From a virus: DNA of 42,778 bases. The position numbers and the translations under genes are program-made. The stretch lies in the IMG/VR virus record IMGVR_UViG_3300034073_001941, positions 1-42,778 of that record. One strand, 5' to 3'. How positions within the stretch are numbered: the stretch's first letter is position 1; each line of letters opens with the position of its first letter. Of the stretch, positions 1 through 42,778 are shown in pieces. The notes beneath the pieces were generated by a model. The model did no database searches and had not been told where the DNA came from. It saw nothing but the letters and a program-made list of their open reading frames with translations.

Positions 1-37
1 AGTTTTCTGTGCGAAAGTCAAGGTTATCAGCCAAGGG

Positions 38-52
38 GTTCCACAATGGAAC
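38..52. repeat. Palindrome left of the small terminase gene
   Basis: GTTCCA-CAA-TGGAAC is a perfect 6-bp inverted repeat with a 3-base centre. It lies between the left edge of the window and the small terminase gene. In cos phages this is where terminase-binding sites usually sit, so it may be a small-terminase binding site or an operator; that role is inferred from position only. Confidence 0.4.
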
Positions 53-65
53 ACCGGCAAAAATT

Positions 66-79
66 GCCGTATAATCGGC
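66..79 (+). promoter_or_regulatory. TATAAT box inside an inverted repeat before terS
   Basis: A perfect -10 hexamer TATAAT (70-75) is flanked by GCCG and CGGC, so the box sits in the loop of a small palindrome. The hexamer 17 bases upstream (TGGAAC, 47-52) is a weak -35. A start near 82 would leave only about 12 bases before the terS ATG at 94 and would begin inside the AGGAG site, so promoter function is uncertain. A terminase-binding role is an alternative. Confidence 0.3.
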
Positions 80-93
80 TAGGAGACACTATC

Positions 94-582
94 ATGGGTA
101 AACGAGGACCGAAACCGACGCCGACAAAGATTCTTGAGCTTCGCGGCTCGCGGCTCGTCAGAAACCGCGCTAACGAAATATCTCCATCGACTGAGGGTGC
201 AGATACTTTAAAGCCGCCGTCGTGGCTCACAGGGCGCATAGCGGCCGCAGAATGGCGTCTCCGGCGTGGCGAGCTTGCCGCCCTTGGCATGATGACCGCC
301 GCCGATGTCCAAATGCTTGGGCTATGGTGCCAAACGGTGCAGGATTACGCCGACTGCCGGGAGATTATTGCGCGCGAAGGCCGGGTCTGCATCGGCGCGA
401 ACGGCGCGCCGTATCAACACCCCGTGATTGGGCAAATGCACCAGGCCATAGCAAACATGCAAAAGCTATCGCCTCGATTTGGGTTCACGCCGGCCGACCG
501 CGTTGGGTTGTCGGCGGAAAACCCGAAAGCCGAAGACGAGTTCGCCCAATTCGTAGCCCGGAAGCACGCTGCGCGTGGATGA
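94..582 (+). CDS. terS: Terminase small subunit (P27 family)
   Basis: A 162-residue protein that recognises phage DNA and recruits the large terminase to start packaging. The N-terminus MGKRGPKPTPTKILELRGS is the hallmark of the P27 small-terminase family, and the length is normal for it. An in-frame ATG lies upstream at 46, but the start at 94 is chosen because AGGAG (81-85) precedes it at good spacing and the family signature begins exactly there. The gene overlaps the large terminase gene by 8 bases, implying translational coupling. With the HNH gene at the other edge of the window, the order HNH-terS-terL is that of cos-type HK97-like phages. Confidence 0.93.
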   Translation: MGKRGPKPTPTKILELRGSRLVRNRANEISPSTEGADTLKPPSWLTGRIAAAEWRLRRGELAALGMMTAADVQMLGLWCQTVQDYADCREIIAREGRVCIGANGAPYQHPVIGQMHQAIANMQKLSPRFGFTPADRVGLSAENPKAEDEFAQFVARKHAARG

Positions 583-2260
583 ATGGGTTTCCAGGCTGAC
601 CCAAAGCCAGCGCGAGCGGTGGGAATTGGGCTATGCCGCCGCGCTGGCGGAGGGCTGGGCCGACCGGATTCGCGGCTTTAACGACGTTTTGGCGGTCGCC
701 GAGGGGTGCTATTTCTCCGAGGACGCTGCCCAGCACGTCTGCGAGTTCTTCCAGCGGTTCCTTTCGCTGTCGAAATCGAGGTGGAAAGGGCAGGCTTTCG
801 AGCTAATTCCATGGCAAAGAGACCTGCTAGAAACCGCTTTTGGTTGGATAAGAGACGACGGAACGCGCCGATTTCGCATCGTTTACGTCGAGATTCCGAA
901 GAAAAACGGTAAATCCGGCCTTGCGTCGGGGCTTGCGCTTTATATGCTGACGGCTGACGGCGAAAACACGCCGGAAGTCTACGGCGCCGCTATCGACCGC
1001 GACCAGGCCGGCATTGTGTACGACGAGGCGGCGCGCATGGTGCGGTCCTCGCCTCGGCTGGCGTCTCTGCTCCAGGTTCGCGATTCAGTCAAGCGCATTC
1101 GCTACCCAGGCAAAGACGGCATCTATCGCGTGCTGTCGGCCGACGTCAAGAAACACGAGGGCTTGGACATTTCAGCGGCCATCGTGGACGAATTGCACGC
1201 GCATAAAAACCGCACGCTCTGGGATACGTTGCGATATGGCGGCGCGGCGCGGGCGCAGCCGTTGTTTTTCGTGATTACGACGGCTGGCGAGTATGACCCG
1301 ACCAGCATCGGCTGGGAACAGCATGAATACGCGATGCGGGTGCGAGATGGGGTGTACGAAGACTGGGAATATCTGCCGGTGATATACGCCGCCGACGAAA
1401 ACGACGACTGGACCGCGCCCGAGACATGGCGAAAAGCTAACCCGTCGATAGGTTACACAATCAAGGAGGCCGATTTCGCCGCTCAGGTGCGGGAGGCGTT
1501 GAACAGTCCGACGAAGCAGGCGCAGTTCAAGCGGTACAGGTTGAACATTTGGGTGCAGACCGAAGACGCATATTTCAATATTCTGGAGTGGCAAAAGTGT
1601 GGCGAGCAGTTCACGCTAGACGATATGGAGGGCCGGGAATGCTACGGCGGCATGGACCTGTCCAGCAAAGACGACCTGACCGCCTTCTGGCTGGCGTTCC
1701 CGCCTGTTGACGGCGATGAGTTCTATCGGCTCATGGGGTGGTTCTGGCTCCCGCGCGCGGGCATCGTCGAGAAGGCTCGCAGGCAGGGCGTTCCATACGA
1801 CGCCTGGGCGATGAATAACTACATTGAGTTGACCGAGGGCAATGTTATCGACCTTCGGTGGATTCGCAAGCGCATTGTCGAGGTGTCGCATCGGGTTTCG
1901 TTGCAAGAGTTGTGCTTCGACCCGTATCGAGCGACGGAAATCGTCCAGGCGTTGAAGGACGAGGACGGGATAAACGTTATCGAGCATCGCACGGGGACAT
2001 TGAGTATGTCGCCGTGCATGAACGAGATGCAGCGGCTGATATTGACGAACGAAATACGGCACACCAATAACCCCTGTATGACGTGGCAGATTTCAAACGT
2101 CGTCGCTCATACCGACACGTCTGGCAACGTCAAGCCGGACAGAAAAAACACGAAGAAGAAAATCGACGGCCCTGTAGCCGCAATGATGGGGCTTGGGCGC
2201 GCGGTGCTGAGTCGGCAGAATGTAATCAGCGTGTACGAGAAGTCGAGCATTTTCTTGTGA
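575..2260 (+). CDS. terL: Terminase large subunit (ATPase-nuclease)
   Basis: The packaging motor that cuts concatemeric DNA and pumps it through the portal. At 561 residues it matches the COG4626 (YmfN-like) terminase group. The N-terminal ATPase half carries a Walker A variant PKKNGKS at residues 108-114 and a Walker B with catalytic glutamate, AAIVDELHAH (D205, E206). The C-terminal RNase H-like nuclease half shows acidic residues in GGMDLSS (D361), CFDPYRA (D449) and KKIDGPVA (D531), the expected triad. The ATG at 575 lies inside the end of terS. All key motifs are intact, so the protein should be active. Confidence 0.95.
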   Translation: MDEWVSRLTQSQRERWELGYAAALAEGWADRIRGFNDVLAVAEGCYFSEDAAQHVCEFFQRFLSLSKSRWKGQAFELIPWQRDLLETAFGWIRDDGTRRFRIVYVEIPKKNGKSGLASGLALYMLTADGENTPEVYGAAIDRDQAGIVYDEAARMVRSSPRLASLLQVRDSVKRIRYPGKDGIYRVLSADVKKHEGLDISAAIVDELHAHKNRTLWDTLRYGGAARAQPLFFVITTAGEYDPTSIGWEQHEYAMRVRDGVYEDWEYLPVIYAADENDDWTAPETWRKANPSIGYTIKEADFAAQVREALNSPTKQAQFKRYRLNIWVQTEDAYFNILEWQKCGEQFTLDDMEGRECYGGMDLSSKDDLTAFWLAFPPVDGDEFYRLMGWFWLPRAGIVEKARRQGVPYDAWAMNNYIELTEGNVIDLRWIRKRIVEVSHRVSLQELCFDPYRATEIVQALKDEDGINVIEHRTGTLSMSPCMNEMQRLILTNEIRHTNNPCMTWQISNVVAHTDTSGNVKPDRKNTKKKIDGPVAAMMGLGRAVLSRQNVISVYEKSSIFL

Positions 2261-2270
2261 GGGGACCGGA

Positions 2271-2432
2271 ATGAACAATCATCGTCCGCAGATCGAAATC
2301 AAGCCCGTGTGCCCGGCTTGCGGGGGGCCATATCTCAGGTATGGCGCGGTCGGGCAGGTAATTTACCGAGAGTGCAAGCGGTGCGGGCACCGCGGTAAAA
2401 CTATGCGCGTGGAACAGAATAAAAATTCCTGA
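2271..2432 (+). CDS. Small zinc-ribbon protein, 53 aa
   Basis: A short reading frame between the large terminase and portal genes, preceded by a GAGGGGA-type ribosome site. It contains two CxxC pairs, C14/C17 and C35/C38, the knuckle spacing of a rubredoxin-like zinc ribbon. The rest is short and basic. Function is unknown. Its stop codon lies inside the perfect palindrome at 2423-2443. Similar small zinc proteins occur in packaging modules of other phages; any link to DNA or terminase binding is inference. Confidence 0.65.
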   Translation: MNNHRPQIEIKPVCPACGGPYLRYGAVGQVIYRECKRCGHRGKTMRVEQNKNS

Positions 2433-2443
2433 TTCAGGAATTT
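2423..2443. repeat. 10-bp perfect palindrome over a stop codon
   Basis: AAATTCCTGA-T-TCAGGAATTT is a perfect 10-bp inverted repeat with a single central base, and it covers the stop codon of the zinc-ribbon gene. The one-base centre makes an RNA hairpin unlikely to close fully. A dimeric DNA-binding protein site is at least as plausible. No U-tract follows that would make it a normal terminator. Confidence 0.5.
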
Positions 2444-2471
2444 GACCGCATCATTTCCGCAATCTTTCGGC

Positions 2472-2477
2472 TATAAT
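2472..2477 (+). promoter_or_regulatory. Possible promoter -10 box before the portal gene
   Basis: TATAAT at 2472-2477 lies in the 143-base gap ahead of the 29-residue ORF and portal gene. No good -35 is present at 17 bases. A TTGACC at 2442-2447 is 24 bases away, which is too far. An activator-dependent late promoter is possible but unproven. Confidence 0.3.
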
Positions 2478-2516
2478 AGTCGCATCGGACAAGGACGTCC
2501 GAATATTTGCAAATAG

Positions 2517-2545
2517 GGCGGCTTCGCTGTGCGGGCGAAGCCGCC
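2517..2545 (+). other. GC-rich hairpin in the leader of the portal gene
   Basis: GGCGGCTTCGC and GCGAAGCCGCC form a perfect 11-bp stem with a 7-base loop. No U-run follows, so it is not a standard terminator. It ends 30 bases before the ATG of the 29-residue ORF. It is one of several GGCGG-stem hairpins found only in gaps between genes in this phage. Confidence 0.6.
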
Positions 2546-2575
2546 TCGCAAAACAATGCGGCAAAGGATTGCGGA

Positions 2576-2665
2576 ATGACCGTCCTCGATTGGTACAACG
2601 CGCTAATTGAGCTTTTGAACGCCTTCATTGCGTGGATTGAGTCCATTCTGGGCTTCTCCCTGTAA
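2576..2665 (+). CDS. Possible 29-aa amphipathic leader peptide
   Basis: A 29-residue ORF with AAGGA at good spacing upstream. The product is hydrophobic and amphipathic, rich in Leu, Ile, Ala and aromatic residues, like a short membrane-active helix. Its stop codon is 3 bases before the TTG start of the portal gene, which has no visible ribosome site of its own. Re-initiation from this ORF may therefore drive portal translation. It could be a functional small membrane peptide, a leader only, or chance. Confidence 0.4.
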   Translation: MTVLDWYNALIELLNAFIAWIESILGFSL

Positions 2666-2668
2666 CCG

Positions 2669-4687
2669 TTGGGCGTTCTGGACTGGATACGCGGCACTGG
2701 CCGCGATAAACGGGCGCGGATTTCAGAGAATCCCGATTGGTTGCGCACGTTTAACACGCAGGCGGGCGTTCATGTTGACGCCGAGAGTGCGCTTTCGTTC
2801 CCTGCCGTCTTGCAGGCGGTCCGCATTCTCGCGGAGGGCATCGCCCAGCTTCCCATGATGGTCTACCGCCGGGATGCGGCCGACCCCCGCAACCGTGAAG
2901 TCGCGCGCGACCATCCGTTGTATCGCGTGCTGCATTTCCAGCCCAATCCCGAGCAAACGCCTTTCGAGTTCAAGCAGGCTCAGCAGGTTGACCGCACTCT
3001 ACGCGGCACGTCCTACGCTGAAATTGTGCGGGACGGTAGCGGGAGCGTAAAGCAGCTTTGGCATCTCCCGTTCCGATACGTTCGGCCTATTGTTAAAGAC
3101 GGCAAGCGGTTTTATGCGGTAAGCGATCCAGCAATCCCACAGAAATCTTATGTACTGCCCGAGAGCAAGGTATTGCGCACGCCTGGGTTCTGCGAGGGCG
3201 GTCTGTTCGGCCTCGACGTTATCACTCGGTCGAAAGAGGCCATCGCCTACGGCATGAGCCTTAACCAGTTCGGCGGGGCGTTCTTCAATAATGCCGCTAC
3301 CCCGAGCGGGGCGATTGTTTTGCCGCCTGGCAAGCAGCTAAGCGACTCGGCCCGCAAGCAGCTTCGCGCGGAACTTGAAAATTCCTACACCGGCCTTGCC
3401 AACGCGCATCGAATCATGCTTTTGCAGGAAGGCGCTGAGTTCAAGACCATCGGCGTGACGCCGCAAGAGGCGCAGTACCTTGAGGCGCGGAAGTTTTCCG
3501 TACTCGAAGTCGCGCGCATATTCAATATCAAGCCGCACCTTCTTATGGACCTTGACCGCGCGACGTTCTCCAATATTGAAGCGCAGGGCGAGGAGCATGT
3601 CCGCTATACGCTTGGCCCTTGGTTCCAGCGCATCGTTGAACCGATGAACATTCACCTCGTTACGCCCAGCGAGCAAATGAATGTTTTCGTCGAGTTCCTT
3701 ACCGACGCCCTGTTGAAGCCCGACACCAAAGCGCGATACGAAGCCTATAACGTGGCGTTGCAGGCTGGGTTCATGACGCGAAACGAGGTGCGGCAACGCG
3801 AAAACCTGCCGCCTATCGACGGCCTCGACGACGCCTTGTATCCGGCGAACATGATTAAAGAAGGCGACGAGCGCCCGACGCCTGGGACACCGGCGCCGGC
3901 GCCCACGCGCGAGGCGCGCGAGCAGGCCGCCCCGAAGCCGCCGACCAAGCGCGAGCTGCAGAACAAGGTCAAGGCGCGCCAGCAGCTTGAGAAATCGTTC
4001 CAGCCTGCCATACGTGACGCGGCGAAGAGGGCTGTGCGGGCCGAAGTCCGGGAAATCCGGAAGCTGGTGAAGAAATACCTCGGCCGCCGCGATTCCGTCC
4101 AGTTCCTTGACCAGTTGCGCGAGCTTACGAAGTCGCTTCCGGCTATCTATCGCAACCAACTCGAAAGCATTCTCCGCACGTATACCGAGGCAATTGCGCA
4201 GGCTGCCAGCGTCGAGGCTGGGATCGAGCTTACGGAAGAGTTGCGCGCGGGCGCGGAAGGCTGGTTCCGCGCATACATGGACAACCTCGTCGAAGTGCTA
4301 CCTGAGAAGCATTACCAGCGGCTTGCGGGACTGCTCGACGGCGTAGACGGCGACCCGGAAGAGATTATCGAAGACCAGTTGAAAGAGTGGGAAGAAAATG
4401 AGGCAGACAGCATCGCCGACCGCGAGACAAACACCGCAGGCGAGGGCGTAAGCCGCGCGCTGTGGACCTTAGCAGGCATCACTCTTTTCGTGTGGGTAAC
4501 GTCGGGCGATTCGTGCCCGCTGTGTCAAGAAATGGACGGGAAAGTTGTCGGCGCCGAGCGGACGTTCGTTTCGGCCGGCGACATCGTTGACCCCCAAGAC
4601 GGGTCAACGGCGCCGTTGAAAGTGAAAAGCAAAGTGTTTCATCCGCCGTTGCACAAGGGTTGCGATTGCGCGGTGACGGTTTTCTAG
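2669..4687 (+). CDS. Portal protein fused to a MuF-type head morphogenesis domain
   Basis: A 672-residue protein. Residues about 1-410 are an HK97-type portal (N-terminus MGVLDWIRG, then SALSFPAVLQAVRILAEGIA), which forms the dodecameric DNA channel and head-tail vertex. A Pro/Ala/Arg-rich linker at about 400-450 leads into a charged helical region. The last 80 residues have the pattern of the phage Mu F / SPP1 gp7 domain: CPLC (C616, C619), MDGK, then H658, H662, C665 and C667. The portal and MuF proteins are usually separate neighbours; here they are one chain. The start is a TTG without a clear ribosome site, 3 bases after a small ORF. Known MuF proteins enter the capsid, so the fusion places that domain at the portal vertex. 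Confidence 0.88.
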   Translation: MGVLDWIRGTGRDKRARISENPDWLRTFNTQAGVHVDAESALSFPAVLQAVRILAEGIAQLPMMVYRRDAADPRNREVARDHPLYRVLHFQPNPEQTPFEFKQAQQVDRTLRGTSYAEIVRDGSGSVKQLWHLPFRYVRPIVKDGKRFYAVSDPAIPQKSYVLPESKVLRTPGFCEGGLFGLDVITRSKEAIAYGMSLNQFGGAFFNNAATPSGAIVLPPGKQLSDSARKQLRAELENSYTGLANAHRIMLLQEGAEFKTIGVTPQEAQYLEARKFSVLEVARIFNIKPHLLMDLDRATFSNIEAQGEEHVRYTLGPWFQRIVEPMNIHLVTPSEQMNVFVEFLTDALLKPDTKARYEAYNVALQAGFMTRNEVRQRENLPPIDGLDDALYPANMIKEGDERPTPGTPAPAPTREAREQAAPKPPTKRELQNKVKARQQLEKSFQPAIRDAAKRAVRAEVREIRKLVKKYLGRRDSVQFLDQLRELTKSLPAIYRNQLESILRTYTEAIAQAASVEAGIELTEELRAGAEGWFRAYMDNLVEVLPEKHYQRLAGLLDGVDGDPEEIIEDQLKEWEENEADSIADRETNTAGEGVSRALWTLAGITLFVWVTSGDSCPLCQEMDGKVVGAERTFVSAGDIVDPQDGSTAPLKVKSKVFHPPLHKGCDCAVTVF

Positions 4688-4693
4688 GAGCCG

Positions 4694-5371
4694 ATGATGG
4701 AAAAGCGCAGACTTGGGTTTAGCGAGCTTGAAGTTAGGTATGAATCAGACCAGCAAGAGACTGGAGAGCTGCGGGGATACGCTGCCCTTTTCGGTTCTGA
4801 GGCGGTTATTGGCGGCGCGTTCCGTGAGGTGATTGCCCCCGGCGCGTTCGCCCGCAGTTTGCGCGAATACGACCAGGTTGCGCTTTGGAATCACGACACC
4901 GCCTTGCCGTTGGCCCGGAAGTCAGAGGGAACGCTTGCGCTCATGGAAGACGACCGCGGTTTGGCGTTCTCGATGAAGCTTGGGGAAACGAGCTGGCAAA
5001 AGGATGCGCAGATCGCCATTCGCCAGCGCGACGTAAAAAACATGAGTTTTGGATTCGATGTTTTGCGCGACGAATGGAGCAAGCCGGACGAAAACGGATT
5101 GCAGCTGCGCACCATCAAGGAAGTCCGCCTATACGAAATATCGCCAGTCACTTTCCCAGCTTACGCCGACACAACTGTTGAGGCGAGGGCGATTATGGAA
5201 CGGGCTGGCGTTTTACCGGACGCCACCACCTCGACGCCGCCCCCAGCGGGGCACCTCGACGCCGGAGCAGAAGGTGCTGAACAGAGGAAGGCCGCCCAAG
5301 CCGCACGGATGCGCGCTTTGGAGTTGGCCGAAGCAGAAATGTGGAGACTCAAGGATGAGCAAGGTTATTGA
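4694..5371 (+). CDS. Prohead maturation protease (HK97 family, S78)
   Basis: A 225-residue serine protease that matures the capsid by cutting scaffold segments from the major capsid protein. Catalytic candidates are H67 in LWNHD and S118 in NMSFGF, both in the typical sequence setting of the HK97 family. YEISPVTFPAYADT near residue 150 is another conserved stretch. The Ala/Glu-rich C-terminus is variable, as in relatives. An AGGAG-type site precedes tandem ATGs at 4694 and 4697. The gene overlaps the major capsid gene by 17 bases, the usual protease-capsid order. Confidence 0.93.
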   Translation: MMEKRRLGFSELEVRYESDQQETGELRGYAALFGSEAVIGGAFREVIAPGAFARSLREYDQVALWNHDTALPLARKSEGTLALMEDDRGLAFSMKLGETSWQKDAQIAIRQRDVKNMSFGFDVLRDEWSKPDENGLQLRTIKEVRLYEISPVTFPAYADTTVEARAIMERAGVLPDATTSTPPPAGHLDAGAEGAEQRKAAQAARMRALELAEAEMWRLKDEQGY

Positions 5372-6536
5372 GCTACAGGAGCGGCGTAACAAACTCGTCG
5401 CGGATTGTCGTTCGCTTTTGCAGGCGAACCCTGACGGGTTTGACGCCGAAAATGAAAAGCGTTACGACACGATGTTCGCCGATGCGAACAATTTGAAAGA
5501 CCAAATCGAGCGACTTGTGCGCCAGGAGCAGGCCGAGGCGGAGATTGCCGCTGTTGAAGCCCGCGCTGCGCAAACGGCCGCGACGACCGAAGTGCCCCAT
5601 GCCGAGGGCAAATACGAAGAGGCGTTCCGTCATTGGTTAAAGACCGGCGAGCGGCGCGCGCATCAGTTTGACTCGAACACGACCGGCGGTTACACCGCTG
5701 CGCCCGAGCAGTTTGTCGCCGAGCTTATCAAGTTCGTCGATAACGCTGTCGTTATCCGCCCGCTTGCCCGCAAGCTGACGGTGAGCGGCGCTCACAGCCT
5801 CGGCGTCCCGTCGCTCGACACCGACATCGACGATGCCGAGTGGACGAGCGAACTCGGCGTCGAAGAGGCGAGCGACCTTGCGTTCGGTAAGCGCGAGCTT
5901 CATCCGAGCAAATTGTCCAAGCTGGTGAAAGTTTCCAAGAAGCTACTGAGCCAATCGGCGCTTAACGTTGAGTCGCTTGTGCGTGATCGGCTCGCCTACA
6001 AGTTCGCTATTGCAGAGGAAAAGGCGTTCCTTACCGGCAATGGCGTAGGCCAGCCGCTTGGCTTGTTCACCGCCACCTCGAACGGCATCAGCACCGGCCG
6101 CGACGTGTCCACCGGCAACACCACCACGGCTATCAAGTTCGATGGTCTGATGGAAGCCAAGGGCACGCTGAAGCAGCAGTATCGGTCGAGCGCCCGCTGG
6201 TTGTTCCACCGCGATGCGATTACCAAGCTGTCCAAGGAAAAGGACGGCGCGGGTAATTACATCTGGCGCGAATCGACCCGTGTCGGCGAGCCCGACCGCA
6301 TTCTTGGCCTGCCGGTTCTCGAATCGGAATACGTGCCGAACACGTTCACCTCGACTCAGTACGTCGGGCTTCTCGGCGACTTCTCGTTCTACTGGATTGC
6401 CGACTCTCAAATGATGGAAGTCCAGCGCCTGAACGAACTGTATGCCGCCACCGGCCAAATCGGTTTCATCGGCGACGCTTACGTGGACGCTATGCCCGTC
6501 CTCGAAGAAGCGTTTGTCCGCGTGAAGCTGGGCTAA
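5355..6536 (+). CDS. Major capsid protein (HK97 fold)
   Basis: A 393-residue capsid subunit. Residues about 1-75 are charged and helical, typical of the delta (scaffolding) domain removed by the upstream protease. A low-complexity Ala/Thr stretch near residues 70-80 is the likely cleavage area. The mature part follows with typical HK97-family sequence, including FLTGNGVGQPLGLF and the C-terminal YVDAMPVLEEAFVRVKL. The frame is open for another 306 bases upstream, but the ATG at 5355 is chosen because the delta-domain helix starts there and GTGGAG precedes it. Confidence 0.94.
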   Translation: MSKVIELQERRNKLVADCRSLLQANPDGFDAENEKRYDTMFADANNLKDQIERLVRQEQAEAEIAAVEARAAQTAATTEVPHAEGKYEEAFRHWLKTGERRAHQFDSNTTGGYTAAPEQFVAELIKFVDNAVVIRPLARKLTVSGAHSLGVPSLDTDIDDAEWTSELGVEEASDLAFGKRELHPSKLSKLVKVSKKLLSQSALNVESLVRDRLAYKFAIAEEKAFLTGNGVGQPLGLFTATSNGISTGRDVSTGNTTTAIKFDGLMEAKGTLKQQYRSSARWLFHRDAITKLSKEKDGAGNYIWRESTRVGEPDRILGLPVLESEYVPNTFTSTQYVGLLGDFSFYWIADSQMMEVQRLNELYAATGQIGFIGDAYVDAMPVLEEAFVRVKLG

Positions 6537-6548
6537 GGAGAAAACGAA

Positions 6549-6980
6549 ATGCCTAACCTTAGTGACAGCGTTGGACTGATTAAGGTCCAAGACCATACGA
6601 CGGCGAACACGACCACCGTCACCTCTGACGCCATCGACATGCTTGGCTACGAGGGCGTGCTTATTCTCACGTCCTTCGGCACTGCGGCGGCCAACAACAC
6701 CGTCAAGGTGCAGCAGTCCAGCGACGATGGCTCGACCGACGCCTATAGCGACCTCGAAGGCACGTCGGTTGTCTCCGGCACGTCTGACGAAGATGTGTGG
6801 GTTGACGTTGTGAAGCCGACCAAACGTTACCTAAAGCTGGTTGCCGCGCGCGGTACGTCCTCGACGCTTGAAAGCATCTGGGCGATTCGTTACGGCGCTC
6901 GCAAGCAGCCTGTTGACAACACCACGTCGGGCACCATCATCGGCGAGGCTCACGTCTCTCCGGCTGAGGGCACGGCTTAA
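6549..6980 (+). CDS. Hypothetical structural protein, candidate decoration protein
   Basis: A 143-residue Thr/Ser/Asp-rich protein, probably mostly beta strand, directly behind the major capsid gene with a strong AAGGAG site. It has no Cys and no membrane segment. Position and composition fit a capsid decoration or head-stabilising protein, but no catalytic or family motif was recognised. The next gene starts after an 87-base gap containing a strong hairpin. Confidence 0.65.
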   Translation: MPNLSDSVGLIKVQDHTTANTTTVTSDAIDMLGYEGVLILTSFGTAAANNTVKVQQSSDDGSTDAYSDLEGTSVVSGTSDEDVWVDVVKPTKRYLKLVAARGTSSTLESIWAIRYGARKQPVDNTTSGTIIGEAHVSPAEGTA

Positions 6981-7012
6981 ATCCTACGCCCACCACCCCA
7001 TCCCCCGTGAGC

Positions 7013-7044
7013 GGGGCGGCGGCTATCTCCCTGGCCGCCGCCCC
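7013..7044 (+). other. GC-rich hairpin between head genes
   Basis: GGGGCGGCGGC and GCCGCCGCCCC form a perfect 11-bp stem with a 10-base loop, 23 bases before the ATG of the next gene and just ahead of its AAAAAGGAAA ribosome site. There is no U-run. It could terminate weakly, block degradation or set differential expression after the capsid gene. It belongs to the set of GGCGG-stem hairpins in this genome. Confidence 0.65.
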
Positions 7045-7067
7045 ATTACGAAAAAGGAAATTACGCG

Positions 7068-7298
7068 ATGTCTTACAACGCATCGAATTATACCGAGCAA
7101 GGCGGCGCGGTCACCGTTATCGGCGGCGAACTTCGCATCGCCTCTGGCGCGACGATTACCGCTGCTGGCACGCAGGCGTCTTATGTCGCCGATGTCGCCA
7201 CGACCGGCGTGTATGCCGACGACGACGACGCCATTGTTGCAGCTATCAACGCGCTTAAAGACGCGCTCGTTGGCGCTGGCATCATGGCCGCGAGCTAA
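7068..7298 (+). CDS. Head fibre-like small structural protein
   Basis: A 76-residue protein. The middle (ITAAGTQASYVADV) and the C-terminal helix (AIVAAINALKDALVGAGIMA) match the short module of many phage head-fibre or decoration proteins, in which an Ala/Asp-rich segment ends in a helix closing with GlMa. AAAAAGGAAA gives a strong ribosome site. It is placed among the head genes. The assignment rests on recognised sequence pattern and context, not on a search. Confidence 0.6.
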   Translation: MSYNASNYTEQGGAVTVIGGELRIASGATITAAGTQASYVADVATTGVYADDDDAIVAAINALKDALVGAGIMAAS

Positions 7299-7302
7299 TC
7301 CG

Positions 7303-7677
7303 ATGGCGTATTTCAAGCGATACGCCATCTCGGTCACGACGGCTGGCGACGCGTCTGCGACAGGCTACACCGATGAGCCTGTCAACGGCTACATCCATTC
7401 GATTCAGTACGTCAAGACGGATTTTGCCGACGGCGTTGATTTCGACGTGACCGGCGAAGTCAGCGGTATTGAAGTGCTGAATCAGGATAACGTCAACGCT
7501 TCGACCGTTGTTTATCCCCGCGTGCAAGTTCAAAGCACGACCGGCACCGCGTCAACTTACGACGGCACGCGCGCGGTGCAAGACAAAATCGTTATTGCAA
7601 ACGAGCGGTTAAAGTGGGTTGTCGCTTCGGGCGGCGCTGCGAAAACCGGAACGCTCTACATCATTGTCGGCGGATAA
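7303..7677 (+). CDS. Hypothetical structural protein, 124 aa
   Basis: A 124-residue Thr/Val-rich, probably all-beta protein in the head module. The ATG at 7303 is 4 bases after the previous stop, and the stop is 3 bases before the connector gene. The frame is open far upstream, but that part overlaps two clear genes and is rejected. No family was recognised. A decoration or head-neck role is suggested only by position. Confidence 0.6.
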   Translation: MAYFKRYAISVTTAGDASATGYTDEPVNGYIHSIQYVKTDFADGVDFDVTGEVSGIEVLNQDNVNASTVVYPRVQVQSTTGTASTYDGTRAVQDKIVIANERLKWVVASGGAAKTGTLYIIVGG

Positions 7678-7680
7678 TTC

Positions 7681-8493
7681 GTGAACTGGTACACATCGCT
7701 TGACGACGTAAAAACGCGGCTCGGTATAACGGCCACGACCGACGACGCCTTGCTCGGCATGCTTATCGAGCAGGCGAGTCGGGACGTAGACGAATATTGC
7801 GGGCGGCATTTCTACGTTGAAACGGCGACGCGATACTTCGACACCGGCAAATGGTGGGATCGTTTTTATACTGACGACCTGCTATCGGTGTCTAGCTTTA
7901 CGGTTGACGCCGAGCTTGACGATACTTGGACCGGCGAGACTTGGACGGCATCAGACTATTACCTGATGCCGGACAATTCTTGGCCCAAGACTATCGTCAT
8001 GATTGCGCGCGAGGGCGACTATTGGCTCCCGCGCAACGTGGCGAAGTACGTCAAGATAACGGGCTCGTTCGGCTACGGCGACGGGCTTCGGCAGTCGCCG
8101 GTCGATTCGATTACGCAGACGATTACGGTCGGAAGCACTACGGCGACCACGGTCACGGCGTCGGCGTCCGGAGTTAAAGCTGGATGGACGTTGCTCGTTG
8201 GGTCTGAACAGATGTTTGTGTCGTCAGTGTCGGGCACCACGCTGACGTGCAAGCGCGGCGTAAACGGAACTACTGCGGCAACGCATTCGACGGCGGCGGC
8301 ATCGGTGTATTGCTACCCGACTTCGGTTAAGCGATACGTTGAAATAATGGCGAGCCAAGAGTACGGCGACCGGTTCCGGCACGGCCTGATACAGGAGCGC
8401 ATCGGCAACTACAGCTATCAGCGCACGACGCCGGATAGCGAGTGGAAGACTGCGCAGCGCGTGCTGGGCGGCGTTAAGCGGGTGCGGACGTGA
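7681..8493 (+). CDS. Head-tail adaptor (HK97 gp6-like connector)
   Basis: A 270-residue protein starting with GTG. The first 60 residues (SLDDVKTRLGITATTDDALLGMLIEQASRDVDEYCGR) follow the helical pattern of the gp6/gp15-type connector that docks under the portal. Usual connectors are 100-200 residues. Here a Thr/Ser-rich beta insertion at about residues 140-210 makes it longer and might be a surface-exposed domain. The C-terminal helices return near residue 215. It overlaps the next gene by 4 bases. Confidence 0.8.
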   Translation: MNWYTSLDDVKTRLGITATTDDALLGMLIEQASRDVDEYCGRHFYVETATRYFDTGKWWDRFYTDDLLSVSSFTVDAELDDTWTGETWTASDYYLMPDNSWPKTIVMIAREGDYWLPRNVAKYVKITGSFGYGDGLRQSPVDSITQTITVGSTTATTVTASASGVKAGWTLLVGSEQMFVSSVSGTTLTCKRGVNGTTAATHSTAAASVYCYPTSVKRYVEIMASQEYGDRFRHGLIQERIGNYSYQRTTPDSEWKTAQRVLGGVKRVRT

Positions 8494-8810
8494 GCTACCT
8501 CGGCCTCCTCAACACAACCTGCGCTATCTACCGAAACACCGCGACGACAGACGGCCCGTATGGCGGCCAGACCTTAACGCTGCAATCGTCCGGCGTTAAG
8601 TGTCGGCTGGAAATGATGTCGGCGCGCGAGATGGTAGGCCAGGCGCAGGCGGTTGTCAGCACGCATCGGCTTTTTCTCCCGGCGTCTGTGGATATTCGGC
8701 CCGAGGACGTTGTGCAGGTCTCCAGCGTGGACTACTTGGTCCAGTTCGTTGACGATTCGCCCGGGGGCAAAGCGCACCATATTGAGTGTATGTGCAAGAG
8801 GGTGGCGTGA
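8490..8810 (+). CDS. Head-tail stopper (closure) protein
   Basis: A 106-residue small beta-barrel-type protein starting at a GTG that overlaps the previous stop. Sequence such as GLLNTTCAIYRNT, then VDIRPEDVVQV and DYLVQFVDDSPGGKAHHIECMCKRV, matches the head-completion stopper family (SPP1 gp16 / HK97 gp7-like) that closes the DNA channel. Its place after the adaptor and before the gp10-like protein is the canonical order. Confidence 0.78.
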   Translation: MSYLGLLNTTCAIYRNTATTDGPYGGQTLTLQSSGVKCRLEMMSAREMVGQAQAVVSTHRLFLPASVDIRPEDVVQVSSVDYLVQFVDDSPGGKAHHIECMCKRVA

Positions 8811-8811
8811 G

Positions 8812-9159
8812 ATGGGGCGCATACAAATCGTAATGAATCGCGGACTGCTACGGAACATTTTCGGCGCCACCGACAAGGTTGTCGACGGCTTTGCCGAGGA
8901 CGTGACGCGGCGCGCCAAAGACGATCATGAATGGCGCGACGATACTGGCGCGACAAGGGAGGGGATTACCTGGGACCGCCGGAAAAACGTCGTGGCGCTA
9001 AAGGTTGCCAAGGGTAAAGGCGTTTGGTTTGAACTTGGGTGGAATCACAAACCATACGGCAAGCACGCGCCGGTCTTTATCCGCAAGCCCGGCCTAACAA
9101 AAGCATTCGACGCGATGAAGGACAAACTCGCCGGGCGGCTAAAGGACGTTGTCCGATGA
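8812..9159 (+). CDS. HK97 gp10-like neck/tail completion protein
   Basis: A 115-residue basic protein. The segment around WFELGWNHKPYGKHAPVFI followed by a C-terminal helix (LTKAFDAMKDKLAGRLKDVV) is typical of the HK97 gp10 tail-completion family. The ATG at 8812 is next to the previous stop. The stop overlaps the next ATG (ATGA). Upstream open frame overlaps the stopper gene and is not used. Confidence 0.75.
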   Translation: MGRIQIVMNRGLLRNIFGATDKVVDGFAEDVTRRAKDDHEWRDDTGATREGITWDRRKNVVALKVAKGKGVWFELGWNHKPYGKHAPVFIRKPGLTKAFDAMKDKLAGRLKDVVR

Positions 9160-9584
9160 TTGACGTTCCGCGCGTCATATACGAATACCTGCAAGCTAAC
9201 TCCGGACTGACTTCGCAGGTGAGCACGCGCCTGTATTACGGGCAGTTCCCGAACACTGGCGGAACCAGTTTCGCAAACTCGCAAAAGGCGATTCTGTACA
9301 ACATCATCGGCGGCGAGAACCGCGCGCATTACGAGGTGTTCATACCGCTTGTGCAATTCCGGTGCTACGGTGGCGCGGGCGATTGGGCCGGGAACAAAAG
9401 CTATGAAGTTTACCGCGCGCTACATGACGCTTTTCAATTGGGCACGGTCATGACTACCACTACGACCGGCGTCTTTATGGGCGCTACGGAAGTCGGCAAC
9501 GGCACGACGCTGATTGAGCCTGAGACCGAATGGCCGGTCACTCTGGCTAGTTTTGAGTGCAGAATCAAAGCAAAACCGGCCTAG
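9156..9584 (+). CDS. Tail terminator protein
   Basis: A 142-residue protein with the pattern of the DUF3168 / gpU-like tail-terminator group: an N-terminal helix (VIYEYLQANSGLTSQV), a strand-rich middle with LVQFRCYGG, then a helix (SYEVYRALHDAF) and the late TEWPVTLASFECRI. Tail terminators cap the tail tube and join it to the head. Start is by ATGA overlap with the gp10-like gene. The next gene, the tail tube, fits this order. Confidence 0.75.
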   Translation: MIDVPRVIYEYLQANSGLTSQVSTRLYYGQFPNTGGTSFANSQKAILYNIIGGENRAHYEVFIPLVQFRCYGGAGDWAGNKSYEVYRALHDAFQLGTVMTTTTTGVFMGATEVGNGTTLIEPETEWPVTLASFECRIKAKPA

Positions 9585-9605
9585 CAGGCCACCAAGGAGA
9601 CGCAA

Positions 9606-10217
9606 ATGGGAACGCTTGTAAATGACATTGTGTATGGCGCGGGCCGCGTGTTTATCCACGACTACGGAACGGCGCTCCCTGCCGAGGTGAACACGGCCAC
9701 GGGCGGCGTTGTGACGGTTGCGAATTTCACGAGCGACAGCTATGTGGATTTCGGCGAAATCTCTGAGCCTGTGGTTATCACGCAGGAGAAGACGTGGAAA
9801 GAAGTCGAGACGCATCAGCACACGGCGTCGGTCGGCGGCATTCTGCAACGCGAGCGGGTGACCATCACCGGCACGCTTAGCAAGGGCGACGTGGACGGCA
9901 TTAAAAACGTGTTGCAGGCCGCGACGAAATCCACTACGGCAGCGGGTGCCGGGCAAACCGGCCAGGACATTTTGAAGTTCGGCGGCGTGGCCCCGGCGTA
10001 CAAGACGCTGGTTGTTTTGACCGACGCAAACGCGGCTGGCAAAAGCACGATTCATCATTTCTATCGCGTGCTTATCACCGGGAACACGGCGATCTCGTTG
10101 TCGAAGAATGACGAGGTGACGCTGACGTTTGAGGCAATTGCGTTCGCCGACACGACGAAAAGCGTCGGCGATGAAATCGGCACCATTATCGAAATCACCG
10201 CCAACCCGACCTCGTAA
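9606..10217 (+). CDS. Major tail (tube) protein
   Basis: A 203-residue protein preceded by AAGGAG. It is rich in Thr, Val and Gly and has the alternating pattern of tail-tube proteins, e.g. VTITGTLSKGDVDGIKNVL and ISLSKNDEVTLTFEAIAF. It lies directly between the tail terminator and the tail chaperone genes, which is the invariant position of the tube gene in siphoviruses. Confidence 0.85.
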   Translation: MGTLVNDIVYGAGRVFIHDYGTALPAEVNTATGGVVTVANFTSDSYVDFGEISEPVVITQEKTWKEVETHQHTASVGGILQRERVTITGTLSKGDVDGIKNVLQAATKSTTAAGAGQTGQDILKFGGVAPAYKTLVVLTDANAAGKSTIHHFYRVLITGNTAISLSKNDEVTLTFEAIAFADTTKSVGDEIGTIIEITANPTS

Positions 10218-10235
10218 GAGTTCTCTGGAGTTCAC

Positions 10236-10562
10236 ATGGAATCCGTATTCGAGCCTAAGACGGTTACGGTCACCCTCGCGGGGCTTTCCTTCGATTGGAC
10301 GGAGGCCCCGCGCCGGAAGACGCGCGCCATGATGCGTGACCTGCTACCCATCGGCGAGTTCGATAATGAAAACCCATCGCAGATGCTTGAGGCGGTTGAC
10401 GCCATCTTGGACTTCTTCTACAAGCATCATCCTGACATGGCCGCCGCGCGCGCGGTAATCGACGACACCGCGACTGAGGCCGAAATCGCGGAAGCGTTCC
10501 GGGAGGTGTCGCAGCTAATTGTAGGCCCTTTCGCGGCGACGGTTGCGGGAGCAAAGGAGTAA
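10236..10562 (+). CDS. Tail assembly chaperone, G-type
   Basis: A 108-residue acidic, helical protein between the tail tube and tape measure genes, the fixed position of lambda gpG-like chaperones that keep the tape measure soluble during tail assembly. The frame ends in AAG GAG TAA. Conserved-looking coding sequence continues immediately in the -1 frame, so a fraction of ribosomes probably shift to make a longer GT product. Confidence 0.78.
   Translation: MESVFEPKTVTVTLAGLSFDWTEAPRRKTRAMMRDLLPIGEFDNENPSQMLEAVDAILDFFYKHHPDMAAARAVIDDTATEAEIAEAFREVSQLIVGPFAATVAGAKE
10550..10562 (+). promoter_or_regulatory. Candidate -1 ribosomal frameshift site
   Basis: In the zero frame the end reads A GCA AAG GAG TAA. 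Slippage of the AAG-decoding tRNA back onto AAA (10553-10555) would enter the -1 frame at 10556 and bypass the stop. The heptamer is not a textbook X-XXY-YYZ site because the GCA codon does not re-pair well. The overlapping AAAGGAG could act as a Shine-Dalgarno-like stimulator. The exact site is inferred. Confidence 0.4.
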
Positions 10563-10801
10563 GGCTGCCGGAGAATTGGGAAGCTGAGTTATACGATGCC
10601 GTAATGGTCGAATACGGCATCTCATTCTTGGAAATCGAAGAGCGGTGGACGGATAGGCAATTCATGGCGATTTTAGATGCGATGAATAAGCGGCTCGAAA
10701 AGGTTAACAAGGCCCGGGGCGTCAATCGCACTCGGCACGCTGACCCGGCATCGTTCGCTCAATCGGCTTCAGGTTTCAGCTATAAAAAGGTAGGCGGATA
10801 A
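10556..10801 (+). CDS. T-part of the GT tail chaperone, made by -1 frameshift
   Basis: The -1 frame relative to the G gene stays open through the G stop to 10801. It begins GVRLPENWEAELYDAVM, protein-like sequence well before the only ATG (10604), which lacks a ribosome site. A fusion with gpG would be about 188 residues. In lambda-like phages the T domain binds tail-tube subunits while G coats the tape measure. The stop TAA is directly followed by the tape measure ATG. Confidence 0.6.
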   Translation, partial: GVRLPENWEAELYDAVMVEYGISFLEIEERWTDRQFMAILDAMNKRLEKVNKARGVNRTRHADPASFAQSASGFSYKKVGG

Positions 10802-12376
10802 ATGGCGGTCACGTTAGGCGAAGCGATTCTGTATCTGAAGACTGACGCCAAGGGATTGACGGCGGGGCTGAAACAGGCGCAGTCTCAGGTAAGCGGCGTC
10901 ATGGAGTCGATACGCGCAAACTCCCTGGCTATAGGCGCAGGTATGACGGCTGTTGGCGGTGGGATACTTGCGTTTCTTGGCACAAGCCTAAAGGCCGCTG
11001 GCGAAGCTGAAGATGCGCTGGCGCAATTGGAGGCGGTGCTTAAATCTACCGGCGGCGCGGCCGGTCTTACCTCGGAAGAGCTTCAGAAAATGGCTTCGGG
11101 CTTGCAAGAGGTTACGACTTACGACGACGAAATGATTATGTCGGCCGAGTCGCTTTTGCTGACGTTTACGAAGATCGGGCGCGACGTTTTTCCCGAGGCG
11201 CTTAATTCTGTGCTCGATATGTCAACTGCGCTGGGGCAAGACCTAAAGAGTAGCGCCATACAATTGGGCAAGGCGCTGAACGACCCCATCCGCGGCGTGA
11301 CGGCTTTGCAGCGCGTTGGCGTATCGTTTACAGAAACGCAGCGAGAGCAAATCAAGGCGATGGTTGAAGCTGGCGACGTCATGGGCGCGCAAAAGCTTAT
11401 TCTCGCCGAGCTTAACATGGAGTTTGGCGGAAGCGCGGCCGCGGCGGCCAGCACGTTCAATGGCGCAATGGCGCAAATGAAAAACGCGCTTGGCGATTTG
11501 TTCGAGGTTATTGGCAACGCACTCACGGATGGCGGCGGCATCAAGGGGCTTGTCCAGCAGATTCAATCTATTATTGAACGGACCACGGCATGGGTGCAGG
11601 CGAACCCGGCGCTTACGTCTTCGATAGTGCAAATAGCAGGTGTCATCGGCGGTCTCATGCTTGTCCTCGGCCCACTCTTCATCATGCTCCCCGGCATCGT
11701 CACGGCGTTCGGGCTTATGAAGGCCGCTGTTCTGGCCGTTGGCGCTGTTCTCGCGGGCATATCCGCGCCCATCGTCGCTATCGTCGCGGGCATCGCGGCG
11801 CTTATCGCTGCGGGCATCGCGTTGTACAAGAATTGGGATTCGGTAGGCAAGTGGCTTTCGGAGACGTGGGAAACCATTAAAACCACGTTCCTCGAAGGCA
11901 TCGCCTATGTCGGCGAAATCGTCGGCAAAGGCGCGGCGTGGATATACAAGCTGTTCACTGACCCCATCGGCACCATAGCTGAGTCGTGGCAATGGCTCAC
12001 GGATTTCGTCGGCGGGCTGTTCTCCAACATCGTCGGCTGGTTCGAGATGGCTTACAACTACATCGCGGGTCTGTGGCAATCGATTAAGGGCATGGCGGCC
12101 GACGTTATATCCGCGTTCACGGGCGGCTACTTCGGCGGCTTCTCGGGCGCGCTTGCGGACGGCGGCACCGTGGCGGCGAACAAGGCGTATATCGTCGGCG
12201 AGCGCGGACCGGAGGTTTTCGTGCCGTCGAGTTCCGGGCGCGTGCATTCCAACGAAGATTCGCGAGGGATGATGGGCGGGATGACATTTAACATACAAAG
12301 TCTGGTAGTGCGAGAAGAGGCCGACGTGCCTAAGATTGCCCGGCAACTCTACCGCATGGTCGAAATGGGGGCGTAG
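10802..12376 (+). CDS. Tail tape measure protein
   Basis: A 524-residue protein that sets tail length and passes into the host during DNA entry. The N-terminal part has typical tape-measure sequence (VTLGEAILYLKTDAKGLTAG, then long Ala-rich helices). Hydrophobic segments cluster at about residues 268-343, and Trp/Gly-rich sequence follows. The C-terminus YIVGERGPEVFVPSSSGRV is a very common tape-measure ending. The length is short for the family, predicting a tail of roughly 75-80 nm at about 0.15 nm per residue (estimate). Confidence 0.93.
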   Translation: MAVTLGEAILYLKTDAKGLTAGLKQAQSQVSGVMESIRANSLAIGAGMTAVGGGILAFLGTSLKAAGEAEDALAQLEAVLKSTGGAAGLTSEELQKMASGLQEVTTYDDEMIMSAESLLLTFTKIGRDVFPEALNSVLDMSTALGQDLKSSAIQLGKALNDPIRGVTALQRVGVSFTETQREQIKAMVEAGDVMGAQKLILAELNMEFGGSAAAAASTFNGAMAQMKNALGDLFEVIGNALTDGGGIKGLVQQIQSIIERTTAWVQANPALTSSIVQIAGVIGGLMLVLGPLFIMLPGIVTAFGLMKAAVLAVGAVLAGISAPIVAIVAGIAALIAAGIALYKNWDSVGKWLSETWETIKTTFLEGIAYVGEIVGKGAAWIYKLFTDPIGTIAESWQWLTDFVGGLFSNIVGWFEMAYNYIAGLWQSIKGMAADVISAFTGGYFGGFSGALADGGTVAANKAYIVGERGPEVFVPSSSGRVHSNEDSRGMMGGMTFNIQSLVVREEADVPKIARQLYRMVEMGA

Positions 12377-12378
12377 TC

Positions 12379-13170
12379 ATGGCGAACTCATTCTCCTTCG
12401 ACGGCACTGACATGGCGGGCGCGAGCTACAGCCTGACCTTGCAGCGCGAGGCGGTGCCGATGATTGCGCCGCTGGACGTCGCCAGTTATAACGTGCCGTA
12501 TGCCTACGGCGGCTATGTATACGGGACGAACGTCCAGCCGTTGTCCATAACGTGCAACTGCGTTATCACCGGGACTAGCATCTCAAATCTTTGGACCAAG
12601 ATTGACGCTATCAAGGCGAAGCTATACACGAACGAAACCAAGGCGTTGATATTCGACTATCTTTCGACGAGGCGGTATCTAGCGCGGCTGACGGAGTTCG
12701 GCGCGGCCAGCTTTCTTGGCACGACCGGCGCGGAATTTACGCTGACGTTTATTGCTCCGATGGGGATTGCTGAGGCCACGTCCGCCACGACGCAGACCGT
12801 GACGGTAGACGAGACGCCCGAGAGTTTCAACGTGCCGGCGTCCAGCGTAGTGGCGGGCACAGCCTACGCGCATCCTGTGTGGACGTACACGGCGGCGGGG
12901 TCCGTTACGTCGCTAACGCTGGCGAATACCACGACATCGGAATCGGTTACGTGGGCCGGCACGCTGGCGTCCGGGCACATGCTCAGGTTTGACGCGGAAC
13001 GGATGATTGTCGAGAAGTCTACGGATTCAGGCACGAGCTGGACGGCTGATATGTCGGGCGTTAACTCGGGCGTGTTCCCGACGTTGCAACCGGCCGTAGC
13101 AAACGCATGCACTTTGACAGGCGCCACGGCTGGCAGCCTGGGAATAAGCTACAGGGCGCGGTATCTGTAA
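12379..13170 (+). CDS. Distal tail protein (Dit-like)
   Basis: A 263-residue protein directly behind the tape measure gene, 2 bases after its stop. The N-terminal half (GTNVQPLSITCNCVITGTS, then SNLWTKIDAIKAKL and TLTFIAPMG) has the pattern of siphovirus Dit proteins (PF05709-like), which form the hexameric ring joining the tail tube to the adhesion device. The C-terminal 130 residues look like a beta-sandwich, as in many Dit proteins with a galectin-like domain. Confidence 0.75.
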   Translation: MANSFSFDGTDMAGASYSLTLQREAVPMIAPLDVASYNVPYAYGGYVYGTNVQPLSITCNCVITGTSISNLWTKIDAIKAKLYTNETKALIFDYLSTRRYLARLTEFGAASFLGTTGAEFTLTFIAPMGIAEATSATTQTVTVDETPESFNVPASSVVAGTAYAHPVWTYTAAGSVTSLTLANTTTSESVTWAGTLASGHMLRFDAERMIVEKSTDSGTSWTADMSGVNSGVFPTLQPAVANACTLTGATAGSLGISYRARYL

Positions 13171-13185
13171 CAGTAGGAGCCAAGG

Positions 13186-14394
13186 ATGGCGACTTCGTTT
13201 CATAAAGTTAAGAATGCGTTTTCGACGTTGCCCTTGGGCACGTTGTCTACAGGGATAACTGATTCAGGCCTGAGCATCGTCCTTAACACGGGCGAGGGCG
13301 CATCGTTCCCGAGCAGCGGCCCGTTCTGGGTTTCGATAGACGAAGAGATTATCGAAATCACTTCCAGATCGACGGACACACTGACCGTCACGACCGGCAC
13401 GGGGCGCGGCGCGCAATCGAGCGTGGCGTCTGCTCACCTTGAAGACGCTGGCGTGTACCTCATGGTGACGGCGGGGGCGCTGGAAGAATTGCATACGGCG
13501 GTAAACGCCATCGAGAACGGGACGGTCACTCTGGCCGGCGTGAAGGTAGGGGACAACGCCAAAGTCACGTTCGGCGCCGATGACGATTGGGCGTTTGGAT
13601 ACGACTCGGCGCTTGGCGCGGCAGTCCTCGTTGACGATGCCGACAACATCTTGTTCAAGATTGCCGACCTTGGCACGACGGCCTATCCGGTCTTCGAGGC
13701 CCCGGCGCTTGAGACGCACCGAGCGATTAGCACGACGGGCAACGAGGTGTCGCTGCGGCTTAGCTTGAACGCTACCGATGACGACGCTGTGACGGCGGCG
13801 GAGATTCGGGCGCAGTGGACGACAAACACGCTTGACGCCGAGGTGTCGCGGCTTAGCTGGTATGTGCGCAACACGACGCTGGCGGAGCAGATGCGGCTGT
13901 CGGGCGACGGGGATTTGACGGTCTACGGGAATTCCATAACGCTTGATTGCGATGAGGCTGCTGCGGCTTTGTTTGTTTCCAGTGGTTTGGCCGCACAAAA
14001 TCGCGGTCTGCGATTTAGCACGTCTGGCTCCGCCCGTTGGGATATTGTGGCTAACGGGGCGGAATCCGGGAGCGATGCCGGTTCCAACTTATTTATTCAG
14101 GCCAGAACGGATGGCGGGTCATTTATCGATAACCCGGTGACCATAGCGCGTGCGGCCGGGGGGAGCATTACTTTTGCTCGGCCTGTGGTTATGAACGCGA
14201 ACGGCACCTTTGGCGATGCCAGTACAGACACCTACACGTTTACCGGCCGCATGATTGTCCGTAGCGTCACCGACGCTGGGCCGATGACTGCGACGGCTGG
14301 CACTCAAAAAGAAATCGTGTTCAATACAAGCGATTCCAAGTTCTACGGATGCACGGTCACCGGTAGCCCGGCGACATGGGCGGCGTTCCACTGA
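13186..14394 (+). CDS. Putative tail fibre / baseplate adhesin, 402 aa
   Basis: A 402-residue protein rich in Thr, Ala, Gly and Asp with an AGGAG ribosome site. The N-terminal 100 residues contain a module (VSIDEEIIEITSRSTDTLTV) often seen at the start of phage tail-associated proteins. The middle is repetitive beta-type sequence. The end (KEIVFNTSDSKFYGCTV, then SPATWAAF) resembles C-termini of phage tail fibres and upper-baseplate proteins. It overlaps the esterase gene by one base. Binding to host surface glycans is inferred from context. Confidence 0.6.
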   Translation: MATSFHKVKNAFSTLPLGTLSTGITDSGLSIVLNTGEGASFPSSGPFWVSIDEEIIEITSRSTDTLTVTTGTGRGAQSSVASAHLEDAGVYLMVTAGALEELHTAVNAIENGTVTLAGVKVGDNAKVTFGADDDWAFGYDSALGAAVLVDDADNILFKIADLGTTAYPVFEAPALETHRAISTTGNEVSLRLSLNATDDDAVTAAEIRAQWTTNTLDAEVSRLSWYVRNTTLAEQMRLSGDGDLTVYGNSITLDCDEAAAALFVSSGLAAQNRGLRFSTSGSARWDIVANGAESGSDAGSNLFIQARTDGGSFIDNPVTIARAAGGSITFARPVVMNANGTFGDASTDTYTFTGRMIVRSVTDAGPMTATAGTQKEIVFNTSDSKFYGCTVTGSPATWAAFH

Positions 14395-15251
14395 TGGCGC
14401 TCATAGCTTCCAACGTCTTATACGGCTACGGTGAAACGACCAGTACCGACGTGTCGCTACGGCTGGACATCTACAGCCCGGACCCGCCGCTGTCCCCTGC
14501 GCCCGTGGTTATCAATTTCCACGGCGGCGGGTTCTTCTCCGGCAACAAGGGCGGCACGCAAATCGTCACGCTGGCAACGACGCTGAACGCGGCGGGCTAT
14601 CACTTCTTAGATTGCGATTACCGGCTCGAAGGCGACAATCCCGACGTGCCGAGCGGCGAAATCACCGAGGCGGAAGCGGCCTACCCAGAGGTCAGCACGG
14701 CCAATGCCACCGCAATCGTGGCGGCCATGTACGACATGAAGACGGCGGTGCGGTGGGTTCGGGCGAACGCTTCGACCTACCGATTCGACACCAACTACAT
14801 CGTGACCTGCGGCAATTCGGCGGGCAGCATCGCGGCGCTTACGTGCGCCGTCAGCCCAACGACCAAGTACGTCTCATCTCACGTCAGCAATAACATCGGC
14901 CAGAGCAACGCCATTCAAGGATGCCTGTGCCTGTGGGGCGGCTCCGAACTTGCCATGGGCCTTGGATGGTTCACGAGCGCAGACCCGCCGATCATGATCT
15001 GGCACGGCGACGCCGACACGAACCCGTACACAAACTATGACCCGCGCATGCTGGCAATCATCGCTGAGATGGATTTAGAGAACGTAGACTATACGCCCTA
15101 CATCATCCCCGGCGGCGGTCACGTCGTATGGACCCAGGAGCAAAACGGGGTCTCTATTTACGACACGTGTGCGGCGTGGGTCAAGGCGAACGTGACCAAT
15201 CCGTTGCTGCAAAGCCCGCAGCCGTTCTACGTCCAACAGGCTTTCCAATAG
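14394..15251 (+). CDS. Alpha/beta-hydrolase esterase in the tail module
   Basis: A 285-residue enzyme of the carboxylesterase-like (hormone-sensitive-lipase type) group. The oxyanion-hole motif HGGGF lies at residues 43-47, the nucleophile elbow GNSAG at 140-144 (S142), the acid in WHGDADTN (D206 or D208) and the catalytic His in GGGHVVW (H243). All catalytic parts are present with normal spacing, so activity is expected. There is no signal peptide. It sits between two tail genes with a TGATG overlap, so it is probably a virion protein that removes acyl or acetyl groups from a host surface polymer. The substrate is unknown. An in-frame ATG at 14376 overlaps the upstream gene more and is less likely. 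Confidence 0.85.
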   Translation: MALIASNVLYGYGETTSTDVSLRLDIYSPDPPLSPAPVVINFHGGGFFSGNKGGTQIVTLATTLNAAGYHFLDCDYRLEGDNPDVPSGEITEAEAAYPEVSTANATAIVAAMYDMKTAVRWVRANASTYRFDTNYIVTCGNSAGSIAALTCAVSPTTKYVSSHVSNNIGQSNAIQGCLCLWGGSELAMGLGWFTSADPPIMIWHGDADTNPYTNYDPRMLAIIAEMDLENVDYTPYIIPGGGHVVWTQEQNGVSIYDTCAAWVKANVTNPLLQSPQPFYVQQAFQ

Positions 15252-15260
15252 GAGCAACCA

Positions 15261-15413
15261 ATGACCCCCACCGAAGCCCTCGCTATCCTGAACCAAGCCC
15301 GCCAAGTCCTACAAGCGGATTGGGCAACGCACCAGAAACTTGCATCTGCGGTGAAGGTTCTCGACGCCGCGATTAATCCCAGCCCCGTCACCGGACCTTC
15401 CGAGACCCGATGA
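15261..15413 (+). CDS. Small helical protein, 50 aa
   Basis: A 50-residue ORF with AGGAG at ideal spacing. The sequence forms one amphipathic helix (TPTEALAILNQARQVL and onward) with a short Pro-rich tail. It overlaps the following Tal-like gene by ATGA. Function unknown. It might be a small accessory of the tail tip or a chaperone for the neighbouring adhesins. Confidence 0.6.
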   Translation: MTPTEALAILNQARQVLQADWATHQKLASAVKVLDAAINPSPVTGPSETR

Positions 15414-16726
15414 ACCAGTTCCAGTACAACACTGCGCAGTTCAACCAGTACGCGGCCACAAGCGCGGCTGAGGACCATCGCGTCCGCAAGTACCTCCTGC
15501 AACTGCGCACTAACAGCGGCACGCTGATTCGCAACATTCAGGAGTTCTGGGACGGCACTTGGAATCAGGAAATCCTGCGGCCTGACCGCTTGACGTTTAC
15601 CACGTCGAGCGACGACGACTTCACGGTCAACCGCGAGATATGGTTATACACCGCGCCCGAAACCGTTGCGCAAAAGTTCCGAGTGCATCGCATCGACACG
15701 CGGCGGGACACCGAGTACACCGTCACCGTCGAAGCCTACTCCCTCATATCAAAGCTGGAAGACGACGTAATAGTCGATTACGAGGCGACGGCGACGGCGC
15801 AGAACCATATCAAGACGTGGCTTTCTAGCACCTATCAAAACGACACGCCGCGCATATCGCTGGGTCATATCACGTCGTCGCTTGGGAGTCAATCGGTCAG
15901 CCTGAGCCTGCAAGGCGTCACGATTTACGAGGCGCTTGACCGGCTCCACGAATCTATCGGCGGCGAGTATTACGTCGGCCCGAATCGGCGCTTGTACTGG
16001 TACACGCGGATGGGCGCGTACACGGGCCAGCAAATCCGCTATAGAAAGAACCTAATCGGCATCGAGAAATCCGTAGATAGGTCAGAGCTTGCGACGCGGA
16101 TATACGCTTACGGCGCCGGGAACACGAAAGACTCTCAGGTCGCTTTGACTGCGCCCGGCTACGTCGAGGCAAACACCGGCACCTATGGCGTCGTCTCTCG
16201 GGTGCTTAACGCGCGCGAGATAACGGACCAGGCGACGCTGACGGTTTTTGCTAATGCCGCGTTGGCGCTCACGAAGACCCCGACGACGACCTACGACTGC
16301 GATGCGTTGGACTTGTCGAAGGACCAGTCGGGCGGGTTTAGTTTCGACACCATAGCGTTGGGCAACCGCTATCGCGTCATTGATGAAGTGTGCGGCGTGT
16401 CGGAAATCCTTGAGGCGATGCGCGTCGAGCGGTCGCTGGACAACCCGTTGCGCGTGAAGTTGGCGCTAAGCAAACGGCGCAAGACGATAGACCAACTGCT
16501 ACGCGACATCCTGAAACGGCTCGACAAAACGGAAGAGCGCGAGGTCATATTCAACGACGCTATGAACGCGGAAGTAGTCGGGCCGGACGATGCGTTCGCG
16601 GGCGATTCGGGCGTGGCGTTGCACGATAACGCGCGGATACCGATTGACGTTGCGAGCGTGGCGGGGGCGCTTGCGGGCGGTGCGCTGGCGACAATAAACA
16701 AATGGGTGCCTTACGACGGTGAGTAA
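15410..16726 (+). CDS. Tail hub / Tal-like protein
   Basis: A 438-residue protein resembling the N-terminal structural part of tail-associated (Tal, prophage endopeptidase tail, PF06605-like) hub proteins: an early beta region (REIWLYTAPETVAQKFRVHRI), a helix with GVTIYEALDRLHESIGGEYYV, then LGNRYRVIDEVCGVSEILEAM near the end. Such trimers close the tail tip and bind Dit. No C-terminal peptidase domain is visible; the last 80 residues are helical. Gene order tape measure-Dit-hub is interrupted by the adhesin, the esterase and a small gene. Confidence 0.68.
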   Translation: MNQFQYNTAQFNQYAATSAAEDHRVRKYLLQLRTNSGTLIRNIQEFWDGTWNQEILRPDRLTFTTSSDDDFTVNREIWLYTAPETVAQKFRVHRIDTRRDTEYTVTVEAYSLISKLEDDVIVDYEATATAQNHIKTWLSSTYQNDTPRISLGHITSSLGSQSVSLSLQGVTIYEALDRLHESIGGEYYVGPNRRLYWYTRMGAYTGQQIRYRKNLIGIEKSVDRSELATRIYAYGAGNTKDSQVALTAPGYVEANTGTYGVVSRVLNAREITDQATLTVFANAALALTKTPTTTYDCDALDLSKDQSGGFSFDTIALGNRYRVIDEVCGVSEILEAMRVERSLDNPLRVKLALSKRRKTIDQLLRDILKRLDKTEEREVIFNDAMNAEVVGPDDAFAGDSGVALHDNARIPIDVASVAGALAGGALATINKWVPYDGE

Positions 16727-16732
16727 CGCGAC

Positions 16733-18118
16733 GTGAGCAACATCTATGCAAACCAACCGCGCTATGGCCGCGACGTTACATCGTTGATGCGGCGTGTTAA
16801 TGCGTTGGAGGCGGCGGTGACGTTTACGTCGTATGCGTTTGTGGAGCACACAGAAATTGCGCATGACATGCCGGACCCAGGTAATGTTCGAGTCGTCGCA
16901 AGTAAGCTAGACGGTGATGGGTATTACCACATTGCCGTTAATTACGGCACGGGGCTAGGCGATTACCAAGTAGACGTTTATGATTCTGACCTGCAAACCA
17001 TTCTCGATACATATCCATCGACGCCTATAAACGTCATGTCTGGCGCTGAAATCCCGTACTTTTACTTCGACAACGCCGCACAGTTCTGCTACATCCTTCG
17101 CTCTGACGGTACATTGCGAATCGAAAAATACGACATGGCCGATGGGACGTTGGATTCGACTGTAAATATTACAGGGAGCATGCCGAGCGGCTATAGCCCA
17201 GGGGGAAAGTTTGTAGTTCTGCCGTCCGGTCAAATACATATGTTTGGCCTAATCGCCGCTGGAGACGGGGCTATTTTTATTTTTAATTCCTCCGGCGTCT
17301 ATCAGTCTGTTTATGGCCAAACGCAATTTAGCACCGGCGTTATGACCGGCATTGCGACAGACGGGTCTTATATTGTCGGGGCTGGTTTCAATCCTGGTCT
17401 TTCTCAATCAATGTGGGCATGGGATACAAGTGGGTCTTTTGAAGAAATAGTATTTAATAATGTTAGTTTTGCATGGAAAAGCCTGACATATGACGCAACC
17501 GAAGATAAATACATCGGTTTAAAATCGGACTCGCCCAGCGTATACGCTTTCAACGTTGACTTCACAACAGCGTTTTCGTTTAACTTTTTGTATCCAGCCC
17601 CAGCGCGAAACCCAACCCACGCCAACCTATACGACAACGGCGACATACGCGTCTACTTTCCCGGCGCTTACAGCACCACCGATTACGAGCCCATCGCATC
17701 CCTCTACCAAATCCCCTCCGGCCCCGTCGAAACCGAGTTCTACCGTTACGACTTCACGGGCAACGGCGTCTCGCTCGGTACGCCGGACGGCGGCGTATCC
17801 ATACCGGCGCTTGACGGCATCGACCTGGCCGCCGTGCATGCGTTCCACATCCGCGACCTGCGCATAGCCGTTGAGAACGTTGCGCCGTATTACGAAAACG
17901 GAACCACGTTAGCCGCTTGGAATTTTGACGACGGAGACGACGACGACAATCTTTATTACAACGCCATGGGCGACCGTACCGACTATGGCGCGACAGGCGG
18001 CGCTAGATACATCTGGACCCGCGAAGTTGCCGACATGCACGACACGCCAACATATGACATAGACGTTGGTGAAATAGACGAATGCGTTACGTTACTCGAA
18101 GCCTCCGACCCGCTATAG
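16733..18118 (+). CDS. Putative receptor-binding tail protein, 461 aa
   Basis: Starts with GTG. After an N-terminal helix, residues about 45-330 consist of repeated short beta segments, each with aromatic/Asp/Gly turns (SDGTLRIEKYDMADGTL, PSGQIHMFGLIAAGDG, TDGSYIVGAGFNPG), suggesting a beta-propeller-like or beta-solenoid fold. The C-terminal 110 residues look like a separate domain. Bases about 17270-17620 are clearly more AT-rich than the surroundings, consistent with a swapped receptor-binding segment. The role is inferred from position and fold pattern. Confidence 0.5.
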   Translation: MSNIYANQPRYGRDVTSLMRRVNALEAAVTFTSYAFVEHTEIAHDMPDPGNVRVVASKLDGDGYYHIAVNYGTGLGDYQVDVYDSDLQTILDTYPSTPINVMSGAEIPYFYFDNAAQFCYILRSDGTLRIEKYDMADGTLDSTVNITGSMPSGYSPGGKFVVLPSGQIHMFGLIAAGDGAIFIFNSSGVYQSVYGQTQFSTGVMTGIATDGSYIVGAGFNPGLSQSMWAWDTSGSFEEIVFNNVSFAWKSLTYDATEDKYIGLKSDSPSVYAFNVDFTTAFSFNFLYPAPARNPTHANLYDNGDIRVYFPGAYSTTDYEPIASLYQIPSGPVETEFYRYDFTGNGVSLGTPDGGVSIPALDGIDLAAVHAFHIRDLRIAVENVAPYYENGTTLAAWNFDDGDDDDNLYYNAMGDRTDYGATGGARYIWTREVADMHDTPTYDIDVGEIDECVTLLEASDPL

Positions 18119-18130
18119 GATAGCCCCGCC

Positions 18131-18343
18131 ATGACCCGCAACCAAGACAACAAACTCGAACTAGGCAAACGAGAAATAGCGATCATCCTTGTCATCCTGT
18201 CTTTGCTAGGCATCGACACCGGGGCGACGTTCTTTACGCCGTCCAAGGTAGAAGAGAAAATCGAGTCAATACAAAACGACATCGTGGATATGAAGGTATC
18301 CCTGCAAGAAGTTAAGACCGAGCTTCGGATGCGCGCCGAATGA
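18131..18343 (+). CDS. Small membrane protein with coiled coil (holin- or spanin-like)
   Basis: A 70-residue protein: a charged N-terminus, one hydrophobic segment at about residues 15-35, then a charged heptad-like helix (SKVEEKIESIQNDIVDMKV and onward). One N-terminal membrane anchor followed by a coiled coil fits an inner-membrane spanin. A single-span holin is the alternative. It overlaps the lysozyme-like gene by ATGA, which places it in the lysis cassette. Confidence 0.55.
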   Translation: MTRNQDNKLELGKREIAIILVILSLLGIDTGATFFTPSKVEEKIESIQNDIVDMKVSLQEVKTELRMRAE

Positions 18344-18915
18344 ACGCCGCGTCTCGGGTTTACGACCTTTGTCTTGAGGCCGCGTTCAAAATCCACGGCA
18401 CGAAACCGCCGACGCCCGCGTATGCGCGAAACACGGCCGACCTGCTGTTCGGCACTGCGGCCAAAGAATCGGACCTTCGATATACGCGCCAGACGACGCC
18501 GCGGTATGGCAGCCAGGTCGGCGCTTTCGGACTATGGCAGGTGGAGCCGGAGACCGGATTTTATTTGCTGTTTAAGTGGCTCCAAGAACCAAGCCGCGCG
18601 GCGCTTCGAGACAGCACGTTCCGGTTCATTTTCCAGAACGACCATGCGCCCATCGCTGAATACGCAGACTGGCGCGACGCCGTCCCAGCGGAACGCATCA
18701 TCGGCTGGATGCAGTTCAACGAGCGGCTAGGCGTTGCTTTGGCGCGGCTAAAATACTTTTCCGTGCCCGACCCCATTCCGCCGCAGGACGGCCATGCGGC
18801 GTACTGGCTCAAGTGGTACAACGGCCGAGGCTGCGTCAAGCATCACCCCGAATCGGTCTGCCTCGACTCATACAACAAAGCCTACCGCAAACACTTCGAG
18901 CGCGTGCAGGTCTAG
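18340..18915 (+). CDS. Lysozyme/transglycosylase-like endolysin
   Basis: A 191-residue protein with a lysozyme-superfamily pattern: AAKESDL (candidate catalytic E43), then GAFGLWQVEPET (61-72), which matches the G-x-x-G-L-x-Q-[VI]-x-P motif of SLT/goose-type lysozymes. There is no signal sequence, so export would need a holin. Cysteines near the C-terminus (CVKHHPESVC) might form a disulfide after release. It lies directly after the membrane protein and before a papain-fold protein. Confidence 0.68.
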   Translation: MNAASRVYDLCLEAAFKIHGTKPPTPAYARNTADLLFGTAAKESDLRYTRQTTPRYGSQVGAFGLWQVEPETGFYLLFKWLQEPSRAALRDSTFRFIFQNDHAPIAEYADWRDAVPAERIIGWMQFNERLGVALARLKYFSVPDPIPPQDGHAAYWLKWYNGRGCVKHHPESVCLDSYNKAYRKHFERVQV

Positions 18916-18917
18916 CC

Positions 18918-19532
18918 ATGACGACGACAGTGATTCACCCGCAAGACATTCCAGAGTTCGCCCAAGCTGGCGACGTGCTGGCATTCCAGGGAAAAGGCTT
19001 TGTCTCGCGCGCTATCCGGCTGTGGACTTGGTCGCGCATATCGCACGTCGGCATTGTCTATGACTCGCACACGATGGTTGAATCCACGCAGATGGACGGC
19101 GCCGACGGCGTGCGGCACGTCAACACCGTTGACCTTGCTAATAAGTACATCGAGCAAGGCGGGCGCATCGCCCTGCTCCCGCTGAGCGCGCTCAACAGGC
19201 ATCGCCTCGGCGTTAAGAGCATGCGCGGCTGGCTCGACAACGCGATAGGCCGACGATACGACTACTGGCAGGTGGCGCGGCTCATCACCCCGTTCTGGCC
19301 GCAACGGCCGAACGATTGGAGCCTGTTCTGCTCCGAGCTTGTTTCAATGGCGCATCGTGCAGGCTACCTATATGACGTTAACCCGTCCGAGATGACACCC
19401 GCTGACGTGTGCCGACTGCGCATCTACGCGCCAGCCTACTACCAAGTGGCGACGGGCGAACGGCCTGAAGTCCTCGAAATACCGCGCTACAACTCGATGC
19501 CGGTGACGGCATACAGGAGGCGGATAGTATGA
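18918..19532 (+). CDS. Permuted papain-fold (NlpC/P60-like, YiiX-type) hydrolase
   Basis: A 204-residue protein whose pattern is a circularly permuted NlpC/P60 (YiiX/C92-type) fold: the His comes first (SHVGIVYD, H43), then a conserved Glu region (MVEST, E55), and the Cys lies late (FCSELV, C138). These enzymes cut peptide or amide bonds, in many cases in peptidoglycan. Here it follows the lysozyme-like gene by 2 bases, so it may be a second endolysin activity or a virion peptidase. No secretion signal. It overlaps the lipoprotein gene by ATGA. Confidence 0.72.
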   Translation: MTTTVIHPQDIPEFAQAGDVLAFQGKGFVSRAIRLWTWSRISHVGIVYDSHTMVESTQMDGADGVRHVNTVDLANKYIEQGGRIALLPLSALNRHRLGVKSMRGWLDNAIGRRYDYWQVARLITPFWPQRPNDWSLFCSELVSMAHRAGYLYDVNPSEMTPADVCRLRIYAPAYYQVATGERPEVLEIPRYNSMPVTAYRRRIV

Positions 19533-19834
19533 AACAAATACTAATTTGTGCCGGATTAGTATTTCTTCCGGCGTGCATGACCGTTGAGACGACGGCCAAG
19601 CGCGTGACGCCAGCGGGCGACGTGTGGGAAGGAACGCAGCGGACAATGGCCTGGGGCGGGGCACGGGCGCAGGTGGCCGACCAGCAGTTCGTCCTCGAAA
19701 TCGAAGGCGACGTTGTATCGCTCCGGTCCGGCAACGGTGTCGTCGGCATGGAGACGCCGAACACAGTGCAGGACGTAACAGGATTGATTCAAGCCTTGGG
19801 CGCTCTGGTTCCGACGCCCGTGCCGGTGCCTTAA
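19529..19834 (+). CDS. Phage lipoprotein, possible outer-membrane spanin
   Basis: A 101-residue protein with a signal peptide and lipobox LPAC (Cys16), followed by a Thr-rich, polar region and a Pro-rich end (VPTPVPVP). The lipobox predicts lipidation and attachment to the outer membrane or envelope. Together with the single-span coiled-coil protein at 18131 it could form a two-part spanin, although the genes are not nested as in lambda. Superinfection exclusion is another option. Its presence argues for a Gram-negative host. Confidence 0.6.
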   Translation: MKQILICAGLVFLPACMTVETTAKRVTPAGDVWEGTQRTMAWGGARAQVADQQFVLEIEGDVVSLRSGNGVVGMETPNTVQDVTGLIQALGALVPTPVPVP

Positions 19835-19836
19835 CC

Positions 19837-20697
19837 ATGTTGCGCATGGGCGGCAAGCCGACGAGTTACATCCACGAAATCAAGATTAAGAAGACGGGCG
19901 AAGAGGTCCGCATCATCCCGTTCTCCGACGTTCATTGGGGGGCTAAGAACTGCGCATCCGAGAAATTTATCGAGCACCTAAAAAGGGCTGGCGACCACCC
20001 GCACGCGTGGTTCATAGGCGGCGGAGACTACCTAGATTTTTCAAAGGCTGGCGATAGGGCGATTATCCGCAACTGCGCCGAGTCAACAACCAATTTCATG
20101 GATGAGATAGCCCAGCAAAAGCTAGAAGAGTTCTACAGCGTCGTCGCGCCAATCATTAAGGGCCGCACCATCGGCCTGCTGGAAGGCAACCATCATTGGC
20201 AGTTCTCGGTCACCGGCGACACTTGCACGGAACGCCTATGCCAGATGCTTGGCGTGAAGTACCTGGGCTGTCTGTCCAGCATCGTGCTCAAGTTTGAATA
20301 TTCCAACTGCCGCGCCAGCTATCCGATCTTCATCGCCCACCGCACGGGCGCAGGCGGTGGTTACACCGCCGGCGCTTCCTTCAACCAATTACAGCGGGCG
20401 GCTGGATGGTTCCGCAACGCCAAAGCCTACATATCAGGCGACGACCATTCGCTTGGGCATATCACCATCGGCGGCATGATAGTAGACCGCAACACTGGCG
20501 AGTGGAAAGACGAATCAATCCACCTCATCAAAACCGGGCAATGGCAAAAAGCCTACATGGAAGACGTGCCCAATTATCTGGTCGAGAAACCCGCCGCGCC
20601 CAAGGCCCTGGGGCTACCCTACATCACGCTACGCTACACCCGGACGCAGCTTGATAAAAAGCAGTATGTCAAGCTCCACTCGTCGGTAACGGCGTGA
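19837..20697 (+). CDS. Calcineurin-like metallophosphoesterase
   Basis: A 286-residue enzyme with the full metal-binding set of the family: SDVHWG (D31, H33), GGGDYLD (D64), GNHH (N118, H119), AHRTG (H168) and GDDHSLGH (H204, H208). It should bind two metal ions and cleave phosphodiesters or phosphomonoesters; substrate unknown. The frame is open upstream into the lipoprotein gene, but the ATG at 19837, 2 bases after that stop, fits the family start. It sits at the end of the late operon, next to a peptidase gene. SbcD nucleases share this fold, but the capping domain typical of SbcD is not evident. Confidence 0.82.
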   Translation: MLRMGGKPTSYIHEIKIKKTGEEVRIIPFSDVHWGAKNCASEKFIEHLKRAGDHPHAWFIGGGDYLDFSKAGDRAIIRNCAESTTNFMDEIAQQKLEEFYSVVAPIIKGRTIGLLEGNHHWQFSVTGDTCTERLCQMLGVKYLGCLSSIVLKFEYSNCRASYPIFIAHRTGAGGGYTAGASFNQLQRAAGWFRNAKAYISGDDHSLGHITIGGMIVDRNTGEWKDESIHLIKTGQWQKAYMEDVPNYLVEKPAAPKALGLPYITLRYTRTQLDKKQYVKLHSSVTA

Positions 20698-20987
20698 TGG
20701 AGTGGCGGGAGCGGATAGGCGGCATGGATTGGACCATCGCCGAGACAGACCCCGCAGACCTACCAGACAGCTACGGGGACTGTGACTACTCGACGATGAC
20801 GATACATATACAAGATGGACTGGACGCCCAAGTGAGGGCTGTTACGCTCTGGCACGAGCGCATTCACGCGATGCTTTATTCCGCCGGCATACGCAAGCAC
20901 GACGAGCGGCTAATCGACGCCCTTGCGCATGCCATCGTCGCCTGGGAGCGGGATAAGCTCAGCCGCGCGGCGGATGCCGACAGATAG
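20694..20987 (+). CDS. Small HExxH metallopeptidase-like protein
   Basis: A 97-residue protein with a zinc-peptidase motif HERIH at residues 54-58 within LWHERIHAML, and a following helix with acidic residues (HDERLIDALAHAIV) that could supply the third ligand, as in ImmA/SprT-type minimal proteases. ATGA overlap links it to the phosphoesterase. Its 3' end overlaps the minus-strand ribbon-helix-helix gene by 78 bases. Possible roles include repressor cleavage or late maturation; neither is shown. Confidence 0.62.
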   Translation: MMEWRERIGGMDWTIAETDPADLPDSYGDCDYSTMTIHIQDGLDAQVRAVTLWHERIHAMLYSAGIRKHDERLIDALAHAIVAWERDKLSRAADADR

Positions 20988-21095
20988 GTAGCCGCCGCCG
21001 TAAGCGCGTAGCTTTTCGACTGTAGCGTCGTCTAGGCTCACGGTACGCTTGATTTGAACTGCGCCAGTGGGCGGGCGGCCGGGGGAGGGGGTCAT
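20910..21095 (-). CDS. Ribbon-helix-helix DNA-binding protein, 61 aa
   Basis: A 61-residue protein with the pattern GRPP...IKRTVSLDDATVEKLRAYGGGYLSVGIRRAAELI, characteristic of CopG/Arc-type ribbon-helix-helix regulators: a DNA-contacting strand, helix 1, a GG turn, helix 2. The GRPP start resembles an AT-hook-like basic arm. A strong TAGGAGG site lies 7 bases before the ATG on the minus strand. It is downstream of a 55-residue gene and the promoter at 21353-21381, with a stable hairpin just before it. Its 3' end overlaps the late-operon peptidase gene head-on. Confidence 0.75.
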   Translation of the reverse strand: MTPSPGRPPTGAVQIKRTVSLDDATVEKLRAYGGGYLSVGIRRAAELIPLPGDDGMRKGVD

Positions 21096-21111
21096 GACTC
21101 ATACCTCCTAT

Positions 21112-21133
21112 CGGCGGGGCCGAAGCCCCGCCG
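21112..21133 (-). other. Stable hairpin with UUCG loop before the RHH gene
   Basis: On the minus strand CGGCGGGGC-TTCG-GCCCCGCCG forms a perfect 9-bp stem closed by C(UUCG)G, an exceptionally stable RNA tetraloop. It lies between the 55-residue gene and the ribosome site of the RHH gene. There is no U-run, so it more likely protects or separates the transcript than terminates it. Confidence 0.65.
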
Positions 21134-21143
21134 TTCCGTTGCC

Positions 21144-21311
21144 TCAGTTCTTTCCGCGTTCGCCTGCGTTATTCTTGGCCACTGTCAGCGCCAGGCTGGC
21201 CGCCAGCCCGCGGCTGCGATACAGCCGGTAGTCGTGGGCGATGCTCGCGGCCACGTTCCACTCGCGCGGCCAGTACATCGCCAGCGCCATCCCCGCTTCC
21301 GTCTTGCTCAT
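21144..21311 (-). CDS. Hypothetical small protein, 55 aa
   Basis: A 55-residue minus-strand protein starting MSKTEAGMALAMYWPREWN. The ATG at 21311 is preceded by AGGGAGA at good spacing; an in-frame ATG at 21344 lacks this. It has Trp/Tyr-rich and basic segments and no known motif. It is the first gene behind a near-consensus promoter and is followed by the RHH gene, so it is probably expressed in the prophage state. Confidence 0.55.
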   Translation of the reverse strand: MSKTEAGMALAMYWPREWNVAASIAHDYRLYRSRGLAASLALTVAKNNAGERGKN

Positions 21312-21352
21312 CTCAGTCTCCCTGTCGAGGCCCCGTTGCCTCATCTGTAATT

Positions 21353-21381
21353 ACTATACCTCATTTAATGCCGTATGTCAA
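21353..21381 (-). promoter_or_regulatory. Near-consensus sigma-70 promoter, leftward
   Basis: On the minus strand TTGACA (21381-21376), a 17-base spacer and TATAGT (21358-21353) form an almost perfect sigma-70 promoter. The predicted start is near 21346, giving a leader of about 35 bases before the 55-residue gene. No obvious operator overlaps it, so it may be constitutive. Confidence 0.75.
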
Positions 21382-21505
21382 GCCCCTTGGCGCGGATTTC
21401 TTTTTCCAGCTTGGTTCCGCTTGTTTCTGTGTCACCCCTGCGAAACGCAAGCTAATACATAATAAGCACTTACGCCGGAAAAGTATTTTTCTCTGCAGGA
21501 AACTT
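21382..21505. other. AT-rich gap beside integrase, possible attP region
   Basis: 124 bases between the integrase stop and the leftward promoter. It is clearly richer in A+T than its surroundings and has short poorly matched inverted repeats (GCTTG...CAAGC). Phage attachment sites commonly lie next to the integrase gene, so this is the best positional candidate. No core sequence can be assigned without the host junction. Confidence 0.3.
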
Positions 21506-22642
21506 TCAACCGTTATCTGGCAACGACTTAGCTGGGAAGGTGACAGGGGGTGACAAGTCCGGGTGTGACAGCGCGGATTCAAGGGCGTTCGCGACCGTCG
21601 ATGCCATGTCTTCGCGGGAGCCTTGCCGCATCAGGTGATACTTCTCATACTCGCGCGAGCGGTGCCCAGTCATGACGCCGATGCTCTGCGGGGCATATCC
21701 GGCGTCCAAAAGCTGCGTCACGACCCACTGCCGCCCCATCTTCGGCGTTATCGGCTCGATGCCGATTTTGGCACACGCGCGAACGGAAACCACATAAAGT
21801 CTATGTGGCACGTAAGGTCTGCCGAACGGGTTGTAGAAAACGAGCGGCCGACCTTGGCGGCGGAGCTTTGCCCTGCGAAGAATATCCAGCGCGGCAGACG
21901 ACAAATGGATAGCGACGGCCTTGCCTGTTTTTCGTTGGTGGATAATGGCCACATCCTCGCCGATGTCAGTCCACTGCAAAGCGCATAAGTCAGATGGGCG
22001 AATGCCGGTCAGCCATAGGAACGTGAGCGCATCTTTATCCTCGGCGCGCTCGATTGCCGACCAGTAAGCGCGAATGACGCTAGGCGAAGGCATGGGTTTG
22101 TACTGCGGCTCCCGTGTCTTAGCCTTCGGCCACCGCTTAACCTGGGCGGCTGGCGCAAGCCCCGCCTCATGGGCGCGGGTCAGCGTCGCGCGGAGCCAAT
22201 ACAGGGCGCGGTTGACGGAGCCGGGCTTGTACTCGCTTGACAGCTTATTGCGAAGCACGTCGAGGCAACCGGGAAACCGGTTGATGTCTGCGACGGTGTG
22301 GACGCCTTCGCGCGCGAGTGTATCAACGGCTACGGATAAAGCCCATCGAATAAGGCTCGCCGTCGATGCCGCCACGTCCGGGCATATCATTTCGTCGGCG
22401 TACTGGCGCAGGTCGGCCAGCGCCGTTATCTCGCGAGACTTAGCGGCTCGGGCTTGAATCGCACCCGACTGGACGCCGGGGTAGACATGCTCAATCCAAA
22501 GCCCGAACCGCCGAGCGCATTCTACATCGTCGGGCGGCGTCGTTTCACCCGGCAGTAGCAATGACTGCCGATGGCGCTTGCCGTTGACGGCGTAGTCGAC
22601 ATATGGCCGGCCGTCCGGTTTCCGTCGCCAAGCCGGTTTCAT
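21506..22642 (-). CDS. int: Tyrosine-type integrase
   Basis: A 378-residue site-specific recombinase that inserts and excises the phage genome. The catalytic residues of the tyrosine recombinase fold can be placed: R215 in TGIRPSD, K238 in QRKTGK, the second Arg in PKMGRQW (R304, with Lys instead of the usual His at the HxxR start), H327 in TGHRS and the nucleophile Y335 in YEKYH. The N-terminal 60-180 residues are the usual core-binding/SAM-like helical region. It overlaps the lipoprotein gene by 4 bases, so the two are co-transcribed, probably with the repressor. Confidence 0.93.
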   Translation of the reverse strand: MKPAWRRKPDGRPYVDYAVNGKRHRQSLLLPGETTPPDDVECARRFGLWIEHVYPGVQSGAIQARAAKSREITALADLRQYADEMICPDVAASTASLIRWALSVAVDTLAREGVHTVADINRFPGCLDVLRNKLSSEYKPGSVNRALYWLRATLTRAHEAGLAPAAQVKRWPKAKTREPQYKPMPSPSVIRAYWSAIERAEDKDALTFLWLTGIRPSDLCALQWTDIGEDVAIIHQRKTGKAVAIHLSSAALDILRRAKLRRQGRPLVFYNPFGRPYVPHRLYVVSVRACAKIGIEPITPKMGRQWVVTQLLDAGYAPQSIGVMTGHRSREYEKYHLMRQGSREDMASTVANALESALSHPDLSPPVTFPAKSLPDNG

Positions 22643-22989
22643 TTTAGGGACATCTGGTTTTTCTGCGTCAGCTTGCCGTTCTGGAACATGCAGAACATGC
22701 CGCCGAACGGCTTGTTGGACCAGTTGTACGTCTCGGTTGTCATGTTTCCGAACTGGTTTTGGCCGGTCAACTCGCCTTCGCTGCCGACAATATCCGCCAC
22801 CTGCCGGTAGGTCATGCCGACCTGAATCTGATTGAACTCGGCCAGCGTCACATTGGCCGGTTCGGCCTGCTGGCGGTTGATGTCTTGTGATACCTTGTTG
22901 GCGGCGCTACCCCCGACGATTGCCAGCAGGCCGCATCCGCCGATGACGCATACCGCAACGATGCCGACGACTTTGAAGAAGAGGTCCAT
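22639..22989 (-). CDS. Membrane/lipoprotein with DUF3862-like (SmpA/BLIP-fold) domain
   Basis: A 116-residue protein. A hydrophobic N-terminus ends in IGGC (Cys19), a lipobox-like site, followed by an exported domain with VTLAEFNQIQVGMTYRQV, then IVGSEGEL, TYNW and FQNGKLTQKNQ. This order matches small BamE/BLIP-fold envelope proteins of the DUF3862 type. GGAG precedes the ATG on the minus strand. Lying between repressor and integrase in a lysogeny operon, it is a candidate superinfection-exclusion or lysogenic conversion factor; this is inference. Confidence 0.65.
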   Translation of the reverse strand: MDLFFKVVGIVAVCVIGGCGLLAIVGGSAANKVSQDINRQQAEPANVTLAEFNQIQVGMTYRQVADIVGSEGELTGQNQFGNMTTETYNWSNKPFGGMFCMFQNGKLTQKNQMSLK

Positions 22990-23061
22990 AGCTGCTACTC
23001 CATGGTTGACATTTCCGCACGGCTTGGTTATTTTCCAACCGGCCCAGGCGTAGGGCTTGGG

Positions 23062-23460
23062 CTAATTGGAATTGGAGGGACGGGCATGACTCTTTTTCGC
23101 CATCTTCTGGAACGATGCGGCCTCATCGAGCCGCCGGGTGACTACCTCAAGTTTGTCGCGGTCTGCGAGCGTTTCCGTCTTGAGCATACCGATGCAGGAG
23201 CGGAGTTCGCTTTCGAGGATAAGAACAAGCTCACGGTCTGAGCCTCCGGGAGCGGTCAGCATTTCCACATTGCGCTTGGCGAGGGCCAGGCGCAATTTTT
23301 TTTCGTTGTCTGCGCTCAAGCCTTCACCGTCTTCGGTAAAGCGATGCAGGCGCGCGCGAGAGATGCCAGTCTCATCGCAGATTTTCTTGAGTTCGCCGTA
23401 GGGCGCGTTCAGCTTCCATGCCGAAAAAGTGTATCGCAAATTTTCGGTGTTGTCTTCCAT
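23062..23460 (-). CDS. HTH transcriptional repressor (lysogeny regulator)
   Basis: A 132-residue protein with an N-terminal helix-turn-helix of the lambda-repressor/XRE type at about residues 21-60 (ELKKICDETGISRARLHRF, then GLSADNEKKLRLAL), followed by a helical, charged C-terminal half without a LexA-type protease domain. The ATG at 23460 is preceded by AGGGAGAA. An upstream in-frame start at 23517 would translate through the tandem operator repeats and is rejected. It faces a rightward promoter and is the first gene of the integrase operon, so it should be the prophage repressor. Confidence 0.78.
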   Translation of the reverse strand: MEDNTENLRYTFSAWKLNAPYGELKKICDETGISRARLHRFTEDGEGLSADNEKKLRLALAKRNVEMLTAPGGSDRELVLILESELRSCIGMLKTETLADRDKLEVVTRRLDEAASFQKMAKKSHARPSNSN

Positions 23461-23480
23461 TCCTTTTCTCCCTTGGTTCA

Positions 23481-23511
23481 ACGTTCGATGTGACGTTCGA
23501 TGTGACGTTCG
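23481..23511 (-). promoter_or_regulatory. Left operator-like tandem repeats (2.6 copies of 12 bp)
   Basis: ACGTTCGATGTG occurs at 23481-23492 and 23493-23504, and ACGTTCG follows at 23505-23511. Read on the minus strand the unit is GAACGTCACATC. It lies in the leader of the repressor mRNA, downstream of the leftward promoter. The same core in opposite orientation occurs at 23621-23647, so both sets probably bind one protein. Confidence 0.65.
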
Positions 23512-23548
23512 TTTCAACTCATCCCGGCGGACATTCCCGCCGCCTTAA

Positions 23549-23577
23549 ATGGTAGCGCAACATTCTGCGGGCGTCAA
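23549..23577 (-). promoter_or_regulatory. Leftward promoter for repressor-lipoprotein-integrase
   Basis: On the minus strand TTGACG (23577-23572), a 17-base spacer and TACCAT (23554-23549) match the sigma-70 pattern. A start near 23542 gives a leader of about 80 bases that contains the left repeat set, allowing autoregulation by the repressor. Confidence 0.62.
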
Positions 23578-23620
23578 TAGGCGGATTCGCAAGTCTTTGA
23601 AGTAGGCGGTTTTGCGTCGC

Positions 23621-23647
23621 CAAACGTCATCAAACGTCATCAAACGT
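23621..23647 (+). promoter_or_regulatory. Right operator-like tandem repeats (2.7 copies of 10 bp)
   Basis: CAAACGTCAT at 23621-23630 and 23631-23640 is followed by CAAACGT at 23641-23647. The 10-base period places successive copies on one face of the helix. The array ends 11 bases before the -35 box of the rightward promoter. The unit shares AACGTCA with the left set but runs in the other direction. Confidence 0.68.
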
Positions 23648-23658
23648 AAAAAAACCTA

Positions 23659-23687
23659 TTGACAAGGCGCAACATTTCCGCTACATT
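23659..23687 (+). promoter_or_regulatory. Rightward early promoter
   Basis: TTGACA (23659-23664), 17 bases, then TACATT (23682-23687): a strong sigma-70 promoter. The predicted start near 23694 gives a leader of about 34 bases with AGAGGGAG before the ATG at 23728. It should drive the early genes and is adjacent to the right repeat array. Confidence 0.72.
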
Positions 23688-23727
23688 GTGCTCATCGGCC
23701 GCAGGGAGGCCGGTCAGAGGGAGACCG

Positions 23728-23919
23728 ATGGAAGACACGATAGAGCTTTTGACGGCGGACGATTTATGTACGCGCATAAAATGCACGCCGAGACAGCTTA
23801 AGGCGCTACGGGCCAAGGGGTTGCCAACCATCCAAGTGGGCACGCGGTTTATCCGGTTCCGCTGGGCAGAGGTTTGCGAATGGCTTCGGGATAACGAAAA
23901 TGTATCTGACGCCGAGTAA
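23728..23919 (+). CDS. Small HTH protein (Cro- or excisionase-like)
   Basis: A 63-residue protein with a MerR/HTH_17-type winged-helix pattern: LLTADDLCTRIKCTPRQL, then KGLPTIQVGTRFIRFRWAEVCEWL. This layout (sensor helix, turn, wing with a basic Arg, closing Trp helix) is common in phage excisionases and early regulators. AGAGGGAG precedes the ATG. As first gene of the rightward operon it is in the Cro position. It overlaps the next HTH gene by 20 bases. Confidence 0.68.
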   Translation: MEDTIELLTADDLCTRIKCTPRQLKALRAKGLPTIQVGTRFIRFRWAEVCEWLRDNENVSDAE

Positions 23920-24127
23920 GGCCGCAAAGTTTCTCGGCATAAGTACCGCAACACTTGACATAATGCTGCAGACCCGACCGGTTGCAGGCGCTGTGTTTGT
24001 CACGATGGGCGGTCAGCGTCGGATTAACGCCGAACTGCTCGCGGAAAAGTGGTCTGTAGCCGAGTCGGTTCCGCAACAGACGACCGCGCGAGACGCGTTC
24101 GTGACGGCCTTGAACACCCGGCGATAG
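23900..24127 (+). CDS. Second small HTH protein (excisionase-like)
   Basis: A 75-residue protein starting MYLTPSKAAKFLGISTATLDIM, an HTH_17/MerR-like N-terminus, followed by FVTMGGQRRINAELLAEKW, a wing and second helix. It is related in layout but not clearly in sequence to its neighbour. One of the two may be the excisionase and the other a Cro-like regulator; which is which cannot be told from sequence. Confidence 0.62.
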   Translation: MYLTPSKAAKFLGISTATLDIMLQTRPVAGAVFVTMGGQRRINAELLAEKWSVAESVPQQTTARDAFVTALNTRR

Positions 24128-24136
24128 CCTCCCCAA

Positions 24137-24178
24137 CGGGGCGGCGGGATACCCCGATACGACGCGCCCGCCGCCCCG
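24137..24178 (+). other. Long GC-rich hairpin after the HTH genes
   Basis: CGGGGCGGCGGG and CCCGCCGCCCCG form a perfect 12-bp stem with an 18-base loop, 10 bases after the stop at 24127. It is followed by CCCCAAAAATTG, not a U-run. It may punctuate early transcription or protect the upstream mRNA. Confidence 0.6.
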
Positions 24179-24390
24179 CCCCAAAAATTGAATCAGGTTT
24201 TGCAGTCCGGCGTGGAAGGACACGCGGCGTAGAGACACGGTTGAGCGCAAGCGAAACGAGGTCGGGAGTATCGCGCCTTAGTGCCAGCGATACGTAACCT
24301 TGGGAACCCGTGCGCGCCCCCATGGCCAGGGAGCCGGTTTCGAGTCCGGCGGCTGCAAAGTTTTTCGCTCATTAAAGAAAACGCCCGATT

Positions 24391-24419
24391 CCTTTAACGG
24401 GACACGGCGGCGTTAAAGG
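24391..24419 (+). other. Perfect 9-bp hairpin adjoining a direct repeat
   Basis: CCTTTAACG and CGTTAAAGG pair perfectly across an 11-base loop. The right arm is immediately followed by the second copy of AAATTGAATCAG. There is no U-run. The stem is not GC-rich, unlike the other hairpins here, and could also be a protein-binding site. Confidence 0.5.
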
Positions 24420-24570
24420 AAATTGAATCAGACCCACCTTCGCGCTCCTGTCGAGCGCGTTGGAATAAGCAGGCCGACGCGCTTTCACACGGCGCGAAGG
24501 CAACCGTCAATCGAACGCCGACAACTTAACGCATAAAAGGCGGCGGCTGATTGACGCAGAGAAGAACGAA

Positions 24571-24595
24571 GCCCGGCGGCCTGTCGCCGCCGGGC
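24571..24595 (+). other. GC-rich hairpin before the 24624 gene
   Basis: GCCCGGCGGC and GCCGCCGGGC form a perfect 10-bp stem with a 5-base loop, ending 28 bases before the next ATG. It is followed by GCTTAAAGGGG rather than a U-run. It belongs to the GGCGG-stem hairpin set. Confidence 0.62.
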
Positions 24596-24623
24596 GCTTA
24601 AAGGGGAAACAGGGAGAGTTAAT

Positions 24624-24938
24624 ATGTACTGCACGCTCCAGACCGCCACAGGCTCAATACGCCGTCGGGTTCGCGGCTACCGCGAGATGGCAATGCAGTT
24701 GATTCAAGCGCACGCCGAGGCCGAACTGATTGCGCCGACCGGGGTGCGCTATTTCCTACAGGGCAATAGCCTCATGGCCGCGTCGCCGGGGGTTTTCTTC
24801 CGCCCCGTGCTGACGTTCAACGATTCGGAGCGCCGTGTGTTTGCTCGCGTCTGTGAGCACTACGACGACACGCCGGAGATTCAGCGCCGCATCTCCACTT
24901 ACGAAGCCAAGCGCATCGCTGGCACTTGGGCGCACTGA
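24624..24938 (+). CDS. Hypothetical protein, 104 aa
   Basis: A 104-residue protein with an AGGGAGA ribosome site. It is Arg/Ala-rich with two helical stretches (REMAMQLIQAHAEAELIA and DDTPEIQRRISTYEAKRI) and no recognised motif. It heads the recombination gene run behind a 0.5 kb structured leader, so its expression may be controlled there. Confidence 0.65.
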   Translation: MYCTLQTATGSIRRRVRGYREMAMQLIQAHAEAELIAPTGVRYFLQGNSLMAASPGVFFRPVLTFNDSERRVFARVCEHYDDTPEIQRRISTYEAKRIAGTWAH

Positions 24939-24939
24939 G

Positions 24940-25251
24940 ATGCCGTATATCTCGGACGAACAACTCAACTGTCTCAAGGACGCCGCCGAGACCGGGCTTA
25001 TGTACGCCCGATGGGCCGAGCGGTCCGGCGTACACCCGCACACAGACGCGACCGGCAAGCTACAGTCTATCCCGCGCGTTGCGGTGCTCCAGCATATCAA
25101 ACGCATCGAGGACGCCATCGGCGAGGTCGAGTACGGCGGTCGCATGCAGTGGCTTTCGGTTCGGCTTGCGCGCAACCAAGAGTTGACGCCGGCGGAAAAG
25201 CGCGAGCTTGCAAGCCTTGTGTCGGGAGGCCGCGCGTATGCCTCCGCGTAA
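24940..25251 (+). CDS. Hypothetical protein, 103 aa
   Basis: A 103-residue helical, charged protein beginning one base after the previous stop. SIPRVAVLQHIKRIEDAIGEVE forms a likely amphipathic helix, and LTPAEKRELASLVSGGRAY ends the chain. No family recognised. It overlaps the Sak4-like ATPase gene by 14 bases, suggesting a linked role in recombination or replication. Confidence 0.65.
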   Translation: MPYISDEQLNCLKDAAETGLMYARWAERSGVHPHTDATGKLQSIPRVAVLQHIKRIEDAIGEVEYGGRMQWLSVRLARNQELTPAEKRELASLVSGGRAYASA

Positions 25252-26056
25252 CGCTGTCGCGGCACCTATGCCGGTTCGCCAGGCAGGCCCGTCTATCCAG
25301 CGCATCGTCCGCAGCAAAGCCGGTAAGCGGTTCGTCATCTATGGCGTGCCCGGCGTCGGCAAGACCAGCCTTGTGGCGGGGGCTGATAACGCATTGATTA
25401 TCAGCGTCGGCAACGAGACGGGCTACCAGACGCTGGTTGACTCTGGGCTTGCCGCTGAGCGCGACTATGCGCACATCGAATCGTGGGCCGATTTCGACGC
25501 CTTGTTGCGCGCGCTAATCGATAGCGACCACGTCTACCAATGCGTTGCTATCGACGCTCTGACCGGCCTGGGGCTTATGTCCGAAGACCATGCGGAGGCG
25601 ATGAAATCGCCGGGCGAAAACTTCTGGCACAAGCTTGACTCTATGTGGATTGACGCGCTCGGCCATCTCGACGCCATACGCGAGCGCGGAACGCATGTCG
25701 TGTTCCTTGCGCACGCCGGGCTTGAACTTTTTAAGAATCCGCTTGGCGACGACTACCACGGCTATCAGGTGGCGTGCATGCGCCGCGCTTGGCCGATGGT
25801 CGAAAAGTGGGCTGACGCGATTCTTTTTTACACGTTCCAAATCGAGGTTAAGAACGAGGGCGCGTCATCGTCGAAGGCGCGCAAGGGCATCGGCGGCAAG
25901 ACGCGGGTGCTTCGCTGCTCGAATCATGCGGCATGGACGGCAAAGCAACGCCTTGGGCTTGCGGACGAATTGATTGTTCCGTCTGAGCCGTCGGGCGTTT
26001 GGGATTGGTTGATGGCACATATTTCGGCGGGAGCCGGGAAGGACTTGGTTGGATGA
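25238..26056 (+). CDS. RecA-fold ATPase, Sak4-like recombination protein
   Basis: A 272-residue P-loop protein. Walker A is GVPGVGKTS at residues 36-44 and the Walker B acid is D106 in CVAIDALTG. The layout (short N-terminus, RKFVIYGVPGVGKT-like start, then ENFWHKLDSMWIDALGHL and FLAHAGLE) fits the Sak4/RecA-like ATPases that promote single-strand annealing in phages. The ATG at 25238 has GGGAGG at 25224-25229. Its direct partner downstream is an SSB-like protein with an acidic tail, the usual pairing for Sak4. Confidence 0.78.
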   Translation: MPPRNAVAAPMPVRQAGPSIQRIVRSKAGKRFVIYGVPGVGKTSLVAGADNALIISVGNETGYQTLVDSGLAAERDYAHIESWADFDALLRALIDSDHVYQCVAIDALTGLGLMSEDHAEAMKSPGENFWHKLDSMWIDALGHLDAIRERGTHVVFLAHAGLELFKNPLGDDYHGYQVACMRRAWPMVEKWADAILFYTFQIEVKNEGASSSKARKGIGGKTRVLRCSNHAAWTAKQRLGLADELIVPSEPSGVWDWLMAHISAGAGKDLVG

Positions 26057-26583
26057 TGCAAGCTGGCATGTACTGGATGGAAGACCCGAAGTTTTACAAG
26101 GGCACGTCACAAAACGGCAAAGCGTATTTCTGCCTCGAAGGCGCAATCACGCATCGCTACGAAGGCGGGCAGCCGTATCCGCTGGACGCGCCACAGCAGC
26201 GCACGATTTTTTTCTACATCAGCACCGACAAAAGCATCGAAATCAGCGAGGCGAAGCTGGTCGGCCGATGCGGCTGGAACATGAGCGTGGACGCGCCCGC
26301 GTTCAAGTGGACCGGCAAAGATGGCGGGCTTGAGGTCGAGTGCCGCATTGAAAGCTACGAGGGCAAAGCTGTCGAGCGGTGGGACATCGCCGGGTCGGGG
26401 GCGTCCTACGAGCACAAGTGCGCCGACGACGCGAAGCACCGCGAAGTGCTTAACCGATGGCTCGCCAAGTCCGGCAAGCCCGCCGCGGCTACGCCCCCGC
26501 CGTCGCGCGGTCCAGTGCCGGTATCGGCGCCGATGCGGCAGCGCGAGCCTGGCGACGAGGGCGATGGGGATTTGGCGTTTTAG
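26053..26583 (+). CDS. Single-stranded DNA-binding-like protein with SSB-type tail
   Basis: A 176-residue protein. The first 125 residues are strand-rich with aromatic residues (KAYFCLEGAITHRYEGG, RTIFFYISTDKS), compatible with an OB-type fold. A Pro/Ala/Arg linker follows. The chain ends DEGDGDLAF, an acidic tip with terminal Phe like the protein-interaction tail of bacterial SSB. ATGA overlap with the Sak4-like gene supports a joint role. The OB-fold itself is inferred, not proven. Confidence 0.65.
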   Translation: MMQAGMYWMEDPKFYKGTSQNGKAYFCLEGAITHRYEGGQPYPLDAPQQRTIFFYISTDKSIEISEAKLVGRCGWNMSVDAPAFKWTGKDGGLEVECRIESYEGKAVERWDIAGSGASYEHKCADDAKHREVLNRWLAKSGKPAAATPPPSRGPVPVSAPMRQREPGDEGDGDLAF

Positions 26584-26590
26584 GTTTTCG

Positions 26591-26647
26591 GGCCAGGCGC
26601 GGCGCGGCGTGGCGCGGCGAGGCAAGCCGGGGCATGGCGAGGCATGG
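26591..26647 (+). repeat. Tandem 10-bp GGC-rich repeat array
   Basis: Starting at 26591 the sequence runs in 10-base units of the form GGCNNGGCGN: five full copies (26591-26640) and a 7-base partial. Two central copies differ at one base only. The array fills the gap between the SSB-like and Rad50-like genes and ends 33 bases before the chosen ATG. G-richness on the coding strand is strong. Confidence 0.7.
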
Positions 26648-26679
26648 ATGAACACACAGATACACAAGGGAGACACCGC

Positions 26680-28545
26680 ATGCGCATTACAAGACTCCAA
26701 ATAAAAAACTTCCGGCGCATCGAATCGCTCGACCTCGAAACGCCCGCCGCCGTCGCGGTGTTCGGCATGAACGGCGCGGGCAAGTCTTCCATCCGCATGG
26801 CGCTCCACATGGCGCTGTACGGCCGGTGCGCCGTGACTGACCGCCGGGGCGCGGGAGCGGCGGAGCTTATCGGCGACCATGGTAACTACGCTCACATTCA
26901 GGTCGAGACGGACAATCACGTTATCGACATGACCATCGCGAAAGGCAAAACCGAATGGACCTGTGTGGAACGCAGCACCGGCGAGATTATCCGCGACCGT
27001 TCTACGTTCTGGACTTCATACGGTATCGAGCCAGAGCACGCGATGATAGCAGGCATGCCCGAGGACTATCTGCTATCGAAGAGTTTGGGCGATGCGTTGG
27101 CCAGTTTCCTCGGCGGAGTCGTCGAGGCTACCGAACTGGAACGCTGTATCGGCGAATCGTTTTTCAATCAGCTTCGCGCATTCTGTGACACGCACAGCCT
27201 GGACTGGACGACCGTCGAAGGGCTTGAGGCTGTAGGCAAGAAAGCCTACGAACTGAGGACCAACGTCGGGCGGCTCATCAAGGAAGCTGAGCATGAGAAA
27301 AACGCCATTGGGTTTCAGGTCGCGCCGAAAACCGTAGACGGCCGCGAGCTTGGCGTCAAGGACGAGGCTAAGGTCCAGGCGCAGATTGACGCTCTTCGCC
27401 ATCGGCGCGAGGCGCTTATTAGCGAGCGTGGCGCGGCGGGGAACTTTGACCCGACGATTGACCGCGACGCGATACAAGCCGAAATCAACACGATTAACGA
27501 GCGTGTGCAATCGCTGGAACATCAACGCATCAAGATCGCCGAACATCTCGGCAAGGCCGCGATAACCGAATCGCTGGCGGCGCGCAATCACGAGCTTGCC
27601 GTTGCCGATGGCGAGAAGACGCAGCGGGCGCTACAGGACGCCGTGCGGGTTTATGACGCTATGCGCAAGCTGGACACATGCCCAACGTGCCTCCAGAAAA
27701 TTACGGCATCGGTGCGGTCCAAGGCTGTCGAAATACTCGAAGCCGCCGTGGCCGAAGCGCGGGCCGCAGACGAGCCGCATTCGCAGCGGGCGCTCGCGCT
27801 CGACGACGAAGCCCAGGAGGCGCGGCGAATCGCCGACGGTTACCGCAAGCAGGAGTCAGAAATTAAGGCCCGGCTTTCTGACGCGCGCGCCCGTCAGTCG
27901 GAATTGTCGGCGACGCTCCGGGGCTTGCCGTTGGTCGCGCCTCGGGCCGTGCATGTTATTGACGCCGACATAGCGCAGGTCGATTACCACCTGAAGCGCG
28001 GGCTTGAATTGCAGGAGAAGCTAAAACGTTATTGCGACGCCGAGGCGGTTGCATCGCTTATCGACGGCTACAACGATGACCATTTCGAGCTTTCAAACTA
28101 CGTCAAGTGGTTTAAGGACGGCGAGAAAATCAAGGAGCTTGTGTCGGGCGGGCTGATTGATTTCGAGCATGCGTGCAACGCCGCGCTACGGGCTTTCGAC
28201 AGAACTTTATCTGTCGAGGTGGATGGGAAAAGCGTCGAGATTTACTTGAACGGCATACCGGCTCGGCAATGCTCGCGTGGCGAGCGCGCTATCGCGTGCT
28301 ACGCCATAGCCAAGGCATTCGCGGCGTCCGGCGCTCCGATACTGCTTGACGACCTGAACGACCTTGACGCCGAAAACCGGCGCAAGATGCTCAAAGATAT
28401 TCGCAGAGACGCATGCACCTGGGTGTTCTCGGCGTGGCAGACGCCGGGCGCCGTGACTCACGAAGTGGCTTATGCGCTTGACCCGTGCGTTGTAGTTTGG
28501 ATGGAGCAGGGCAAGGCGGTGCCGGTGGGGATGATGGTGTCATGA
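26680..28545 (+). CDS. Rad50/SbcC-like SMC-family ATPase
   Basis: A 621-residue protein of SMC type. The N-terminal half has Walker A GMNGAGKSS (29-37). A coiled-coil arm of about 200 residues is interrupted by the zinc-hook CPTC (C334, C337). The C-terminal half has the signature CSRGER (531-536) and Walker B ILLDDLND (554-561). The length is close to half of SbcC, as in other phage versions such as T4 gp46. Its usual nuclease partner (SbcD/gp47) is not next to it. The ATG at 26680, behind AAGGGAGA, is preferred to 26644 because MRITRLQIKNF is the family start. Confidence 0.85.
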   Translation: MRITRLQIKNFRRIESLDLETPAAVAVFGMNGAGKSSIRMALHMALYGRCAVTDRRGAGAAELIGDHGNYAHIQVETDNHVIDMTIAKGKTEWTCVERSTGEIIRDRSTFWTSYGIEPEHAMIAGMPEDYLLSKSLGDALASFLGGVVEATELERCIGESFFNQLRAFCDTHSLDWTTVEGLEAVGKKAYELRTNVGRLIKEAEHEKNAIGFQVAPKTVDGRELGVKDEAKVQAQIDALRHRREALISERGAAGNFDPTIDRDAIQAEINTINERVQSLEHQRIKIAEHLGKAAITESLAARNHELAVADGEKTQRALQDAVRVYDAMRKLDTCPTCLQKITASVRSKAVEILEAAVAEARAADEPHSQRALALDDEAQEARRIADGYRKQESEIKARLSDARARQSELSATLRGLPLVAPRAVHVIDADIAQVDYHLKRGLELQEKLKRYCDAEAVASLIDGYNDDHFELSNYVKWFKDGEKIKELVSGGLIDFEHACNAALRAFDRTLSVEVDGKSVEIYLNGIPARQCSRGERAIACYAIAKAFAASGAPILLDDLNDLDAENRRKMLKDIRRDACTWVFSAWQTPGAVTHEVAYALDPCVVVWMEQGKAVPVGMMVS

Positions 28546-28760
28546 GTGACCCCGTAACCCGCCCCGCACACTACGTCGACGGCCGCAAGTACGAGCCGCG
28601 CCTGGTTATTCAGGACTGGAATCTGTGCTGGGAGCTGGGCGACGCGGTGAAGTACATCGCTCGCGCCGGGCGAAAGGACGACGAGGCGCAGGATATTCGC
28701 AAGGCGATTACATACTTGCAGTTTCGGCTGGAACGGATTGAGCAGGAGCGCGGTAAGTGA
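28542..28760 (+). CDS. DUF3310 family protein
   Basis: A 72-residue protein matching the DUF3310 pattern: RPAHYVDG...VIQDWNL...WELGDAVKYIARAGRKDD...DIRKAITYLQFRLE. The family is common in phage replication regions and is often annotated as nucleotide-kinase-like without evidence of activity. It overlaps its neighbours by ATGA on one side and GTGA on the other. Confidence 0.85.
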   Translation: MSDPVTRPAHYVDGRKYEPRLVIQDWNLCWELGDAVKYIARAGRKDDEAQDIRKAITYLQFRLERIEQERGK

Positions 28761-29929
28761 GCGTGACATTGCTCCACGGCGACTGCCTCGAAATGATGCG
28801 CACGCTTGACGCGAACAGCGTGGACGCCGTAGTGACGGACCCGCCGTATGGCTTGAGCTTCATGGGCAAACGGTGGGACTACGACGTGCCCGCTGTGGAC
28901 GTGTGGGCAGAGGCGTTGCGCGTGTTGAAGCCCGGCGGGCATCTGTTGTCGTTTTTCGGTTCGCGGACGTATCACCGTGGCGTGTGCCGGATTGAGGACG
29001 CGGGGTTTGAGATACGGGATTGCATTATGTGGATTTATGGCTCGGGGTTCCCGAAATCGTTGGACGTGAGCAAGGCGATTGATAAGGCTGCGGGGGCGGA
29101 GCGGGAGACAGGCACGCCTGGACCATATTTTAATTTGCGAGGCGCTTCGGATGATAGCCCGTGTTTCGGCAAAGGCATTCGCTCAAAGTCGACGGCCCTA
29201 ATCACCGCCCCCGCCACTCCCGCCGCCCGCCAATGGCAAGGCTGGGGCACCGCCCTTAAACCAGCACACGAGCCTATCGTAGTCGCTCGCAAGCCGCTGG
29301 ACGGCACGGTTGCGGCGAACGTGCTGAAGTGGGGATGCGGCGGGTTGAATGTGGATGGGGGGCGGGTGGGGACGGATGCGGGTTGGTCATACCCGAATGG
29401 TCGAAATGGCAGCGGATGGCATGGACGAGAAAGCCTTGAGGCCAACCTGACAGAACCGATGAAGGCTACCGCAGGCCGGTTCCCCGCCAACGTAATCCAC
29501 GACGGCAGCGAGGACGTCACGCGGGGCATGGGCGATACAGCGAGGTATTTTTATTGCGCAAAAGCAAGCAAACGCGACCGGGACGAGGGGTGCGAAGGGA
29601 TAGCGTTAAAACGTACGGCTAAACACGGCGGCGCGGATAATGACAGAGAAGACCTTGACCCAGTTTCAGAACGGTTTAGGACTTCGCCATCCCGCAACCA
29701 CCATCCCACCGTCAAGCCCACCGACCTCATGCGCTACCTGTGCCGCCTCGTCACCCCGCCCAACGGCATCATCCTCGACCCGTTCATGGGCAGCGGCACA
29801 ACCGGCAAAGCCGCCGTGTTGGAAGGCTTCCAGTTTATCGGAATTGAGCGCGAGGCGGAATACCTTGAAATAGCCAAGGCGCGCATCGAGCACGCCGCAT
29901 CGCATCGGCAGACCGAGCTCGCGCTATGA
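28757..29929 (+). CDS. DNA methyltransferase (N6-adenine/N4-cytosine, DPPY type)
   Basis: A 390-residue SAM-dependent enzyme. The catalytic motif DPPY is near the N-terminus (residues 28-31) and the SAM-binding motif LDPFMGSGTTGKA near the C-terminus, i.e. beta-class order. A Gly/Trp-rich insertion at about residues 110-290 is the probable target recognition region. It starts with GTG. No restriction endonuclease is adjacent, so it is an orphan, probably protecting phage DNA from host restriction. Confidence 0.9.
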   Translation: MSVTLLHGDCLEMMRTLDANSVDAVVTDPPYGLSFMGKRWDYDVPAVDVWAEALRVLKPGGHLLSFFGSRTYHRGVCRIEDAGFEIRDCIMWIYGSGFPKSLDVSKAIDKAAGAERETGTPGPYFNLRGASDDSPCFGKGIRSKSTALITAPATPAARQWQGWGTALKPAHEPIVVARKPLDGTVAANVLKWGCGGLNVDGGRVGTDAGWSYPNGRNGSGWHGRESLEANLTEPMKATAGRFPANVIHDGSEDVTRGMGDTARYFYCAKASKRDRDEGCEGIALKRTAKHGGADNDREDLDPVSERFRTSPSRNHHPTVKPTDLMRYLCRLVTPPNGIILDPFMGSGTTGKAAVLEGFQFIGIEREAEYLEIAKARIEHAASHRQTELAL

Positions 29930-31395
29930 ACCTCCGCCCCTACCAAATAGAAACACTCGACGCCGCCCGCGCGTCGCTCCAGCAGCACGGCCGCACGCTC
30001 ATGGTCATGCCTACGGGCGCGGGCAAGACGGAGTGTTTCACGCACGCCGCCATAGATGAGGCCAAGCGAGGGAACAAGGTGCTCATAGCCGTGCATCGCC
30101 AGGAACTGCTACGGCAGACATCCCGGCGGCTTCAGTACCAGCACAACCTGATTGCGCCGGGGCTTCGGCACACGCCGCACGCCATCTCTATCGGCACGAT
30201 TCAGACTGTGGCCCGGCGGCTACGGCACCTTAGTTTCGACTACATCATTTTGGATGAAGCGCACCATGCTACGGCGTCGCAATGGCGGCAAGTTATTGAG
30301 GCTAACCCCACTGCAAAAGTGCTAGGCGTCACGGCTACGCCGTGTCGGCTGTCCGGCGCTCCGCTGGGCGACCTGTTCAACGATATGGTCATCGGGCCGA
30401 CGGTGCGAGAGCTTATCGATTCAGGCTACCTCGTCGAGCCGGAAGTCTACGCGCCGGGCGGCCTGGACCTGTCGGGCATCAAACGCACGGCCGGCGACTA
30501 TAACAAGCGACAACTCGAAACCGCTACGGACAAGCCGACTATTACCGGCTGCGCAGTGGACCATTACCGCCGCCTTGCGGACGGCAGGCCCGCCATAGCG
30601 TTCTGCGTTTCAGTGGCGCACGCTGAGCACGTCGCGGCCGCGTTCCAGGCTGCGGGCTACCGCGCGGCCAGCATCGACGGCACGATGGATAACACGCAAC
30701 GGGCGCGCCTTATCCAAAGCCTTGCCGACGGTTCCCTTAACGTACTGACTTCGTGCGAGCTTATATCCGAGGGCGTGGACGTGCCGGTTGTCGAAGTCGG
30801 CATCCTGCTTCGGCCTACGCAATCGACCGGGCTTTATCTCCAACAAGTGGGCCGATGCCTACGCACCGCGCCGGGCAAGACCAAGGCGGTCATCCTGGAC
30901 CACGTCGGCAACTGCGCCCGGCACGGCCTGCCCGACGACGACCGCGAGTGGAGCCTTGAGCGTGGCTACATCAAGCCCGCTGACTCGGACGAAACTGCGG
31001 CCCGCGTTCGCGTGTGCCCGGCATGCCTACTTGCGCATCGGTTCGCCTTGACGTGCCCGACGTGTGGCCATGTGTACGAAGTGGCCGAGCGCGCGCCGGT
31101 TGTCGTCGAGGGGAATCTGGAGCGGGTTACGGACCAACTGATAGCGCCCGAGGATATGGCCGCTGTCGCTGCGGCGCGGGGCTTGTGGCACCTGGTTGAG
31201 TACGAGCTTGAGGCTAAGAAGCCCATCGGATGGGCGTTGCGCGTGCATACGCGGATGGGAGGGAAGTATCAGCCTGCGGACTTGAATGAGTACGCCGCCG
31301 TGCGCTCGGCTGCGTTCGGTTACAGGCCGGGCTGGGCATCGCGGTGGCTTAGTACCTGCGGATGGGCGAAGCGGTTTCGGGGGGCGGTGGCGTGA
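29926..31395 (+). CDS. DEAH-box superfamily 2 helicase
   Basis: A 489-residue helicase with intact motifs: Walker A PTGAGKT (29-35), DEAH (110-113), VTATP (motif III), SEGVDVP and QQVGRCLR (motif VI). After the helicase core a zinc-binding segment CPAC...CPTC (around residues 363-382) and a 110-residue C-terminal part follow. This layout matches phage RAD3/SSL2-type DNA helicases thought to act in replication or repair. ATGA overlap joins it to the methyltransferase. Confidence 0.9.
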   Translation: MNLRPYQIETLDAARASLQQHGRTLMVMPTGAGKTECFTHAAIDEAKRGNKVLIAVHRQELLRQTSRRLQYQHNLIAPGLRHTPHAISIGTIQTVARRLRHLSFDYIILDEAHHATASQWRQVIEANPTAKVLGVTATPCRLSGAPLGDLFNDMVIGPTVRELIDSGYLVEPEVYAPGGLDLSGIKRTAGDYNKRQLETATDKPTITGCAVDHYRRLADGRPAIAFCVSVAHAEHVAAAFQAAGYRAASIDGTMDNTQRARLIQSLADGSLNVLTSCELISEGVDVPVVEVGILLRPTQSTGLYLQQVGRCLRTAPGKTKAVILDHVGNCARHGLPDDDREWSLERGYIKPADSDETAARVRVCPACLLAHRFALTCPTCGHVYEVAERAPVVVEGNLERVTDQLIAPEDMAAVAAARGLWHLVEYELEAKKPIGWALRVHTRMGGKYQPADLNEYAAVRSAAFGYRPGWASRWLSTCGWAKRFRGAVA

Positions 31396-32105
31396 GCGAG
31401 CAAACGGAAGAATCATATTTTGTCTTTCTTCCAAATTGGGCCAATTCTTTTGAATCCTTTGCTTCTCAGTATGATTTACCCGAAGGTCACGCTTGGATTC
31501 TTACCCGCGACAATAATATACCCGTTCAAAGCGAAGATTATCATTGCCTTTGGCGTGCAAAGGGCATAGGGCCAGATTTAGAACAATCAGAACACAAATC
31601 TTCTTTTTCCTTGTTTGATGCATTCGAGCTTATTGAAAGGCTAGATTGGGATTGGCGCAAATCCGAACTTTTCATGTGTGATTGCGCTGCGAGGGTGCAT
31701 CGTCTTATTGAAAAAGAATATCCAACGGATAATAGAATAAAAAAATTCCTTTCTGTCCGGCGGGATTTTGCTAAGGGTAAGATAGGCGAGGAAGGGTGGA
31801 GAATCGCCTGGAAAGCAGCGAACTCTCTTGAATGGCAAATAAGGTGGAGCGTATTGAAGCCCAGAATCATGGGTTTTCCTGCTGAATGCATGGACATATA
31901 TGTGGAGCAGGAAATATCTTGCAATTCATGTGCGTGCGCAGCTGCCAGCGCACTGTCTAAAACCATTAATGATTGCACATATTACGCCGAGCACGCGCAA
32001 GGAAAAGATGCGTGGATTGCTGGCACCCAAGGCGACGAAGAAAAATGGCAAAATTCCCAATTCTGGGCATACGTAAACAACACCGCCGAAGAGGTTCCAC
32101 TATGA
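31392..32105 (+). CDS. AT-rich orphan gene, function unknown
   Basis: A 237-residue protein starting at a GTG that overlaps the helicase stop. Base composition is far more AT-rich than both flanking genes, and codon use differs, which marks it as a recent acquisition. The protein is Trp-rich and has several Cys (CDCAA, CNSCACAAA). The C-terminal Ala-rich helix pair (ALSKTINDCTYYAEHAQGKDAW) resembles some bacterial immunity-type proteins only in general style. A defence, counter-defence or conversion role is possible but not shown. Confidence 0.6.
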   Translation: MSEQTEESYFVFLPNWANSFESFASQYDLPEGHAWILTRDNNIPVQSEDYHCLWRAKGIGPDLEQSEHKSSFSLFDAFELIERLDWDWRKSELFMCDCAARVHRLIEKEYPTDNRIKKFLSVRRDFAKGKIGEEGWRIAWKAANSLEWQIRWSVLKPRIMGFPAECMDIYVEQEISCNSCACAAASALSKTINDCTYYAEHAQGKDAWIAGTQGDEEKWQNSQFWAYVNNTAEEVPL

Positions 32106-32446
32106 CCTTCCACACTTACAAATACCGCGCCGAACTCGTCCGCGCCGTCGAGGGCGAAACCATATACCTGAACGTCGACCTCGGCTTCCGCGTCCGCAAG
32201 CTGATCCGCGTTCGCGTCCTTAACCTGGACACGCCTGAAATGAACACCGTCGAGGGCGGGGTGGCCAAGCTGACCGCATCGACGCTGCTCAAAACCGAGG
32301 GCGATTTCCCGCTGCGGGTTACGACGCTGAAGGATAAAACAGACAAGTATGGCCGATGGCTGGCTGTTATCACGATGCCTGACGGAAGCGATTATGCCGA
32401 GACGATGACGGCGCTGGGGCATGTGAAACCGGAGGCTGGGGCATGA
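32102..32446 (+). CDS. Staphylococcal-nuclease-like (SNase) protein
   Basis: A 114-residue SNase-like domain: an N-terminal VEGETIYLNVDLGF (normally DGDT), then RVRVLNLDTPEMN with the catalytic/metal Arg, Asp and Glu region, and DKYGRWLAVI carrying the second catalytic Arg. The core fits the family, but the first acidic position is GET rather than GDT, so activity may be changed. ATGA overlaps on both sides. A role in host DNA breakdown or DNA processing is plausible. Confidence 0.75.
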   Translation: MTFHTYKYRAELVRAVEGETIYLNVDLGFRVRKLIRVRVLNLDTPEMNTVEGGVAKLTASTLLKTEGDFPLRVTTLKDKTDKYGRWLAVITMPDGSDYAETMTALGHVKPEAGA

Positions 32447-33003
32447 AGGTTCTTGTAGCTTGCGAGTTTTCCGGCACAGTCCGGGACGCTTTTATTCGTC
32501 GCGGCCATGACGCGGTCTCTTGCGACCTTTTGCCGACGGAGTCTCCGGGTCCGCATATTCAGGGTGATGTTTTGGATGTGCTGGGGGATGGGTGGGACTT
32601 GATGATTGCTCATCCGCCGTGTACGCACCTTGCGGTTTCTGGTGCTAGGTGGTTTAAGAATAAACGCAATGAACAAAAATCCGCGCTGGCGTTTGTGCGA
32701 GCTTTGCTCGACGCGCCAATACCGCGTATCGCCCTTGAAAATCCTGTCTCAATCATATCAAGCCGTATCCGAAAACCTGACCAAATAATACAACCATGGA
32801 TGTTTGGGCATGGCGAGACAAAAGCGACCTGTCTATGGCTTAAGGCGTTAGCTTCACTCACAGCGACTAATATTGTCGAAGGTAGAGAATCGCGGTGCCA
32901 CAAGATGCCGCCGTCTCCAGACCGCTGGAAATTGCGCAGCATAACCTACAAAGGCATCGCCGAGGCCATGGCGGAACAATGGGGTGACATTCCCGATGCG
33001 TGA
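32443..33003 (+). CDS. Phage C5-cytosine-methyltransferase-like protein
   Basis: A 186-residue protein resembling the catalytic lobe of Dcm-type enzymes: LVACEFSGTVRDAF (SAM-binding start), HPPCTHLAVSG with the PPC nucleophile motif, and ALENPVS (ENP motif). The target-recognition lobe of full enzymes (over 300 residues) is missing or very short. Such short homologues are common in phages, and their activity is uncertain. It sits among nuclease genes. Confidence 0.7.
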   Translation: MKVLVACEFSGTVRDAFIRRGHDAVSCDLLPTESPGPHIQGDVLDVLGDGWDLMIAHPPCTHLAVSGARWFKNKRNEQKSALAFVRALLDAPIPRIALENPVSIISSRIRKPDQIIQPWMFGHGETKATCLWLKALASLTATNIVEGRESRCHKMPPSPDRWKLRSITYKGIAEAMAEQWGDIPDA

Positions 33004-33451
33004 AAAAAAACTCCTAAACGAAATCATTCTGGCCGCGTCCGAGCTAGGCGTTCCGCTATGGCGAAACAACGTCGGCGTCACGACGACCGACAAGGGGCAC
33101 CGCATCCGATACGGGCTAGGCACCGGGAGCGCCGACCTTATCGGCATCCTGCCGCCGGATGGCCGCTTTTTCGCCGTTGAGGTCAAGACCGAAAACACCC
33201 CGCTCGCCGCCCATCAAAAGCAGTGGATAGAAGCGATTCGGAAACACGGCGGGCGTGCTGTTGTCGCCCGTAGCGTCGAGGACGTAACGCGGGCGATTCG
33301 TAACAACGTCGCGCATCGATTCTACGCGGCGGGCGATATGCCTAACGATTTGGACTACTACTACTGGCAAACGACTACCGACATAGGGGAGGTCGAAACG
33401 CTGACCGGCGATAAGGTGTTCGAGGTAACCGTGCGGGAGCTTGAGGATTGA
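32996..33451 (+). CDS. VRR-NUC family nuclease
   Basis: A 151-residue protein with the VRR-NUC/PD-(D/E)XK pattern: LWRNNVG, GSADLIGI (D47), FFAVEVKT (E62, K64), then HQKQWIEAIRKHGGRAVV. The active-site set D-ExK-Q is complete. Residues 100-151 form a Tyr-rich C-terminal addition. These nucleases act on branched or single-stranded DNA. A decayed copy of its C-terminal 83 residues is found at 34475-34756. The start at 32996 is preferred to a GTG at 32984 by ribosome-site spacing. Confidence 0.82.
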   Translation: MREKKLLNEIILAASELGVPLWRNNVGVTTTDKGHRIRYGLGTGSADLIGILPPDGRFFAVEVKTENTPLAAHQKQWIEAIRKHGGRAVVARSVEDVTRAIRNNVAHRFYAAGDMPNDLDYYYWQTTTDIGEVETLTGDKVFEVTVRELED

Positions 33452-33735
33452 AGGCAAAGAACAAAGCCCAAGGCGGCGCTCGCATTTGCCCTGAGTGCCA
33501 AGTGGAGAAGTTTTTGACGTCGTTTAATGTAGGCGAATCTGTTTGTACTCGGTGTGAATATGCGCGCAAAAAGCATATGACCGAAGAAGAACGCGCCGCA
33601 ATCGTAGCGCGAAAGATGGTCAAGCGGCTACGGATTCAATTTGCCTCCCCTGAAGACGAGGCGGAAATGATACGAAAACTGACATGGAATGGGTCGCGGC
33701 GCACGCGGCAAACCAGGGAGATTAAGAGGTGGTAG
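33448..33735 (+). CDS. Small zinc-finger protein, cassette copy 1
   Basis: A 95-residue basic protein, starting at TTG in a TTGA overlap with the nuclease gene. It has CxxC pairs (ICPECQVEK and CTRCEYARK) forming a zinc knuckle, then a helical region ending GSRRTRQTREIKRW. A clear paralogue lies at 34759-35091 (shared VARKMVKRL / VAERMVQRL and LTWNGSRRT / LTWDGSRRT). Nucleic-acid binding is inferred from the zinc finger and basic charge. Confidence 0.68.
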   Translation: MKAKNKAQGGARICPECQVEKFLTSFNVGESVCTRCEYARKKHMTEEERAAIVARKMVKRLRIQFASPEDEAEMIRKLTWNGSRRTRQTREIKRW

Positions 33736-34160
33736 ATAAAGACAAGGCGCTGGCGGATGCGCTGGCGAAGGTGGAGGCCGCGAAGGACGGCGCGATGGTG
33801 TTTGTTGACGTGTCGCTCAAAGAACTTATCGTCGCAGCTAAGGCGATGCTTCCCCAGGAGGAGAAGTGGCCGGACTTAGGGGAGTGCAAGCCTGATCTCG
33901 AAAACCTTTATCTATACGCATTCATACAAAACCCTGCCCGAGAAGGGGCGTACAGCGAAGTACGGGTGTATTTTGGTGGCGGGGAAATCTCCACTCCCGC
34001 CCAAGCCGTCCGCATCTGCGTTCTGGCGAAGTGGGCGAAGCGTCTGGACGAGGCTTATCACAGCGAATATGCCGACGAGGCGTTATTGTCCGCTTGGGAG
34101 CATATGCAAGACGAGGCCGACCAGTGCGCCAAGCACCAGAGGCGAGGTGGGCGAGAGTGA
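33729..34160 (+). CDS. Hypothetical protein, cassette copy 1
   Basis: A 143-residue acidic, helical protein starting with GTG and overlapping the zinc-finger gene by 7 bases. LKELIVAAKAMLPQEEKWPDLGEC and PAQAVRICVLAKWAKRLDEA correspond to NLIVSAEAMLPKREAWTDFSEC and RAQAIRAAVLLKHSKRLMEA in the protein at 35058-35459, so the two are paralogues. Function unknown. Confidence 0.68.
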   Translation: MVDKDKALADALAKVEAAKDGAMVFVDVSLKELIVAAKAMLPQEEKWPDLGECKPDLENLYLYAFIQNPAREGAYSEVRVYFGGGEISTPAQAVRICVLAKWAKRLDEAYHSEYADEALLSAWEHMQDEADQCAKHQRRGGRE

Positions 34161-34348
34161 TGGTAATTGTATCGGAAGGCTGGATGGTTACCGATTCGGA
34201 AAGCTACCCATTTGACCGCAAAGTATATGCTACTTATGACGAAGCAATATCGGTGGCATCGCAAGAAAACCATGACTACAACTTCGTCGTGCCCGTTCGG
34301 GCGATACAAGACGGCAATCCAATTCAAGCGCGGGAGTTCGAGCCATGA
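34160..34348 (+). CDS. Hypothetical protein, 62 aa
   Basis: A 62-residue protein whose ATG overlaps the previous stop (TGATG). SEGWMVTDSESYPFDRKVYATYDEAISVASQ suggests a small alpha/beta domain. It lies between the two copies of the duplicated cassette and has no second copy, so it was inserted later or lost from the other copy. Confidence 0.6.
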   Translation: MVIVSEGWMVTDSESYPFDRKVYATYDEAISVASQENHDYNFVVPVRAIQDGNPIQAREFEP

Positions 34349-34476
34349 CCGCTGTTTTACTCGCCACCATAGCGGCGTGCCTCTTTATCCCAATTGCGGT
34401 TTTAGTGTGCCTGGCGCTTGGCATACAACCCACAGACGACATACGTTCGTGGCGCAAGAAAGGCCCCGGTAAATGA
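34345..34476 (+). CDS. Single-span membrane protein, 43 aa
   Basis: A 43-residue protein with one strong membrane segment (VLLATIAACLFIPIAVLVCL) and a short basic tail (RSWRKKGPGK). ATGA overlap with the upstream gene supports translation. Its 3' end overlaps the truncated nuclease copy. Function unknown; such small membrane proteins are common in phage early regions. Confidence 0.55.
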   Translation: MTAVLLATIAACLFIPIAVLVCLALGIQPTDDIRSWRKKGPGK

Positions 34477-34756
34477 CCCCCTGGCACCGCATCAAAAGCA
34501 GTGGATTGAAGCCGTCCGCGCGCATGGTGGCGAGGCGATAGTCGCGCGGCACCCTGATGAGGTAGTGCGAGCTATAAAAAACATCGACCGGCACAGGTTT
34601 TACACATTAGGCCACAGCATCCAAGACTTAGACTATTACGTGTGGGCGACCGTCACGTCGCTCAACGAGGTGGACGAAATACGGAGGGAATGGGAGCGCA
34701 AGTTCCAAGAGACGCCGAAGGTTTTCGAGGTGGATGCCAGGGAGATTGACTACTAA
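34475..34756 (+). pseudogene. Truncated second copy of the VRR-NUC gene
   Basis: In this frame the protein PLAPHQKQWIEAVRAHGG...HRFYTLG...DLDYY...KVFEVDAREIDY aligns over about 90 residues with residues 69-151 of the nuclease at 32996-33451. The nuclease active-site half (D47, E62, K64) is absent. A 17-base block CATCAAAAGCAGTGGAT is identical in both (33212-33228 and 34490-34506). No ATG or ribosome site fits; only a TTG at 34418 inside the membrane-protein gene could start it. It is either a remnant or a stand-alone C-terminal domain. Confidence 0.65.
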
Positions 34757-34758
34757 CA

Positions 34759-35091
34759 ATGCCGACCAGATACGAAAAACGAACTCGGTCCAAGCAGACC
34801 GGTTACGGCAGGCTGTGCGCAACCTGCAATGAAGTCAAACACAAGAATAACTACATGACCGGCAAGAACGAATGCGTGCGATGCGTATTGAATCGCAACG
34901 CTGAGATGACCGACATGGACCGCGCGCGCATCGTGGCGGAGCGGATGGTCCAAAGGCTTGGAATGCAATTCGCCACCGAGGAAGACAAGCAGGCGTGCAT
35001 CGAGCGCCTAACATGGGACGGGTCCAGAAGGACGCCGCAAACAATGGAGATAGTGAGATGGGAAAAGACACCCCCGAGCAGGCAAGGCTGA
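34759..35091 (+). CDS. Small zinc-finger protein, cassette copy 2
   Basis: A 110-residue basic protein with CATC and CVRC knuckles, paralogous to 33448-33735 over about 85 residues and carrying an extra N-terminal basic stretch and a short C-terminal tail. It starts 2 bases after the truncated nuclease copy, keeping the gene order of copy 1. It overlaps the next gene by 34 bases. Confidence 0.68.
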   Translation: MPTRYEKRTRSKQTGYGRLCATCNEVKHKNNYMTGKNECVRCVLNRNAEMTDMDRARIVAERMVQRLGMQFATEEDKQACIERLTWDGSRRTPQTMEIVRWEKTPPSRQG

Positions 35092-35459
35092 GGAAGGCCG
35101 TGGCGGATATGCGGGCGACAAGACCAGACCCATACAACCTTGAGTTGGTGAACCTCATTGTTTCCGCCGAGGCCATGCTGCCGAAGCGGGAGGCGTGGAC
35201 GGATTTCAGCGAGTGTGACATCACTGTTGACACCGACAAGCAGACGCAGATGGTCACCCTAACTTACGACGGCTATATCCAAGCCCTCGTTAGTTTTGGC
35301 GACGATTACCTTGCCGACCGCGCCCAGGCCATCCGCGCCGCCGTGCTGCTCAAGCACTCGAAGCGGCTGATGGAGGCGTTGGGTGAGGTTGAAACCGACA
35401 AGGTCATTGACGCCATCAACGCCGAGGCCGAGCGCATCATCCGGGGAGCGGGAGCATGA
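35058..35459 (+). CDS. Hypothetical protein, cassette copy 2
   Basis: A 133-residue acidic helical protein, paralogue of 33729-34160. GGAGAT precedes the ATG, which lies inside the end of the zinc-finger gene. Similarity is strongest around EAMLP and AVLLKHSKRLMEAL. Function unknown. The conserved order nuclease-zinc finger-acidic protein in both copies suggests that the three act together. Confidence 0.68.
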   Translation: MGKDTPEQARLRKAVADMRATRPDPYNLELVNLIVSAEAMLPKREAWTDFSECDITVDTDKQTQMVTLTYDGYIQALVSFGDDYLADRAQAIRAAVLLKHSKRLMEALGEVETDKVIDAINAEAERIIRGAGA

Positions 35460-35770
35460 CCGACGCCGAACGCGACCTCAACGCGCTGATGGAAGAGTGC
35501 CGGGTGTATCTGCGCAGCTTTCCCGCGGAAGGCGCTATGGATGCGTTTCTCACGATGCACAAAGCGAACGAGGATATGTACCGCGCCCTATACGTGTCGC
35601 ATAACGCCTTTCCCGCCGGAGTGCGGGCGAGGCTGGAGTTGATGCGGTACGAACAGCCAGACGTGTGGCGAAAATCGAGCCGAGGCTTGATGAAGCCCAT
35701 CGACAAATACTGGGAAGCCGACCGCCTCGTGTCCGAGTGCGAGGCGCTACAGAAGGGAGAAGGGGCATGA
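35456..35770 (+). CDS. Hypothetical protein, 104 aa
   Basis: A 104-residue helical protein with ATGA overlaps on both sides. Rich in Glu, Arg and Tyr, no Cys pairs beyond single residues, no known motif. The C-terminus ends SECEALQKGEGA, similar to the end of the protein at 36799-37062, a pattern of small related accessory proteins in this run. Confidence 0.62.
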   Translation: MTDAERDLNALMEECRVYLRSFPAEGAMDAFLTMHKANEDMYRALYVSHNAFPAGVRARLELMRYEQPDVWRKSSRGLMKPIDKYWEADRLVSECEALQKGEGA

Positions 35771-36213
35771 GTGACGAAGCGAAGCCGCTGGACATTGACA
35801 ACATCGATTATTTGGAGAAACTCGCTCAAAACACCGATTACTGGTGGACACGAGAAGACGTTCGCCGCCTCATCGCCACTATCCGTGAGCGGGACGCGAG
35901 GATTGCGGAAATTACAATCGAGAACTCCAAACTAATGAACCGGCTTGGCGAGTCCCCTGCTCCCGACGACGCCCTCCGCGCCGAACTCGACGCCGCAAAT
36001 ACCAAAATCAGGTTTCAAGAAATTGACCTGAATTGCGCCCGCAAGGAGCGAGATACAGGGTATTCCATGGCCGAAGCCGCGAAAGAGCGCATTGCCGAGT
36101 TGGAGGCGTACAAGGCGGGCATCGAGGCGCTGCCGGTGCGTCGGTATACGTGGGCGAACGGATTTACGCAGGACAGCGCGAACGGCCGGTTCATCCCGGC
36201 GGAGGGGGAGTGA
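35767..36213 (+). CDS. Coiled-coil hypothetical protein, 148 aa
   Basis: A 148-residue protein. The first 40 residues contain WWTREDVRRLIATIRERDARI; the middle is a long charged helix with heptad character, e.g. ELDAANTKIRFQEIDLN and MAEAAKERIAELEAYKAGI. The C-terminus is a short Gly/Arg tail. Typical of phage early-region coiled-coil proteins. No function recognised. Confidence 0.62.
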   Translation: MSDEAKPLDIDNIDYLEKLAQNTDYWWTREDVRRLIATIRERDARIAEITIENSKLMNRLGESPAPDDALRAELDAANTKIRFQEIDLNCARKERDTGYSMAEAAKERIAELEAYKAGIEALPVRRYTWANGFTQDSANGRFIPAEGE

Positions 36214-36548
36214 TGGACATCGACGAACGTCTGTATCAAGTTTCGGTCGATCTCGGAAAATTGGATGCGAAGGTTTGCGCAATCAGAAAGGAAATCATCG
36301 TTTCGCAGAGCCGCGCCGCCGACCTCAACGAAAGCGAGCGGGGGGAACTCGTCCGCCTGCGGGCCATCGTGGCGAAACTCGGCGATGCGGAGATGGTCGT
36401 GCCGTGTCATTGGGAGAACACGGCGCTCGTGACAGACGGCGAATTGATTCCCCTCATCGACGCGACCGAACCGCGTTCTGAAATTGAGGCGCAACTCGGC
36501 GTTATCCGCCTCCGCGAACCGGGCGGCGGGGAAGGGGGTGGGAAGTGA
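36213..36548 (+). CDS. Hypothetical protein, 111 aa
   Basis: A 111-residue protein starting by TGATG overlap. An N-terminal helix (VSVDLGKLDAKVCAIRKEII) is followed by a region with VVPCHWENTALVTDGELIPL and a Gly-rich end. No family recognised. It is part of the same polycistronic run. Confidence 0.58.
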   Translation: MDIDERLYQVSVDLGKLDAKVCAIRKEIIVSQSRAADLNESERGELVRLRAIVAKLGDAEMVVPCHWENTALVTDGELIPLIDATEPRSEIEAQLGVIRLREPGGGEGGGK

Positions 36549-36802
36549 ACGAACTAACGGGCTGTAAGTGCTCAAACTGGGCACGGGAAGAGTCAATGCT
36601 ATGGGAATCGCATCATCCGAACTGCAACTTTAACCGAGTACGATACGATGCACAGGTAGTCATCGAGCGATTCGTCCGCGCTATGGAGGCTTGGGCTCGT
36701 GATGAGGATGGCGAGGTTCATCCAGCCGCGTGGGACGTTTTCAAGTTTGGCAAGGCGTGTATTGTGGAGCCTTTGCCGCCGAATGCGGAGCCCGCGCCAT
36801 GA
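36545..36802 (+). CDS. Hypothetical protein with Cys/His cluster, 85 aa
   Basis: An 85-residue protein starting with GTG in a GTGA overlap. GCKCSNWAREESMLWESHHPNC at the N-terminus holds Cys and His residues that could bind zinc. The remainder is a helix and a Pro-rich end. Function unknown. Confidence 0.58.
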   Translation: MNELTGCKCSNWAREESMLWESHHPNCNFNRVRYDAQVVIERFVRAMEAWARDEDGEVHPAAWDVFKFGKACIVEPLPPNAEPAP

Positions 36803-37062
36803 CCCCTGCTGAAATCAAGCAACTGGCCAAGGACGTACTAAAAAAGCCCTGCGGCCCATGGGAGAACTACGGCGAGGTGTTTCTCGGCATCGAGTACGAC
36901 TCCATCGAGGACGCCGAAGCCGAGGCCCGCCGCCTGAACGCCATGCCGGGGCTGTTGCGGGCGGCGTATGGCTGGTTTCTTGAACCCAGCGACGACGTGG
37001 ACGCTGAATTGCTAGCCCTCATCGCCCGCTGCAAGGCGCACCAGAAAGGGGAGGCGGAATGA
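36799..37062 (+). CDS. Hypothetical protein, 87 aa
   Basis: An 87-residue acidic protein with ATGA overlaps on both sides. TPAEIKQLAKDVLKKPCGPW and SIEDAEAEARRLNAMPGLL are amphipathic helices. Ends RCKAHQKGEAE. No known motif. Confidence 0.58.
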   Translation: MTPAEIKQLAKDVLKKPCGPWENYGEVFLGIEYDSIEDAEAEARRLNAMPGLLRAAYGWFLEPSDDVDAELLALIARCKAHQKGEAE

Positions 37063-37244
37063 GTAAGCCGCTGCCGAAAATCGAGAAGTGCCCGTTCCCG
37101 CCGTGTAAGGGGAAGGGCGTGTCAGCCCCATCAATCATTGGGGGATTTCTGGTCCGGTGTCCGAGGTGTTGCGCACGCGGCCCTATTCGCGACTACGAGC
37201 GCGCCGCTATCGCTGCCTGGAACCGGGCGCAGCGCGATGAGTGA
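37059..37244 (+). CDS. Lar-like zinc-ribbon protein (restriction alleviation family)
   Basis: A 61-residue protein with the Lar-like layout: KCPFPPCKGKG, then a loop, VRCPRCCARGP, and a helix ending ERAAIAAWNRA, the typical eAi..WN motif. Lar proteins relieve type I restriction by stimulating modification; many phage homologues are only inferred by this zinc ribbon. It lies in a region with two methyltransferase-like genes, which fits DNA protection. Confidence 0.7.
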   Translation: MSKPLPKIEKCPFPPCKGKGVSAPSIIGGFLVRCPRCCARGPIRDYERAAIAAWNRAQRDE

Positions 37245-37863
37245 GAAGCCCATCATATTCAGCGGGCCGATGGTCCGGGCTATCCGCGAGGGGCGGAAAA
37301 CGCAGACGCGGCGGATTGTGAAGGGTGAAGTGAAAAGCAAGCCCGTTGATGTCCGTCGCCGCATTTACAACCTCGAAAACGACATAGAGGAGGTGAACGC
37401 CAATCTTGCCGATACTGACGCCCGTTTCTTTCGTCGCATTGCATCTCCCTATCGAATCGGCGACAGGCTGTGGGTGCGGGAGACGTGGGCTGAATGCACA
37501 GAATGTGGCGGTGTCGTATATCGAGTAAACGGCGAACATGCCAAGTGTGAGAATTGCGCTGATGGTTACGGTGGCCGCTGGCGACCCTCCGTCCACATGC
37601 CCCGCCGGGCTGCCCGCACGTTTCTCACCGTGACCGGCGTGCGCGTCGAGCGCGTGCAGGATATTAGCGAGGCGGATGCCAGCGCGGAGGGCGTGGAGCG
37701 CATCGCTTACGGGCCGTTTGAAATTGACGGGCATCCCGTGCATCCGATGACAAGCACATATTACGACGCCTTCGCCGCACTATGGACCTCCATCCACGGC
37801 CCCGGCGCGTGGGAGCGGAACGATTGGGTTTGGGTCTACGAAATCGAAAGGGGAAAGGCATGA
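37237..37863 (+). CDS. ASCH-domain-like phage protein
   Basis: A 208-residue protein of a common phage family: PIIFSGPMVRAIREGRKTQTRR, then GDRLWVRETWAE, a zinc-knuckle segment (CTECGG and CENCADG), RRAARTFLTVTGVRVERVQDI, and WERNDWVWVYEIE. The pattern is ASCH/PUA-like, a fold linked to RNA or modified-base binding. Specific function unknown. It overlaps the Lar-like gene by 8 bases. Confidence 0.75.
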   Translation: MSEKPIIFSGPMVRAIREGRKTQTRRIVKGEVKSKPVDVRRRIYNLENDIEEVNANLADTDARFFRRIASPYRIGDRLWVRETWAECTECGGVVYRVNGEHAKCENCADGYGGRWRPSVHMPRRAARTFLTVTGVRVERVQDISEADASAEGVERIAYGPFEIDGHPVHPMTSTYYDAFAALWTSIHGPGAWERNDWVWVYEIERGKA

Positions 37864-38048
37864 AGCGCACACTGAAACCCCGCCCGGCGAACCGGCGGGA
37901 AATCGAGCGGGAACTTGAACGATGCGACTTCTTTGAGTCGGAAGGCCGCATGATGATGGCTCCGCTCCTACAGGTATCGGTATACCGCCAAATGCTTCGA
38001 CTGTACGCCGAGGCCAAGGGATATGACCTCAGGGAGAAGGCGAAATGA
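37860..38048 (+). CDS. Hypothetical protein, 62 aa
   Basis: A 62-residue basic helical protein (PANRREIERELERCDFF, then QVSVYRQMLRLYAEAKGYDL). Both ends overlap neighbours by ATGA. No family recognised. Confidence 0.58.
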   Translation: MKRTLKPRPANRREIERELERCDFFESEGRMMMAPLLQVSVYRQMLRLYAEAKGYDLREKAK

Positions 38049-38251
38049 TGACCGCCGCCGAAGCCGAGCAAATCAAAGCCGCGCTGCTCGTTGAGTCGAG
38101 CCACCTGCGGCGCAAGGGACCGTCAACCCACTGCCTGACCTGCGACTGCCAGTTTCTACGGGCGCTGGACGCGGTGATTGATGGTGAGGCGCGCACCGAG
38201 CGTGTGTTTGCGTCGGCAGTCAAGTCAATACTAAGCATGGAGGCTGATTAA
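38045..38251 (+). CDS. Hypothetical protein, 68 aa
   Basis: A 68-residue mostly helical protein starting with tandem ATGs. THCLTCDCQFLRAL contains three close Cys that could bind a metal. Function unknown. Confidence 0.55.
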   Translation: MMTAAEAEQIKAALLVESSHLRRKGPSTHCLTCDCQFLRALDAVIDGEARTERVFASAVKSILSMEAD

Positions 38252-38252
38252 C

Positions 38253-38678
38253 ATGACCGCCGAACCGTGGACGCCTAACGAAATCGACTATGTTGAGCGA
38301 GTCAACGCGATGCGTGAAGAGCGGCCGGACTTCGCCGCTTGCCGCGCCCTCGCCACCATCCGGGCGCTGCAAGCCGAAATCGCCGAACTCAAAACGCCGA
38401 GCGGGTATTGCGACGGCGAGGGCGAAACCATATGGAAGCCTGATTCGCACGGCTTTGACCCGGCCACAACTGTATCCGACCTTGAAGACATGCTGTATCA
38501 AGAACTTGTTGACGACGGCGACACGTTCACATTTACACCGTACCGCAACCTGCCGCCTGAAACCTACATCGTCCGCTGGGTTCCGGACCCCGACGACCCG
38601 TACATACAGCGGGTGAAACTGGAGAGGGTGGAGCAATCGCAACATCCAATCGGCGATCTTCGCGAGGAGGCGAAATGA
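38253..38678 (+). CDS. Hypothetical protein, 141 aa
   Basis: A 141-residue protein. N-terminal helix NEIDYVERVNAMREERPDF and a coiled-coil-like segment RALQAEIAELKT lead into an acidic, strand-rich C-terminal half (DDGDTFTFTPYRNLPPETYIVRW). Starts one base after the previous stop. No family recognised. Confidence 0.6.
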   Translation: MTAEPWTPNEIDYVERVNAMREERPDFAACRALATIRALQAEIAELKTPSGYCDGEGETIWKPDSHGFDPATTVSDLEDMLYQELVDDGDTFTFTPYRNLPPETYIVRWVPDPDDPYIQRVKLERVEQSQHPIGDLREEAK

Positions 38679-38755
38679 CCGACTACATCATCGTCTTCGC
38701 TTGTGGCGTCATCGTCGGCGTGCATGTGGCCGTGATTTTGAGGGGGAAGGTATGA
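38675..38755 (+). CDS. 26-aa single-span membrane microprotein
   Basis: A 26-residue ORF, MTDYIIVFACGVIVGVHVAV and a short basic end, almost entirely a membrane helix. GAGGAGG lies at good spacing before the ATG, and both ends overlap neighbours by ATGA, as do the proven-looking genes around it. That makes translation likely although it is very short. Function unknown. Confidence 0.5.
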   Translation: MTDYIIVFACGVIVGVHVAVILRGKV

Positions 38756-38955
38756 CCAACATCATCCGCCGATGGTTCGGGCTGCCTGAATTGGCGACGT
38801 GCGGCATAGACCGATGCAAAATTGGCGATTGCAATAGGAAGGCGAAGAGGATATGGCTTGAGATGACGCCCGTTTGCGAAAGTCACTACTCAAGGCTTGA
38901 ACGCGACTTCTACATGAAGCAAAAGGCGCGAGCCTATATGGAGAACCTTAAATGA
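38752..38955 (+). CDS. Hypothetical Cys-containing protein, 67 aa
   Basis: A 67-residue basic protein. CGIDRCKIGDC and a later CESH could form a zinc site. The chain is Arg/Lys-rich with a C-terminal helix (RDFYMKQKARAYMENL). ATGA overlaps on both sides. Function unknown. Confidence 0.58.
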   Translation: MTNIIRRWFGLPELATCGIDRCKIGDCNRKAKRIWLEMTPVCESHYSRLERDFYMKQKARAYMENLK

Positions 38956-39155
38956 ACCAACTTGAACAACTCGAACAGCGCGTCAACGACTTAATATCCG
39001 ACTATGGCCGCATCCAAGCCATAGCCGAAGCGGCTAACGCCCGTGCGGCCGCGTTGGAGGTGGCGCACGCCGACCTGATACTAGCAATGCAGACGGCGTT
39101 CCCGCCTGGCTGTGCGACCCGCGCCAAGCTGGACAAATTGGAGGTCAAGGAATGA
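38952..39155 (+). CDS. Small coiled-coil protein, 67 aa
   Basis: A 67-residue protein, almost all helix with heptad character (LEQLEQRVNDLISDYGRIQAI). Overlaps both neighbours by ATGA. Similar small coiled-coil proteins occur in many phage early regions. Function unknown. Confidence 0.58.
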   Translation: MNQLEQLEQRVNDLISDYGRIQAIAEAANARAAALEVAHADLILAMQTAFPPGCATRAKLDKLEVKE

Positions 39156-39613
39156 CCAACCTCATCGCCCACGGCGACCGCTTCAAACTCAACCTGTGGC
39201 TCTGGACAAACACGCCCATCCCAGCCAGGGCGTGGTTTGAAATCGCCTGCGCCAAGCACGAATACGGCGACTTCCACATGCCGACTAGCTACGCGAACAG
39301 CGTGATGGAAACACGGCATGCCGGGGCCGACGAGCATGGCCGAGCACGGGTACGGATTACCTTCATACGAGAATGGGCCGGTCAGCACGCAATACCGCTC
39401 AACGAGGCCACCTGCCGATGCAACGCCGTGGTGGAGCCGTGGGCATTCCCAGCGCCGGTGTATGTTATGCGGGCTAACGGGCGCATCTTTGCCTCAACAA
39501 ACTTCCCGCTTGCACTAACTGAGCAGGCCCGCATCATCCCATCCGGCCAGCCCGTCGCACGCTCCAGTAAGTACCCTGCGCTGGCGGTCATCTACCAGGT
39601 CGCTTCCACATGA
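39152..39613 (+). CDS. Hypothetical protein, 153 aa
   Basis: A 153-residue protein, strand-rich with many aromatic residues (FKLNLWLWTNTPIPARAWFEI) and a basic middle. It overlaps the primase-helicase gene by ATGA. It may belong to the replication set by position; no motif recognised. Confidence 0.6.
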   Translation: MTNLIAHGDRFKLNLWLWTNTPIPARAWFEIACAKHEYGDFHMPTSYANSVMETRHAGADEHGRARVRITFIREWAGQHAIPLNEATCRCNAVVEPWAFPAPVYVMRANGRIFASTNFPLALTEQARIIPSGQPVARSSKYPALAVIYQVAST

Positions 39614-42006
39614 CCTTAACTGACATCCTAGACCGGCTCGACAACATCAAGTCACAAGGCGACTATTACACCGCACGATGTCCAGCGCATGACGACCGAA
39701 AAAACTCGCTTTCGGTCAAAATGATGCCGTCTGGAAAAGTTTCAATCCAGTGTTACGCCGGTTGCGAAATCGGCGCGATATGCGAGGAAATCGACATCAA
39801 AAAATCCGATTTGTACCCCGACAAACCTGCCACGGGCCGAACTATATCAGACGTCTATCCGTACACAGACGCCGACGGCAACCTGCTATATGAAGTCGTG
39901 CGATATGTGCCGAAGGACTTTCGGCCGCGGGTGCCTGACCCCACGCAACGCGACGGCTACCGCTACAGCATGAAGAACACGCCACGGGTGCTGTTCAACC
40001 TGCCGGCGGTGCTGCACGCCATTGCGCATAACAAAATCGTTTTGTTCGTCGAGGGCGAAAAAGACGCCTTGACCGCACGGCAACACGGCATTACCGCGAC
40101 CTGCATCGCCGGCGGCGCGTCCGCCCCGTGGATAGACGATTACACCGCCGTACTGTCCCAGGCCAACAAGCTGGTTATCGTGCCGGACAACGACGAGCCG
40201 GGGCGGAATTTCGCGCACCGCATCCAGAAGCAGCTACCCCACGCCGTCATCGTGAACCTGCCCGGCCTCACTGAAAAACAAGACTTGACAGACTGGCTAC
40301 AGAAATCCACACCCTCCGATTTAATCGCCCTCATTCGCAACGCTTACCTCGAAAAAACCGCGCCACTGCCGCCTGCCCGCGACAATGAGCCGTTCCGCGC
40401 CCTTGGTTATAACTCAGGCCGGTACCATTTCTTCTCGCACCGCACGGGGCAAATACTGGACTTCTCAGCGGCTGCGTTCGGTCAGCGGACGACGTTCCTA
40501 CAGCTTGCCGACCTCAATTATTGGTTCTCGACGCCATACGCCGACGATTCGGGCAAAATCGACTACACGGCGCTGGCCGATTACCTCATGAACTCGCTAT
40601 GCCTGCCTGCCGGGCTTTTCGACGAGAACCGCATCCGCGGCCGCGGCGCATGGCTCGATGACGGCAAAACCATCCTCCACATGGGCGACCGGCTGATTAT
40701 CGACGGCAAGCCAGTGGCCATTGAGGCGCATGTGTCTGACTATATCTATCCCCGCTCGGCTGCCTTGAAGCTACAACCGAGCGAGCCGTTGTCTGACGAC
40801 CAGGCCAAGCGGCTTTTCGAGCTTTCTCGCGCCCTACGTTGGAATGAAGCCGCCTCGGCGTATTTCCTGGCCGGGTGGATAGCCCTTGCGCCGATATGCG
40901 GCGTGCTTCCGTGGCGTCCGCATATTTGGGTGTCGGGTCCGGCGGGTTCTGGTAAGACGACCGTGGTTAGCGATGTGATCGGCGCCATCCTGCAAGACCT
41001 TGCCATCAAGGTGCAGTCCGCATCGACGGAGGCCGGTATCCGGCAACTGATAGGCCAGGATGCGCTCCCGGTAACTTTCGACGAATGCGAACTCGACGAC
41101 AAGCAAGGCCAAGAGACGATCAAGAAAGTCCTCGCCTTGGCCCGGCAAGCGTCCAGCCTTGACGCCGCCAAAATCGTCAAGGGCGCGCCGCTGGGCAAGC
41201 CGCAGGAATATCAGACCCGGTCGATGTTTTGCTTCTCCAGTATTTCCGTCGGCGTGACCCGGTCGGCCGACGAGACCCGTGTTGTCCACTTGGAGCTTGC
41301 ACCGCCGGTGCGCTCTAGCGACCACTGGAAGGGCCTACAAGCCCTTATACGCGACATTTGCACGCCGGCCTATGGTGCGGCGCTTGCCGCCCGTTCCTGC
41401 GCCATGGCGCCAACTATACGCGCCAATAGCGAGACGTTCGCAGTCGCCTTGACCTCGCGCAAGGATCGCAGGTTCGGCGACCAGTACGGCGCCCTGCTGG
41501 CGGGCTGGTATTCCTTGATGTCCGATGCTGTCTTAACCATCGAGGAAGCGACCGAAATCGTCTATGAAATCCCGATGGAGTTTGACGCTGAAGCGGCCAA
41601 GCAAGAGACCGACGAAGCGAAATGCTTACAGTACATTTTAGACTATCGGTTGCGGTTCGAGCAGGGCGAGCGGTCTGTGTTTGAACTTGGCAAAATGAGC
41701 CGCGGACCGGCTGACTCGAACGAAGCAAAAGAAGCCGACGCCCTGCTCCGTCGCCACGGTTTGGCGTTTCGGGGCGAGATGCTCATGGTGGCGGTTTCCC
41801 ATTCCGGTGTTGCTGATATTTTGCAAGATACACCATGGGCGAACAAGTGGGGGATATTCCTTGCACGGATTCCGGGCGCCATAACTGGGCGATCTGTCTC
41901 TATGGTCAAGATGGGCGGCATCCCCAGGAGGTGCGTTGCGGTGCCGGTAACACAATTTGAGGACGTCGGTGTTACCGATTTCGAGTTTCCAAGTGCTTAC
42001 AATTAA
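39610..42006 (+). CDS. Primase-helicase (CHC2 zinc, TOPRIM and AAA+ domains)
   Basis: A 798-residue replication protein. Residues 20-55 carry a CHC2-type zinc site (C24, H27, C48, C52). Residues about 140-200 are a TOPRIM domain (FVEGEKDALTA with E148; VPDNDEPG with D193 and D195), expected to synthesise or regulate primers. The C-terminal half is an AAA+/DUF927-like helicase with Walker A GPAGSGKT (443-450) and a Walker B region PVTFDECELDD. The chain combines priming and unwinding, which suits origin-directed phage replication. Two GGTAACAC repeats (41946-41953 and 41969-41976) lie inside the end of this gene, next to the putative origin. Confidence 0.88.
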   Translation: MTLTDILDRLDNIKSQGDYYTARCPAHDDRKNSLSVKMMPSGKVSIQCYAGCEIGAICEEIDIKKSDLYPDKPATGRTISDVYPYTDADGNLLYEVVRYVPKDFRPRVPDPTQRDGYRYSMKNTPRVLFNLPAVLHAIAHNKIVLFVEGEKDALTARQHGITATCIAGGASAPWIDDYTAVLSQANKLVIVPDNDEPGRNFAHRIQKQLPHAVIVNLPGLTEKQDLTDWLQKSTPSDLIALIRNAYLEKTAPLPPARDNEPFRALGYNSGRYHFFSHRTGQILDFSAAAFGQRTTFLQLADLNYWFSTPYADDSGKIDYTALADYLMNSLCLPAGLFDENRIRGRGAWLDDGKTILHMGDRLIIDGKPVAIEAHVSDYIYPRSAALKLQPSEPLSDDQAKRLFELSRALRWNEAASAYFLAGWIALAPICGVLPWRPHIWVSGPAGSGKTTVVSDVIGAILQDLAIKVQSASTEAGIRQLIGQDALPVTFDECELDDKQGQETIKKVLALARQASSLDAAKIVKGAPLGKPQEYQTRSMFCFSSISVGVTRSADETRVVHLELAPPVRSSDHWKGLQALIRDICTPAYGAALAARSCAMAPTIRANSETFAVALTSRKDRRFGDQYGALLAGWYSLMSDAVLTIEEATEIVYEIPMEFDAEAAKQETDEAKCLQYILDYRLRFEQGERSVFELGKMSRGPADSNEAKEADALLRRHGLAFRGEMLMVAVSHSGVADILQDTPWANKWGIFLARIPGAITGRSVSMVKMGGIPRRCVAVPVTQFEDVGVTDFEFPSAYN

Positions 42007-42238
42007 AAGACTTAGCTGAGCGGTAACACGGTAACACCGTTTTCCCACAAGACGCACGTTATAGAAATTTGAAAAAACAATTTGATTGATAAAGTAATTT
42101 CTCCCCATGTAGGTATGTATATGGTGTTACCGTGTTACCTTATATTATATTTCTTTTCTAAAGATATATATATAAAGGGGTTAAGCCGGTAACACAAACG
42201 GTAACACCGCGGTAACACCGAGGCCATTTGGTGTTACC
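41946..42238. repeat. Putative replication origin with ten GGTAACAC iterons
   Basis: GGTAACAC occurs on the plus strand at 41946, 42022, 42030, 42188, 42200 and 42211, and on the minus strand (GTGTTACC) at 41969, 42124, 42132 and 42231. The tandem pair at 42022-42037 is exactly inverted at 42124-42139. Between and beyond lie AT-rich stretches, including 42140-42176 (TTATATTATATTTC and an ATATATATA run), suited to strand opening. Iterons plus an AT-rich element directly after a primase-helicase gene are the hallmarks of an origin. The initiator is unknown; the primase-helicase itself is the first candidate. Confidence 0.72.
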
Positions 42239-42322
42239 GCATCCGCAAACCCCGCAACGCATGGTCAGCGCAGAAAACTACCCGGTAGGGCGCCAAGCAC
42301 CCCACCCCACGGAGATTAAGTA

Positions 42323-42694
42323 ATGCCGAGCCGACCTTCCAAGATATGCACAGCGCCAGGCTGTGGCGTCGCTGTCCAAAGTGACCCGGCGCTACACACA
42401 GACGCCCACGGCCGGCCCGCTACAGCTACCCGGTGCCCACGCCATGCTACCCCCACCCATACCAGACCGGGTGGGGACAAGCGGCCATCGGCATACGCTC
42501 GTGGCTACGATACCCGGTGGCAACGCATCCGCATGGGTGTGCTGTGCGAGCGGCCGTTCTGCGAGGACTGTGGAGGCTTCGCCAACGAGGTTCATCACAT
42601 AGTCAAGCTGAGAGACGGAGGCACGCACGACCCAAGCAACCTACTTGCACTCTGCAAGCCTTGTCACCAGAAGAGGACGGCGCGCGGGGAGTAG
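42323..42694 (+). CDS. HNH endonuclease (cos/packaging associated)
   Basis: A 123-residue protein. The N-terminal CTAPGC and CPRH region precedes a basic segment; the HNH core has C80/C83 (FCEDC), HHIV (H91, H92), the Asn in DPSNLLALC (N106) and KPCHQKR (C111, C114, H115). HNH proteins of this size encoded next to P27-type small terminase genes work with terminase in cutting cos DNA. GGAG precedes the ATG. The window ends 84 bases later, where the genome end is expected. Confidence 0.88.
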   Translation: MPSRPSKICTAPGCGVAVQSDPALHTDAHGRPATATRCPRHATPTHTRPGGDKRPSAYARGYDTRWQRIRMGVLCERPFCEDCGGFANEVHHIVKLRDGGTHDPSNLLALCKPCHQKRTARGE

Positions 42695-42704
42695 TGGAAC
42701 AGGC

Positions 42705-42778
42705 TGTACAAAAATGTACACTTGCGGTCAAGTGGAGGGGGATAGGGGGATCAAATCTCTGGCCGGGGTTCGCCAGAC
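42705..42778. other. Right-end region with palindromes, probable cos-side sequence
   Basis: After the HNH gene come TGTACA-AAAA-TGTACA (42705-42720), CTTG-CGGT-CAAG (42721-42732), a G-run GGGGATAGGGGGATCAAATC (42739-42758) and CTGGC/GCCAG around an 8-base loop (42759-42776). A G-rich stretch followed by TCAAATCTCT is, to my recollection, common between HNH and small terminase genes in HK97-like phages, where the cos site lies. The cut position cannot be fixed here. Confidence 0.5.

What the first reader, a model, noticed from the sequence alone, without database searches (positions are those of the whole stretch)
41946..42238. Ten-copy iteron array with AT-rich core: candidate phage origin
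GGTAACAC occurs ten times in 293 bases in both orientations, with a tandem pair (GGTAACACGGTAACAC) exactly mirrored 94 bases downstream and AT-rich sequence between and after. Two copies lie in the coding end of the primase-helicase. Iteron origins of this type are known for plasmids and some phages, but this repeat and its mirrored layout are not one I recognise. No RepA-like initiator is visible, so the TOPRIM-AAA+ protein may bind the iterons itself.
Basis: partly seen in the sequence, partly recalled or inferred. Interest (0 to 1): 0.7.

Follow-up and report, generated by a model that had tools for sequence, protein, structure and literature searches.

The report
Phage replication origin read by helicase
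Just after its DNA-copying enzyme gene, this phage carries a cluster of ten short repeats that is very probably the place where copying of its genome starts, and comparison with hundreds of related viruses points to the amino acid of the enzyme that reads the repeat.

Summary
In detail: GGTAACAC occurs exactly ten times in the window, all within 41946-42238 (0.68 expected in the whole window, no shuffle above 3). The array overlaps the end of a gene for a DnaG-type primase fused to an MCM-like helicase. About 250 related loci were examined. More than half carry an array of the same architecture at the primase stop codon: outer iterons, a tandem pair, an ~85-100 bp spacer with a TpA-rich element, the inverted pair, outer iterons. 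The iteron sequence changes between lineages. One protein column predicts it: residue 767, in the beta-wing of the C-terminal domain. R/K goes with G, and Y/W with C, at one motif position (best of 705 columns). The rule was written down before new loci were fetched and held in 19 of 19 testable ones; residue and base switched together in 5 of 5 supported independent contrasts. The predicted fold matches the self-loading initiator helicases Cch and SaPI Rep. So this is most likely the phage's replication origin, bound by its own primase-helicase: a SaPI/PICI-type origin in a large group of tailed phages. Binding and origin activity are not shown experimentally.

The parts
41946..42238 (.). Iteron array (ten GGTAACAC): proposed replication origin
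   Evidence: same architecture at the same place in relatives
41946..41976 (.). Outer-left iterons 41946+ and 41969-, inside the 3' end of the primase-helicase ORF
42022..42037 (+). Inner-left tandem iteron pair GGTAACACGGTAACAC
42038..42123 (.). Central spacer between the inverted pairs, about 66% AT; family spacer median 89 bp
42112..42123 (+). TpA-rich element GGTATGTATATG just left of the right inner pair; TAT[CG]TAT-type repeat in 27 of 48 non-redundant family spacers; possible melting site (inferred)
42124..42139 (-). Inner-right tandem iteron pair, inverted relative to 42022-42037
42140..42181 (.). Second AT-rich block, directly right of the inner-right pair; alternative melting site (inferred)
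42188..42238 (.). Outer-right iterons 42188+, 42200+, 42211+ and 42231-
39610..42006 (+). Primase-helicase (798 aa): DnaG-like zinc and TOPRIM primase, MCM-like AAA+ helicase, C-terminal DNA-binding domain; proposed initiator
41563..42003 (+). C-terminal domain (residues 652-798), resembling the SaPIBov1 Rep C-terminus and the winged-helix protein TcpK
41902..41910 (+). Codons 765-767 (Met765, Lys767) in the beta-wing; 767 predicts motif positions 1-2, 765 is the best column for position 4

Best explanation
The array is the phage's replication origin and its own primase-helicase is the initiator. The C-terminal winged-helix domain of the helicase binds the GGTAACAC iterons, with the beta-wing (residues 765-767) contacting bases. 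Binding to the two inverted sets places two helicase rings head to head around the AT-rich, TpA-rich spacer. The AAA+ motor melts the spacer and loads itself, and the fused DnaG-like primase primes both directions. Shown here: the array, its conserved position and architecture, the predicted fold, and the co-variation of residue 767 with the iteron. Inferred: binding, two hexamers, melting in the spacer, bidirectional start.
For: Array at the primase stop in relatives: score above 80 in 58 of 106 regions, 0 of 318 shuffles, 10 of 444 other real regions. Conserved inverted tandem pairs around a spacer of 73-110 bp. The Bdellovibrio phage phi1422 array lies just after its primase. Loci lacking it at the stop in a number of cases have the same architecture 0.7-5 kb away. 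Residue 767 is the best of 705 protein columns for motif position 2 (z 15.4, next 8.5) and the best for position 1; 765 is best for position 4. Rule written before fetching: 19 of 19 testable new loci right. Six changes of residue class and six of base; 5 of 5 supported independent pairs change together. AlphaFold model pLDDT 91; best Foldseek match SCCmec Cch 5dgk, E 1e-8, VIA Z 14.7 over residues 258-786; SaPI5 primase-helicase 7ola Z 14.2. C-terminal domain best matches SaPIBov1 Rep (Z 5.8) and TcpK (Z 5.5); TcpK reads tandem 9-nt repeats through its beta-wing (PMC6137059). SaPI Rep origins lie directly downstream of rep and are read by the C-terminal domain (PMC7581432).
Against: No binding, melting or replication data. 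Some relatives have no array found at the stop or in the flanks searched. GC skew has no switch at 42.1 kb. The C-terminal fold matches are modest (Z below 8). The rule was found by screening 705 columns at four positions, though it was then tested on new loci; the sign test with 5 pairs gives p 0.0625, the lowest possible. Lysine is less consistent at position 1 (three GG, one AT).
Confidence: 0.85

Rival explanations
1. The array is an operator: the primase-helicase or another phage protein binds it to control transcription of the primase operon or of the HNH-terminase genes downstream, and replication starts elsewhere.
For: It lies between the primase stop and the HNH gene at 42323. Origin-binding proteins often regulate their own genes (general knowledge).
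Against: Ten to fourteen iterons in mirrored sets around a fixed ~90 bp AT-rich spacer are more than an operator needs. The array keeps its architecture when displaced by kilobases from the primase stop.
Confidence: 0.07
2. The array is a packaging or partition site near the terminase genes.
For: In the window the next genes are HNH and, if the ends join, terS and terL. Direct GGTAACAC arrays lie near terminase genes in other viral contigs.
Against: In the family the array follows the primase gene. Its sequence co-varies with a residue of the primase-helicase.
Confidence: 0.05
3. Another, unlinked initiator binds the array and the primase-helicase is only recruited.
For: Iteron plasmids use separate Rep proteins (general knowledge). 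Only some 20 window proteins were scanned for families.
Against: Co-variation of the iteron with the wing residue, predictive out of sample. The fold matches initiator helicases that bind their own iterons.
Confidence: 0.03

Closest known systems
SaPI / PICI replication origins with Rep or Pri-Rep (Ubeda et al. 2007 as cited in PMC7581432; PMC6092414)
   Same: Origin directly 3' of the primase/initiator gene; two iteron sets flanking an AT-rich region; initiator with C-terminal DNA-binding domain; the C-terminal domain here best matches SaPIBov1 Rep
   Different: Carried by a tailed phage with its own head, tail and terminase genes, not a satellite. [quoted passage not shown] Iteron sequences differ by lineage.
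SCCmec Cch and Cch2 helicases
   Same: Cch is the closest solved fold over helicase plus C-terminus (5dgk, Z 14.7). Cch2 binds iterons just downstream of its gene with its C-terminal domain (PMC7581432).
   Different: Here a DnaG-type primase is fused to the helicase. DUF927 is not among the families listed for the 59 members (25 of 28 families shown) and hhalign shows no relation to two DUF927 proteins.
Phage P4 alpha protein with ori1/crr
   Same: Primase-helicase that recognises short iterons (P4 details from memory)
   Different: No D5_N or pox D5 domain match in the window protein at E 0.1.
TcpK of plasmid pCW3
   Same: Similar domain (Z 5.5); reads tandem 9-nt repeats through the beta-wing (PMC6137059)
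   Different: Conjugation accessory protein; no helicase.

Membership tests
SaPI/PICI-type replication origin | Lies immediately 3' of the primase/initiator gene | tested here: met
   Array 41946-42238 against ORF end 42006; 58 of 106 relatives
[quoted passage not shown]
SaPI/PICI-type replication origin | Initiator binds the iterons through its C-terminal domain | not testable with these tools
   Indirect support only: co-variation of residue 767 and the iteron
SaPI/PICI-type replication origin | Supports autonomous replication together with the initiator gene | not testable with these tools
   Needs a plasmid maintenance assay
PICI (the satellite element) | Satellite without a full set of virion genes | tested here: not met
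   TerS, TerL, portal, protease, major head, tape measure and tail proteins present
Cch / SaPI Rep self-loading helicases | Fold of helicase plus C-terminal domain | tested here: met
   5dgk Z 14.7, 417 residues aligned, rmsd 5.8; 7ola Z 14.2; predicted model, not a solved structure
Cch / DUF927 sequence family | DUF927 profile match | tested here: not met
   No DUF927 match for the window protein (E 0.1); not among the families listed for 59 members
P4 alpha family | D5_N / pox D5 helicase domain | tested here: not met
   No such match
Iteron plasmids with RepA/Rep_3 initiator | RepA-like winged-helix initiator gene | tested here: inconclusive
   None among the window proteins scanned; not all ORFs were scanned

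The most novel reading that the evidence does not exclude
A large class of tailed phages uses SaPI-like self-loading primase-helicases whose iteron specificity is set largely by one beta-wing residue (R: TG or CG; K: mostly GG; Y: mostly TC; W: CC), so origins and initiator specificities can be predicted from sequence. The same architecture and even the same octamer recur next to other primase-helicase families (DUF927/HTH_56 and phrog_35045).
Probability: 0.6. Interest if true: 0.75.

Novelty: new variant of a known kind. Interest (0 to 1): 0.64.

Why it matters
Origins of most environmental phages are unknown. This gives a recognisable origin class, a likely initiator, and a simple residue-base rule that can be tested at the bench and used to find and classify origins in metagenomes. 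It also extends an origin layout described as special to phage satellites to tailed phages, which bears on how satellites and phages share replication modules.

Tried and rejected
Megablast of the last 12.8 kb against phage records: no match. Literature search for the octamer gave only unrelated sequence hits among those listed; a search for iteron + phage + DNA primase + origin of replication + AT-rich gave nothing. Profile search with the helicase model in the 68 contigs with GGTAACACGGTAACAC found no member of this primase family, so the octamer alone does not mark the family. hhalign against two Cch-like proteins showed no relation (a template of two sequences has little power). Protein comparison failed and a third alignment was too diverse to scan with. 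Motif position 7 gave many equally good protein columns outside the C-terminal domain, which looks like shared ancestry and was not interpreted. GC skew was not informative. No terminal direct repeats were found at the window ends, so circularity is unproven. Chance or a selfish repeat was rejected and on the conserved layout in relatives.

Full report
Observation. GGTAACAC occurs ten times in the window and nowhere outside 41946-42238; 0.68 copies are expected in the whole window and no shuffle had more than 3. The tandem pairs at 42022-42037 and 42124-42139 form a perfect 17-nt inverted repeat with 84 nt between the arms. Two copies lie in the last codons of the primase-helicase ORF 39610-42006, the rest between it and an HNH gene at 42323. 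The window is a whole virus record with terminase, portal, protease, major head, tape measure, tail, integrase and Sak4-like genes: a tailed, probably temperate phage.

The initiator candidate. The 798-aa protein matches phrog_35358 'DNA primase' over 258-782 (E 4e-110) and Toprim_2. Its helicase module has no strong Pfam family. The AlphaFold model (59 sequences, mean pLDDT 91) has a DnaG-like primase at about 72-251; the remainder's best solved match is the SCCmec Cch helicase 5dgk (E 1e-8; VIA Z 14.7, 417 residues, rmsd 5.8, residues 258-786), with the SaPI5 primase-helicase 7ola at Z 14.2. The C-terminal domain alone matches the SaPIBov1 Rep C-terminus (Z 5.8) and TcpK (Z 5.5) best; these Z values are modest.

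Relatives. Relatives were fetched from phage records, viral contigs and genomes. A de novo repeat search, using no knowledge of the octamer, scored above 80 at the primase stop in 58 of 106 loci, in 0 of 318 shuffles and in 10 of 444 other real regions of the same loci. Sixty-one of the 68 best-scoring loci have a 70-120 bp gap between iterons; in 37 of them it is flanked by tandem pairs in opposite orientation on both sides. The layout is the same whether the iteron is GGTAACA, CGTAACA, CGTAAGA, CCTAACAG, GCTGACA or another word. phi1422, whose primase is 31% identical, has its GGTAACA array right after the stop. Of loci without an array at the stop, a number have one with the same architecture 0.7-5 kb away, among them Serratia phage MQ-4 with GGTAACA; in others none was found in the DNA held. 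The spacer holds a TAT[CG]TAT-type repeat about 20 nt from the right inner pair in 27 of 48 non-redundant cases.

Who reads the iterons. Motifs were oriented by the left inner pair and aligned on their T-N-A-C core before proteins were considered. Over 39 non-redundant loci, residue 767 was the best protein column for motif position 2 (z 8.9; next 5.7): R or K with G in 24 of 26, Y or W with C in 11 of 12, with no R/K-C or Y/W-G case. The prediction was written down, new loci were fetched, and 21 non-redundant new loci gave 19 right, 0 wrong and 2 without prediction (His). New loci are of the same family; those up to 90% identical in the C-terminal domain were allowed. With 63 loci the z-score is 15.4 (next 8.5), 767 is also the best column for position 1, and 765, two residues away, is the best for position 4. 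On a tree built without the wing region, residue class and base each change six times, and all five independent pairs on supported branches go together (p 0.0625, the lowest possible with five). The tree was a quick one and some long branches are unsure. The wing is the base-reading part of TcpK, which binds tandem 9-nt repeats (PMC6137059). This is strong circumstantial evidence of direct recognition, not proof.

Caveats on the window itself. Lys767 goes with GG in the window, L086, L281, L289 and L076, but not in L104 or L179. GGTAACACC is nearly palindromic, so the orientation of the window's iterons rests on the layout rule; position 2 is G either way.

Other families with the same arrangement. 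GGTAACACGGTAACAC is in 68 viral contigs, none with a detectable member of this primase family in the DNA held. Two of them, L020 and L028, carry the array right after DUF927/HTH_56 (Cch-like) genes with an 88-bp spacer. L015 and L038 have inverted tandem pairs around 72 and 79 bp, and L013, with a similar array, has a phrog_35045 primase next to it. So the architecture, and even the octamer, recurs with other helicases. Another 34 have a different pattern, four direct copies at about 13/8/13 spacing, which I would not call the same thing.

Known context. SaPI Rep origins lie directly downstream of rep and are read by the C-terminal domain; Cch2 binds and unwinds iterons downstream of its gene (PMC7581432). 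[quoted passage not shown] The window works like these, in a tailed phage. It is not a PICI and not a DUF927 protein by sequence, so it is filed as a new variant of a known kind.

Noticed in passing
L070 and 33 other loci among L006-L073: GGTAACAC in four direct copies at about 13/8/13 spacing in about 45 bp, several near terminase large subunit genes and without this primase in the DNA held; function unknown, possibly a different kind of site.
   Followed up: partly
L020, L028, L013, L015, L038, L026, L047: GGTAACA-type arrays, in most cases next to other primase-helicases (DUF927+HTH_56, phrog_35045, Prim-Pol+AAA_25, phrog_6088-like): the same octamer with unrelated or distant initiators.
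   Followed up: partly
L079 970-1400: In Acinetobacter phage Acjo_20 the array (GTGTAACA type) lies upstream of the primase gene instead of downstream.
   Followed up: partly
window 42112-42123 and family spacers: TAT[CG]TAT-type repeat about 20 nt left of the right inner pair in 27 of 48 non-redundant spacers, kept while the iterons change.
   Followed up: partly
L116, within the first 1060 bases: Another strong repeat cluster (seed ATCGCGCA, 14 copies) far from the primase.
   Followed up: no
L013 4941-7327: The phrog_35045 primase is split over two overlapping ORFs on the minus strand, by frameshift or as two genes.
   Followed up: no
window 28757-29929: N6/N4 DNA methyltransferase whose Pfam match spans residues 22-374 for a 221-position profile, so it seems to hold a large insertion.
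   Followed up: no
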